Assembly (NCBI GenBank): GCA_013821605.1
Contig: JACDGP010000029.1
Span: 1,352 to 50,388, forward strand
Reading direction: 5' to 3'
DNA: 49,037 bases
DNA from: Herpetosiphonaceae bacterium
Lineage (GTDB): Bacteria > Chloroflexota > Chloroflexia > Chloroflexales > Kallotenuaceae
Shown: positions 1 through 49,037 of the stretch, in pieces
Layout of the letters: each line of letters starts with the position of its first letter
Position numbering within the stretch: the first letter of the stretch is position 1
Position numbers and translations under genes: made by a program
Notes under the pieces: model-generated
What the model saw: only the letters and a program-made list of their open reading frames with translations
Database searches by the model: none
Told to the model about the DNA's origin: nothing

Positions 1-135
1 CACTTTGCTGTCTTCTGGAAAAAACGTATCTCTAATCTAGCGCTTCGGGTAGGTGGCTGTGCTTGCTCTCTGCCAGCAGCGCCTCGTCAGCCACGAGCGG
101 GACGTGGTATGCTCCTGGCATAGGAGCATATAGCT

Positions 136-2109
136 ATGTTTGGTGGTTCTCCCAGCGGAAGCTGGTGGTCATTTGTGCGCTTCGACGAGGAACGGGACCG
201 ACCACAGATCAGCCGGGGGTTGCTACGACGGGTTGGGCAATACGCTCGGCCCTACCGTCACGCCATTATCTTGATGCTCGGCGCGATCCTGCTGGGGTCA
301 CTTTTGGGCTTGCTGCCACCGCTGCTGTTGCGCGATCTCATTGATCACGCGCTGCCGCATGCGGGTAGTCAGGGCAATCTCACGCGCTTAAGTTTGCTGG
401 CCGGCGGCATGATTATTTTGCCGCTGCTCACCGGCCTGCTTGATGTTTTTCAACGCAAGCACTCCTCCCAGGTCGGCGAAGGATTGATCTGTGATCTGCG
501 GGGCGCACTCTATGATCATATGCAGCGGATGGGATTGCGCTTTTTTACCAATACTAAAGCGGGTGAGTTGATCTCACGCTTAAATAATGACGTGATTGGT
601 GCACAACGGGCCGTGACCGGCACACTGGTCAGCATTATTACCAACATCGTCCTGCTGTGTATCACGCTTGCGATTATGATCTCGCTGGAATGGCGCTTGA
701 CGATCCTGGCCGTGCTGATTCTGCCACTGTTTATTCTGCCGGCGCGCCGGATTGGGCGCACACTACGGGATATCACGCGCCAACAACTGGAAGCCAATAG
801 CGCCATGAACGCCATGATGAACGAGACGCTCAACGTGAGCGGCGCGCTGTTGGTCAAGCTGTTTGGGCAACGCCAGCCGGAAGTTGATAAGTTTACGAAC
901 CGCGCACGCATCGTCCGTGACCGTGGCGTCGACCAGGCAGTATTATTCCGCTGGTTTTTCCTTGGCATCGGCCTAGCCTCGGCGATCGGCTCGGCGCTGG
1001 TCTTCTGGGTGGGTGGCTCACTGGCCATCCATGGTGGGCTTAGTGTTGGGACCCTGGTCGCCTTTACGGCCTACCTGACCCAGCTGTATAACCCCATCTC
1101 AGCCTTGACGAATGCGCGGGTTGATCTTGCAACCTCGCTGGTCTCTTTTGAGCGCGTCTTCGAGGTACTCGATCTGCCGATCGAGATTCGCGAGCCGGCT
1201 AATCCGGTCGTCTTGGAGCAGGTCAGTGGTCAGGTGCGCTTCGATCACGTGAGCTTCTCGTATTTCGAGATACCCGCTGAGGCAGCGATTGCGCTCTCGG
1301 CGCGTGACCGACCGCCGAGTCCGTTGCCGGTCGATGATGGCGCACAGGCCAACGGCAGCATCCCGCTCGTACATGTGCCACCCCGCTATTGGGCACTTGA
1401 GGACGTGAGCTTCGTGGTTGAGCCGGGTCAGATGGCGGCACTCGTTGGCCCCAGCGGATCGGGCAAAACAACGATTACCTACCTGCTGCCACGACTATAT
1501 GATGTCACACGCGGCCAGATCATGATCGATGGTCATGATGTCCGCGATCTGCCACTGGATACCTTAGCCCATGAGATCGGGATGGTGACGCAAGAGACCT
1601 ACCTGTTCCACGATACGATCGCGGCCAATCTGCGCTATGCGCGTTCTGAGGCTAGCGATGCCGAGCTTGAGGCGGCTTGCCAAGCGGCCAATATTCACGA
1701 CCTGATTATGCAGCTGCCGGAAGGGTATGCGACGGTGGTTGGTGAGCGCGGCTACCGCTTATCGGGGGGCGAAAAACAGCGCCTGTCACTGGCACGCGTA
1801 ATCTTGAAGGACCCGCGCATCCTCGTGCTGGACGAAGCGACATCATCGCTCGATTCCAACTCCGAGCGCGCGATTCAAATCGCTATGGAGACCGTCATGC
1901 GTGGCCGTACGACGCTGGTGATCGCCCACCGCTTATCTACGATCTTGCAAGCCGATACGATCCTGGTCCTCGAACATGGCGTGCTGCGTGAACAAGGTAC
2001 GCACGAAGTACTGCTTGCGGCGGGCGGTCTTTACGCCGAACTCTACACGACCCAATTTGCGGGCGACGAGCAAAAAACGAATGCTGAGGTTGGAGCAGAG
2101 CGAACATAA
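136..2109 (+). CDS. ABC exporter, fused membrane and ATPase domains
   Basis: Half-transporter of the MsbA/MDR type that would dimerise in the inner membrane and export a lipid, drug or peptide; the substrate cannot be read from sequence. An N-terminal six-helix membrane domain (about residues 35-330) is followed by the ATPase: Walker A GPSGSGKT at 438-445, signature LSGGE at 542-546, Walker B ILVLDE ending at E567, then the switch histidine in IAHRLS. ATG at 136 is preceded by AGGAG at 122-126. Oddity: about 40 extra, proline- and alanine-rich residues (roughly 377-417) lie between the A-loop strand and the strand leading to Walker A. The gene stands alone on the plus strand, convergent with the next gene. 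Family assignment is secure. Confidence 0.93.
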   Translation: MFGGSPSGSWWSFVRFDEERDRPQISRGLLRRVGQYARPYRHAIILMLGAILLGSLLGLLPPLLLRDLIDHALPHAGSQGNLTRLSLLAGGMIILPLLTGLLDVFQRKHSSQVGEGLICDLRGALYDHMQRMGLRFFTNTKAGELISRLNNDVIGAQRAVTGTLVSIITNIVLLCITLAIMISLEWRLTILAVLILPLFILPARRIGRTLRDITRQQLEANSAMNAMMNETLNVSGALLVKLFGQRQPEVDKFTNRARIVRDRGVDQAVLFRWFFLGIGLASAIGSALVFWVGGSLAIHGGLSVGTLVAFTAYLTQLYNPISALTNARVDLATSLVSFERVFEVLDLPIEIREPANPVVLEQVSGQVRFDHVSFSYFEIPAEAAIALSARDRPPSPLPVDDGAQANGSIPLVHVPPRYWALEDVSFVVEPGQMAALVGPSGSGKTTITYLLPRLYDVTRGQIMIDGHDVRDLPLDTLAHEIGMVTQETYLFHDTIAANLRYARSEASDAELEAACQAANIHDLIMQLPEGYATVVGERGYRLSGGEKQRLSLARVILKDPRILVLDEATSSLDSNSERAIQIAMETVMRGRTTLVIAHRLSTILQADTILVLEHGVLREQGTHEVLLAAGGLYAELYTTQFAGDEQKTNAEVGAERT

Positions 2110-2140
2110 CACTACCTCAGTGCTCCATCCACAGCCAGCC

Positions 2141-2962
2141 CTATGTAAGCTTGCCCAAAAAATCGAGCACGATACGGTTAAACTCCGCCGGCTGTTCCAG
2201 GTTGGGCAGGTGCGCGGTGCCATGCATCACGACCTTTTGTGCCTGTGGAACCTCTGCAGCCAGCAAGTCGGCGGTGCGTATAACATCAGGCTGATCCAGA
2301 TCGCCGACGATCAGTAGGGCCGGCACCTTGATCTCGCCGAGCCGGCCAACTGCAGGCGGCGCGAGCGACTCGTGTTTGCCTAGTCCCTCGGGTGCTTGGA
2401 GAGCGATGAGGTTCATCGCCCTAACTTTATCGCGGACATGCGGATCGACTTGGTCCGGCGTGCGCTGCGGACCATCGACCCAGACTTGCACCTCAAGCTC
2501 GGAGGCGCGTTCGAAATCGCCAGCCTGGCAGGCAGCATCAACCTCTTCGAACTGCTTGGGCGGCTCACCAGTGTATTCAAAGCCGTTTACCCCAGCGGCG
2601 ACGGGAATAAGCGCTGCCACAAGCTCTGGGTGCTCAAGCGTGAGGTCGATGATAGTGCTGCCGCCCATCGAGCAGCCCATGAGATAGGTCCGCTCGATGC
2701 CAAGAAAGCGGAGCAACTCGTACAGGTCATTGCGGCTCGAATACGACCCTGCCACCATCTGTGTTTGACCAAAGCCGCGCATGTCCCAGCGAATCACTTG
2801 ATAGTGGGGGGCAAAAGCCGCGACCTGATCATCCCACATGCGGTGATCGGCAATGCCAGCATGGGTCAGCACAAGGGGATGACCTGAGCCCGTAACGTCG
2901 TACCAGATCTGCGCACCATTGATAGAAGCAAAGCCGCTCCGAGGTTGTTGTGCTGTGGACAC
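2141..2962 (-). CDS. alpha/beta-fold hydrolase
   Basis: Cytoplasmic serine hydrolase of the alpha/beta fold, 273 residues, the usual size for the 3-oxoadipate enol-lactonase / esterase group. The likely triad is visible: Ser98 in the nucleophile elbow GCSMGG, Asp223 in GDLDQPD, and His251 in GTAHLPN. The oxyanion region is THAG (33-36) rather than the commoner HG motif. The start is GTG at 2962, with AAGGAG about 8 nt upstream. The substrate is unknown; hydrolases of this subgroup act on esters, lactones or C-C bonds. It lies downstream of the stress-protein gene in the same direction but has its own possible promoter in the 77-bp gap. Confidence 0.9.
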   Translation of the reverse strand: MSTAQQPRSGFASINGAQIWYDVTGSGHPLVLTHAGIADHRMWDDQVAAFAPHYQVIRWDMRGFGQTQMVAGSYSSRNDLYELLRFLGIERTYLMGCSMGGSTIIDLTLEHPELVAALIPVAAGVNGFEYTGEPPKQFEEVDAACQAGDFERASELEVQVWVDGPQRTPDQVDPHVRDKVRAMNLIALQAPEGLGKHESLAPPAVGRLGEIKVPALLIVGDLDQPDVIRTADLLAAEVPQAQKVVMHGTAHLPNLEQPAEFNRIVLDFLGKLT

Positions 2963-3010
2963 TCCAGTTCTCCTTATAGTTCTCGATCAGCGGTTAGCTG
3001 GCTTGTCCTG

Positions 3011-3039
3011 ATTGTACAGCACAGATGCGGATGCGTGAA
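3011..3039 (-). promoter_or_regulatory. possible sigma-70-type promoter of the hydrolase
   Basis: Read on the minus strand there is TTCACG (3039-3034), a 17-nt spacer and TACAAT (3016-3011), followed about 50 nt later by the hydrolase GTG. The match to TTGACA/TATAAT is moderate and the -35 touches the end of the upstream gene. This is a sequence match only. Confidence 0.35.
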
Positions 3040-3990
3040 TCACACATCGTGTAGGCGTTCTTCCGTCAGGCGCGGATGGAAGACGAGGACCGGTAGGTGG
3101 GTGCCCCGGATCACCTTATCGGCGGTACTCCCCAGCAGCAGCCGGCTCGGCCCATGCCGACCGTGTGTCGCCATCGCGATCGCGTCAAGCGCATGCTCCC
3201 GCGCATCCTGAAGAATAGCGCTCGCTGCTTGCTGCGCATACACAACTCGCGTCTGGACCCGCCCCTGCACACCTTGACGGTGCAGCCGGTCGGCGACCTG
3301 CTCCAAGTACGCAGCGGCCACATATTCCTGCTCCGCTTCGGCCTTGATACCTGCATCACCTACATACAGCACGGGATCGTAGCCAAGCAACATAAACGGC
3401 TCGGCGACGCGTAGGAGGGTGTAGGTGCTGTCCATGAGTGTGCCAAAGGCGACTACACGCTCCAGAATAGCTTCCGCTTCCGCCGAGCCGTCCAGTGGGA
3501 TCAAGATATGCTTGAAAGCGACGGGTTGCCGAAGTCCAGGCTGGCTCTCGTCCGGACGTTGCAGGAGCACGGGGATCACACTTTCGCGAACGATCATGTC
3601 GGCCGTGCTGCCAAGCCAGAAGCGTGCGAAGCCACCCCTGCCATGTGTGGTCATTACGGTCAGATCAACGTTGTGCGCGTGCTGATAGGCAATCAATGCA
3701 GGCACGACCGGTGCATCAAGGAGTGTCGTACTGACGTTCAAGGCACCACTGCTTGTTACACGTCTACGCAGTTGCTCCAGATAGACCAACTCTCGGTCGC
3801 GTGCGTCCGCATCAGCCTGTGGATCAAGGTCGTTGATCGGTAGGCCCTCGACATCGGTCGTTATGATGGGAACGTGGACCTGCACCAGGTGGACAACAGC
3901 GTTGGCATGGCGCGCCAGCATCTCGACGGTTGGTAATGCTTGCTCACTAAATGTCGAGCCATCAACAGGGATCAGGATCGATTGATACAT
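3040..3990 (-). CDS. tandem-domain universal stress protein
   Basis: Two UspA domains in one 316-residue chain (about 1-148 and 157-310). Each begins with the IL(I)PxDGS strand and carries the ATP-binding signature G-2x-G-9x-G-S: GRGG 117-120 with GS 127-128, and GRHG 277-280 with GS 287-288. Proteins of this form bind ATP in the cytoplasm and are induced by stress, hypoxia or stationary phase. The reading frame extends further upstream, but ATG at 3990 is chosen because AAGGAGGG sits just before it and the first strand starts at residue 3. It is divergent from acetate kinase, and the shared intergenic region carries the repeated promoter element. Confidence 0.93.
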   Translation of the reverse strand: MYQSILIPVDGSTFSEQALPTVEMLARHANAVVHLVQVHVPIITTDVEGLPINDLDPQADADARDRELVYLEQLRRRVTSSGALNVSTTLLDAPVVPALIAYQHAHNVDLTVMTTHGRGGFARFWLGSTADMIVRESVIPVLLQRPDESQPGLRQPVAFKHILIPLDGSAEAEAILERVVAFGTLMDSTYTLLRVAEPFMLLGYDPVLYVGDAGIKAEAEQEYVAAAYLEQVADRLHRQGVQGRVQTRVVYAQQAASAILQDAREHALDAIAMATHGRHGPSRLLLGSTADKVIRGTHLPVLVFHPRLTEERLHDV

Positions 3991-4056
3991 ACAAGCCCTC
4001 CTTGCGGTCGAGTCGCAGGATAGACCGGATCGACCGGTCATAGCGGTAAGGGTTCA

Positions 4057-4070
4057 TTACCGGTCGTGAC
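4057..4070 (+). promoter_or_regulatory. repeated promoter element, copy 1 (usp side)
   Basis: TTACCGGTCGTGAC, 67 bp upstream of the stress-protein ATG. Its first 13 bases recur exactly, inverted, upstream of the multicopper oxidase (12604-12617), and the element aligns without gaps with 6781-6794. Resemblance to the DoxX copy continues downstream to a shared CACTCACT. A palindrome GACCGGTC lies nearby at 4032-4039. Probably a transcription-factor site; the factor is unknown. Confidence 0.5.
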
Positions 4071-4149
4071 AAACTCACCACTCACTATGCTCCGCGATAG
4101 TTAATGACGCAGAGCAGCAATCACTACACGTCCAGTTTGATGGCCAAAG

Positions 4150-4165
4150 CATAACGGTGCGTGAA
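4150..4165 (+). promoter_or_regulatory. repeated promoter element, copy 2 (ackA side)
   Basis: CATAACGGTGCGTGAA, 77 bp before the acetate kinase ATG. The identical 16-mer occurs at 6909-6924 before the reductase-like gene, and both are followed about 10 nt later by a weaker shared stretch (CTCTACGTTCTG versus CTCCATGTTCTG). Its last 14 bases align with copy 1 over the CGTGA core. Confidence 0.55.
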
Positions 4166-4201
4166 GAAGGCTCTACGTTCTGGTCGTGCTTCCGGAATGA
4201 T

Positions 4202-4225
4202 ATAGTGGTACCGTATCGCCACTAT
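4202..4225 (+). promoter_or_regulatory. inverted repeat in ackA leader (possible operator)
   Basis: ATAGTGG and CCACTAT form a perfect 7-bp inverted repeat with a 10-nt spacer. It overlaps a possible -10 (TATAGT, 4201-4206) and ends a few bases before the AAGGGG ribosome-binding site. It could be an operator or an mRNA hairpin controlling ackA. Confidence 0.4.
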
Positions 4226-4241
4226 TGATAAGGGGTGCTTG

Positions 4242-5450
4242 ATGGATCAAACGATTCGTGTGCTCACGATCAATACCGGTTCGTCGAGCCTGAAGGCGGC
4301 GGTCTATGAGGTCGCGGCTGCGGAGACATTGGCCGTCGCTGTAGAAGTCGAGCGGATCGGTCAGGCAGGAAGTCGCCTACACGCAGCCGACGCAAATGGT
4401 CGTCCGCTGCACGATCAGCAACTAGATCTCGCAACTCACGCAGCCGCATTAGAAGCAGTGCTGGCTTGGCTCACTGAGCAGGGCTGGACCACGCAACTTC
4501 AAGCCGCGGGCCACCGCGTGGTGCATGGCGGTCAGCACTATCGCGAACCACACATCCTCACGCCCGCGATCTTCGCGGCGTTGGAACAGGTCGTCGAACT
4601 CGCCCCCGAGCACCTTCCGCAGGCACTCGCTGCCATGCAGACCTTGACCAAGGCCTATCCCTCACTTCCGCAGGTCGTCTGCTTCGATACAGCCTTTCAC
4701 CGCCAGATGCCGCGCGTGGCACAGTTGTTTGCTCTGCCGCGTCATTTACTGGATGCAGGATTGATGCGCTATGGCTTTCATGGGCTGTCGTACGAATACA
4801 TCATGCACGAGTTGCAGCATATCGACCCTGCCGCAGCTCAGGGACGGATCATCGTTGCGCATCTAGGCAATGGCGCGAGTATGGCCGCCGTACGTGACGG
4901 CATGGGCATCGACACGACGATGGGCTTTACCCCCACGGGCGGCTTGGTGATGGGCACCCGCAGCGGCGACCTTGACCCGGGCATCTTGGTGTATCTGCTC
5001 CAAGCGCAGGGGCTGAAGCCCACCGAACTGAGCCAGATCCTAAACAAGCAGGCCGGTTTACTCGGCGTTTCCAGCAGGAGCAGCGACATGCAGGACCTGC
5101 TGAGCAACGAAGCAGTTGATCCGCATGTCGCCGAAGCTATCGAGTTGTTTTGCTACCAGGCCAAAAAGTTTGTGGGTGCGCTCACGGCCGCACTCGGCGG
5201 CCTCGATACGTTCGTGTTTACCGGTGGAATTGGGCAACATGCATCACCGATCCGCACGCGCATCTGTGCCGGCCTGGAGTTCCTTGGCATCCAACTCAAT
5301 GCGGGGCGCAATGCTGCCCATGATGCCGTTATTTCCCACACCGATAGCGCAGTCGTCGTACGCGTGATGGCGACCGACGAGGATCGCATGATCGCACGCC
5401 ATACCTATCATCTTATAACTGGAGGAGGAGGATTCCATGTGGAGGTTTGA
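4242..5450 (+). CDS. ackA: acetate kinase
   Basis: Cytoplasmic enzyme interconverting acetate + ATP and acetyl phosphate + ADP. Full length at 402 residues. Family residues are present: NTGSSS with Asn11, RVVHGG with Arg92, FDTAFH with Asp149, GFHGLS with His180, HLGNGAS, the GTRSGD loop with Arg240, FTGGIG, and Glu380 in ATDEDR. ATG at 4242 is preferred over an in-frame TTG three bases earlier because AAGGGG is 7 nt upstream. Its end overlaps the phosphoketolase start by 14 nt, and its last codons contain that gene's GGAGGAGGAGG ribosome-binding site. The pair is the usual xfp-ackA unit, in which phosphoketolase-derived acetyl phosphate is turned into ATP; here only ackA is intact. Confidence 0.97.
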
Positions 5451-6117
5451 TTCCGCGATCTCAAGTGCTGTCCGCAGCGACGACGCTGCGCCACCCGCGC
5501 CGGTCGAAGCTGCAGCCGGACCATTGTCGACTGAAGCGCTTAACCAGATGCAGTGCTACTGGCAGGCGACCAACTACCTCACGATCGGCCAGATTTACTT
5601 GCGCGATAACCCGCTTCTGCGCGAACCGTTGCGCCCCGAGCATATCAAGCCGCGCTTGCTCGGCCATTGAGGCACCTCGCCCGGCTTGAATTTGCTCTAC
5701 GTACATCTCAATCGCCTCATTCGAGAGCATGACGCCAACATGATCTTTCTCGCCGGTCCGGGGCATGGTGGACCGGCCCTGCTGGCGAACGTCTACCTTG
5801 AAGGCACCTATTCCGAGGTGTATCCGGAGATCACGCAGGATGCGGCGGGTATGCTGCGCCTGTTTTACCAGTTTTCGACCCCCGGTGGCGTCCCCAGCCA
5901 TGTTAGCGTGCCTCCACCTGACTCGATTCATGAAGGAGGTGAGCTCGGCTATGTGTTAGCCCACGCGTTTGGTGCCGCCTTCGATAATCCCGATTTGATC
6001 GTCGCTGCCGTCATCGGCGACGGTGAAGCAGAAACCGCGCCGTTAGAAGCTCCGAGTGATCGCATGTTGTGGAACAGCTATTCAGTGCGCAGCGCAGCTT
6101 TGGCATTGCGGTGCTGA
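5437..6117 (+). pseudogene. xfp: phosphoketolase remnant (nonsense mutation, 3' truncated)
   Basis: N-terminal third of xylulose-5-phosphate / fructose-6-phosphate phosphoketolase, the thiamine-diphosphate enzyme that makes acetyl phosphate. The frame opens at ATG 5437 behind a very strong ribosome-binding site and matches the family up to LLGH (residue 77). There TGA (5668-5670) stands where the family has Trp in the HWGTSPG motif. The same frame continues with recognisable sequence ([34 protein letters not shown]) until about 6045, then becomes unrelated and stops at 6117. Intact enzymes are near 800 residues, so the transketolase-like core and C-terminus are absent. The tail overlaps the 3' end of the convergent DoxX gene, suggesting a deletion joined the two. 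Confidence 0.9.
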
Positions 6118-6683
6118 AAGAGTGTTCCTGGTTCTCCAGGTACTCCGAGAAAAGGGAGCGCCCAACGATCCAAGCCCCAGTAGCCAGCGACACGCCACGC
6201 TAGTACAAGCCAGGTCGCCAGGATGAAGAGCATCGGATTGGTCGAAACGGTACCGGCCAGGAGGTAGTTCGCGTTCATAAAGCCACCAAAGAAGGCCGCG
6301 ATGCCTGTCAATAGCCCGGTGATCAGCGCCAAGCCAACCAGGATCTCGCCGAAGGTCACCATATACGAAAAGAGCGCAGCATGGGGAAGCACGGCGTGTT
6401 GCAGGAACCAGGAGTACCAAGCCGCGACATCCGGGTGGTCACCACTGGTCTTCTTCAAGGCACCTTGGGCAAAACCATTGAGAGCTGCTCCCGCTTTGGC
6501 ACCGGTCCATACACCCGCCGGATTGGTCAGTTTCTCCCAGCCTGCGACCAGCCATTCCCAGCCCACATACAGGCGGATGATGAGCCACAGCGTCGCGAGG
6601 CGGGTATCGGCGAACAACAGGCGGGCGATGGCCGGTTCAGGAATCTCGGTGATCGAACGGGCTGACGTGAGATTGGTACTCAT
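6078..6683 (-). CDS. DoxX/DoxD-family membrane protein
   Basis: Small four-helix membrane protein of 201 residues in the DoxX group, related to the DoxD subunit of thiosulfate:quinone oxidoreductase. Hydrophobic segments follow a short polar N-terminus; the segment after the first helix has the typical [12 protein letters not shown] pattern, and the second half ([12 protein letters not shown], then a [11 protein letters not shown]-type helix) is also typical. ATG at 6683 is chosen because AAGGAAAAGGAAA lies immediately upstream; the frame extends further but without a start signal. It is divergent from the reductase-like gene across a promoter region with two repeated elements, and convergent with the dead phosphoketolase. 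A role in redox or membrane stress is inferred only. Confidence 0.85.
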
Positions 6684-6779
6684 TTTCCTTTTCCTTCCGC
6701 TGTAGCGCATTTTCAACAGTTGAGCGCTACCACGTGAAGCAGTATAGGTCGTGCCTGGCACAGCACCAGGGAAGACTCA

Positions 6780-6794
6780 ATAACCTGTCGTGAC
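6780..6794 (+). promoter_or_regulatory. repeated promoter element, copy 3 (doxX side)
   Basis: ATAACCTGTCGTGAC, 97 bp upstream of the DoxX ATG. Over the 22 bases beginning CGTGAC it matches the usp copy at 17 positions with no gap, including a terminal CACTCACT-like run. The 342-bp divergent region 6684-7025 also holds copy 4 and otherwise shows no gene. Confidence 0.5.
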
Positions 6795-6908
6795 GAAAAC
6801 GCAACTCACTGAACGTGGCACGAGACTATGAGTACATCGTCCGGCGAGGTCCATCTCCGGGCTCCTCATGCTGTCCGTCTTGAGTGCGTCCCTTTCTGGT
6901 TGACAAAA

Positions 6909-6924
6909 CATAACGGTGCGTGAA
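6909..6924 (+). promoter_or_regulatory. repeated promoter element, copy 4 (reductase side)
   Basis: CATAACGGTGCGTGAA, identical over 16 bases to the copy before ackA (4150-4165), and 102 bp before the reductase-like ATG. An exact 16-mer in two separate promoters in one window is unlikely by chance. Confidence 0.55.
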
Positions 6925-7025
6925 CACCCCTCCATGTTCTGCCAACGTATGCCGGAGTACAGTCTTGCAATCACCATGCGGTGTGTCATGAAGGTCTTGG
7001 TCGTCAACGATTTTACGGAGGTCGC

Positions 7026-7954
7026 ATGTATGACATAATTGTTATCGGGGGAGGGCCTGCGGCACTCTCGGCTATACAGTATGCCCATGGCAAACAACTC
7101 AAGGCAGTGATGCTATGCGAGACGCTCGGTGGGAAGGTCGATTGGATCCAGCGCCAAGCTGGAGACGAACAGCAACTCCCGTTCCCGGGCGTCGATATGG
7201 TGCGCCCGCTGATCAACTGGATGAGCCAGCATACGGATTATGTGATGCGTGATCGCGTGCGTAGTGTTGCTGAAGGACTGAATGGCTTCGAGGTGACCAC
7301 CGATAGGATGGGGTATTGCCTGCTGTGACCGTGGTTGTTGCGACCGGCGCCAGCCCGCTGTATTTACATGTGCCTGGAGCAGCGCGGTTGTTGGATCATG
7401 GGCTGCATTATTCGATCACAACCCATGCCTTTCGTAGTGCCGGGAAATCGGTAGCCGTGATTGGAGGCACACCACGTTCCTTGCGCGGAGCAGCGGAACT
7501 GCTGCGTACTACCGAACAGATCTACCTGATCACCGCCAACCGTGGAATGCTGGCTACGCCACTCGGTCGTGCATTGCACCAACAGGCCAACGTGGAGGTA
7601 CTCGACAACGCAACGATCAAGGAGGTAGTCGGCGTTCACAGCGTCGAAGCCGTCTTCATCGAGAGCGCGGGATATGGGCGATGTCTGCCGGTCCAGCAGC
7701 TGTTTGTGGACTTGGGATTGGCGCCGAACAGTGCTTTGGTGCAGGGTCTGGTTACAACCGATGCCGGTGGCTTTATCAGCGTTGACCCGCGCAATGCCAC
7801 GAGTATGCCAGGCATCTTCGCCGCAGGGGATGTCACGACCGCAATGGCGGAGCAGATGGCTGTGGCCCTAGGAGACGGCGTGCGTGCGGCCCAAAGCGCA
7901 TACGATTACATACTGACCACCGCTCTTACAGTGCGGATCAATATGGTCCATTGA
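7026..7954 (+). pseudogene. thioredoxin-reductase-like flavoprotein, frameshifted
   Basis: The first frame (ATG 7026, behind ACGGAGG) encodes the FAD-binding start YDIIVIGGGPAA and runs to a stop at 7328. The family continues in another frame from about 7305 (DGVLPAVTVVVATGA) through a nucleotide-binding segment (SVAVIGGTPRS) to the C-terminal FAD motif GIFAAGDVTT and the stop at 7954. The join needs a single net frame change near 7304-7307, where about one base appears lost or two gained. Two further departures: the CxxC pair expected before the NADPH domain is replaced by Ser-Ile-Thr-Thr, and the NADPH motif reads GGTPRS instead of GGGxxA. It is therefore not a classical thioredoxin reductase even if the frameshift is a sequencing error. 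Confidence 0.8.
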
Positions 7955-8120
7955 TAGAATCCAGCGCATCTGGAAACCATGAAACGTAACTCTACCAGCG
8001 GTGACCGGTACCAGTTACCCGGCGAGGTAGTGAGCTCATTACCAAGGGTAAAGCTAGCTCTGCTTTGGCCGTCGTTGCTCTTACTACAGTACCTTCACCT
8101 ATCATGAATAGAGGTAAAAG
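7955..8120 (+). promoter_or_regulatory. upstream region of CBS gene with palindrome
   Basis: This 166-bp gap contains a perfect inverted repeat TTACC-AAG-GGTAA (8039-8051), a core match to the regional element (GACCGGTA, 8003-8010, equal to TACCGGTC on the other strand), and a weaker relative TTACCCGGCG at 8015-8024. The gene's ribosome-binding site is GAGGTAA, just before ATG 8121. Confidence 0.35.
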
Positions 8121-8609
8121 ATGTCAGGAATATCTATACGCGCGTTGATGAGCGCACCCGTCATTGCTGTCTCGCCGCAAACGCGGCTGCCCCATATTAA
8201 GAGCCGCATGGAGGAGCACCACATCCGTCGTCTGCCCGTCGTCGAGCATGATCATCTGATCGGCATAATCAGCTTAGGCGATGTCCGGAATGCGTTGCCC
8301 TCCGACGCCATCACCCTCAGCATCTATGAACTGACTAGTCTACTCTATAAAATCACGGCGAAGGACCTCATGCGAACGCCGGTCATCACCATCGAGGCCG
8401 ATGCACCGCTACTTGAGGCCGCACAGTGTATGTTGCAGCAGCGCGTGAGTGGGCTGCCGGTGCTGCAGAATGGGCAATTGGTCGGGATGGTGACAGAAAG
8501 TGATATCTTCCGCGCGCTGGTCGGTGGCCAGGTGGCCCTGCCCGAATCATACGTCGTGGTTGCGGACGAAGAACGAGGGCCCATGAACTCGGACCTACCG
8601 CTTGTCTAA
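8121..8609 (+). CDS. CBS-domain pair protein
   Basis: Stand-alone pair of cystathionine-beta-synthase domains (about residues 8-62 and 84-135 of 162), a module that usually binds adenine nucleotides and senses energy state. Both repeats show the MSAPVIAVSP / MRTPVITIEA opening and the LPVV-(x)n-GIISLGDV / LPVL-(x)n-GMVTESDI ending. There is no catalytic or transport domain attached. Proteins of this form are often co-induced with universal stress proteins in hypoxia or dormancy programmes (family knowledge), which agrees with its neighbours. It is followed directly by a strong hairpin. Confidence 0.93.
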   Translation: MSGISIRALMSAPVIAVSPQTRLPHIKSRMEEHHIRRLPVVEHDHLIGIISLGDVRNALPSDAITLSIYELTSLLYKITAKDLMRTPVITIEADAPLLEAAQCMLQQRVSGLPVLQNGQLVGMVTESDIFRALVGGQVALPESYVVVADEERGPMNSDLPLV

Positions 8610-8638
8610 GGAGGTGGGCACCAAGCGCCCACCTCCTT
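8608..8638 (+). terminator. strong hairpin terminator, 12-bp stem
   Basis: AAGGAGGTGGGC (8608-8619) pairs perfectly with GCCCACCTCCTT (8627-8638) around a 7-nt loop. The stem begins inside the TAA stop codon of the CBS gene. No long T-run follows (TTGTTCC). It probably ends transcription from the CBS gene and, being symmetric, from the convergent regulator gene. The left arm is also a perfect Shine-Dalgarno sequence and the right arm equals the 16S rRNA tail. Confidence 0.7.
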
Positions 8639-8690
8639 GTTCCCCAGCACGACAGCCGAACCAATGACAAGCATGCTGGTTTATACACGG

Positions 8691-9476
8691 TCAAACGGCT
8701 GCAGGAGGTAGTGCGAGCATATAGCCGGTCCCGCGCACCGTGAGAATGTAGCGCGGATTCGATGGATCGAGCTCAATCTTCTGCCGGATATGATACATAT
8801 GCGGCTTGATCAGCTCCGATGCCTCAAGCGCCTGCGCCGTATAGCCCTGCGCACACTGGACGATCTGGCTGTATGTCATCACCTGACCCACCTGCTGCGC
8901 TAAGCATAGCAGGATACGGAACTCGGTCGGTGTGAAGGACAGCATTTGATCGCCCCTACGTACCGTTTGGTTCCAGGTTGAAACCTGTAAGTCCCCGACC
9001 TCCAGCCATTTCTCGCTGGAGGCTTGCGGCTGATCAACACCGCCGAGGTCGGCAAAGACACCCTGGAGCGCAGTCATCACCCGCTGCTTGCGACGTGCTT
9101 CGGTCTGTGCTTCGAGGGCTGCCGCGACGCGTGCCAGCACATCCTGCGGGCTCGAGGTCTTGAGCAAATAATCGAAGACGCCAACATGAATGCCTTCTAA
9201 CGCGCTATCGAGTGAGCCATGACCCGTCAGGACAATAATCGCAGCGTCCGGCTGGAGTTCCCGTGCGCGTCTGGCAACGTCGATGCCACTAAGGCCGGGC
9301 ATCTTTAGGTCCAGCAGCAGCAGATCGAACGGCTGTTGGTGGACCAACGCCAAAGCAGCCTCGCCATTTTCAACGGCTGTGACTGCATAGCCCCGCCGAC
9401 GCAGGATAGCACTCATCGTCATCCGAATCGGTTCTTCATCATCCGCCATCAGAATCCTGGCTGGTGGCTGCTCCAT
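8691..9476 (-). CDS. OmpR/PhoB-family response regulator
   Basis: Transcription factor of a two-component system, 261 residues from ATG 9476. The receiver domain has the acidic pair Asp12/Asp13, phosphoacceptor Asp56 in LLLLDLKMPG, Thr84 and Lys106. A linker with arginine-rich helix follows, then a winged-helix DNA-binding domain (about 160-255) with the SFTPTEFRILLCL and VRGTGYML signatures. An upstream GTG at 9491 exists, but the GAAGGAG ribosome-binding site lies between the two codons, so ATG is preferred. It follows the histidine kinase gene by 20 bp in the same direction, so the two form one unit. The wHTH linker is longer than in typical PhoB proteins. Confidence 0.93.
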   Translation of the reverse strand: MEQPPARILMADDEEPIRMTMSAILRRRGYAVTAVENGEAALALVHQQPFDLLLLDLKMPGLSGIDVARRARELQPDAAIIVLTGHGSLDSALEGIHVGVFDYLLKTSSPQDVLARVAAALEAQTEARRKQRVMTALQGVFADLGGVDQPQASSEKWLEVGDLQVSTWNQTVRRGDQMLSFTPTEFRILLCLAQQVGQVMTYSQIVQCAQGYTAQALEASELIKPHMYHIRQKIELDPSNPRYILTVRGTGYMLALPPAAV

Positions 9477-9496
9477 CCTTGCTCCTTCCACATGAT

Positions 9497-11332
9497 CTAT
9501 GTCCCGGCTCCGCCATAGGGCAGGACAATCCGAAAGGTCGTTCCTCGTCCAACCATGCTCTCGACCTCAATCTGGCCCCCATGCTGGGTGACGATGTGGG
9601 CGCTGATCGAAAGGCCAAGACCGGTCCCGTTTGGCTTATTGGTGAAGAACGGTTCGAACAACCGCTCGCGAAGCTCCTCTGGAATACCGATGCCGGTGTC
9701 CTGAATTTCGATCAGGGCGACGGTTGGACCTGCCTCGGTCCGCACCGTCAGTGTCCCTCCTTCCGGCATGGCGTCGATCGCATTTAAGACGATATTCAAG
9801 AACACCTGGCGCAGTTGATCAGCATTCCCCATAATTGGTCGGAGGTCGTTGGCCGGCACAAAGACCATCGCCATCCTGCCTTGAGGGACATTAAGTTCCG
9901 CCAAAGCGAGGGTGTCTTCCAGCAACTGGTTGATGTTGCATCGACCAACTTCACCACGTGTCGGGCGATAAAAATCGCGCATCCGTTCAATGATTCTGGC
10001 GATGCGGGCGAGTTGTTCACTCGCCATCGTCAGATATGGCCCCGAACGAAGCTCCTCTGGCAGATCTTCTTCTAACAGATAGAGCGCGTTACGTGCCGCA
10101 TACAGCGGATTATTTATTTCGTGGGCGATCGAGGCAGCGAGTTGTCCGACTGCTGCAAGGCGTGCTGCCTGGAGCATGCCTGATTCGGCTTCGCTCAAGC
10201 GCGCTTCCATTGAATGACGCTGTGCTTCCAAATTGGCCAGCTGCGTTGACATACGTGCTGCCATGTGCTGTCGCTGTTCCTCAAGGACGGCGGTGGCCGT
10301 AAGGTTCGCGATTCCTTCGAGTGTCGCTTGCTCTTCCACGGCGAATGAGCCCTCGTCTCCTTGACGCAGCAGCACTAACACGCCGACGGCTTGCTGCTGG
10401 ACGACCAGCGGTAAGGCTATGGCCCCAGTAAATGGCGCTTCTATGCTATCAAGGTCTCCGACAGGGCGCGTTTGTTCATCACCGCTCATTGCCACCAGTG
10501 CTTCCCATTCCGCCCGCGAATTCGTGCGTTGCGTCTGGCGCGACGTATGGGCCAGCCCAACCAGTCCGACGTCATGCGGGATGCTTATAGCTGGTAGCTT
10601 TGTAAAACCGTAGCTTGCGCGTACGACCAAGCGCTGGTCGTCGCCCTGCACCAGATAGATCACACCACACTGAGCTTCCGGTAAGACATCTGACGCGTGG
10701 TGGAGAGCTTCCCTCAGGACGGCTTCAAGCGAATGCATGCCTAACAGCTCCCGGCTAAAGGCAAGCAGCGAGTTGAGGTGAGCGGTGCGAGACTGCACTT
10801 GCTGCTCGAGTTCGGCTGCGGTACGTGAGCGTTCTGCCTCAATCAAGGCAGCCAGCTGCGCTCGCACTGCTTCTCCACGCTTACGTTCGGTGATGTCGCG
10901 TAAAATAACGGTGAAAACGATATCGCCATGGCGCTCAAGCTTGGAGATCGATGCCTCGGCCGGAAACTCCTCGCCATCCCGTCGCCGGCCAAAAATTTCC
11001 CTGCGCTTGCCCATGATTCGTGCAACTTCGGGTGCCTGAGCAAAGTCGAGCATATGCTGGATATGTATAGCCCGGAAGCGAGTTGGCAAAAGAATACTAA
11101 GTGGCTTTCCCAGCACCTCTTCAGCCGAGTAACCAAAGATTTTTTCGGCTCCCTGGTTAAAGATCTGGACGTGCTGTGTCTCGTTGACCGAAATAATGGC
11201 ATCCTCGGCGATCGCCAGCACCTCGGCGAGCCATGCAGGAGAGGCCTGCAGAGGTTCAGGCTCCCGCTCACCTTGAATGAAGGCGACTGCGGCAGTTGGC
11301 TGGCCGCCCGGAACATTCTGTGGCTGTTGCAT
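9497..11332 (-). CDS. PAS-GAF sensor histidine kinase
   Basis: Soluble-looking sensor kinase of 611 residues (ATG 11332). Order: PAS domain (about 32-150), coiled-coil helix (150-190), GAF domain (about 195-350), second coiled coil, HisKA with phospho-acceptor His404 in AHEINNP, then the ATPase with N-box Asn513/Asn517, DTGIGIP (545-551) and GLGLS (571-575). No transmembrane segments were found, so it should sense a cytoplasmic signal such as redox, gas or small molecule through PAS/GAF; no heme- or flavin-ligand residue can be assigned with confidence. An in-frame TTG 18 bases upstream is a weaker start. It pairs with the regulator 20 bp downstream, and the multicopper oxidase lies 124 bp upstream on the same strand. 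Confidence 0.93.
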   Translation of the reverse strand: MQQPQNVPGGQPTAAVAFIQGEREPEPLQASPAWLAEVLAIAEDAIISVNETQHVQIFNQGAEKIFGYSAEEVLGKPLSILLPTRFRAIHIQHMLDFAQAPEVARIMGKRREIFGRRRDGEEFPAEASISKLERHGDIVFTVILRDITERKRGEAVRAQLAALIEAERSRTAAELEQQVQSRTAHLNSLLAFSRELLGMHSLEAVLREALHHASDVLPEAQCGVIYLVQGDDQRLVVRASYGFTKLPAISIPHDVGLVGLAHTSRQTQRTNSRAEWEALVAMSGDEQTRPVGDLDSIEAPFTGAIALPLVVQQQAVGVLVLLRQGDEGSFAVEEQATLEGIANLTATAVLEEQRQHMAARMSTQLANLEAQRHSMEARLSEAESGMLQAARLAAVGQLAASIAHEINNPLYAARNALYLLEEDLPEELRSGPYLTMASEQLARIARIIERMRDFYRPTRGEVGRCNINQLLEDTLALAELNVPQGRMAMVFVPANDLRPIMGNADQLRQVFLNIVLNAIDAMPEGGTLTVRTEAGPTVALIEIQDTGIGIPEELRERLFEPFFTNKPNGTGLGLSISAHIVTQHGGQIEVESMVGRGTTFRIVLPYGGAGT

Positions 11333-11456
11333 GGTTAACCTTGGAGGCAAAGATTGTCTGTTGAGTCTTGCCCCAATGATACCATGCGAGGTACCAACTC
11401 GGCATCTCCTTTCCTGCCTTTGCTGCCGTACGTACCTGCTCCAGCGACCTACGTAA

Positions 11457-12521
11457 TTACTTTACAATCAGCGCAGTAACCATGCCAAACATGCCTTGTT
11501 CCGACTCGGCGTGACCCAGAATGTGGCAGTGGAATGCCCATATGCCTGGGTCAGTGCAGTCCACAATCACGTCCCATCGTTCGCCCGGTGCGATATTCAC
11601 GGTGTCATTCATGTAGGGCTGTGGCAGGTTCCAGCCATCTTTGGCGAAGGTCAGTTGCGGCAAGCCATGCAAGTGCATCGGGTGGATCATCTGGCCTTCA
11701 TTCATATAGCGAATGCGGATTTTCTCGCCCACCGTGGCCGTGAGGGGCTGCGTGGCCGGGAAGCTTTTGCCGTTCAGCGTGAAACCGCCCAACTGGTCGT
11801 TCAGGATCAAGGTGTAGTCGTGATCATAGGCTGGGTCTTTGCTGCGGTCTTTGGGTTCGATAATGAATGCCCCCAACATCCCCTTGCCGACCTGGATGGT
11901 CGAGTTGTAATGGGCGTGATACATATGAGAGCCAGGGTTCTTGACCGTGAATTCGTAGGTAAAGGTCGAGCCGGGCGTAATCGGGTCCTGCGTTAGGCCG
12001 GGGACCCCATCCATGTTGTTGGGAACCATGACACCATGCCAATGCACAGCAGTGCTTTCAGGGAGTTGATTGTGCACTACCACCCGCACTTTGTCGCCTT
12101 CGGTCACCCGAATCTCGGGACCCGGCACCTGGTTATTATAGGCCCATGCCTCGGCCATCTTGCCCGGCGTCACTTCCCATTGAATGACTTTTGCGGTTAA
12201 TTCGAAGACCTTGACGCCATTTTCAAGGTGGGGCTGGAGGGGCTGGTTGCCGTAGGCTGCGGTTTTGGCAGGAAAGGCTTTGATGCCGTCCATATGCATG
12301 CGGTCCATTGCCTGCCAATCGACGCCGGCGGTTGCCGTGGCTGATGCTGAAGACATGTCCGCCATTTGGGCCGCTGTGGTAGCAGATGCAGCGTTGCTGC
12401 AGGCAGTGATGATGCTGGCTGCCGCCGGGAGCGCAAGCCCGAGACCGAACAGTTTCAAAACATCGCGCCGGCTCCTGAGTGAGGCAGCGGGCTCAATGAG
12501 GGGTTGGTGAATGTCGTTCAC
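11457..12521 (-). CDS. two-domain multicopper oxidase, secreted lipoprotein
   Basis: Copper enzyme of 354 residues with two cupredoxin domains. The N-terminus has a twin-arginine motif (Arg18-Arg19, SRRDVLK) and hydrophobic stretch ending in a lipobox ITAC with Cys41, so it is probably Tat-exported and lipid-anchored outside the membrane. Copper motifs: HWH (160-162), HAH (202-204), HPMHLH with His280/283/285, and HCHILGH with His331, Cys332, His333, His337 and a later Met344. This pattern supplies a type 1 site in domain 2 and half-sites for the trinuclear cluster, as in trimeric small laccases. Substrate could be phenols, Cu(I) or other metals. GTG start with AAGGAG upstream. Confidence 0.92.
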   Translation of the reverse strand: MNDIHQPLIEPAASLRSRRDVLKLFGLGLALPAAASIITACSNAASATTAAQMADMSSASATATAGVDWQAMDRMHMDGIKAFPAKTAAYGNQPLQPHLENGVKVFELTAKVIQWEVTPGKMAEAWAYNNQVPGPEIRVTEGDKVRVVVHNQLPESTAVHWHGVMVPNNMDGVPGLTQDPITPGSTFTYEFTVKNPGSHMYHAHYNSTIQVGKGMLGAFIIEPKDRSKDPAYDHDYTLILNDQLGGFTLNGKSFPATQPLTATVGEKIRIRYMNEGQMIHPMHLHGLPQLTFAKDGWNLPQPYMNDTVNIAPGERWDVIVDCTDPGIWAFHCHILGHAESEQGMFGMVTALIVK

Positions 12522-12603
12522 GACAGATCGTCTCCTTCAGAACAAGCACGTTAGAACTGCTAGGAGTGTAGCAACCTGAATGCTGCCTGTAGGGAAAGGC
12601 TCC

Positions 12604-12617
12604 TTCACGACCGGTAA
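12604..12617 (-). promoter_or_regulatory. repeated promoter element, copy 5 (multicopper oxidase)
   Basis: Minus-strand TTACCGGTCGTGAA, 83 bp upstream of the oxidase GTG and reading toward it. Thirteen of its bases equal the usp copy at 4057-4069, although the two sites are 8.5 kb apart. Confidence 0.5.
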
Positions 12618-12831
12618 AGAAAGCACTACCTGCTGAAGCGTTCCTCAGGGTCCTTTTGTCGCCAATAAAGAAAATGGCCATCAAGGCGGATACCATATCA
12701 CTGTTGCACAGCTCTCGTTTCTTATCCCTTTCACAGTGAACTCTCAGCAAGTTTGGTATGTATTGTGTTTATGATTCTGTAAAAAGGGTGTGGTCACCGG
12801 GCAACAGCAAGGTCAAGGTGGTATCCTACAT

Positions 12832-12867
12832 ATAAGTAGACTAGCTTGAATAAGTAGACTAGCTTGA
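12832..12867 (+). repeat. tandem 18-bp direct repeat
   Basis: Two exact head-to-tail copies of ATAAGTAGACTAGCTTGA (12832-12849 and 12850-12867), about 55 bp before the protease gene. The rest of the 400-bp gap between the oxidase and protease genes shows only promoter element copy 5 and an AT-rich stretch near 12740-12780. The repeat could be a duplicated operator or a replication-slippage product. Confidence 0.85.
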
Positions 12868-12921
12868 AGCTGCGATAGCGCGGCAGCTAGGCATAGAGGT
12901 CCCTTTGCCACAGGGGTGGAA

Positions 12922-13767
12922 ATGAGCGTGAGTGTAGAATCTGATACGCGATCAGGGCGGTGGCGTGGACGTATGCAACGTCTGCGCACCCGCGCACCTG
13001 CCGTGGTGCTCTTCATCGCTGGCATGGTAGCCGCGCTCCTTGCACTTGTGCTGTACAGAATTCTTGTTCCCGCGCCTCAGCCACTGACAACGCAGCAGGT
13101 CAATGATGCTGTGGCCCATGCTATGGCGTCGGCTACACCACGGCCAGCCTTCTCCACACTCGTGTACCTGGCTATACGACCCTCGCTTGTGTTGGTCCAA
13201 ACTGAGGGCCGGAGCGTAAATGGTAAGCTGGACCATGGGCTGGGGAGTGGGGTCGTCATTGATGATCGGGGCGACATACTCACGAGCCTGCATGTTGTTA
13301 CCCAAACCAATGATATCGAAGTGACGTTCGCGGACGGTACGCAATCGAGCGCACAAGTCACTGTTAAGCAACCGGAGCATGATATTGCCGTATTGCGGGC
13401 ACGCCAGCCACCGGCACAACTGGTCCCGGCAACCCTTGGAAATCCGGGGGCCGTGCGCATAGGCGACGAAGCGCTGGTCGTCGGCAATCCTTTTGGGCTC
13501 TATGGCTCGATGAGTGCGGGTGTCATCTCGGGAATCGACCGTTCGTTTCAACCGCCGAACGGTGCTCCGACACTTCAGGGGTTATTTCAGTTTGATGCGG
13601 CTGTTAATCCCGGTAATTCGGGCGGACCATTGCTTAATCGCAACGGCGAGGTGATCGGGATCGTCACCGGACTGACCAATCCGGTCGATCAGAATTTCTT
13701 TGTCGGCATCGGCTTTGCGGTGCCAATCAATGTAGCGGGCGGTGCGGCGGGCTCACCGCCGGATTAA
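12922..13767 (+). CDS. membrane-anchored trypsin-like (HtrA-type) serine protease without PDZ
   Basis: Protein of 281 residues with a basic N-terminus, one membrane helix (about 27-49) and a trypsin-fold domain facing outward. Catalytic residues are His124 (SLHVV), Asp154 (EHDIAVL) and Ser233 in the HtrA-type GNSGGPL. The chain ends about 14 residues after the last strand (GFAVPIN), so the PDZ domains of DegP/DegS are missing. It either belongs to a short subfamily or has lost its C-terminus; no PDZ-like sequence follows in the next 50 bp. ATG 12922 is preferred over GTG 12916 because the G-rich ribosome-binding site (GGGGTGG) overlaps the latter. Likely role is envelope protein quality control or signal proteolysis. 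Confidence 0.85.
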   Translation: MSVSVESDTRSGRWRGRMQRLRTRAPAVVLFIAGMVAALLALVLYRILVPAPQPLTTQQVNDAVAHAMASATPRPAFSTLVYLAIRPSLVLVQTEGRSVNGKLDHGLGSGVVIDDRGDILTSLHVVTQTNDIEVTFADGTQSSAQVTVKQPEHDIAVLRARQPPAQLVPATLGNPGAVRIGDEALVVGNPFGLYGSMSAGVISGIDRSFQPPNGAPTLQGLFQFDAAVNPGNSGGPLLNRNGEVIGIVTGLTNPVDQNFFVGIGFAVPINVAGGAAGSPPD

Positions 13768-13818
13768 GCGCGGCACGGGCGGACGAGCACAGAGAGATGT
13801 AGGAAGCAGGAGAGGTTG

Positions 13819-14829
13819 ATGAGTCAATTCACGAAGCCCGCTAACAGAGCGCCGATGGAGCGCGTGCTGTACGAAGTGAAAAAGGTGATCGTTGGACAAG
13901 ATCATCTATTGGAGCGCTTAATCGTCGCACTGCTGGCGCGTGGACATATCCTGGTCGAAGGCGTGCCGGGCTTGGCGAAGACGATGGCGATCAAGACGCT
14001 GGCGGAGGTGATCGGCGGTGAATTCAAGCGCATCCAATTCACGCCCGATCTGGTGCCTGCCGATTTGATCGGTACGCGCATCTACAATCAAAAGACGGGC
14101 GAGTTCAACACATCGCTCGGACCAGTCTTTGCCAACCTGCTGCTAGCCGACGAAATCAACCGCGCCCCCGCCAAGGTGCAAAGCGCACTACTTGAGGTGA
14201 TGCAAGAGCGTCAGGTGACCATTGGGCGTGAAACCTTTAAGGTGCCGGCGCCGTTCTTGGTTCTGGCGACACAGAATCCGATCGAGACCGAGGGCACCTA
14301 TCCCCTACCTGAAGCCCAGGTTGATCGCTTTATGCTGAAGGTGCTGGTCGGGTATCCGCAGGCCACCGAGGAATTCGTGATTGTGGAGCGCATGACTGGC
14401 GTGCTGCAAGCGGCCCAACAGGTGCTGTCTGCCGAGCAGTTGCTCCAACTGCAGCAAGTGGTCGATAAGGTGTATGTCGACCCGGCCCTGATGGAGTACG
14501 CCGTACGGATCGTGACGGCGACACGGCAGCCAAAAGAGGTTGGCCTGCCAGAGCTGAGCCCCTATATCACGTTTGGGGCCAGTCCGCGCGCCTCGATTAA
14601 CTTGATCCTGACGGCACGCGCCCTGGCATTTGTACGTGGGCGTGATTATGCGTTGCCACAGGATGTGCTGGATATGGCACTTGACGTGATGCGCCACCGC
14701 TTGGTGCTGTCCTACGAGGCGCTTTCTGATAATGTGAGCAGCGACGATCTCTTGACCAAGATTTTTGAGCGTCTGCCGCTGCCAGTGGTACCACTACATG
14801 AACACACCAACGTCCGCGTTAACGCCTGA
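13819..14829 (+). CDS. MoxR-family AAA+ ATPase
   Basis: Cytoplasmic AAA+ chaperone-like ATPase of 336 residues. Walker A is GVPGLAKT (48-55), Walker B LLLADEIN with Asp111/Glu112, and sensor-1 Asn153 sits in ATQNPIE followed by the family motif EGTYPLPEAQ. MoxR proteins work with VWA-domain partners to mature or insert metal cofactors or to assemble membrane complexes. ATG 13819 follows AGGAGAGG; a TTG three bases earlier is an alternative. It opens a tightly packed plus-strand operon with the DUF58 and two VWA genes, the standard MoxR-DUF58-BatA-BatB order. Confidence 0.95.
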   Translation: MSQFTKPANRAPMERVLYEVKKVIVGQDHLLERLIVALLARGHILVEGVPGLAKTMAIKTLAEVIGGEFKRIQFTPDLVPADLIGTRIYNQKTGEFNTSLGPVFANLLLADEINRAPAKVQSALLEVMQERQVTIGRETFKVPAPFLVLATQNPIETEGTYPLPEAQVDRFMLKVLVGYPQATEEFVIVERMTGVLQAAQQVLSAEQLLQLQQVVDKVYVDPALMEYAVRIVTATRQPKEVGLPELSPYITFGASPRASINLILTARALAFVRGRDYALPQDVLDMALDVMRHRLVLSYEALSDNVSSDDLLTKIFERLPLPVVPLHEHTNVRVNA

Positions 14830-15697
14830 GCGCATTCTGCAGCGCCTTGATTGGCAGGTCATCCGCCGGCTGGACGGCTTGCTGCAAGGTGATTATCGTA
14901 GCTTGCTTTATGGCTACGGTGTAGATTTTGCCGATCTACGCGAATACCAACCGCCAGACGATATCCGCTATATTGATTGGAATGTTACCGCGCGGATGAC
15001 TGTGCCGTATGTGCGGCAGTATGTTGAAGATCGCGAAATCAGTGCGTGGTTTCTGCTGGATGTAAGTCCATCAATGGACTTTGGCACGGGCCAGAGTTTG
15101 AAGCGGACGGTGTTGGTTGATTTCGTTACCACAATCGCGCGGTTGCTGACGCGGCATGGCAATCGCGTCGGCGCAATCATGTATGGTAACCGCGTGGAGC
15201 GTACAATTCCCCCCCGGAGCGGTCAGATCCAGGTCTTGCGGCTGGTCAATGATTTGCTTAAGCAGCCGGTTGTGTCGAAGGCAGCTTTGACCGACTTGGC
15301 TCCGTTATTGCAAGCCGGCCTGCACTCGATTAAGCAACGTTCCTTGATCTTCATCATCTCGGATTTTATGAGTGCGCCGGGTTGGGAGCGCTCACTTAAC
15401 CTGCTTAATCAGCGGCATGAGGTGCTCGCGATCCGGTTGTGGGACCCGCGCGAAGTGGAACTGCCGGATGTGGGCCCGATCATCATGGAAGATGCCGAGA
15501 CTGGTGAGCAGCTCTACATAGACACCCATGATCGCCGCTTCCGCCAACGTTTTCAAGAGGTGGTGCAGCGGCGCGAAGCTGAATTGGACGAAGCGTTCAA
15601 ACGCTCTGGAGTCGATTCCTTGTTGCTCTCGACGGAAGATGATTTGGTCCGCGCCATCATGCGTTTTGCAATGCTCCGGCGGCAGCGTCGCAAGTAA
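14798..15697 (+). CDS. DUF58 / VWA-like protein
   Basis: DUF58 protein of 299 residues. The diagnostic motif REYQPPDD-IRYIDWN covers residues 48-62, followed by a VWA-like domain with a metal-site pattern D88-x-S90-x-S92. No membrane helix is visible, so it is probably cytoplasmic or peripheral. It is the expected partner of the MoxR ATPase. The chosen ATG lies inside the MoxR gene (32-nt overlap), as the frame has no better start near the MoxR stop codon. Its stop overlaps the next ATG in TAATG, implying translational coupling. Confidence 0.9.
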   Translation: MNTPTSALTPERILQRLDWQVIRRLDGLLQGDYRSLLYGYGVDFADLREYQPPDDIRYIDWNVTARMTVPYVRQYVEDREISAWFLLDVSPSMDFGTGQSLKRTVLVDFVTTIARLLTRHGNRVGAIMYGNRVERTIPPRSGQIQVLRLVNDLLKQPVVSKAALTDLAPLLQAGLHSIKQRSLIFIISDFMSAPGWERSLNLLNQRHEVLAIRLWDPREVELPDVGPIIMEDAETGEQLYIDTHDRRFRQRFQEVVQRREAELDEAFKRSGVDSLLLSTEDDLVRAIMRFAMLRRQRRK

Positions 15698-16710
15698 TGA
15701 GTTGGATTGTAGCAATGTCATTTATTTGGCCGGCCATGTTGGCCCTGCTGCTGTTACTGCCCGTGTTGGTCGTATTGTACCTGGAGGTGAACGGGCGGCG
15801 GCGGCAGCGGCTGGCGAGCTACGGTCGTCCCGGTGCCGGGCAAGCTACCGCGCGCCGCAACGTACGCGACCGCATTCCGCCCATACTGTTTTTAGCGGGA
15901 CTTGCGATCCTGATCGTTGCCCTCGCGCGCCCGCAGACCGCGATCAGCCTGCCACACATTGAGGGCACGGTCATCCTGGCGTTCGATGTGTCGGGCAGCA
16001 TGGCGGCCGACGACTTGAAGCCGACACGGATGGAGGCGGCGAAAGCAGCGGTGCGTGACTTTGTGCAGCGCGAGCCGTCAACGGTGCAGATAGGAGTTGT
16101 CGGCTTCAGTGATAGTGGCTTTGCGATGCAAGCGCCGACGAATGATCAGGCAACCATACTAGAGGCGATTAACCGGCTGACGCCGCAGCGCGGCACGTCG
16201 CTGGCACACGGTATTCAGGCTTCGCTTAATGCGATCAGTGCAGGTAGCGACGAAGAGGCAGCAATTGGGAGCAACTCGACGCCGACACCGACGCCAACAC
16301 CCGTGCCGAAAGGAACGTATACGTCGGCCGTCATTGTGCTGCTCAGCGATGGCGAGAATAACGAGTCGCCAAATCCCGTAGCCGCTGCCCAGACTGCGAC
16401 GGACCGCGGTGTACGCATCTATACGGTTGGCATTGGTAGCGCGGCTGGAACGACCTTGCATATCAATGGTTTTACTGTACATACACAACTCGACGAGGCG
16501 ACGCTGCAACAGATTTCGCAACTAACCGGCGGCACCTATTACAACGCTCAGAGCGAGCAAAGCTTGCGCACGATTTACGATCATCTCGACCCACAGTTGC
16601 GGATTAAACCGGAACAAACTGAAGTGACTGCGCTGTTTGCCGGCGTCGGCTTTTTGGTCTTGCTGATCGGCAGTGCATGTTCGCTCTGGTGGTTCAGCCG
16701 CGTGCCGTGA
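15697..16710 (+). CDS. VWA-domain membrane protein (BatA-like)
   Basis: BatA-type protein of 337 residues: two N-terminal membrane helices (about 10-28 and 62-78), an extracytoplasmic VWA domain with intact MIDAS D97-x-S99-x-S101, and a C-terminal helix (about 310-332). VWA domains bind Mg2+ and mediate protein contacts. A low-complexity Thr-Pro segment (TPTPTPTP-like, near residue 192) interrupts the domain. An internal ATG at 15715 is an alternative start, but the TAATG overlap with the previous gene favours 15697. Confidence 0.9.
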   Translation: MSWIVAMSFIWPAMLALLLLLPVLVVLYLEVNGRRRQRLASYGRPGAGQATARRNVRDRIPPILFLAGLAILIVALARPQTAISLPHIEGTVILAFDVSGSMAADDLKPTRMEAAKAAVRDFVQREPSTVQIGVVGFSDSGFAMQAPTNDQATILEAINRLTPQRGTSLAHGIQASLNAISAGSDEEAAIGSNSTPTPTPTPVPKGTYTSAVIVLLSDGENNESPNPVAAAQTATDRGVRIYTVGIGSAAGTTLHINGFTVHTQLDEATLQQISQLTGGTYYNAQSEQSLRTIYDHLDPQLRIKPEQTEVTALFAGVGFLVLLIGSACSLWWFSRVP

Positions 16711-16741
16711 TGAATGTAGCACGGTACATTGGAGGTAGACC

Positions 16742-17827
16742 TTGAGTTTACTCTGGCCCTGGTTCTTGCTCCTGCTCCCTATACTGCCACTGCTGGTGGC
16801 GGCCTATATTTGGTTGCTACGCCGACGGCGGCGCGGGGCACTGCGCTACTCCAGCTTAATGCTGATACGCATGGCACTGCCAAAGCGCTCGCGTGTGCGG
16901 CGTCACCTGCCGTTTGCATTCTTCCTACTGGCCCTAACCAGTTTGATCATCGCACTAGCGCGGCCAGTGGCAACGGTGAGCGTGCCGAGCAACCAATCGA
17001 CCATCATGCTGGCTATTGATGTTTCGCGCAGTATGGGCTTTACAGATATTCAACCCAGCCGGCTGGAGGCTGCCCAGAGCGCGGCGCTGTCGTTTATTCG
17101 GCAGCAAAAGTCTGGCACGCAGATCGGCATTGTCGCGTTCTCCGGCTATGCAGCTTTGATCCAGCCGCCCACTAGTGATCGAGGTGCATTGCAAGTTGCG
17201 ATTGAAAGTCTGACGATGGGTCGTTCGACAGCGATTGGCAGTGGCATCCTCGAGTCGGTGGACGCAATTGCCACGATCGACAAAAAGGTGGCACCGAGCG
17301 TAGCTGACACAGCACCCGCTTCTGGAGTCATACCGGCACCAGCGCCAAAAGGTGTTTATGCCCCCGACATTATTGTTTTACTGACGGACGGTGTAAGCAA
17401 TGCCGGCCCATTGCCTTTAGACGCTGCACAGCAGGCGGTCGATCGGGGCGTCCGCGTGTATACCATCGGTTTTGGCACCGCTAACGGATCGGCGCCGTTT
17501 GATGGTAATCAGGGTCGGGGAGGCACGCGAGGTGGCGGGGGAGGCTTTGGCGGAGGGGGCTTTGGCGGTGGAGGTTTTGGCGGTGGGTTCGGTGGGTTTC
17601 GCCGGGGAATTGACGAGGAGACGCTGAAACAGGTCGCGACGATGACCGGCGGCAACTATTATTCGGCTTCAAGCGCGGGCGAGCTGCAAAGCGTGCTCCA
17701 GCATTTGCCAACCTACGTGATCACCAAGCGCGGCATCATGGAAATCAGCGTCGCATTTACTGCGGTTGGTGCCCTGCTGGCTGTGCTAGCGATTGGGCTA
17801 GCACAGCTCTGGCATCCACTCCCGTAA
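16742..17827 (+). CDS. VWA-domain membrane protein (BatB-like) with Gly-rich insert
   Basis: Paralog of the preceding gene: two N-terminal helices (about 5-24 and 58-74), VWA domain with MIDAS D93-x-S95-x-S97, and a C-terminal helix (about 335-355). The start is TTG, supported by GGAGG six bases upstream. Unusual is a glycine/phenylalanine-rich run at about 257-286 (GGGF repeats) placed in the loop where the first paralog has only a short hairpin, just before the (D)EETLKQ helix. Last gene of the MoxR operon. The two proteins probably assemble together in the membrane; the job of the complex in this phylum is not known to me. Confidence 0.9.
   Translation: MSLLWPWFLLLLPILPLLVAAYIWLLRRRRRGALRYSSLMLIRMALPKRSRVRRHLPFAFFLLALTSLIIALARPVATVSVPSNQSTIMLAIDVSRSMGFTDIQPSRLEAAQSAALSFIRQQKSGTQIGIVAFSGYAALIQPPTSDRGALQVAIESLTMGRSTAIGSGILESVDAIATIDKKVAPSVADTAPASGVIPAPAPKGVYAPDIIVLLTDGVSNAGPLPLDAAQQAVDRGVRVYTIGFGTANGSAPFDGNQGRGGTRGGGGGFGGGGFGGGGFGGGFGGFRRGIDEETLKQVATMTGGNYYSASSAGELQSVLQHLPTYVITKRGIMEISVAFTAVGALLAVLAIGLAQLWHPLP
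17780..17807 (+). repeat. perfect inverted repeat inside the BatB-like 3' end
   Basis: GCTGTGCTAGC and GCTAGCACAGC form an 11-bp perfect stem with loop GATTGG, ending 20 bases before the stop codon. No T-run follows. It lies in the code for the last membrane helix (AVLAIGLAQ), so it may be a coincidence of codon choice or a transcript-end hairpin. Confidence 0.45.
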
Positions 17828-18034
17828 GGATAGATGTCGTAGGCAGCTATGCTGGTTCTGCCAGAGTTAGTCCAGGCACTGTCAGGTCGTGGACGTATCC
17901 CTAAAACAATGGTCAAAGAATGCCATAATTGGGGCTTGGTGGGGAGTAGGGAGTGAGAAAAATATCGTCTAGGGTCTCGTGAGCTGAGTTCTGACAGAAC
18001 TGCTATGCCAGCACGCCGTAAGCCGCCCGTCAGC

Positions 18035-18062
18035 TTGGGCTTGTTCCGCTGCCTGGTATAAT
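18035..18062 (+). promoter_or_regulatory. promoter predicting a leaderless transcript
   Basis: TTGGGC (18035-18040), 16-nt spacer, TATAAT (18057-18062). The next coding sequence begins with GTG at 18071, 8 nt after the -10, so transcription would start at or within two bases of the start codon. No ribosome-binding site is present. The preceding 17828-18034 stretch shows no gene. Confidence 0.6.
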
Positions 18063-18070
18063 CGCAGCCT

Positions 18071-20875
18071 GTGATAGTGCTCCTGCTACGTGGCTGTGTT
18101 GCGGCATTGCTGTTGGGTTTTGTACCGGGCTGGATGCTGGAGCGTGCCTGGTTCGGCGCAACTGCGCCATTGGCCGGCCTGGAACGGCTTGTCCTGCGGG
18201 TCGTCACCAGCATGCTGCTGGTAGGCTGGATCGCTTTTGTGCTCGCCGAATGTGGGATCTTCAGCTTGTGGATGCTGGGCGGGAGCGTGCTGCTCCTTTG
18301 TGCTGGTTGCGCTCTGGCAGCCCGTCGTCATGGTTGGGTGCTTGCCTCCGCCAAGCGGTGGTCACGCTCGGACTGGCTACTGCTCCTGATCGGACTCGGC
18401 TTCGCATTACTAGTGGCGCGGCCCTTCGAGGTCATTCGGGGGGGGCTGGATGCGGGCGTGTACGTCCTGACCGGCTTCGCCATTGCGCACACGGGCGGCA
18501 TCGTGCAATATGATCCGCTGGTCGCGGATATTGGGCGGCGGGCCGATCAAGGCGATCTTGATGCCCGGCGTGTCCGCAATCAACTCTTCATCGGCGGCAA
18601 TTCAAGCCGTTTCATCGCGACCAAGCAACGCGTGCAGGGCTTTCAAATTATTACGGATGATGTGGCGCGGGGCCGGATCGTACCCCAATTTTTCCATTTG
18701 TGGCCAACCTGGATTGCGATCTTTACCGTCGCAGGCACGCCGTATACCGGTTTGTTGGCGACGGGTGTGCTGGCGACGCTTGGCGTCTTGTTGCTGGGCT
18801 TGCTAGGGCGCCGGCTGGTGGGGCCAACGGTGGGCGTCGTGGCAGCCGCCTTCCTGGCACTTTCGACGCCCCAGGTGTGGTTCGGTCGCATGCCGACCTC
18901 TGAGGCGTTGGCGCAGGCATTGACGTTGGCGGGGCTATGGTCATTTACCTGCTTCGCCGCTGAGCCACGAGGTAGGCATGGTAGGTGGTGGGGCTGGTTC
19001 ACCGGCGTGGCGCTCGGTGAACTGGCGCTGACCCGTATCGATCCATTCTTTGTGATCGGGCCGGTCATACTGCTGCTGCTGTACATCGCCTTTACACGTC
19101 GCTGGACCACGGGCTATACGGCCCTAGCCGCGACCCTTGGGGTGTTGCTGCTGCATACCGTGCTGCACACACTGGTGATTGCACGCGCTTATTTCTTCGA
19201 TACGGCCTTCGCGCGGCTCCAGGATTATGCTCTGACGGCCTACGCCAGTCTCCCGTTCCTCACCAAAGAGATCGTACAGGAGTATTACGACCGTAAAGGT
19301 AGCCGGCTCGGTCATCCACTGCGCCTTGCCGAGGAGATCGCGGTGCTACTTGGGGCAATACTCCTGGCTGCGGCACTACGGCGACGACCAGCGTTGTTAG
19401 GGCGGGTCGAAGCGTGGGTGCAACACTGGCAACGACCGCTACTGGCAGCGTGGGTGGTGGGGCTGGGGCTGATGGCGGCTTACGCTTATTTGGTGCGACC
19501 GCATATCCTCACGACCGCGCTGCTCCGTGCACCCTTCACGACGGAAAATTGGTTGCGGCTCCAAGGCTATACGGGGGCGCCCATCGCCGTGCCACCGGGG
19601 TATGCAACGTCGTCGGTAGTGGGTCTGGCGCAGGCGAATCTGGTCCGAATCGGCTGGTATCTGTCGCCCTTGGGAATGGTGCTGGCCGTCTGGGGGGCAG
19701 TGCGCTGGTGGTGGCGCGGCCTTGATCGCTGTTCGTGGCTGTTGCTCGTGACGGCGGCGCTGTATACGATTTTTTTCGTTCGGTTAAGCTATGGCACCTC
19801 CGAACAAACCTATATTTATATTCTGCGCCGCGATGTGCCGGTTGTGTTTCCGGGCTTCATGCTGGCAATCGCATACGGACTGTTTGGTAGCGGGTGGCGC
19901 CCGGTCGTGTGGCGGCGGATGCGACCGGTGGCGGTTGGCCTTGCGCTGCTGCTGCTCATCTTTTTTGCCTGGACCGGACGTAGCGTATATGCGCATACCG
20001 AATATGCCGGTTCGTTTCCTCAATTCGCGGCACTGGCCGAGCACTTGCGACCGCAGGATGTGCTGCTGGTGCGGGTGGCGCATGAAGATCGTGATCTGTC
20101 TGATATTCCGGCGGCGCCGCTGACTTATTTGTACGACCGCAATGCCTTGACTTGGAAGGGGACCAATGCGGGCAGCTATGGGCCGGCGATGGCGGGGCAG
20201 GTCACACGCTGGCAAGCCGAGGGACGTGCCGTGTATCTTCTGCTGGGTGCGAACAGCGGCGAATTGAATCTGCCCGGTTGGGGGGTGCAACCGGTCACGG
20301 ATTGGAGTTGGCGCTTTGCGGAGTACGAACAGCCGCGTGATCATAAGCCCTCAGCAGCGGCAGCACCCCAAACGCTGACGATGCGGCTCTATCGGATTGT
20401 GCCACAGGCCCAGGCCGAGCTGCCCACACACATCACACCGCTCGACACGGCTTGGCAGCGCAATGGCATGTATCGGGCAGAACTAGGTGAGGGTGAGCCG
20501 GTGGCCTGGACGGGTGGCAGCGCCGAAGTAGAGTTACCACATGCGGTGGACGATGGGCAACTTGTGCTTGATTTGGCAAGTGGGCCGCGTCCGGTTGCGC
20601 TCGGATCCGCACGCGTGTGTACATTTGTTGCGCCCGACCGTTCCAGTGCGACCGATCCTGCTTGGCAGGCGCTTGGCTGCCAGCAGGTTGGCCATGAACG
20701 TCAAAGCCTCCACTGGCAGGTGCCCCCAACGCTCGCTAATCAAGGATGGCTAATCCGCATTGACACCACCCCACCGTGGGTGCCCAAAGATACCCAGCCA
20801 GACCCCGGCACACCCCGCTCTATCGATCAGCGCTCACTCGGGGTGCGCTTCTACGCAGCGGCGCGCTTGCCCTAA
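18071..20875 (+). CDS. large polytopic membrane protein, GT-C glycosyltransferase-like
   Basis: Protein of 934 residues with about a dozen or more hydrophobic helices over residues 1-660 and a soluble beta-rich C-terminal part. The layout and an acidic residue in the first extracytoplasmic loop (RGGLDAGVYV, around residue 124) resemble GT-C polyprenyl-phosphate-dependent glycosyltransferases of the GT39/83/PMT group. A later loop has GRMPTSEALAQ, also typical of that group. It may add sugars to envelope proteins or polysaccharide; the adjacent pilus genes make pilus glycosylation possible but unproven. The GTG start directly follows a TATAAT box (leaderless). The call is at fold level only. 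Confidence 0.7.
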   Translation: MIVLLLRGCVAALLLGFVPGWMLERAWFGATAPLAGLERLVLRVVTSMLLVGWIAFVLAECGIFSLWMLGGSVLLLCAGCALAARRHGWVLASAKRWSRSDWLLLLIGLGFALLVARPFEVIRGGLDAGVYVLTGFAIAHTGGIVQYDPLVADIGRRADQGDLDARRVRNQLFIGGNSSRFIATKQRVQGFQIITDDVARGRIVPQFFHLWPTWIAIFTVAGTPYTGLLATGVLATLGVLLLGLLGRRLVGPTVGVVAAAFLALSTPQVWFGRMPTSEALAQALTLAGLWSFTCFAAEPRGRHGRWWGWFTGVALGELALTRIDPFFVIGPVILLLLYIAFTRRWTTGYTALAATLGVLLLHTVLHTLVIARAYFFDTAFARLQDYALTAYASLPFLTKEIVQEYYDRKGSRLGHPLRLAEEIAVLLGAILLAAALRRRPALLGRVEAWVQHWQRPLLAAWVVGLGLMAAYAYLVRPHILTTALLRAPFTTENWLRLQGYTGAPIAVPPGYATSSVVGLAQANLVRIGWYLSPLGMVLAVWGAVRWWWRGLDRCSWLLLVTAALYTIFFVRLSYGTSEQTYIYILRRDVPVVFPGFMLAIAYGLFGSGWRPVVWRRMRPVAVGLALLLLIFFAWTGRSVYAHTEYAGSFPQFAALAEHLRPQDVLLVRVAHEDRDLSDIPAAPLTYLYDRNALTWKGTNAGSYGPAMAGQVTRWQAEGRAVYLLLGANSGELNLPGWGVQPVTDWSWRFAEYEQPRDHKPSAAAAPQTLTMRLYRIVPQAQAELPTHITPLDTAWQRNGMYRAELGEGEPVAWTGGSAEVELPHAVDDGQLVLDLASGPRPVALGSARVCTFVAPDRSSATDPAWQALGCQQVGHERQSLHWQVPPTLANQGWLIRIDTTPPWVPKDTQPDPGTPRSIDQRSLGVRFYAAARLP

Positions 20876-20943
20876 CCGCGCCCTCAACTCATCAGAACCT
20901 GCTGTGTGGTTACTCCAAGCATACCTGAGCTAGGGAAGCTATG

Positions 20944-22008
20944 TTACTTACCGGACGTGGCTGTTATGGTCGGGGCATAGATCCCGTTTGGCTCCTGGGG
21001 CAGCACGGGCACATTCGGCACTTGGACAGGACCCGGATGCTGGGACGGGGGCAGGCTGCTCGGCACCGGCATATTGTAATTATCGATCAGAATCCGGATC
21101 GTTGAACCGACCGTGTGCTCCGTCGTGTGGTCACCGGCACGGCGCAGCAGGGTCGAGATGCCGATGCCACGATCTAGAGCGAAGCGCAACACCTCGGCTT
21201 CCTGATCGGTCACACCAATAATCAGCACCCAATTGCCGTCCCGCAGCATCGAGGCCGCCGTGTTGTGCACGATCTGCTGCGATGGTGGTACCGCTTGTAC
21301 CTGCGGTGGTGGCGATGGCGCCGGAGTGGGAGGTGCTGGCGCAGGTTCGGGCGTCGCCTGGGGCGGCATCGGCTTAACAATATCGAACACCTGGGCATCC
21401 TGCAGTAGCACCTTGACGCTGCCCTCATTGCTGGCTTGTTCGACCACAGCCGGTTGTGACCCGCCGCCCTGACCACTCTGCGGAACACCCGCGCGGAACG
21501 TAGTAACGTCGAGATTGAAGGAGGCCATAATATCGACGTAGTCGCCTGGCTGGATCATATCGGCGACGCCGGTCAGATTGCTCACTTGGACCGGAAATGC
21601 TTTTAGCGACGGCTGTCCCGGTGGCGTGATAGGCATCTTGAGCGACAGACCGGCCGGGCCGAGCGCGTCCCGATGGACGGGAGCCTTGCCCGGGATTTTC
21701 ACCAGCGCCTTCATGTTTCGGACATCTGCTAGTTGAGTGAAATAGGACTGAGGATTGGCAGCATACTCATCACCCGAAATATTCTTAATTTCAAGCAACG
21801 ATGTCGTGTCGCTGATCAACGTGCCAGCCTCGATATCGATGGTCGCACCGACGACAGCCACATTGGGTCGCTGCGTCGGCGGAAACTGCTGGCTGGCGGA
21901 TACCTGGAGCAGCTTCGGCGACGCAAGATACATATAAAGACCCACGCCTGCCAACAGAATAATGAACATTCCAAGAATAATGAGGAAGCGGCTACCACCA
22001 CCACGCAT
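20944..22008 (-). CDS. cpaB: Flp pilus assembly protein CpaB (RcpC), copy 1
   Basis: Inner-membrane-anchored periplasmic protein of the Tad system, 354 residues: N-terminal membrane helix (about 8-28), SAF domain beginning near VVGATIDIEAGTLI, then the RcpC/CpaB region (FPVQVSNLTGVADMIQPGDYVDIMASF) and a proline-rich linker (APAPPTPAPSPPP). The C-terminal core (TDQEAEVLRFALDRG) is shared with the paralog at 26368. ATG 22008 is chosen; GTG at 22014 is nearer to AAAGG and equally possible. It lies 260 bp downstream of the tadG-like gene on the same strand; that gap holds no gene I can support, in particular no Flp pilin. Confidence 0.9.
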   Translation of the reverse strand: MRGGGSRFLIILGMFIILLAGVGLYMYLASPKLLQVSASQQFPPTQRPNVAVVGATIDIEAGTLISDTTSLLEIKNISGDEYAANPQSYFTQLADVRNMKALVKIPGKAPVHRDALGPAGLSLKMPITPPGQPSLKAFPVQVSNLTGVADMIQPGDYVDIMASFNLDVTTFRAGVPQSGQGGGSQPAVVEQASNEGSVKVLLQDAQVFDIVKPMPPQATPEPAPAPPTPAPSPPPQVQAVPPSQQIVHNTAASMLRDGNWVLIIGVTDQEAEVLRFALDRGIGISTLLRRAGDHTTEHTVGSTIRILIDNYNMPVPSSLPPSQHPGPVQVPNVPVLPQEPNGIYAPTITATSGK

Positions 22009-22268
22009 GATCACGATACCTTTCGCAACATTCGCTATGCCCTTCAGTCGGGCCGGTAAACAATGACCGGGACAGCGAGCTTGCGCTCGACTGCCCCAGC
22101 AGTATAGGCGGATGCCTGCAACTCCGAACAACGCATCAGCGCCACCGGCGCTTGGTACTTTCGACAAGTGCTGTGAGGGACTGTCGCGTTGCTAACCGTG
22201 GGGCAGGCACCTATCGGCTTCGCACAATCAGCAGACATATATGCCTCAAGCTCTTCGCTGTCTCGACC

Positions 22269-24791
22269 CTAGGGTGCGGGCATCGTACAGCCATTATTCG
22301 GCGTACCATCATTAGCTAGTGGTAAAGACAGGATAACTTCCGAATACTCCCTGGCGCCATTCGGATACTGCGGATCAAGGTAGACCGATGCCTGGCCTTC
22401 CTCGCTCAAGCTACGGCTATTCCTTAAGCGTGAGTAGGTGCGTGTGTAGCCGTCTTCCGGGCTCAGTAGGCTGAGCGATGGGTTTACTTTAACCAGGTAT
22501 TGACCGCCCGGCAGGTTATTGAATGAATACGCGCCGCTACCATTCGCGGTAGTCTGCATGCTAAAGGTTGGGTTGTTGGGCTGAGTCAGCGTAATATTGG
22601 CATTCGCTGCCAGCTGGGTTGTTTCGTGCGGCTGGCAGATGTCGTTACTGATCCGGTCGCGGATTGTGGCATAGATGTTGGCCATCGCATTCGAATCCTG
22701 GGCCGTATAGTAGTAGCCGGAGCCACTACTCATATTCATGAGGCCATTCGGAGGGAAACACGTCGTAGAGCCCTGCAAGCATGTTGGCGTTTCGGCCACG
22801 ACGAAGATCCGCGCGCCGCTATTCCTAATACGAGCGGCGACCTGCTCCGCTTGCCAGATGGGGCGACCGGAAACCGCGTTATAGCCTGCATTATTGAGGT
22901 AAAACAACGGGTCGCTGCTGCTGCCGTCGAACGGAACCATTTGGCCATAGGGGCAGCTATTATCACCATGGTCCGTGCCACACACGTTGAAGACGCCATC
23001 CGTTGCGAAGATCACGATTTGACCATATTTCTTGCCGTTGGGAGGCGTACGCTTGTTTTGCAATAAAGTCGCGACTGTTTCAAAGCCAATCGGGCCAGGA
23101 GTGATGCCGGCGGGTGTCATGCTGTTGGCTTTGGATTGAATCGTGGGCCACTTATTAGCCACGCCGTTACAGTTGTTGGCAAGGTTCGCGGCTGAGCATG
23201 CAGTCGTCCAGTTCGCCTGGATCACGGACGGGGAGAAACCCTGGGGTGTGTAGCAACCTGAGGTGTAACATGTAGCTGGGTCGTAACTGCCAGCAGTCGT
23301 GCCGCCGAAGGTGACGAACGAAATGCGGGCGTCGGGATCGCCAGTCGCTGTAGAAACATCATAGCTTTGGACGAAGCTTGCGACGGCCTGTTTGGCATCG
23401 ATGATACGCGCGTTCGCGGCGGAGTAGCCTGACTGACCCGGCTGGCGGTCGAACCAATCCCATTGCATCGACAACGAGGTGTCCATCACGATCACGATAT
23501 CGTAGCTCGTGGACTGGCTGGAAGTCCAGGTGCGCCACGCCCGCGTGACGTTGGCGAGGCCATCGATGCCAAATTGTTTGCTGGCAGCCGGGATGATCGG
23601 CGTGCCATTGGGTGTCTTCCAATCCGGCTTCGCCTCACTGCCACAAGATTGCGGGGCGGTGACCGCGTCGCCCACGTATTTGAGATCGATATATTTGGAG
23701 CCACTTGTCAGCGAGAAGTTACGAATAATGAAGTGGCCGACGTTAACTGTATGGTAGGCGGCATTCGACCCATTCGAGCCATTATTAACATCATAGAACG
23801 GCAACATCACATCTGTCTGGTTGGTCCTGAGCGTATCGAGCTGAGCTTGCAACGCCGCTTTGACTCCTGGGTCACCGCTGATCCAATCTCCGCGCTGAAG
23901 CCTGCCTATTGGCTGGATGTTTGGCTTAGACGCATCCTGGGACGCGGCTTCCAAAAAGCCCTGCTGAATCGTGCCGGGATAGGTCCAGGCTGCGGCGAGG
24001 CTGCTGTCGCCGTTTTTGCCTGGTAGTTGGGTGTAAGTAACACCATTCACTGTCTGAGTCTGGCCGCCCCAGTTGAGCCAGGACACATGCACGCCGGAGA
24101 TGAAATCGCTGCCATTGGCGACAGGGAAGCGAACCGTCATGCCCTGCATGGCTGAACCCCACTTGCCATAGCGCGCGTCGGAGGGGGAGAGTTGGGTGGT
24201 GCCATCCGACAGGAACACGGTATCGCCTGGAGTCGTCACGTTGCCGTGCGAGTCGGTCACAGGCGGGCGTATCGTAATCGGGATGGCCATGGGATAGACC
24301 CCATAGCTATAATCGCCCAGACACGAGACACCATTAGCACTGACAGTTAGCGACCGAGTGCCGACGACGCCCGCAAAGTAGGTTGCGACACGCTCCGCAA
24401 CCGTCACTTGCAGGCGCACCACATTCGTGGGGGGAGCACTGGCGCCATTCGGCACATAGGAAGTTGAGCCGTTCCATTCGCCGAGTGTTTGGAGAGTATC
24501 GTCACTTTTGACGTAATGCACCGTATAGGTATACGATGGGTTCGGGCTGATCCTATTACCCTGCAGCGCGCGCTGGGCATCGGTCCAGACACCGTTGTTC
24601 GTACTGTTGGTCAGCAGCGAGGCTTGAGCCGCCAGCGCGCCGGCATTCGCGACACTTTGCAGACGACGCTGCTGCGCGAACGCATTGCCAACATCGACCG
24701 ATAGCCCAATCATTGCGATGAGCACCAGAACCATGAAGGCAAGCAACACAATGCTTTGACCTGGCTGAGCACGATGGAATCTATTGCGCAT
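22269..24791 (-). CDS. TadG-like VWA pilus protein with C-terminal beta domain
   Basis: Protein of 840 residues. The N-terminus has the TadE/TadG signature: basic residues, GQSIVLLAFM helix (about 11-33), then the A-rich QRRLQSVANAGALAAQ helix. A central region without recognised domain is followed by a VWA domain (about 430-690) with MIDAS D437-x-S439-x-S441, and a CarboxypepD/Cna-B-like fold (about 720-800: GSGAYSFNNLPGGQYLVKV). It is probably exported by the pilus machinery as a minor tip adhesin; several Cys pairs fit an extracellular protein. Longer upstream frame rejected because AAGGGATAAAAG precedes ATG 24791. The upstream tadE gene ends 5 bp away. Confidence 0.88.
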   Translation of the reverse strand: MRNRFHRAQPGQSIVLLAFMVLVLIAMIGLSVDVGNAFAQQRRLQSVANAGALAAQASLLTNSTNNGVWTDAQRALQGNRISPNPSYTYTVHYVKSDDTLQTLGEWNGSTSYVPNGASAPPTNVVRLQVTVAERVATYFAGVVGTRSLTVSANGVSCLGDYSYGVYPMAIPITIRPPVTDSHGNVTTPGDTVFLSDGTTQLSPSDARYGKWGSAMQGMTVRFPVANGSDFISGVHVSWLNWGGQTQTVNGVTYTQLPGKNGDSSLAAAWTYPGTIQQGFLEAASQDASKPNIQPIGRLQRGDWISGDPGVKAALQAQLDTLRTNQTDVMLPFYDVNNGSNGSNAAYHTVNVGHFIIRNFSLTSGSKYIDLKYVGDAVTAPQSCGSEAKPDWKTPNGTPIIPAASKQFGIDGLANVTRAWRTWTSSQSTSYDIVIVMDTSLSMQWDWFDRQPGQSGYSAANARIIDAKQAVASFVQSYDVSTATGDPDARISFVTFGGTTAGSYDPATCYTSGCYTPQGFSPSVIQANWTTACSAANLANNCNGVANKWPTIQSKANSMTPAGITPGPIGFETVATLLQNKRTPPNGKKYGQIVIFATDGVFNVCGTDHGDNSCPYGQMVPFDGSSSDPLFYLNNAGYNAVSGRPIWQAEQVAARIRNSGARIFVVAETPTCLQGSTTCFPPNGLMNMSSGSGYYYTAQDSNAMANIYATIRDRISNDICQPHETTQLAANANITLTQPNNPTFSMQTTANGSGAYSFNNLPGGQYLVKVNPSLSLLSPEDGYTRTYSRLRNSRSLSEEGQASVYLDPQYPNGAREYSEVILSLPLANDGTPNNGCTMPAP

Positions 24792-24796
24792 TACTT

Positions 24797-25453
24797 TTAT
24801 CCCTTCACTATTCGTCGAACTGAGATGGCGTGGATGGTCAGCGTGTTGCCCAACAACCGTTGCAAAATGAATGGTTTGTAGAGCATGGCAGCGCGAATAA
24901 CGATGTAGCACGATGTGATATTTGGATTGGTCAGACTATGGGGCACCGAAACGCGCTGCTGGCACGCGCTATCAGTTGCGCTTGGATTATAGTTGCCGAG
25001 GAGCGCGAAATTGCCATTGCTGGCACTATCGATCTGGGTATTATCGGCTTCATCAATCTGGATCATCGACGTAACATATGCAGCCCCACCGGCCTCGCTG
25101 AGGTCGTCGATATGATTGGCATTGAGGTCTGACGGATTGCCAACGCCGTGAATGATAGAGCCTTGCTCGCTACGAAACCGCGTGCGCGCGATGTCATCCG
25201 CAGCGCCGAATGGATCGCATGGACTGGTACAGCTTAGCGCCGGATTCAGATCAAGATAGCTACTCGCCTCGGCAATTGCATTGACGAGTGACTGGTAGGA
25301 CATAAAGGTCAGGCCTAAATCTACTGCGGCGGAGAATAGTATCATGATGAACGTGATCGCGAGGGCCAGCTCCACAATGGCCTGTCCGGGCCGCGAATAG
25401 CGCGACGCGCGGCGGCGACACTCAGCTTGGGTTGGTAAGCGCGATCTCATCAT
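24797..25453 (-). CDS. tadE: TadE-like pseudopilin, second of two
   Basis: Minor pseudopilin of 218 residues. Basic N-terminus, then the prepilin-like PGQAIVELALAITFIMILFSAAVDLG segment at about 22-47 with Glu27 as the conserved glutamate, followed by a soluble domain with Cys residues (SCTSPCDPFG). ATG 25453 overlaps the upstream tadE stop as ATGATGA, so the two are coupled. It is an unusually long member (TadE is often 130-200 residues). Confidence 0.85.
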   Translation of the reverse strand: MMRSRLPTQAECRRRASRYSRPGQAIVELALAITFIMILFSAAVDLGLTFMSYQSLVNAIAEASSYLDLNPALSCTSPCDPFGAADDIARTRFRSEQGSIIHGVGNPSDLNANHIDDLSEAGGAAYVTSMIQIDEADNTQIDSASNGNFALLGNYNPSATDSACQQRVSVPHSLTNPNITSCYIVIRAAMLYKPFILQRLLGNTLTIHAISVRRIVKG

Positions 25454-25929
25454 GTTGAGCAGTCCGGCTTGAAGCCGCGTGGTGGGTCTGTATCCGTGAT
25501 CGTTCGTCGCGAAGTGAACCGAAAGTTTAGTGCATTCCCAAAGAAGCGACGGCCGATCGGAGTCAGGAATTGTCCGGTATAGGTCAACGTTGCTTCGATT
25601 TGATCGCCAATGTTACGGCCGCCACCGTTTGGAAAGGCGAACGTTATATGGGATGCGATGTTCGTCCTGTTCAAGCTGCTCAAGAAGATATCGTCCACCG
25701 CCTCCATTTCGGCGAGTTGTGCACACTTATCGTTAGGATCGTTCGGATTACTGACGCTCAATGGCGGTGTTTTGGACGCGCGCTCGGCCGCGTGTCTGGT
25801 CGCGTTTTCTAGCTCGGAGTAGATGTAAACATAGTAAGAACTGTCGATGATACCCATAGTAATGAGTACTAGGAACGGCAGCACAAGCGCCATTTCCACC
25901 ATCGATTGGCCAACTTTCCGGCGTCGCAT
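25450..25929 (-). CDS. tadE: TadE-like pseudopilin, first of two
   Basis: Short pseudopilin of 159 residues with the canonical start: MRRRKVGQSMVEMALVLPF, Glu12 being the conserved residue five positions after the cleavage-site Gly. The open frame continues 267 bases upstream, but that part has no pilin features; GGAGG lies 8 bp before ATG 25929. First gene of the minus-strand half tadE-tadE-tadG-cpaB. Confidence 0.87.
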   Translation of the reverse strand: MRRRKVGQSMVEMALVLPFLVLITMGIIDSSYYVYIYSELENATRHAAERASKTPPLSVSNPNDPNDKCAQLAEMEAVDDIFLSSLNRTNIASHITFAFPNGGGRNIGDQIEATLTYTGQFLTPIGRRFFGNALNFRFTSRRTITDTDPPRGFKPDCST

Positions 25930-26367
25930 AGATTGAACCTCCGCCACGCGTGTTGGAGCGCTAGGAGAAAGGATAGTAGACTGGCCGGTGCAATAACATA
26001 GTCCGGAAGTCCCCTCTCGACACTGACGAAATCGATCGCGCGAGGGGGTCCGATGGCGTGCTAACAACACGGCCCTTTCCGGCGGGCTGCAGTACACAGC
26101 AGATCGGACGCAAAGACATGCCACTACACTACAAGGAAGGCAGAGTGGGCTTTCTGTCGTCAAACATCTACGTTTCCTTGAACCTGCGCTAACCATGCGC
26201 CTAGCGCCTCACTTCCGAAAGTACCACGATGGGCGGGAACTAAGGGCGCTACTCCTTTCGAGGCATTGCACTATACTTCGGAGCAGGGCCAACTATGCCC
26301 TGCTCTTGTGATTAACTAGGGTTTATCCAGCAATTATTCCATTCTCCAAATGTGAAAGGCATGATCG
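25930..26367. promoter_or_regulatory. divergent regulatory region between Tad halves, with hairpin
   Basis: 438 bp without a supportable gene separating tadE (minus) and cpaB copy 2 (plus). On the plus strand a TATACT box (26272-26277) is followed at once by GAGCAGGGC-CAACTAT-GCCCTGCTC (26281-26305), a perfect 9-bp hairpin that would form the 5' end of the cpaB transcript. Either a stability hairpin or an early terminator. The minus-strand promoter could not be assigned. Confidence 0.45.
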
Positions 26368-27447
26368 ATGCGACGTGGGAGTAATACTTTACTTATCATC
26401 CTGGCCATTTTCCTCCTGCTCGGGGCGGGCGCAGTAGCATACTTCATGTTCCTGGGTAGCACGGCCAATGCTTCACCGTTTAGCACGGCGAAAGCTCCGC
26501 CAACCGTGTCCCCCCCACAGCAAATCGTTGAAGCGGTCGTGGATATCAAGACCGGCACGGTGATCAGTACCACCAACGATCTGATAAAAATGACCGAGAT
26601 TTCCGGCGAGGAGTATGCCAAGAGTCCGAAGACGTATTTCACAACCCTGGAAGCAGTCAAAGGACAGAAGGCGCTGCAAGATCTAGTGGGTGGTAAGCCG
26701 GTTCTGCAATCGGAAGTTGGCCTTGCCGGCCTTGCCGATCGTATTCCGCCACCATTGCCCGGCCGAGAAGCACTACATGCCTTTCCGGTGCAGCTCAATA
26801 CATTAAGTGGCGTCGCTGACCTGATTCAGCCGGGCGACTATGTTGATATCATGGCGTCCTTCAACCAGAACGTGATGACGCTACGGCCTGGACTACCGTT
26901 CACAATGACCAAAGAGCTCGGCAACGCCGGTGCCAGCGGTAGTGGCGCGCAGTATACCGGCGAAAGCACAGTTGAGGGCAGCACCAAAGTGCTGGTGCAG
27001 GATGTCCAGGTTTTGGATGTCCTGCATCCTGCACCGCCGCCCGCAGCCGGCACACCGACGGCAGCCCCGGCCGCGCCAGCAACTCCACCGCTGCAAGCGC
27101 CTCAGGCCGGTCAAAAACCGGACAATGGTGCAGGTACGGATCTCGTGAACGGCAACTGGGTCGTGGTGGTAGCGGTCACTAACCAGGAAGCCGAAGTGCT
27201 ACGTTTCACACTCGATCGCGACATCGGGATTTCGATGTTGCTGCGTCGCAGTGGTGACCATGCCACACAACATACGGTGGGTGCCACCTTGCGTATTTTG
27301 ATCGACAATTTCGGTATGCCGATCGGCTCAACCTTACCCTCTTCGCAACATCCGGGGCTCAATGTGCCGGAAGTACCGGTTCTGCCGAAAGAAGGCACGG
27401 AAAAGTTTGCACCGATCGTTGCGGCGACCCAGCAAGCAGCTAAATAA
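26368..27447 (+). CDS. cpaB: Flp pilus assembly protein CpaB (RcpC), copy 2
   Basis: Paralog of the minus-strand CpaB, 359 residues: membrane helix (about 8-28), SAF-type domain (VEAVVDIKTGTVIS), RcpC core (FPVQLNTLSGVADLIQPGDYVDIMASF), a Pro/Ala linker (near 225-255) and C-terminal VTNQEAEVLRFTLDRDIG. The pair aligns along almost the whole length, with the linker as the most divergent part. It begins the plus-strand half cpaB-cpaE-cpaF-tadB-tadC. The ribosome-binding site GAAAGG precedes ATG, as in copy 1. Confidence 0.9.
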   Translation: MRRGSNTLLIILAIFLLLGAGAVAYFMFLGSTANASPFSTAKAPPTVSPPQQIVEAVVDIKTGTVISTTNDLIKMTEISGEEYAKSPKTYFTTLEAVKGQKALQDLVGGKPVLQSEVGLAGLADRIPPPLPGREALHAFPVQLNTLSGVADLIQPGDYVDIMASFNQNVMTLRPGLPFTMTKELGNAGASGSGAQYTGESTVEGSTKVLVQDVQVLDVLHPAPPPAAGTPTAAPAAPATPPLQAPQAGQKPDNGAGTDLVNGNWVVVVAVTNQEAEVLRFTLDRDIGISMLLRRSGDHATQHTVGATLRILIDNFGMPIGSTLPSSQHPGLNVPEVPVLPKEGTEKFAPIVAATQQAAK

Positions 27448-27469
27448 CCGGTCAGCAATTCAGTGTAGG

Positions 27470-27500
27470 ATGGGGACGGGATAGGCTTGCCTGTCCCCAT
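27470..27500 (+). promoter_or_regulatory. intercistronic hairpin before cpaE
   Basis: ATGGGGACGGG pairs with CCTGTCCCCAT around a 9-nt loop (11 bp, one G-U). It ends 2 nt before the GAGAGGAG ribosome-binding site of cpaE and no T-run follows. Plausible as a processing, stability or attenuation element separating cpaB from cpaE expression. Confidence 0.5.
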
Positions 27501-27514
27501 GAGAGGAGCAGGTG

Positions 27515-28777
27515 ATGAGCGAAAGCGATGGCAAAATCCATGTGCTGATTGCAGACGATATCGCGGAAACCCGTGACATCCTGGAAAAGGCACTGTATTT
27601 CGAAAAAGATATCGTGGTGGTTGCGAAAGCCGCCAATGGACGCGAAGCGGTACAACTTGCCCGCCAGCACCGGCCTGAGGTGGTGTTGATGGACATCAAC
27701 ATGCCCGAGATGGATGGCATCGCGGCGACCGAAGCGATCATGGTGCAGGTACCGGGCACGCAAGTGATCATTATGAGCGTGCAGAACGAGCAAGAGTATT
27801 TGCGCCGGGCCATGCTGGCCGGGGCCCGCGAATACTTGATCAAACCACCGGATACCGACGAGCTGGTACGTAGTATCCGACATGTTGCTAAGCTCAGCGC
27901 ACCCCGAGCGACAATACCAGTCGCCGGCGGGAGCGAGAGCAAGCACGCTGAAATCGGCAAGCTCATTGCGGTATTTAGCCCGAAAGGCGGCGTCGGTTGT
28001 ACCGCGATCAGCGTTAATTTGGCGGTCGCACTCCGCCAGCTTACGAGCAAAAAAGTGGCGATCGTGGATGGCAACATGGTGTTTGGAGATGTTGATGTTG
28101 CAATGGATACCCGCGCCAATAAAAATATTCTCGACCTCACAAACCGCGCCAACGACATCGACGAACAGCTGATCGGCGATGTGATGGTCCCGCATGCCTC
28201 ACAGGTGCGGGTCTTATTGGGACCGCCGGACGGCCAAAGCGGCGAAGCGATTACCCCAGAGCAGCTACGGATTGTGCTCGAAGCATTGCGCAAGCAGTTT
28301 GATTATGTGGTGATTGATACGGCCACTGCCTATGATGACCGGACGTTGAGCATCTTGGATCTGGCGGATCGGATCCTTGTGCTGATGACGCTGGAATTGA
28401 CTACGATCAAAAATGTACGACAGTTCTTGGAGTTGGCGGTCCCACTGGGCTACGGCGACGAAAAGCTGATGCTGGTGCTTAATAAGGCCGATTCGCGGCT
28501 AGGCATCAAGGCCGAAAGTGTGGAAAGCCAGATGCGCCGGCGCTTTGCGGCTCAAATCGGCAATGCAGCGCATGATATGACGCTCGCTTTGAACCAGGGT
28601 GTACCGCTGGTCATGGATCGGCGCAATCATCAGGTGGCCAAGGATATCTTGAACCTCGCTGCTGTGATGGTCAACTCGCTCACTCCAGTAGTAAAGAGTG
28701 CGCATGCGAAGCCTGCGGTAGCGGCACAGCCAGCGGCAAGTCGTGGCTTGTTCGGCCGCTTGACGGCCAAGCACTAA
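27515..28777 (+). CDS. cpaE: CpaE/TadZ: receiver domain plus atypical MinD-like ATPase
   Basis: Polar-localisation ATPase of the Tad machine, 420 residues. The receiver-like domain (about 5-125) keeps Asp14-Asp15, phospho-site Asp60 (VLMDINMPEMDG) and Lys110. The ParA/MinD domain starts near 150 with P-loop KGGVGCT (157-163): the signature Lys157 is kept but the P-loop Lys before Thr is Cys162. A switch-II-like VIDTATAYDD follows. Unlike many TadZ proteins with degenerate receivers, the aspartate here is intact. ATG 27515 is preferred over GTG 27512. The C-terminal tail is Ala-rich. Confidence 0.92.
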   Translation: MSESDGKIHVLIADDIAETRDILEKALYFEKDIVVVAKAANGREAVQLARQHRPEVVLMDINMPEMDGIAATEAIMVQVPGTQVIIMSVQNEQEYLRRAMLAGAREYLIKPPDTDELVRSIRHVAKLSAPRATIPVAGGSESKHAEIGKLIAVFSPKGGVGCTAISVNLAVALRQLTSKKVAIVDGNMVFGDVDVAMDTRANKNILDLTNRANDIDEQLIGDVMVPHASQVRVLLGPPDGQSGEAITPEQLRIVLEALRKQFDYVVIDTATAYDDRTLSILDLADRILVLMTLELTTIKNVRQFLELAVPLGYGDEKLMLVLNKADSRLGIKAESVESQMRRRFAAQIGNAAHDMTLALNQGVPLVMDRRNHQVAKDILNLAAVMVNSLTPVVKSAHAKPAVAAQPAASRGLFGRLTAKH

Positions 28778-28789
28778 GGAGCGTACGCG

Positions 28790-30199
28790 ATGTCTTTACT
28801 TAAACGCATCGGTGAGCCGGGAGCTCCTGCGGGGGCGACGAACGGTGGAACGGGGATGCTGCGGAACGCTGTGGGGCAACCGGTAGCAGCGCGCACTCCG
28901 GGAAGTCTCGGCGGGGGCCGCGATATGAACCCTGAACGGGCTGCTGAGATCCGGCGCAAGATTCAGGAACGGCTGGTCGATCAAATCGACCCGCGCAAAG
29001 AACATAATAAAAACCAGATTTTGCGTCAGGTTGAAGAGATCCTGACGGCGCTGATCGATGGCGAAGGGTTGATTATTAGTCGTCCCGAACGCTTACGCTT
29101 GCTCGAACTGATTATGTTCGATATCACGGGGCTGGGACCACTCGAAGATTTATTGGCCGACGAGACGATCAGCGAAATTATGGTCAACGGGGCCAAGCAA
29201 ATTTATGTGGAGCGCAAAGGGCAGCTCGAAAAGGTGACGACGACCTTTATGGATGATCAGCATGTGCTGCGGATCATTGATCGCATCATCGCCCCGCTCG
29301 GTCGCCGGTGCGACGAGCAGTCACCGATGGTTGATGCACGGTTGCCCGATGGCTCGCGTGTCAACGTCGTGATCCGACCACTGGCGCTCAAAGGTCCCAC
29401 CATCACCATTCGTAAATTTGCCAAGAAAAAGCTCGAAGTCAGCGATATGATTCGTTATGGCACGCTGACCCAGGATATGGCCGAGTTTCTCGAAGCCTGT
29501 ATTAAGTGCCGACTCAATATCGTCGTCGCGGGCGGTACCGGCTCCGGCAAAACGACGACCTTAAATGTGCTATCAGGCTTTATTCCCGAAGACGAACGGA
29601 TCATTACCGTAGAGAACGCGGCTGAACTCCAACTACGCCAGGATCACGTGGTCACGCTCGAATCGCGACCGCCAAGTCTGGAGGGTACTGGCGAGATCAC
29701 GATGATGGATCTGATCGTTAACTGCTTGCGCATGCGTCCCGAACGGATCATCGTCGGCGAGTGTCGTGGTGGCGAGGCGCTGGCGATGCTCCAGGCCATG
29801 AATACGGGCCATGACGGTTCGCTCACGACGGCACATGCCAACACCCCTAAGGATACGCTCTCGCGGTTAGAAACGATGTGTTTGATGGCCGGCATGGATC
29901 TACCGATGCGCGCCATTCGTGAGCAAATCGCTTCGGCAGTACAGTTGATCGTGCAGCAGTCACGCCTCAAGGATGGTTCACGCCGGATTATTAATATTAC
30001 CGAAGTCGCCGGCATGGAAGGCGATCAGGTTCAACTTGCCGATATTTTTGTTTTTGAACAAACTGGGGTTGACGAGCAAGGCAAGATCGTCGGTCGTCTC
30101 CGCCCCACCGGTGTACGCCCACGTTTCGCCGAGCAATTCGACCTGATGGGTGTGTATCTGCCTCCCGGCATCTTTGGAACCAACGACCGGTATATGTAG
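28790..30199 (+). CDS. cpaF: CpaF/TadA secretion ATPase
   Basis: Hexameric cytoplasmic motor that powers Tad pilus assembly, 469 residues. N-terminal domain includes IMFDITGLGPLEDLLAD and a strand ISEIMVNG; the core has Walker A GGTGSGKT (248-255), Asp box (VENAAEL, 274-280), Walker B with Glu324 (RIIVGECRGGEA) and His box (GHDGSLTTAHAN, 340-351). Twelve bp after cpaE, preceded by AAGGAG. Complete by length and motifs. Confidence 0.97.
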   Translation: MSLLKRIGEPGAPAGATNGGTGMLRNAVGQPVAARTPGSLGGGRDMNPERAAEIRRKIQERLVDQIDPRKEHNKNQILRQVEEILTALIDGEGLIISRPERLRLLELIMFDITGLGPLEDLLADETISEIMVNGAKQIYVERKGQLEKVTTTFMDDQHVLRIIDRIIAPLGRRCDEQSPMVDARLPDGSRVNVVIRPLALKGPTITIRKFAKKKLEVSDMIRYGTLTQDMAEFLEACIKCRLNIVVAGGTGSGKTTTLNVLSGFIPEDERIITVENAAELQLRQDHVVTLESRPPSLEGTGEITMMDLIVNCLRMRPERIIVGECRGGEALAMLQAMNTGHDGSLTTAHANTPKDTLSRLETMCLMAGMDLPMRAIREQIASAVQLIVQQSRLKDGSRRIINITEVAGMEGDQVQLADIFVFEQTGVDEQGKIVGRLRPTGVRPRFAEQFDLMGVYLPPGIFGTNDRYM

Positions 30200-30211
30200 A
30201 ACGAGAATGTC

Positions 30212-31183
30212 ATGGGCGCTTTCTTTCTTATCTTGATCGTTTTTATGGTGGTGATGCTGGGCGGCGTAGTGCTGCTGATCCAGCGCGGGCGGCGCAGCAC
30301 GGTCGACGAGCGGCTGGCGAACTTCTCAGGCGCGGTAGCCCAGGCAGATGGGCCGGACCTGGGGACGCGCGTTGATGAAGCTGTGATGAAAACCAAGCGA
30401 GGGGCTGGCATTGCACGCGAGCTCGCGAAGGCGGATATTAAGCTCACCGCTGGCGAGTTCTATTCAGCAAAGGTGGCTGCGGCTGCGGTGGGTGCCGCAT
30501 TTGGCGGCTGGTTCGCCACACATTTGAGCGGAGTGCACGGCCCTTTAATGCTGCTGGGTGGTGCGTTGCTGCTGGGCATCGCCGCCTCGTTTATCCCTAA
30601 TATTTACGTGGGCGTCAAGGCCAAGCGCCGCGTCAAGTCCTTCAACAACCAACTTGCCGATACGACAGCGATGCTGGGGGCGGCGATTCGCTCAGGGTCT
30701 TCGTTCCTGCAATCGATGGATCTGATCTCGCGCGAGGCCAATGCTCCGGTTGCCTCCGAGTTTAAGCGGGTCGTACAGGAGGTCGGCTTGGGGCTGACGA
30801 CCGAAGCGGCGTTGGCGAATCTGTACCGGCGCGTGCCGAGCGATGACCTGGATTTAATGATCACGGCGATCAACATCCAGCATGAAGTCGGCGGCAACCT
30901 GGCACAGATCCTGGAAAGTATTAGCTTCACGATCCGCGAGCGGGTGCGCATCAAAGGCGAAATTCAAACATTGACGGCACAGGGCCGGATCTCGGGATAT
31001 GTAATTACCGGGTTACCGGTCGGTCTGGCAATCATGTTGACCTTAATTAATCCTGATTACATGCATCCAATCTTTACCTGGGGCTTACCCCCACAAGCTT
31101 GGTGCTGTTTACCAGTGACTTCGGGAGCCATGATCATTGGCGGCTATTTCACGATCATGAAGATCGTTAATATTGAAATCTAA
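30212..31183 (+). CDS. tadB: TadB, type II secretion F-domain membrane protein
   Basis: Inner-membrane platform protein of 323 residues. Hydrophobic helix at 3-25, another near 88-125, and the T2SSF domain (about 155-285) with the pattern LADTTAMLGAAIRSGSSFLQ then GGNLAQILESISFTIRER, then two C-terminal helices. Starts 12 bp after cpaF with only a weak AACGAGA ribosome-binding site. Partner of TadC in forming the platform engaged by CpaF. Confidence 0.92.
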   Translation: MGAFFLILIVFMVVMLGGVVLLIQRGRRSTVDERLANFSGAVAQADGPDLGTRVDEAVMKTKRGAGIARELAKADIKLTAGEFYSAKVAAAAVGAAFGGWFATHLSGVHGPLMLLGGALLLGIAASFIPNIYVGVKAKRRVKSFNNQLADTTAMLGAAIRSGSSFLQSMDLISREANAPVASEFKRVVQEVGLGLTTEAALANLYRRVPSDDLDLMITAINIQHEVGGNLAQILESISFTIRERVRIKGEIQTLTAQGRISGYVITGLPVGLAIMLTLINPDYMHPIFTWGLPPQAWCCLPVTSGAMIIGGYFTIMKIVNIEI

Positions 31184-31195
31184 AGGAGGTCAACG

Positions 31196-32104
31196 ATGGC
31201 ACTGCTGTTAGTTGGCATATTGGCCGTTGGCGGACTGGGTATACTCGTTCTAGCGCTCCTCAAGGGACGGTCGAGCGTCATAGATGACCGGCTGGCGAGC
31301 TTGGGCGATTCCGGGGCATCACTCGAAGATCTTGAACTGCAGCTGCCATTTCGCGAACGTGTACTCGAGCCGGTCATTAAGTCGCTGTTGAGTCTCGCCG
31401 GCAAAGTTTCCCCTACCAAAAATGCGACGAAGCTCAAGCATAGTCTGGAGATGGCCGGTAATCCAAACGGGCTGACACCTAGCATGTTCATGGGCGTACG
31501 GCTGGTACTGGCCATCGTATTGACGCTCGGCTTTTTCTTGCTGATGAAGGTAGCCGGCACGACAGGCATCACGCTGGTTATGTATACCACGATTGGTGGG
31601 GCAATTGGTTATGTTATGCCGGGCATTTGGCTCGGCCAAAAGATCAAAAAACGCAAACACAATATTCTGCGCTCATTGCCCGATGCGCTTGATCTGCTTA
31701 CCATCAGCGTCGAAGCCGGTCTAGGTTTTGATCTCGCACTCACACGTGTGGCCGGCAAGTGGGATAACGAGTTGAGCAAAGAGTTCAATCGCATGATCTC
31801 GGATACGCGTCTGGGTGTTCCCCGCCGCGATGCTATGCGTGCCATGGCCGACCGCTGCTCAGTCGAGCCACTGAGCTCGTTTGTAGCGGCTATCCTGCAA
31901 GCGGAGCAATTGGGCGCGAGCTTCGGCAAAATCTTGAAGGTGCAATCAGAGCAGATGCGCGTCAAGCGCAGGCAACGCGCCGAGGAGTTGGCACACCAGG
32001 CTCCGATTAAGATGCTGTTTCCGATGGCCTTTTTGATCTTCCCTTCGATCATGGTGATTATTCTGGGACCGGCGATGCCACGCTTGTTCGGCGGGGCATT
32101 GTAA
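31196..32104 (+). CDS. tadC: TadC, type II secretion F-domain membrane protein
   Basis: Second platform protein, 302 residues, related to TadB. N-terminal helix (2-24), two central helices (about 95-155), T2SSF domain (about 160-285) with LPDALDLLTISVEAGLGFDL and QAEQLGASFGKIL, and a last helix (LIFPSIMVIILGPAM). AAAGGAGG right before ATG is the strongest ribosome-binding site of the operon. Last gene of the unit; the next gene converges with only 14 bp between them. Confidence 0.92.
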   Translation: MALLLVGILAVGGLGILVLALLKGRSSVIDDRLASLGDSGASLEDLELQLPFRERVLEPVIKSLLSLAGKVSPTKNATKLKHSLEMAGNPNGLTPSMFMGVRLVLAIVLTLGFFLLMKVAGTTGITLVMYTTIGGAIGYVMPGIWLGQKIKKRKHNILRSLPDALDLLTISVEAGLGFDLALTRVAGKWDNELSKEFNRMISDTRLGVPRRDAMRAMADRCSVEPLSSFVAAILQAEQLGASFGKILKVQSEQMRVKRRQRAEELAHQAPIKMLFPMAFLIFPSIMVIILGPAMPRLFGGAL

Positions 32105-32118
32105 CAACAGGGTCGGGG

Positions 32119-33042
32119 TTATACACGCGGCGGCAGGAATTCCTTGGGCAGTTTGCAGACCATGGTGTAAGCCGGATCGTAGATATTGCCGACATCGTAC
32201 TCAACGCACATGCCGAGCAACATGCCTGCCTCGCGTGCCGATAGGCCATAGGCGGTCTGAAGCCAGCGCAACATCTCGGTTGTGGCATGCTGCACGGCTT
32301 GATCGAGCGGCCGGGCATTACCGACGGTGAAGATGTGCGTATCATTCTCGCCGCGCGGCCAGCGGTTGCCCTCGCCCTTAAGTAACTCTATGGTAAATTG
32401 CACCTCGAATGAGATCTCAATGCCGGTCTTGGTAATCTCGCCGTCGCCCTGGCGCGCGTGACCATCGCCTAAGAAGAAGAGGGCACCGGGTACAAAGACC
32501 GGAAAGTAGACGGTGACGCCGCTGACAAAGCCGCGGTAGTCCATGTTGCCGCCGAAGGGACCGGAGGTCATGGTGGAGATGGCCTGGCCACCGGCCGGCG
32601 CGACGCCGAAGCAGCCCAACATCGGAGCGAGCGGAAGCCGAAAATTGCCTAACCGCTCCTCCGGACTGACCAGTGATGCCGTTTGGGTCGCTAGATCAAC
32701 GTTCCACACGACGTCTTGGTTGTTCGCATCCCATGCTAGCTCCGGCACATACTCTGGCTCAACCACGTTGGGCGAAAGCATCACGCCCGCTTCGCCAAGC
32801 GGCCGGTTGGGAGTCAGCCGGTCAAGATGCACGACCAAGATATCCCCTGGCTCCGCGCCTTCGATAAAAAATGGCCCGGTCTGCGGGTTCGGACCGTAGG
32901 TCACTTTTACATGCTGGGCATCCTGACCCATGGCGTCAATGGTTGTGGTGATGACCGTATCGCTGGGTGCAATCCGTAACACCGGCTCGTGTGTGCCGAG
33001 GGTGTTGTAATAATGAGTCGGTGTGAAGTGATGGGTAGTCAT
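32119..33042 (-). CDS. formamidase/acetamidase-family amidohydrolase
   Basis: FmdA/AmdA family, 307 residues, usual length about 300-400. The family releases ammonia from short-chain amides. Visible motifs: EGAEPGDILVVHL, PLAPMLGCFGVAP, FGGNMD and FFLGDGHARQGDGEI (metal/active-site region). GAGGAG lies 9 bp before ATG 33042. No amide transporter or urea-cycle genes are adjacent, so the physiological substrate is open. Monocistronic; 80 bp separate it from the ABC genes upstream on the same strand. Confidence 0.9.
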   Translation of the reverse strand: MTTHHFTPTHYYNTLGTHEPVLRIAPSDTVITTTIDAMGQDAQHVKVTYGPNPQTGPFFIEGAEPGDILVVHLDRLTPNRPLGEAGVMLSPNVVEPEYVPELAWDANNQDVVWNVDLATQTASLVSPEERLGNFRLPLAPMLGCFGVAPAGGQAISTMTSGPFGGNMDYRGFVSGVTVYFPVFVPGALFFLGDGHARQGDGEITKTGIEISFEVQFTIELLKGEGNRWPRGENDTHIFTVGNARPLDQAVQHATTEMLRWLQTAYGLSAREAGMLLGMCVEYDVGNIYDPAYTMVCKLPKEFLPPRV

Positions 33043-33122
33043 GGGCTATACTCCTCTTGTCCGGCTGCCCGCGACATCGACGATGTATTGGCGTGAGGTC
33101 ATAAGCTAGTCCTCATGTTGCT

Positions 33123-34910
33123 CTAGGCGGGCGTATGCGCCTGGTGCTGGTAGAGCCGGGCGTAGCGGCCACCGAGGTGCAAGAGCTCGCGGTGGGAGCC
33201 GTCTTCGACGATTTGGCCACGCTCCATGACGATGATGCGGTCGGCGTTGCGGATGGTCGTGAGGCGGTGGGCGATTACGATGCTGGTACGCGTCCGCAGG
33301 ATACGCTCTAAGGCCGTCTGAATTAGGGCCTCGCTGGCGGTGTCGATACTGGAGGTCGCCTCATCGAGTACCAGGACGCCGGTGGGACTGAGGGCGATGG
33401 CACGAGCGAGCGCAAGCAGTTGGCGCTGGCCCACTGAGAGATTGGCACCACCCGGCCGTACCTCGGTTTCATAGCTGTTAGGTAACCGTTCGATAAACTG
33501 TGCTGCATTCGCTAAGGTGGCAGCCTCACACACGGCGGCATCGTTGATAGCGCTATCGTATAAGGCGATATTGCTCCTGATCGTGCCGGCGATGCAGATC
33601 GGGTCCTGGGGCACGACGGCTACCGCGTGGCGCAAGTCGTCCAAGCTGAGGGTACAGATATCCTGCCCGTCGATCAGGATGGCCCCGGCTTGTGGATCAT
33701 AGAAGCGTGCCAGAAGCCCAGCGAGCGAACTTTTGCCTGCGCCGGTGGGGCCGACGACCGCGACGCTTTCACCCGCACGGATTTTGAGCGAGATGCCACG
33801 CAGCACCGGTTCGTCCGGGATGTAGGCAAAATGTACATCACGAAACTCGATGGCACCCTGCACCGCCGGTAGGGGTACGGGCGCGGCCGGTTCGGGAACC
33901 GAGGGTTCGGCTTCAAGCATGTGTGCCACACGTTCGGCAGACGCCAAGGCGATCTGCACGTTGTTGTATTGCTCGGACAAGCGCAAGACTGGTTGGAAGG
34001 CGCGATCACTGTATTGCACAAAGGCCACGAGCATGCCGAGTGTGGCCCAGCCCGCCAGCACACCACGCCCGCCCCAGTACAGCAACGTCGCCAGGGCAAA
34101 CGCCGTAATGAGCTCAAGCACCGACAAAAAGGTGGCACTTTCTTTCCGCAGCCGGATCAGCGCCGCACGATAGTCGCCATTATAGCCCTCGTACTCCTTC
34201 GTGCTGGTAGCCTCCCGGCGGTAGAGTTGAATCAGCAGCATGCCGTTGAGCTGCTCGTTCAGGAAGGCACTGACGCGCGAGGCCATTGTACGCTCACCAT
34301 CGGAGGAGCGGCGAATACGACGACGGAAGAAGCGCGTGACGATGGCCAAGAGCGGCAACACAGCCAGCGCTAACAGTGCCAATTTCCAGTTAACGAGAAA
34401 CATCACCACAACTACGCTGATCAGCGTGACACCATCGGTCAAGATCGTGACTACGCTGGAGGACAGCAGCGTGCTGAGCGCGTCAATGTCGCCAGTCAAA
34501 CGCTGGATCAGTTCACCAACACTATACTCAGCGAAGAAATTCATGCTTTGCCGCAGCAGTTGGGCAAAGAGCCGGTGGCGTAAGTCGGCGAGTGCGCGCT
34601 GGCCGCTGAACTGCAAGAAGTAGATTTGTGCGAATTGTAGAAGGGCGGTCGCAATGACGCTGGCGGCGTACCATGCGGCGATGGCAACAAGGCCACGCGG
34701 GTCGTGACGGGCAAGTGGACCATCGATCGCCTGTTGCAGCAGATACGGCGGTACGACGGCCAGCATCGCCGTCGCAACCAGCAGCAGCAGGGCCAACAGT
34801 AATGGTCGCCAGTAGGGCGCGATCGTCTGAGCAATCAGCCAGCCGAGCGCTGCGTCCTGGGTGCGACCCTTACGCGGATCAGCCTCCGTTACTGCGGGGT
34901 TGTTAGCCAT
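33123..34910 (-). CDS. ABC exporter half, second of a pair
   Basis: Type IV ABC exporter half of 595 residues: six-helix domain (about 35-330) and ATPase with Walker A GPTGAGKS (Lys393), signature LSVGQ instead of LSGGQ (near 495), Walker B VLVLDEATSSID and switch His in IAHRLT. It overlaps the preceding ABC gene by 22 nt, and GGAGG precedes ATG 34910. Together they look like a heterodimeric exporter; the non-canonical signature here is in line with one weaker ATP site in such dimers. Confidence 0.93.
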   Translation of the reverse strand: MANNPAVTEADPRKGRTQDAALGWLIAQTIAPYWRPLLLALLLLVATAMLAVVPPYLLQQAIDGPLARHDPRGLVAIAAWYAASVIATALLQFAQIYFLQFSGQRALADLRHRLFAQLLRQSMNFFAEYSVGELIQRLTGDIDALSTLLSSSVVTILTDGVTLISVVVVMFLVNWKLALLALAVLPLLAIVTRFFRRRIRRSSDGERTMASRVSAFLNEQLNGMLLIQLYRREATSTKEYEGYNGDYRAALIRLRKESATFLSVLELITAFALATLLYWGGRGVLAGWATLGMLVAFVQYSDRAFQPVLRLSEQYNNVQIALASAERVAHMLEAEPSVPEPAAPVPLPAVQGAIEFRDVHFAYIPDEPVLRGISLKIRAGESVAVVGPTGAGKSSLAGLLARFYDPQAGAILIDGQDICTLSLDDLRHAVAVVPQDPICIAGTIRSNIALYDSAINDAAVCEAATLANAAQFIERLPNSYETEVRPGGANLSVGQRQLLALARAIALSPTGVLVLDEATSSIDTASEALIQTALERILRTRTSIVIAHRLTTIRNADRIIVMERGQIVEDGSHRELLHLGGRYARLYQHQAHTPA

Positions 34911-36694
34911 GGTGCCTCCGTATGACCTGTGCCATCCAGGGCGCGCTCATCGATCTCATCTGCATCGCGGCGCTGTCCCTGCTCATATAGTGCGGCGTAG
35001 CGGCCACCGTGGGCCAGCAACTCGTCGTGCGTGCCCTGCTCGATGATTGTGCCTTCGTCGAGTACCAGGATCGTGTCGGCGTAGCGGACGGCTAGTAAGT
35101 GCTGGCTGACGATAAAGGTGGTCCGTCGCCCGGCACCGGCTCGCGATGATGCCAGCCCGGCAATGATTTGCGAGGCCGTTAGCGCGTCGACACTGGCCAG
35201 CGCATCGTCCAGCAACAAGATGCGGGGATCACGCACAAGCGCCCGCGCAATAGCAGTGCGCTGTTTTTGTCCACCGGATAGGGTCGCACCCCGCTCGCCG
35301 ACATGCGTCGCCAGTCCTTGGGGTAATTGTGGCAAGTCATTGCTCAAGCGCGCCGCGTCAATGGCCTGCTCGACCTGTGCGTCAGGGACCCCAGATAATC
35401 CCAGCGTAATGTTGTCGCGCAACGACATCGAGAACAACAAGGACTCCTGGGGCACAATCGCCAGCGCCCCACGCAGCGTGCGGAGAGCCAGTTTGCGCGC
35501 ATCCACGCCGTCAATCAGTACCTGACCGGTTGAAGGATCCTGGACTCGGGCGATCAGTCCCAGCAGTGTCGATTTACCGGCCCCCGTTGCACCAATAATG
35601 CCGACAGTACTGCCGGCCGCCACATCGAAGGTGATATCGTGGAGCAGCCAGCGATTGCCGGCTTTGAGACCGACACCGCGCATTTGTACCCGACCGGTGA
35701 TGGGAATCGTTTGCGCATCGGGTGCATCGGCGATGCGTGGCCCACGATGGAGGATCTCGGCGATGCGACCGGTGGCAGCGGCACCTTGCTGCAGCCGTTC
35801 AAAGGCCTGGCTGATCTGGAGCACAGCGTTGTTGAGCAGTCCCAGGTACACGATGAATTGCACCAGCTGCCCGACGGTAAGGCCGCCACGGATCACCAAC
35901 GCGCCACCCACTGCTAATACGACGGCGGTCGTCAGGCGCACAACGGTACCCGGCAGCGGTGTGATCACACCACTGCGTAGCACAAATTGGAGGTTGCTGC
36001 GGGCATAGTCACCGAGTACCGTATCGAACGCCGCGACTACGGGTGCTTCTTGGCGGTAGGCTTTGACCATGCGGACCGTGGTGAGATGCTCCTGGGCAAA
36101 GGCCGACATCAGCGCCATGTTGCGCTGGACGCGGTCGAAGGAGTTTTCCAGCACCTTGCCAAAGCGCACTTGCACGGTTAATGAGACCATCAGACAGCCA
36201 AAGACGATCAGCGCGAGCAGCGGGCTGGCGAAAGCCATCAGCACGCAGCCGATCACGAGCAGGACCAGCGAATGGAGCATCATTTGGAAGCCGGCGCTGA
36301 AGAAGCGCCAGACGTAGATGAAGTCGATGGTCGCCCGCGACAGCAGATCGCCGGTACCAAACTCGGCGTAGGTGGCCCGGTCCAGCACCAGCAGCCGCAC
36401 GAAAAAGTCTTGGCTCATTTCATAGGAGACGGTGGCAGCCATCGCACCGGTCAGCATGCGTAGCAGGTAGCGGAAGATGGCCAGCGTGGCAGCCAGGACC
36501 AACAAGGCCACCGCATACTCGGCCACGACCGGTAAGCGTAGGCCGCGCTGGAGCTCATCGATCGCGCGCCCGAGGACGTAGGGGCTAAACGCGCTTGCGG
36601 TTGCGCCCACCAGGGCATAAACCAGGCACCCGACCAGCCAGTCATGATGATCACGCAGATAAGGCCACAGGTACCGAATACTCGATCCTCTCAT
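34889..36694 (-). CDS. ABC exporter half, first of a pair
   Basis: ABC exporter half of 601 residues from ATG 36694: membrane domain (about 20-310), Walker A GATGAGKST (Lys374), signature LSGGQ (near 477), and Walker B with Asp-Asp instead of Asp-Glu (ILLLDDALASVD), plus Gln in place of the switch His (IVSQHLL). The missing Glu and His mark a degenerate ATP site, as known in heterodimeric exporters. The ATG sits 8 nt after a TATACT box, so the mRNA may be leaderless. Alternative ATG 36724 has no ribosome-binding site. Confidence 0.92.
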   Translation of the reverse strand: MRGSSIRYLWPYLRDHHDWLVGCLVYALVGATASAFSPYVLGRAIDELQRGLRLPVVAEYAVALLVLAATLAIFRYLLRMLTGAMAATVSYEMSQDFFVRLLVLDRATYAEFGTGDLLSRATIDFIYVWRFFSAGFQMMLHSLVLLVIGCVLMAFASPLLALIVFGCLMVSLTVQVRFGKVLENSFDRVQRNMALMSAFAQEHLTTVRMVKAYRQEAPVVAAFDTVLGDYARSNLQFVLRSGVITPLPGTVVRLTTAVVLAVGGALVIRGGLTVGQLVQFIVYLGLLNNAVLQISQAFERLQQGAAATGRIAEILHRGPRIADAPDAQTIPITGRVQMRGVGLKAGNRWLLHDITFDVAAGSTVGIIGATGAGKSTLLGLIARVQDPSTGQVLIDGVDARKLALRTLRGALAIVPQESLLFSMSLRDNITLGLSGVPDAQVEQAIDAARLSNDLPQLPQGLATHVGERGATLSGGQKQRTAIARALVRDPRILLLDDALASVDALTASQIIAGLASSRAGAGRRTTFIVSQHLLAVRYADTILVLDEGTIIEQGTHDELLAHGGRYAALYEQGQRRDADEIDERALDGTGHTEAPWLTTPQ

Positions 36695-36780
36695 GGTGAC
36701 AAAGTATAACGCGATTTTCCGCATGCTAGAGCGATTCGTGTATACTGTTTCGGCTACTCGCGCTGCATGGGCAGGCAATC
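36695..36780. promoter_or_regulatory. divergent promoter region, ABC pair / flavoprotein
   Basis: Minus strand: TATACT at 36708-36703, 8 nt before the ABC ATG. Plus strand: TATACT at 36741-36746, about 35 nt before the flavoprotein GTG. Neither has a clear TTGACA. The region is 86 bp, so both promoters share it. Confidence 0.45.
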
Positions 36781-38223
36781 GTGAAAGCCGGCGACCAGAT
36801 GGCAACCCAAGCGTATGATGCGATTGTTGTGGGATCGGGACCCAATGGCCTCGCTGCAGCGATTACCCTGGCGCGGGCCGGGCGTGCGGTACTGGTCCGT
36901 GAAGCAGCAGCAACGATTGGTGGCGGCATGCAAACGGCTGAAGTGACGCTCCCCGGTTTTCAGCATGATATTTGCTCGGCGGTGCTGCCGCTGGGTGTCG
37001 CATCGCCCTTTTTTCGCACATTACCCCTGGAAGCATACGGCCTGCGCTGGATCTACCCACCACTGGCGCTGGCGCATCCCTTTGACGATGGCACTGTCGC
37101 CACCTTGGAGCGCTCGGTTACTGCAACGGCAGCAACGTTGGGTGATGATGCCGGGGCCTACCGGAGCTTGATGGTGCCATTCGTTGCCAACTGGGGAGCC
37201 CTGGAAGGCTCACTCCTCGGACCACTAGCCGTGCCGCGCCATCCCTTCGCGCTGGCGCGCTTTGGTCTGCGAGCGATCCGTTCGGCGGCCGGTCTCGCAC
37301 AGGGTGTCTTCAAAGACGAGCGGGCCCGTGGCTTGTTCGCCGGCCTGGCAGCGCATTCCATCCAAGCGCTTGACCAGCCAGCGACCGCTGCATTTGGGCT
37401 GGTGCTCGGTATCCTGGGCCATACGGTGGGCTGGCCGATGCCTGAGGGCGGCTCTAGCCAACTCGCTAACGCGCTCGCAGCGCATCTGCGTGCGCTGGGC
37501 GGTGTGATCGAAACGGGTGCGCCGGTCACAACCATGGCCGAGTTACCGGCCGCCCGTGCCGTCTTATTCGACGTGACCCCACGCCAATTGTTAGGGATCG
37601 CGGGCGACCGGCTGCCGGCCGGCTACCGGCGCAAGCTTGAGTGTTACCGTTACGGTCCCGGCGTCTTCAAGGTGGACTATGCGCTGGATGGCCCGGTGCC
37701 ATGGCGCGCAGCCGAGGCACTGCGGGCAGGCACTGTACACCTGGGTGGCACGCTCGCAGAAATTGCCCGTTCTGAAGGCGAGGTCGCACAGGGCCGGCAT
37801 CCTGAGCGGCCTTTCGTGCTCTTAGCGCAGCAATCGTTGTTCGACCCATCGCGCACTCCTGCGGGCAAGCAGACGCTGTGGGCCTATTGCCACGTGCCGA
37901 ACGGCTCGACCGTCGATATGACGCAGGCCATCGAGCAGCAGATCGAGCGCTTCGCACCGGGCTTCGGGGAGCGGATTTTGGCGCGGAGCGTGATGAACAC
38001 GCGGGCGATGGAGCAGCATAACGCCAATTATGTGGGTGGTGATATTAACGGCGGCATTCAGGACCTGCGCCAGTTATGGACGCGTCCGACCGCGCGCTTG
38101 GTTCCATATAGCACTCCAGCCCCCGGTATCTACCTGTGTTCTTCGTCTACGCCGCCCGGCGGAGGTGTGCACGGCATGTGCGGCTATTACGCGGCGCGGG
38201 CGGTGCTTAAAGATCAGCGATGA
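36781..38223 (+). CDS. FAD-dependent oxidoreductase, PYROXD2/CrtI-like
   Basis: Flavoprotein of 480 residues (GTG 36781) or 474 (ATG 36799). N-terminal Rossmann motif VVGSGPNGLAAAITLARAG with the GGGMQTAEVTLPGFQHD extension is typical of phytoene-desaturase-like enzymes and of the PYROXD2 group. The C-terminal FAD-binding segment (GIYLCSSSTPPGGGVHGMCGYYAA) is present. The substrate is unknown; carotenoid precursors are possible, but no carotenoid genes are adjacent. GGGCAGG before GTG supports the longer form. It ends 27 bp before the hexosaminidase-like gene and may be cotranscribed. Confidence 0.88.
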   Translation: MKAGDQMATQAYDAIVVGSGPNGLAAAITLARAGRAVLVREAAATIGGGMQTAEVTLPGFQHDICSAVLPLGVASPFFRTLPLEAYGLRWIYPPLALAHPFDDGTVATLERSVTATAATLGDDAGAYRSLMVPFVANWGALEGSLLGPLAVPRHPFALARFGLRAIRSAAGLAQGVFKDERARGLFAGLAAHSIQALDQPATAAFGLVLGILGHTVGWPMPEGGSSQLANALAAHLRALGGVIETGAPVTTMAELPAARAVLFDVTPRQLLGIAGDRLPAGYRRKLECYRYGPGVFKVDYALDGPVPWRAAEALRAGTVHLGGTLAEIARSEGEVAQGRHPERPFVLLAQQSLFDPSRTPAGKQTLWAYCHVPNGSTVDMTQAIEQQIERFAPGFGERILARSVMNTRAMEQHNANYVGGDINGGIQDLRQLWTRPTARLVPYSTPAPGIYLCSSSTPPGGGVHGMCGYYAARAVLKDQR

Positions 38224-38250
38224 GTAACGATCCATCGATATGTAGGAGTA

Positions 38251-40344
38251 ATGATGCATACCAAGCCACCGACGCTTATTCCTCAGCCACACGAGTTCTC
38301 GTGGACTGCCGGCAGTTTTGGTCTCAACGCGGATACGTCCCTGGTACTCGCTGCAGTTGCCAGTGATGCGACACTGTTTGCCGCCCGCGAACTGCAACAG
38401 ATGATTCTGGAGGTGTGCGGTTTCGACGCGCGCATCGCCAAAGGCTTGCACGTTGAGCAGCGCAACACCATCAGCTTGCTCGTACGCGGGCAGGCGGATG
38501 ATCATGCAGTGCTCCCAGAGGATGGCGATGAAGGATCGCCTGGTGAGCAGGGCTACCATCTAGTGATCACAGCACATGGGATCGTGGTCACGGGCGCGGA
38601 CGAGGCCGGTTTGTTCTATGGCGTCCAGACGTTGAAGCAGCTGCTCCGCACGCAGGGTCGCCGTTTAGCAGCATGCGAATGTACCGACGCGCCGGTGCTG
38701 CTCCACCGCGGCATCATGCTTGACGTGTCACGGGGCAAAGTACCGACCCGCGCGACATTGGCACAGCTGGCCGAGGTGCTGGCGCACTATAAACTCAACC
38801 AATTACAATTGTATACCGAGCATACCTTCCGCTTTCCGTCGCACCCGCTGATCGGTGCTGAAGCAGGATCGTTATCCGCTGATGATATGCTGGCACTGGA
38901 CCAAGTCTGCCGGGCACGGCACATCGAGCTCGTGCCTAATCTGCAATCGACCGGCCATATGCGCCATATTCTGAGCTTGCCGGCTTATGAACATTTGGCC
39001 GAGACGCCCTGGAAGTGGAGCCTGACCCCAGCGCGCGAGGAATCATACCGGTTGCTGGATGATCTATATGGGGATCTGCTGCCAGCATTTTCGGTTGGGA
39101 TCTTGAACGTCGACTCCGATGAAACATGGGACCATGGACGGGGGCAGGCCAAAGAGTTGGCCGGCGAAGGTGGTTATGGTCGGGTGTACCTCAATCATAT
39201 TTTGAAGTTGCGCGAACTGGCGGCACGGCATGGGCGGCAGATCATGATCTGGGCCGACGTGCTGCACCATTATCCAGAGCTGATCAGGGAGTTGCCGGCG
39301 GATGTCATTCTGCTGGATTGGGAGTACGAGGGGCTGGAGTCCTATCCAACCTTGCAAACCTTGGCACGAGCGGGGCGGCCGTTCTATGTTTGTCCGGGCA
39401 CGTCGACCTGGAATACGCTGTTCCCGCGCATCGACAATTCGCTCGCCAATATCCGCAACTACGTGCGTGACGGCATCGCGGCCGGGGCTATTGGTATGCT
39501 CAACACCGACTGGGGTGACATGGGTCATTACCAGCCGTTAGGACACTCCTGGTATAGCTATCTTTTCGGGGCGGAAATGGCGTGGACGGGTGCGACGACG
39601 GCAACCGAAACCTTCGACGAGGCCTTCGGCCGGCTGTTTCTTGGGGATGCCTCGGGGATCGCAGTAGCCGCAATACGCAGACTTGGACAGGCGGTAGAGC
39701 AACCGGGGCTCGGGGCGCGTAATCGCTCGGAGACGATCTATGCACTGTGGGAAGATCCGCTCGCCGGGCGGATGGTGCAGGCGGCACCGCCGGAAGCACT
39801 TGCGCAGATGGTAGCGGCGGGCCAGGCAGCCATACCAGCCTTCGCATTGCTGCCGGATGCGTTGCTACGGCATGAGCTTTCGTTTACCGCGTATCAGATG
39901 ATCCATGTGGGACAGAAAGTTCAACTGGGGCAACGGGTGCGTACCACGCTCCGGGATCTAGCAACACAGCCCGTAGCGGCAGCGGATAGCCTGGCGCGGC
40001 TAGACGAGTTGGTTGCGGAGATGCAGCGGTTGCGAGCAGATGTCACACCGATGGTTGTCGAGTTCGAGCGGCTGTGGTTAGCGCGGGCGCAACGGAGCGA
40101 AATTCACCTTAACCTTCAGCGTTATGCCGCATTGCTACTGCGCTTTGATGCAGCATTGCACTGGCTCCGTGAGCAGCGCACGGCGTATGCAAACGGTGGC
40201 AAGCTTGACGCAGAGCTCGCAACGTACGAGGTGGGCGATCACCTAGTGTTATGGGATGAAGGGCACCGGGATCTTAAGCGGCTGGTCGAGCTCGTCGGGC
40301 GCGACGCGGTGCCACCAGAAATTCTGGAGTGGCTGGTGGAGTAA
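38251..40344 (+). CDS. GH20 beta-N-acetylhexosaminidase-like protein
   Basis: Large glycosidase of 697 residues: N-terminal GH20b-like domain (about 8-145), a TIM-barrel starting at LHRGIMLDVSRGKVP, and a helical C-terminus (about 440-697). The catalytic Asp-Glu pair is plausibly Asp290-Glu291 in NVDSDETWD, equivalent to the GGDE of classical hexosaminidases. No signal peptide is visible, so it may act on internalised or recycled amino-sugars. TAGGAG precedes ATG 38251, and a second ATG follows immediately. It lies just upstream of a dispersed repeat. Confidence 0.85.
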   Translation: MMHTKPPTLIPQPHEFSWTAGSFGLNADTSLVLAAVASDATLFAARELQQMILEVCGFDARIAKGLHVEQRNTISLLVRGQADDHAVLPEDGDEGSPGEQGYHLVITAHGIVVTGADEAGLFYGVQTLKQLLRTQGRRLAACECTDAPVLLHRGIMLDVSRGKVPTRATLAQLAEVLAHYKLNQLQLYTEHTFRFPSHPLIGAEAGSLSADDMLALDQVCRARHIELVPNLQSTGHMRHILSLPAYEHLAETPWKWSLTPAREESYRLLDDLYGDLLPAFSVGILNVDSDETWDHGRGQAKELAGEGGYGRVYLNHILKLRELAARHGRQIMIWADVLHHYPELIRELPADVILLDWEYEGLESYPTLQTLARAGRPFYVCPGTSTWNTLFPRIDNSLANIRNYVRDGIAAGAIGMLNTDWGDMGHYQPLGHSWYSYLFGAEMAWTGATTATETFDEAFGRLFLGDASGIAVAAIRRLGQAVEQPGLGARNRSETIYALWEDPLAGRMVQAAPPEALAQMVAAGQAAIPAFALLPDALLRHELSFTAYQMIHVGQKVQLGQRVRTTLRDLATQPVAAADSLARLDELVAEMQRLRADVTPMVVEFERLWLARAQRSEIHLNLQRYAALLLRFDAALHWLREQRTAYANGGKLDAELATYEVGDHLVLWDEGHRDLKRLVELVGRDAVPPEILEWLVE

Positions 40345-40480
40345 GGTGAGGAAGACCCCCACCCCGCCGTTGCGACGGCGACACGTATACCGTGGCACAT
40401 GCGCTATGATGACCTGGTGAGGAAGACCCCCACCCCGCCGTTGCGACGGCGACCCTCCCCATTGCGAGGGAGAGGGTTTA
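40345..40480. repeat. dispersed GC-rich repeat, two 38-bp copies
   Basis: An exact 38-bp sequence begins at 40345 and recurs at 40416 (33 bp apart). Each contains the hairpin CGCCGT-TGCG-ACGGCG and an A-C-C-C-C run. Copy 2 is extended by a second hairpin (CCCTCCCC-ATTGCGAGGGAGAGGG-type, to about 40480). Copy 1 starts right at the TAA of the glycosidase. This pattern resembles miniature repeats dispersed in Chloroflexota genomes; two copies with one spacer are too few and irregular for CRISPR. Confidence 0.8.
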
Positions 40481-40512
40481 AGTGTGCTGAAATACGAAGG
40501 ATGTTTAGGAGC

Positions 40513-40872
40513 ATGGAACGGGTTGCGATTCGCAATATGACGAAGCAGACGACCGTCGCCAGCGCGGCCGAGCGGGCCACTAGCTTTTTGAGTCGGGGAC
40601 GTGGGCTGCTGGGGCGCAAGGGGCTGCCGATAGGAGGCGGGCTGGTGATCGTTCCCTGCGCGAATATTCATATGATTGGGATGCAGTTTGCGCTGGATGT
40701 GATCTTTTTGGACCGCGCGGGCCGGGTAGTGAAGTTGTATCCCGATCTCCGGCCCTGGCGACCATACGCCGGCGCGCGCAAGGCCCATACCACACTGGAG
40801 TTGCCGGTCGGCGCGATTAGAGAAAGTGCGACCACGCTTGGCGACCTGCTGATGATTGAACTGCCCGCTTAG
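40513..40872 (+). CDS. DUF192 protein
   Basis: Small domain protein of about 119 residues. DUF192 hallmarks: SRGRGLLGRKGL, PCANIHMIGMQFALDVIFLDRAGRVVKL, LRPWRP, and ELPVGAIRES near the end. Function of the family is not established; members are often exported, but this one has no signal peptide. The frame runs to 40399, but that part is encoded by the dispersed repeat, so ATG 40513 (AGGAG close upstream) is chosen; ATG 40537 is possible. Confidence 0.8.
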   Translation: MERVAIRNMTKQTTVASAAERATSFLSRGRGLLGRKGLPIGGGLVIVPCANIHMIGMQFALDVIFLDRAGRVVKLYPDLRPWRPYAGARKAHTTLELPVGAIRESATTLGDLLMIELPA

Positions 40873-40972
40873 TAGCTGAGCGCACTCCTCCATCGCTGAC
40901 ACAGAGCACCGCCTCCGACTCCCTTGATGTGGCAATACGCTATAATGCAAAGTACCCAGCATAACCTCCAGC

Positions 40973-43597
40973 GTGCCATTGAAACTACCAATCGGCATTG
41001 TGGATAGTATTGTCATGCCAGGGGGAGTAGACCAGTATATGTATGATGCTCTTCTACCACAGAGCAACCGGCCTGACCCAGTCGTCTCACACGAGTTGAT
41101 CGTCGCTGCGGATCCGGGAATTGAGCAGCCTCAGCAGGTGGAGTATCACCAGCGTCTGCTGGCCGCTGAGCGTCGCGCCACGGAAGAGACGCTGCTCGAA
41201 GCGGTTCGGACCGTGTTAGCTCGGGAGATGGATCTCACGCTCGTTTTCCGCACCATCGTTGAAAGTATCGCACATACCTTTGGCTATCGGCACGTGAGTC
41301 TGTTCCTGATCGAGGACGAACAGCTTGTGCTCCAGCATCAAGTCGGCTACCACCAGGTGCTGAACTACATCCCGCTGACGACCGGGATAATGGGTCGCGT
41401 GGCACGGACGGGCGAGGCAGTGTTACTTGAAGCGGGACAATTCGACCCGGACGTGGTCTGGCCATTTCGCGAACTGGTGGCGGAAGTCTGCGTGCCGTTG
41501 CACGATGAGGGTGAGGTGGTGGGCGTGCTCAATTTGGAATGCACCCGTGAGATCGCCTTGGGTCCGGCCGACTTGCGGTTGATGAGCGCCTTAAGTGAGC
41601 ATGTGGGGATTGCACTCACCCGCGCCCGCCTCTACCGTGCGGTTCACGATAGCGAAGCGAAGTACCGGACGGTCATCGAGCAGGTCAAAGAGGTGATTTT
41701 TCAGGTCGATACCGAGGGCAGGTGGGTGTTGCTTAATCCGGCTTGGACCGACATCACCGGCTTCGCCGTCGCGGGTAGTCTGGGCAGTGCCTGGGAGCAG
41801 CATGTGCATCCCGATGATCGATCCCACACCCTGGCAGCTTTCCAGGCCCTCCTGACGTGTACGATTGAGACTCGCCGCTTCGAAACGCGCTTCAGGACAG
41901 CAGCAGGTAGTTGGCGCTACCTGGAGGTGTATGCGCGGGCGATTGTGGATGCAAACGGGAGGGGCTACGGCGCGGCAGGAACGCTCAACGACATCACTGA
42001 CCGGAAGCGAGCCGAAACCGAACTGCGGCGTCAAAATGAGTATTTGGCGGTGCTGCATGCGACCACGCTCGCACTGATGAACCGGCTTGATGTGGCGGAT
42101 TTGCTGGCCGAGATCATCACCTGGGCCGGGCAGATTGTGGGCACCGAGCATGGCTTTATCTCGTTGGTTGATGCGGCTGGGGCAACACTTGAGCTCAAGG
42201 TAGGAACGGGCAACTTCAACGATGTGTCTCAACAGCGGCTCGGACTGGGGGAGGGCATGGCCGGTATGGTCTGGCAGAGTCGCCAACCGCTAGTAGTGCC
42301 CGAGTATGACGTGTGGAGTGGACGGACGAGTCACATTCGCCCGAACCGCTTCCACGCGGTCGTCGTCGTGCCGCTGCTCTTGAGGCAGCAGGTCATGGGC
42401 GTACTGGGCTTGGCGCGGATCGAGCCAGGGCAGAGCTTTGATGCTGACGAGGTTGACTTGCTGATACGCCTCGCGCAACTGGCGACCATTGCCCTTGATA
42501 ATGCACAGCTGTATAGCATCGCCCAACAGGAACTGGCCGAGCGCAAACGGGCAGAGCAGCAGGTGCAGCAGGTCAATGCGCAGTTGAAAACGCATCTGGT
42601 CGCCGTACAACAGCATAGCCAGGAATTGCGCCGTCTCAACGAGTTGCATGAGTTGCTCCAGGAGTGCCTCAGCGTCCAGGAGGCGTACACGTTGAGCGCG
42701 ACTGTGTTGCAGCAACTGTTGCCTGCCACAAGCGGTATGCTTGCGGTCATCGTGCCAGATCAAAGCCATGTGCATAGCGTGGCCAGTTGGGGCAACCCCC
42801 AGACGGCCCTGGTCTTCGCACCGGCTCAGTGTTGGGCCTTGCGCCTTCGTCGGGTCCATGGCCTCAGGGACGATCATGCCGATGCTCGCTGCCAGCATCT
42901 TAGCGGCCCGCTGCCGGAACATGCAATTTGCGTCCCGCTCATGGCACGCGGCACACTGCTGGGCGTGCTACACCTTCAGCCATACGGTGCTGCTAGCCTG
43001 AACGATGCTCAAGCCGGCCTCGCGCAAACGGCAGGGAGCACGATCGCGCTCGTGCTGGCCAACCTAGACTTGCAACAGACCCTGCGCGAGCAAGCCACGC
43101 GGGATGTCTTGACCGGCCTCTTTAACCGGCGCTATCTCGAAGACGCGCTGGAGCGCGAGGTTCGGAAAGCGCACCGGAGCGGGGAGCCAGTCGCGGTGCT
43201 GGTGGTCGACGTTGACCACTTCAAGCAGGTCAACGACACCTATGGGCATGCCGCAGGTGATACCTTGTTACGAGAACTTGGTGGTATGCTCCAAGCGCAG
43301 ATTCGTGGAGAGGATCTGGCGTGTCGCTACGGAGGGGAAGAGTTCGCGATGATCTTGCCGGGGGCTGTAGCCGAAGTCGCACAGCAGCGTGCCGAGCAGC
43401 TACGGATGGGGATCAAGCAACTCACGGTGCAGCACGAGGGGCAACGGCTGGGCACAATCACTATTTCAGTGGGCGTTGCCGTCCTAACGGGCAGTGCTGC
43501 CAACAGTGCACGGCTGGTGCGTGAAGCCGACGCGGCCCTGTATGCAGCGAAGCATGCGGGCCGTGATTGCGTCGTGCTCCTTGAGCCGCTCGCCTAG
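40973..43597 (+). CDS. multidomain diguanylate cyclase (GAF-PAS-GAF-GAF-GGDEF)
   Basis: Signalling enzyme that makes cyclic di-GMP, 874 residues from GTG. Apparent order: GAF (about 70-220), PAS (228-345), GAF (375-525), coiled coil (525-560), degenerate GAF (570-700), GGDEF (715-870). The catalytic loop is GGEEF (787-791), with inhibitory-site R778-x-x-D781 placed five residues before it, so the enzyme should be active and product-inhibited. No membrane helix. A TATAAT box at 40941 precedes it, but the GTG has no ribosome-binding site; ATG 41039 (GGGGGAG upstream) may be the true start. Its stop overlaps that of the convergent M16 gene by 4 bases (CTAG). Confidence 0.92.
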   Translation: MPLKLPIGIVDSIVMPGGVDQYMYDALLPQSNRPDPVVSHELIVAADPGIEQPQQVEYHQRLLAAERRATEETLLEAVRTVLAREMDLTLVFRTIVESIAHTFGYRHVSLFLIEDEQLVLQHQVGYHQVLNYIPLTTGIMGRVARTGEAVLLEAGQFDPDVVWPFRELVAEVCVPLHDEGEVVGVLNLECTREIALGPADLRLMSALSEHVGIALTRARLYRAVHDSEAKYRTVIEQVKEVIFQVDTEGRWVLLNPAWTDITGFAVAGSLGSAWEQHVHPDDRSHTLAAFQALLTCTIETRRFETRFRTAAGSWRYLEVYARAIVDANGRGYGAAGTLNDITDRKRAETELRRQNEYLAVLHATTLALMNRLDVADLLAEIITWAGQIVGTEHGFISLVDAAGATLELKVGTGNFNDVSQQRLGLGEGMAGMVWQSRQPLVVPEYDVWSGRTSHIRPNRFHAVVVVPLLLRQQVMGVLGLARIEPGQSFDADEVDLLIRLAQLATIALDNAQLYSIAQQELAERKRAEQQVQQVNAQLKTHLVAVQQHSQELRRLNELHELLQECLSVQEAYTLSATVLQQLLPATSGMLAVIVPDQSHVHSVASWGNPQTALVFAPAQCWALRLRRVHGLRDDHADARCQHLSGPLPEHAICVPLMARGTLLGVLHLQPYGAASLNDAQAGLAQTAGSTIALVLANLDLQQTLREQATRDVLTGLFNRRYLEDALEREVRKAHRSGEPVAVLVVDVDHFKQVNDTYGHAAGDTLLRELGGMLQAQIRGEDLACRYGGEEFAMILPGAVAEVAQQRAEQLRMGIKQLTVQHEGQRLGTITISVGVAVLTGSAANSARLVREADAALYAAKHAGRDCVVLLEPLA

Positions 43598-44859
43598 AAG
43601 CTAAGCAAGTCCTCGAATGGGGCTGAGTCTTCGTAGGGGCCGATCACCGACAGGTGCAAGCCATCACTACGGACCAGCCGCTGGGCGACCCGCAGTACAT
43701 CCTCCTGGGTGACGGCTTCGATCTCGGCGACGAACTGTTCGACCGGCAGCACCCGGCCGTAGCGCAGAATGTGCGAGCCGTTACGCGCCGCTACCGACCA
43801 CGAATCCTCTAGCCCGAGCAGCATGCGGCCTTTGGCCTGCTCCTTAACGCGCTGCAGCTCACCCTCAGTAATGCCCTCGTCGCGCAGTTTGGACATGACG
43901 TCCAAGCAGGCGCGAATGGCCTCAGTTGCTTTGCTGAGATCAACGCCACCGCCGATGATCCAGCTGCCGGCGTCGTTGAACTCCGAGGTATCCGAGAAGA
44001 CCGAGTAGGCGAGGCCACGCTCTTCGCGGATCTCCTGGAAGAGGCGCGATGACATACCACCGCCGAGCACCGAATCGAGCACCTGGAGCGGGCGACGGTC
44101 GGGATCGTTATAGGACAGGCCGGGCAGACCCAGGCAAAAGTTAGCCTGCTCGGTTTCTTTCTGTAAAAATGTCAGCTTGGGACCGGGTCGTACCGGCTCC
44201 GTATGGGTCGGCTCATAGACCTGGCCCTCGGGATAACCGGCCAGGGCTTTAACCCAGGTATCGACCATCTCGGTGGTCGAACGGTTACCGGCAATCGAGA
44301 TCACCGTGCTGGGCATGGTGTAGTGCTGCGCCTGGTAGGCCAGCAGCTCATCGCGACCGACGCCGGCCATTGTTTCGGCCGTACCGGCAATGTCCCAGCC
44401 CAACGGCTGATCGCCCCACATGCTGCGGTTCAGCAGATGGTAGACCCACTCACCGGGATCATCGTGGCTCATGTTGATCTCTTCGATGATGACGCGGCGC
44501 TCCTTGGTCACCTCTTTGGGATCGAACTTGGAGTGGAGCAGCATGTCGCTCAAGGTGTCGACCGCGCGGTCGAAGTGGATATCGGCGACTTTGGCAAAGT
44601 AGACGGTCGAGTCATAGGAGGTGGAGGCATTAATAAAGCCGCCGATGCCTTCGATGGACTCGCTCAACTCGCGGGCATTGCGCCGCTGCGTGCCCTTGAA
44701 CAGCATATGCTCTAAAAAGTGAGAGACGCCGCTCACCGGTTTGGTCTCGTAGCGCGAGCCAACCTTGGTAAAAATGCCCATCGAGACCGAGTGAATATTA
44801 GGAAGCTCTTCGGTGACAATCCGGAGACCGTGCGGCAGATCGAGTATGACAGGAGCCAT
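43594..44859 (-). CDS. M16-family zinc protease (pitrilysin-type)
   Basis: Cytoplasmic-looking zinc peptidase of 421 residues, related to PqqL / mitochondrial processing peptidase beta. HFLEH (47-51) supplies two His and the catalytic Glu; the third ligand is probably Glu127 in VIIEEINM. The second M16 half (about 180-400) lacks the zinc motif, with a GGGMSSRLFQEIREERGLAYSV signature. The ATG at 44859 has AAAGG upstream; an in-frame TTG precedes it. No adjacent M16 partner gene, so it is a single-chain homodimer type. Confidence 0.93.
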   Translation of the reverse strand: MAPVILDLPHGLRIVTEELPNIHSVSMGIFTKVGSRYETKPVSGVSHFLEHMLFKGTQRRNARELSESIEGIGGFINASTSYDSTVYFAKVADIHFDRAVDTLSDMLLHSKFDPKEVTKERRVIIEEINMSHDDPGEWVYHLLNRSMWGDQPLGWDIAGTAETMAGVGRDELLAYQAQHYTMPSTVISIAGNRSTTEMVDTWVKALAGYPEGQVYEPTHTEPVRPGPKLTFLQKETEQANFCLGLPGLSYNDPDRRPLQVLDSVLGGGMSSRLFQEIREERGLAYSVFSDTSEFNDAGSWIIGGGVDLSKATEAIRACLDVMSKLRDEGITEGELQRVKEQAKGRMLLGLEDSWSVAARNGSHILRYGRVLPVEQFVAEIEAVTQEDVLRVAQRLVRSDGLHLSVIGPYEDSAPFEDLLSF

Positions 44860-45184
44860 CAAAAACCTTTCGTTATGTTTGGCTCGTATTGTACTGCGCT
44901 TTAGGAAAAGGGGTGAGAAGGGTATTTATTCTGTGACTCATTGCCAGCAATGAGGTTTTTAGATGAGCCGTCAACGCGTGTTTTAGGTGATTGCCAAAGG
45001 AAAATCGACTTTTTGTGATACAATAGAAAACAATAGCCCACCATTGCTCTTGAACTTGGCGCAATGATGCAAAAAGCAATGAAAACAATGGGAACAATGG
45101 CGGTCGGCGGCTCATAGGCGGAGGTAGGATGTGGGTGCCGGTCATAAAGCATAGGGGGTATTATAACACATTAGAACTGATGTG
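44860..45184. repeat. intergenic region with hairpin and CAATG array
   Basis: 325 bp without a gene. CTCATTG-CCAG-CAATGAG (44937-44954 with GC) forms a perfect hairpin followed on the plus strand by GTTTTTAG, a terminator shape with no upstream gene. Further right CAATG occurs at 45062, 45077, 45086 and 45095 (spacing 15, 9, 9), and the CATTG/CAATG core is the same pentamer as in the hairpin. Composition is AT-rich compared with the rest of the window. Could be operator clusters for the M16 gene, or an sRNA. Confidence 0.5.
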
Positions 45185-45670
45185 TCAAATCTGGATACAG
45201 CTCTCGATGATCATGGCGAGGGCTGCCTCCACAGTTGCTTGCTGATTGGTGATACGGTCACCGGTGAACAAGCAGCGCTGCGACTGGGTGCCGGTAGGTG
45301 TGGCAACGGCAACGTAGACTAAGCCGACGGGCTTATCAGGGGTCGCACCGCCCGGCCCGGCGATGCCGGTGGTGGCAACGGCAATATCGGCACCGAAGCG
45401 GGTGCGGACGCCTTCGGCCATGGCTTGAGCGCACTCCGCGCTGACAGCACCGACCGCCATGATGATCTCCAAGGGGACACCGAGCTGGGCCATTTTGACA
45501 TCGTTGCTATAGGAGATCACGCCACCGAGGTAATAGGCCGACGAGCCGGCAATGGTCGTGATGGTGCCGCCGACGAGACCGCCGGTACAGGATTCGGCGG
45601 TGGCAAGCTGCCAGCCACGGGCTTGGAGGCTTTGGCCAGCTTTGTGGGCGAGGTCGTAGAGATTGTTCAT
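45185..45670 (-). CDS. pncC: CinA C-terminal domain protein, nicotinamide-nucleotide amidase
   Basis: Stand-alone PncC domain (161 residues), which deamidates nicotinamide mononucleotide to nicotinate mononucleotide in NAD salvage. Motifs: AESCTGGL with nucleophile-region Ser27/Thr29, [11 protein letters not shown], and [19 protein letters not shown] 45670 is chosen; ATG 45688 overlaps the end of the PIN fusion gene and has GAAG nearby. The gene follows the fusion by 7 bp and may be translated from the same mRNA. Confidence 0.9.
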
Positions 45671-45677
45671 ACCATCA

Positions 45678-47462
45678 TTATGCACCATCTTCGCCCAGTT
45701 CCAAGCGCTCCTTGAGTGCCCGTAGCTTCTGGGCCAGGAGCAGATAGGGAGAGCCTTGCGGTTCGTCCTTTTCGGCCCATTGTGCTTGCTGCTCAAGCTG
45801 TGCCACCAGGGCAGCCCGCTGCTCGGCATTGTCCTCCGCGAGGCGTTGGTTAACTGCCGCCGTTGCTGCTGCTTCGATCCTGGCAATCTTTTGGGCTGCG
45901 GTTTCTTGTGGCGTATCGAGGGCACGTAGATTGTCTCGGATCGTTTGGGTGGTAGGATGATCAGGACCGAGACGTTGCTCGCAAATTGCGAGGGCACGCT
46001 CATAATAGGGTCGCGCCGCTTGATAGTCGCCTTGGGCACGGAGCAGAACGCCCAGGTTGTTGAGGCTGAGAGCGGTATCGGGATGATTGGCACCCAACAC
46101 CTGCTCACGGATGGCGAGGGCACGCTCGTAGTACGGACGGGCGGCGGCAAAGTCACCAATCATCTGGAGCTGATAGCCCAGTTCGTTGCAGAGGTCGGCT
46201 GCCACTTCGTCCATCCGCTCACATGCCCGATCGGTGATAACACGCAGATGGGACTGAAGAGCGAGGAGTGGTGCTGGGTAGCCTTCGTTGTTGTAGGAGC
46301 GAGCAACCTCCAACATCGCGTTTTCCACTGCTAGTTGTGCTAATTGGTCGGTCGTAACCGATTGTACAAAGGTAGCAAGCAACCGATGGAGACGAAGAGC
46401 ATCCTCGCCGTCCGTTTCAAGCAAGCCAAGATCGTCGCTAAGACGCAGCACAGCGTCCTCGAATTGGAACGCGGCATCGGGATCGTCGGATAACACAAGG
46501 GTTCGTTGGAGGAGCCAAGGTGGTAATGACACGCCGGGAGCAAAGCAGGCGATACGCGCGAGGGCTTGCAGCGCGAGTGTATCGGTTGGGTGGCTGGCAT
46601 CTAGGCGTTCGTAGCTGAGGGCAAAGGTGCGAGCCAAGCTTTCAGTACGCTTCGTCGGCGAGACGCCTAGATTCTGTAACGAGCGGTCGGCGAGCAGGTT
46701 GGGTTTATGCAGTCGGTCGAGGTATGCGCCAGGTGTGATGGCGTTACGATATTTAGCCAGGAAGCTGCCGGCAAGCTGCAAGGCCAGCGGTAGGTCGCCC
46801 AATTCCTCGGCAATCGCGGCAAGGGCCGGATCCGCAGGAGGGAGATCGGGACGGTGCTTGCGCAGCAAGGCGATGCTGGCATCACGCGCTAGGACGGCCA
46901 AAGCAAGCGGATGAACATCCAAGATCGAGTCGTAGTGCGCGCGACGGCTTGTTAGCAGGATATGGCAGCCACCACCCGGCGGGCGCCATTGTTGCAGTAA
47001 TTGCTCATCTTCGCAGTTGTCGAAAATCAATAGGCGGGGCAGCGGGTTCTGCCAGGCAGATTCCACGAGGCCGACTTGATCGGCGAGCGCGAGAGTAGCG
47101 AAGTCACTGTCCAGCGAAAATACACTTCGCAGCCCACTGCTTTCAGCAACTGCAATAAGCGATGCATCGGCAATATCCATCGGAGTATCGCGATACTTGT
47201 CCATCAGTACGGACATACGCTCTAGTTCGCGTGGTACCAAATCATAAAGAATCAGTCTACCCGTTGCCCATAGTCGCCAAAGCTCTGCTTGATAGCGATG
47301 TCTGCCAACAGAGCCCAGCAAGTACATTGCTTCCACAAAACATGGCCAAGTTGTTAGTAATGGGCCAGGAGGCAGACGTTGCGCGATGATCACACAGGCC
47401 GGATGGTGTACATCGTCCTTATCCAGCAACGCGACGAGCGGCCCCGTATCAGTCAATATCAC
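45678..47462 (-). CDS. PIN-domain / P-loop-less NB-ARC / TPR fusion protein
   Basis: Chimeric protein of 594 residues. N-terminus is a PIN endoribonuclease domain (about 1-128): acidic residues Asp5 ([11 protein letters not shown]), Glu44 (CFVEAMYLL), Asp99 and Asp118/120 (LDSDF) match VapC toxins. From about 140 it continues as the back half of a STAND ATPase: [10 protein letters not shown] (Walker B-like), CHILLTSRR, and the [16 protein letters not shown] helix; the P-loop that should precede by about 80 residues is absent. A helical region follows, then two 42-residue TPR repeats (about 440-525, [11 protein letters not shown] in each). GTG start overlaps the antitoxin stop as GTGA. It may be a toxin with a sensor platform, or two genes fused by deletion. 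Confidence 0.85.
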
Positions 47463-47749
47463 AACTGTCCTTGCTGCCGTTTTTTGATGAGTATGTCGGT
47501 AAATGTCTTACCTGTAGCTTCAGAGAGGCGCGCGCCACCAGGAATATATTCGCTACTGTGCAGTACACCAATGAAGTCAGCGAGGAAATCAGCTAACGTT
47601 TCGGTATTCTCTGTCGGTTGTGTGATGTCCACTGGCCGGACAAATTGCCGACGGAGGCTATCTAAGGCAAGCCGTTCTGGAGCAATTCCTTGTTGCTGGG
47701 CCTGTTCCCTGAGGGCGTGTTCTATATCAGGTGTTAGTGTAAGCTCCAT
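47459..47749 (-). CDS. antitoxin-like protein coupled to PIN fusion
   Basis: Small protein of 96 residues, ATG 47749, weak AAGG upstream. The beginning (LTPDIEHALREQAQQQGIAPERLALDSLRRQF) resembles ribbon-helix-helix antitoxins, and the end ([12 protein letters not shown]) matches a tail seen in VapB-like proteins that accompany PIN toxins. It overlaps the toxin-like gene by 4 nt, the normal antitoxin-first order. An upstream extension to 47782 exists but starts from a poor signal. Confidence 0.8.
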   Translation of the reverse strand: MELTLTPDIEHALREQAQQQGIAPERLALDSLRRQFVRPVDITQPTENTETLADFLADFIGVLHSSEYIPGGARLSEATGKTFTDILIKKRQQGQL

Positions 47750-47827
47750 GAGGTACCATCCTTCTGCTATGCTGTTCAGCATAGCTATTGTACCGAGATA
47801 CCTCGGGATGTGCTTCGCGTTGTAAAG

Positions 47828-48030
47828 CTAACCTAGCTCCACATATTCGCTTTGGGATTGCGGTGCAGGAACGGGAAGGCCCGACTCACGAAGTCCTTCA
47901 ACATGGAAGGCAATTGCTTCGTGAATCAACTCCATGACTTCGTCTTGAGTCTCCCCTATTGCGACACAGCTGGCAATATAGGAAGATACGCGCCATAGCT
48001 CATTTCGCCCTGCTCGAATTTTGCGTATCT
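47828..48030 (-). pseudogene. HicB-like antitoxin remnant (frameshift, no start)
   Basis: In the minus strand, one frame reads RYAKFEQGEMSYGAYLPILP and the other continues CVAIGETQDEVMELIHEAI to PVPAPQSQSEYVELG and a stop at 47828. Together they match HicB (…YLPxLPGCVAxGET…AIxFHxEGL). The frames meet around 47966-47973, where one base is missing in the Gly codon before Cys. The 5' end runs close to the stop of the neighbouring transporter and has no credible start. No hicA was found next to it. Confidence 0.75.
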
Positions 48031-48034
48031 GGTC

Positions 48035-49037
48035 TCAATCGGGGTTGATTGATGCTTGCGACTGTGACTTCCGAAGCACCTGCGCGACCGGACCGGAGAG
48101 TGCGAGGATGGCGATCAGGCCCGCGAGGAGGTACGAGCCGCCTTGGAAGAGATCGAGCAACAGGATCGGGCTCAACACTCCGCCGAGCGCACCGGCAACG
48201 AGGAGCCCGCCAAGTCTGAAAAGCGACTGTGTGGTGCCGATGGCACCGAAGATCCTGCCACGGTATTCATCCTTGACACCGCTTTGCATCAGGGTCGTCC
48301 AGCTTGCTCCGATAGCTGCAGCGGGGAGGCCGACAATGGCAATCAAGAGCAAGCCCGGCCAAAGACCGGCCAGCATCAGGGGATATGTAAAGAGCGCGAT
48401 GTCGATCAAAGCGAATATGATCGGGGCAAGGCCGGCAAGCCGCCGTGGGGAGAAGCTGCTACTTAGCGCGCCTATCGCCAGACCGCCCAGTAATCCGCCT
48501 ACGGCCTGCGCGCTCATTAACCAGCCCAGTTCCTGCGCGCCGCCACGCAACACCTCCTTGACCCATACCACAAAGATCACGCCCATCACGCCTTCGCCTA
48601 GCGCGCCAATCGCAAACATAGCCATGAGCACCGCCACCAGCCGTTCGCGGCGTACGATGCGCAAGCCTTCCAACCACTCACGCCATACCGCTCGCCACGC
48701 CCGTTCGGCTGCCGCCGCCGCGTTGACCACGTCAGCCCGCTTCACCCTGCCGGACGCGGTCACCAGGAATATCAAGACGGCGCCCAGCAGAAATGAGAGG
48801 GCGTCGGCAAGTGCTACTCCCGAGAGGCCAAACCGAGCGGCAATAATCCCTCCCAGGGCCGGACCCACCAAACGTGCGAGGTTGCTGTTCAGGGAGTTGA
48901 GCGCATTGGCGGCCACCAGGTGTTCCTCGCCGGCAAGCGTAGGCAGGAAGGCACTTTCGGCCGGGCCGAAGAACTGGGCCACAATGGCCTCAAAAAAGGA
49001 GACCAGGTAGACGAGCCAGACCCGGTCGACAGAGTGC
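48035..49037 (-). CDS. MFS transporter, 5' truncated by window end
   Basis: Partial major facilitator; the coding frame continues through 49037, so the N-terminus lies outside. At least eight hydrophobic helices remain, plus the family loops NSLNSNLARLVGPALGG and a conserved YRGRIFGAIGTTQSL. The pattern of MFS with GEEHLVAANALNSLN is that of the EntS/MFS_3 group, drug or siderophore exporters. Residues 1-18 of the visible part read HSVDRVWLVYLVSFFEAI. The stop is 48035. Confidence 0.9.
   Translation of the reverse strand, partial: HSVDRVWLVYLVSFFEAIVAQFFGPAESAFLPTLAGEEHLVAANALNSLNSNLARLVGPALGGIIAARFGLSGVALADALSFLLGAVLIFLVTASGRVKRADVVNAAAAAERAWRAVWREWLEGLRIVRRERLVAVLMAMFAIGALGEGVMGVIFVVWVKEVLRGGAQELGWLMSAQAVGGLLGGLAIGALSSSFSPRRLAGLAPIIFALIDIALFTYPLMLAGLWPGLLLIAIVGLPAAAIGASWTTLMQSGVKDEYRGRIFGAIGTTQSLFRLGGLLVAGALGGVLSPILLLDLFQGGSYLLAGLIAILALSGPVAQVLRKSQSQASINPD

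Follow-up and report, generated by a model that had tools for sequence, protein, structure and literature searches.

The stretch of DNA analysed here (the window) is 49,037 bp long and comes from a contig of 50,388 bp; because its far end is also the end of the contig, just 1,351 bp of the contig lie outside it. The source genome (G000) is a draft of 5.88 Mb in 259 contigs, its contamination being estimated at 2.49, and its nearest named relatives are Chloroflexota or unclassified bacterial MAGs. Profile searches gave a family match to each of nine Tad genes, which are listed here together with the neighbouring PMT-like gene and the region between the two halves of the locus.

18071..20875, plus strand: PMT-like membrane protein, 934 aa (PMT_2, E 1.1e-4, 22.8 bits, under the cut-off of 26.1)
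20944..22008, minus strand: cpaB1 (RcpC/CpaB), 354 aa (RcpC, 31.5 bits; start probably at 22008, in an ORF open from 22167)
22269..24791, minus strand: tadG, minor-pilin-like, 840 aa (Tad, 36.3 bits; likely start 24791)
24797..25453, minus strand: tadE2, minor pilin with a GQAIVE site, 218 aa (TadE, 28 bits)
25450..25929, minus strand: tadE1, minor pilin with a GQSMVE site, 159 aa (TadE, 47.8 bits; likely start 25929)
25930..26367, no strand: intergenic region of 438 bp between the divergent starts (from the sequence)
26368..27447, plus strand: cpaB2, 359 aa (RcpC, 33.6 bits; SAF, 17 bits, under the cut-off)
27512..28777, plus strand: cpaE/tadZ (receiver domain, Response_reg, and AAA_31)
28790..30199, plus strand: cpaF/tadA, assembly ATPase (T2SSE, 216 bits)
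30212..31183, plus strand: tadB, platform protein (T2SSF, 71.4 bits)
31196..32104, plus strand: tadC, platform protein (T2SSF, 65.8 bits), adjoining tadB

The family matches and coordinates confirm the layout that an earlier note had read from the letters, with tadE1-tadE2-tadG-cpaB1 on the minus strand and cpaB2-cpaE-cpaF-tadB-tadC on the plus strand; the shared region of 438 bp claimed there is also correct, lying between the tadE1 start codon at 25929 and the cpaB2 start at 26368. The components by which a Tad system is recognised are present in the window, namely a CpaF/TadA-type ATPase, TadB together with TadC, TadZ/CpaE, and TadE/TadG minor pilins. Rfam and tRNA scans of the window gave no match. 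Within the 438 bp no sigma-70-like site was listed, and the scan as a whole was no better than that of shuffled sequences. The same region contains a perfect 9-bp inverted repeat (26281-26289 and 26297-26305) with a 7-base loop; positions 26196-26368, folded as DNA, gave a z of -2.1, and three of 200 shuffles folded equally well.

Tad minor pilins have been described as forming tips with a large TadG-like subunit (PMC12075869), and for Caulobacter CpaL the prediction is a minor pilin with a VWA domain, placed at the tip (PMC12607857). TadE1, TadE2 and TadG of the window all have prepilin-type N-termini, with E at +5 in both TadEs and absent from TadG. TadG has a VWA region, with a DxSxS motif of the MIDAS type at D437, and a CarboxypepD_reg-like beta domain at the C-terminus; both matches (VWA_2, 20.5 bits; CarboxypepD_reg, 26.4 bits) are below the curated cut-offs. 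The DxSxS motif is found in 25 of the 26 TadG rows with E under 1e-50, that of the window included. The predicted model of TadG (pLDDT 41.8) was too poor for a fold search. Considering the prepilin-type N-termini together with the DxSxS motif, TadE1, TadE2 and TadG look like tip minor pilins, by analogy with CpaL and the Kil tips.

No pilin and no peptidase had been visible in the earlier note, which holds for the window and its contig but not for the genome, where both are encoded on other contigs. Searches of the whole genome with the Flp and A24 models gave no match on the contig of the window, so the 1,351 bp of it outside the window hold no sign of the flp/cpaA pair that would have counted against the earlier reading. 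Looking for flp elsewhere, as had been suggested, led to two proteins, both plainly Flp by their sequences: one on C38 (35.7 bits; GQGLVEYALILVLIAIV), located at the contig edge, and one on C110 (GQGLIEYGLILILIAIV), which scores 24.9 bits, under the cut-off, and has a clear GQGLIEY. The corresponding search for a peptidase gave an A24-type protein on C112 (49.3 bits), carrying D..RRIPN and GMGD, which we take to be A24 motifs, and a candidate on C31 with a GLGD motif and a score of 21.9 bits, under the cut-off. The absence of a secretin, also anticipated earlier, extends to the whole genome as far as the Pfam secretin model can tell: it matched none of 60 genomes including G000, and matched 6 of 14 control genomes. 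The monoderm Tad machines treated in one review lack a secretin, and the same source also lists RcpC among the missing parts (PMC6916266); in the order of G000, CpaB is common even though no secretin was found.

The distribution of Flp and of the long CpaB in the 60 genomes, G000 included, was tallied from matches at E 0.001, at which 39 of the 49 genomes with Flp are above the Flp cut-off. Both were present in 47 genomes and neither in 10, Flp alone in two (G027, G050) and CpaB alone in one (G048); all ten genomes that lack both belong to genus g5, so the pattern of absence is close to one event. Flp was never seen next to the long-CpaB locus in the 47 genomes that have both (G000 among them). 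The two share a contig in seven of these (G002, G010, G018, G021, G026, G029, G041), the nearest pair, measured by hand in G018, being ~330 kb apart; the remaining 40 genomes have them on separate contigs, which in a draft does not fully rule out closeness. An A24 match was obtained in 46 of the 48 CpaB-bearing genomes (none in G002 and G030). As far as can be seen, Flp and the peptidase are encoded apart from the locus as a rule in the order, and the absence of Flp from the locus of the window consequently means little. An flp gene apart from the locus is not the rule across the phylum, since a pilA/Flp gene within the CpaB-TadC cluster is described in Anaerolinales (PMC4877987). We infer that the Flps on C38 and C110 belong to the machine of the window; they may instead serve another machine, given that a second Tad-like cluster exists on C112 and that in G053 (L152) it is the second Tad system, the one with a short CpaB, that has two Flps beside it.

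The earlier note went further and suggested that the machine may export TadG and use a different pilin encoded elsewhere, with two CpaBs serving two assembly states. Read as a machine that exports TadG in place of building a classical Flp pilus, this is in keeping with a contig without flp and with two intact CpaBs. A pilin elsewhere was indeed found; however, the two Flps are canonical, the distance between Flp and the locus is the norm in the 47 genomes, and the prepilin-type N-terminus of TadG argues against its export in place of a normal pilus. Furthermore, the lateral thin pili observed by electron microscopy in another member of Chloroflexota, Litorilinea aerophila, are ascribed to its Tad genes (PMC13319060). 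Nothing tested supports the two assembly states, and we regard the reading as a whole as very improbable.

The origin of the divergent layout can be approached through the long-CpaB loci of 35 relatives. In 22 of them the tip genes and a kelch gene were found upstream of cpaB on the same strand, the full colinear order in relatives being tadE1-tadE2-tadG-kelch-cpaB-cpaE-cpaF-tadB-tadC. At eleven loci, of which seven belong to genus g10 and four to family f2, the 9 kb upstream (3 kb in G012) contain no tip gene; two further loci are cut by contig ends. Two of the eleven genomes have a separate full tip set with kelch, and no cpaB in the 20 kb covered there (L131, L132); a third has kelch and tadG at a contig end (L134). 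None of the 35 loci is divergent. The kelch-repeat protein of relatives has ~850 aa and an N-terminus that reads as secreted; an alignment-based search of 20 of the genomes found the gene in 19 and none in G000. Repeats within the tip set were seen in three relatives, where a second tadG lies upstream of it (L028 in G046, L033 in G032, L145 in G023), accompanied in L028 by a second kelch gene, also upstream.

In L023 (G004), L026 (G019) and L132 (G021), tadE1 is immediately preceded by a PMT-like gene on its own strand. This order is not seen in G001 or G002, which are of the same family; the PMT-like homologue in G004 matches that of the window with E 8e-238. In the window the PMT-like gene is followed by cpaB1-tadG-tadE2-tadE1, reversed, and then by cpaB2 onward, unreversed, which is the pattern expected from an inversion of the tip half in place, with the PMT-like gene presumed to mark the left edge of the inverted segment. 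We infer the inversion from this gene order, and we are fairly confident that the locus derived in this way from the colinear run of the relatives and that it encodes an ordinary Tad/Flp pilus whose Flp and A24 peptidase are encoded elsewhere. The loss of the kelch gene and the gain of a second cpaB are best read as having come along with the inversion. The colinear order is presumed to be ancestral to the separate-locus state of f2 and g10 as well.

Since the divergent arrangement is known from one draft assembly, and no genome of the same genus was among those searched, it could be a join error, in which assembly or binning fused two Tad loci that are related, or placed one piece in the wrong orientation, within one contig. 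The 259 contigs, the contamination estimate of 2.49 and the lack of an independent genome of the genus in the searches make such an artefact conceivable. On the other hand, positions 18001-33000 contain no N, GC and GC3 are similar on both sides of the locus, and CpaB1 and CpaB2 both belong, together with the same family, to a single starred clade. The TadE model matches only the two TadEs of the locus and one different small protein on C120, so there is no second tip set of the same type. It also counts against a join error that it would not make a second cpaB that is 49% identical to the first. An artefact is thus improbable in our view, and inversion in place remains the preferred reading.

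CpaB1 and CpaB2 are 49% identical over 337 columns (about 49-51%). RcpC is above the cut-off for both, and SAF was detected in CpaB2 alone, below the cut-off. The best PDB fold match of the CpaB2 model (pLDDT 67.7) is RcpC, 9GZR (E 1.5e-9; TM 0.27/0.45, which is low), and a PDB sequence search with CpaB gave no match. Each copy keeps 29 of the 32 positions that are conserved in at least 90% of the 35 relatives, so neither looks like a pseudogene, a possibility that we rejected. The differences at the three codon positions are 0.367/0.295/0.628. With the conserved positions kept and third codon positions most different, both proteins appear to be under selection at the protein level and look functional.

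Two full-length long CpaBs were found only in G000 among 82 genomes of the order (65 matched) and 158 of the class (78 matched; class-wide search at 1e-15), with G067, which has two partial rows on two contigs, left aside. The remaining genomes with two rows are explained by a short paralogue (G002, G003, G004), by pieces of one place (G030, G036, G068, G070) or by contig-end fragments (G071). It had been asked whether relatives share the duplication; those searched do not.

The duplication may be recent or old. CpaB1 and CpaB2 come out as a pair in the best trees (support 91/87 and 87/86, neither starred); the first included 18 relatives and the short CpaB of C112, the second 20 of the 35 relatives' CpaBs, and a further alignment (A3) covered 15 of the 80 loci and the two window copies. 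The AU test is compatible with an older split, as it rejects neither a tree in which the family groups with CpaB1 only (p 0.109) nor one in which it groups with CpaB2 only (p 0.106). If the duplication were older than the family and one copy had been lost in relatives, the two CpaBs would be old and maybe functionally distinct, and their identity of merely 49-51% would fit such an age. However, the best trees make them sisters, certain stretches are common to the two alone (for example ISG-EYA and LP-SQHPG), and two long copies occur in none of the five family genomes, so an old duplication would need losses. We consider it unlikely, yet the most serious of the alternatives discussed here.

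Rates were compared by hand as -ln identity, dividing the window-to-family by the family-to-family distance (means of four family genomes, three for TadE1, TadE2 and TadC). Each CpaB has a ratio of 2.2, CpaE one of 2.3 and CpaF one of 2.4; the values are lower in TadC (1.9), TadB (1.4), the TadEs (1.3) and TadG (1.0). The result for a special acceleration of CpaB is therefore mixed, the protein being no faster than CpaE and CpaF but faster than the remaining Tad proteins. Another candidate that was rejected is a segment that inverts at the present day: cpaB1 and cpaB2 form inverted repeats, but they are 71% alike over 173 bp with a longest exact run of at most 11 bp, which makes recombination between the copies unlikely today.

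The likely function of the locus is that of a Tad/Flp pilus with a VWA-bearing tip, each functional step being deduced from protein families. CpaF would power TadB/TadC, which would polymerise the Flp pilin encoded elsewhere, after the A24 peptidases, also encoded elsewhere, had matured Flp, TadE1, TadE2 and TadG. TadE1-TadE2-TadG would prime the fibre and remain at its tip, where the VWA domain of TadG could act as an adhesin or a force sensor. Caulobacter CpaB has been modelled as a cage aligning the pilus (PMC13170226), and CpaB of the window may similarly be an extracytoplasmic guide ring, here without a secretin; CpaE would place or regulate the machine. The minus half would in this way supply the tip, the plus half the machine and Flp the shaft. 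The inversion would have made the tip genes and the machine genes point in opposite directions, outward from the shared 438 bp, accompanied by the loss of kelch and leaving one CpaB on each side.

The solved RcpC is described as a periplasmic ring of twelve subunits, in which A and B conformers alternate around a pore whose size suits the pilus (PMC12307814). CpaB1 and CpaB2 might accordingly be combined in one mixed guide ring, either as paralogues occupying the A and B places or with the tip operon setting the make-up of the ring while tips are being produced; a linked idea is that recombination between the inverted cpaB copies formerly allowed the tip operon to flip, until their divergence froze it. 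Both ideas are speculative, and we give them little chance of being right. The likeness to RcpC of Pseudomonas aeruginosa (PDB 9GZR), which forms a ring for the pilus, lies in the fold match of the CpaB2 model; the difference is that RcpC works with the secretin RcpA, whereas here no secretin was found and there are two paralogues (PMC12307814).

The tip proteins can be compared with those of two other bacteria, one of them the diderm host Myxococcus xanthus. Its KilL/M/N proteins are likewise a minor-pilin trio with a large modular subunit; the Kil tips come in four separate cassettes in one genome, and differ in being tied to a T3SS-like complex and in their demonstrated part in predation (PMC12075869). 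CpaL/CpaJ/CpaK of Caulobacter crescentus similarly comprise two small minor pilins and a large VWA one with a MIDAS motif, but the beta-rich region of CpaL is inserted in the VWA domain, and the beta domain of TadG is C-terminal (PMC12607857).

The kind of system is already known, as Tad sets in Chloroflexales and pili in Litorilinea have been described. The Chloroflexales sets are given as rcpC-tadZABC, tadEEG and flp, which corresponds to the three groups seen here, a base half with RcpC/CpaB, a tip half of tadE-tadE-tadG, and flp; one rcpC is listed there, whereas the window has a second cpaB on the tip half and its halves are divergent (PMC7332563). The Tad set of Litorilinea aerophila includes one flp and is set apart by its description, in which two tadZ copies are reported and CpaB is not named (PMC13319060). 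In the open-licence literature no report was found of a divergent, CpaB-duplicated Tad locus, nor of a Tad pilus together with kelch in Chloroflexota. The unusual part is the arrangement, that is, the divergent halves and the second cpaB.

By itself the window is a modest curiosity. Together with the relatives it indicates that the Tad pilus of the order is modular, with cpaB-cpaE-cpaF-tadB-tadC as the machine cassette, tadE-tadE-tadG-kelch as the tip cassette, and a pilin and a peptidase located elsewhere. The tip cassette may be colinear with the machine cassette, occupy a locus of its own, have an additional tadG upstream (in one case an additional kelch too) or, as in the window, be inverted. 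CpaB is present in 48 of the 60 genomes and a secretin was found in none, which suggests that CpaB has a role of its own, and bacteria with CpaB but no secretin would make such a role testable.

Other Tad-like genes were observed in the same genome and in relatives. A lone CpaF-type ATPase in G000 (C145, L018:9777-11219) has no TadB/TadC match in the surrounding 20 kb. The second Tad-like cluster on C112 has an A24 peptidase and two VWA proteins besides its short CpaB; a 781-aa protein on that contig (L007:526-2871) carries two T2SSE ATPase domains in one chain and adjoins a single CpaF, giving three ATPase domains in a row. Two 73-aa proteins on two contigs (L007:12410-12631 and L121:11003-11224), one by the second Tad-like cluster and the other by a small TadE, have one difference in the 70 residues compared and are possibly a pilin of another type. 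In seven loci of relatives (L151-L157) there is a second Tad system, which combines a short CpaB with a VWA protein and has a TadE/TadG of its own, and a peptidase of the C31 type lies near this second system in G043 (L153) and G034 (L154).
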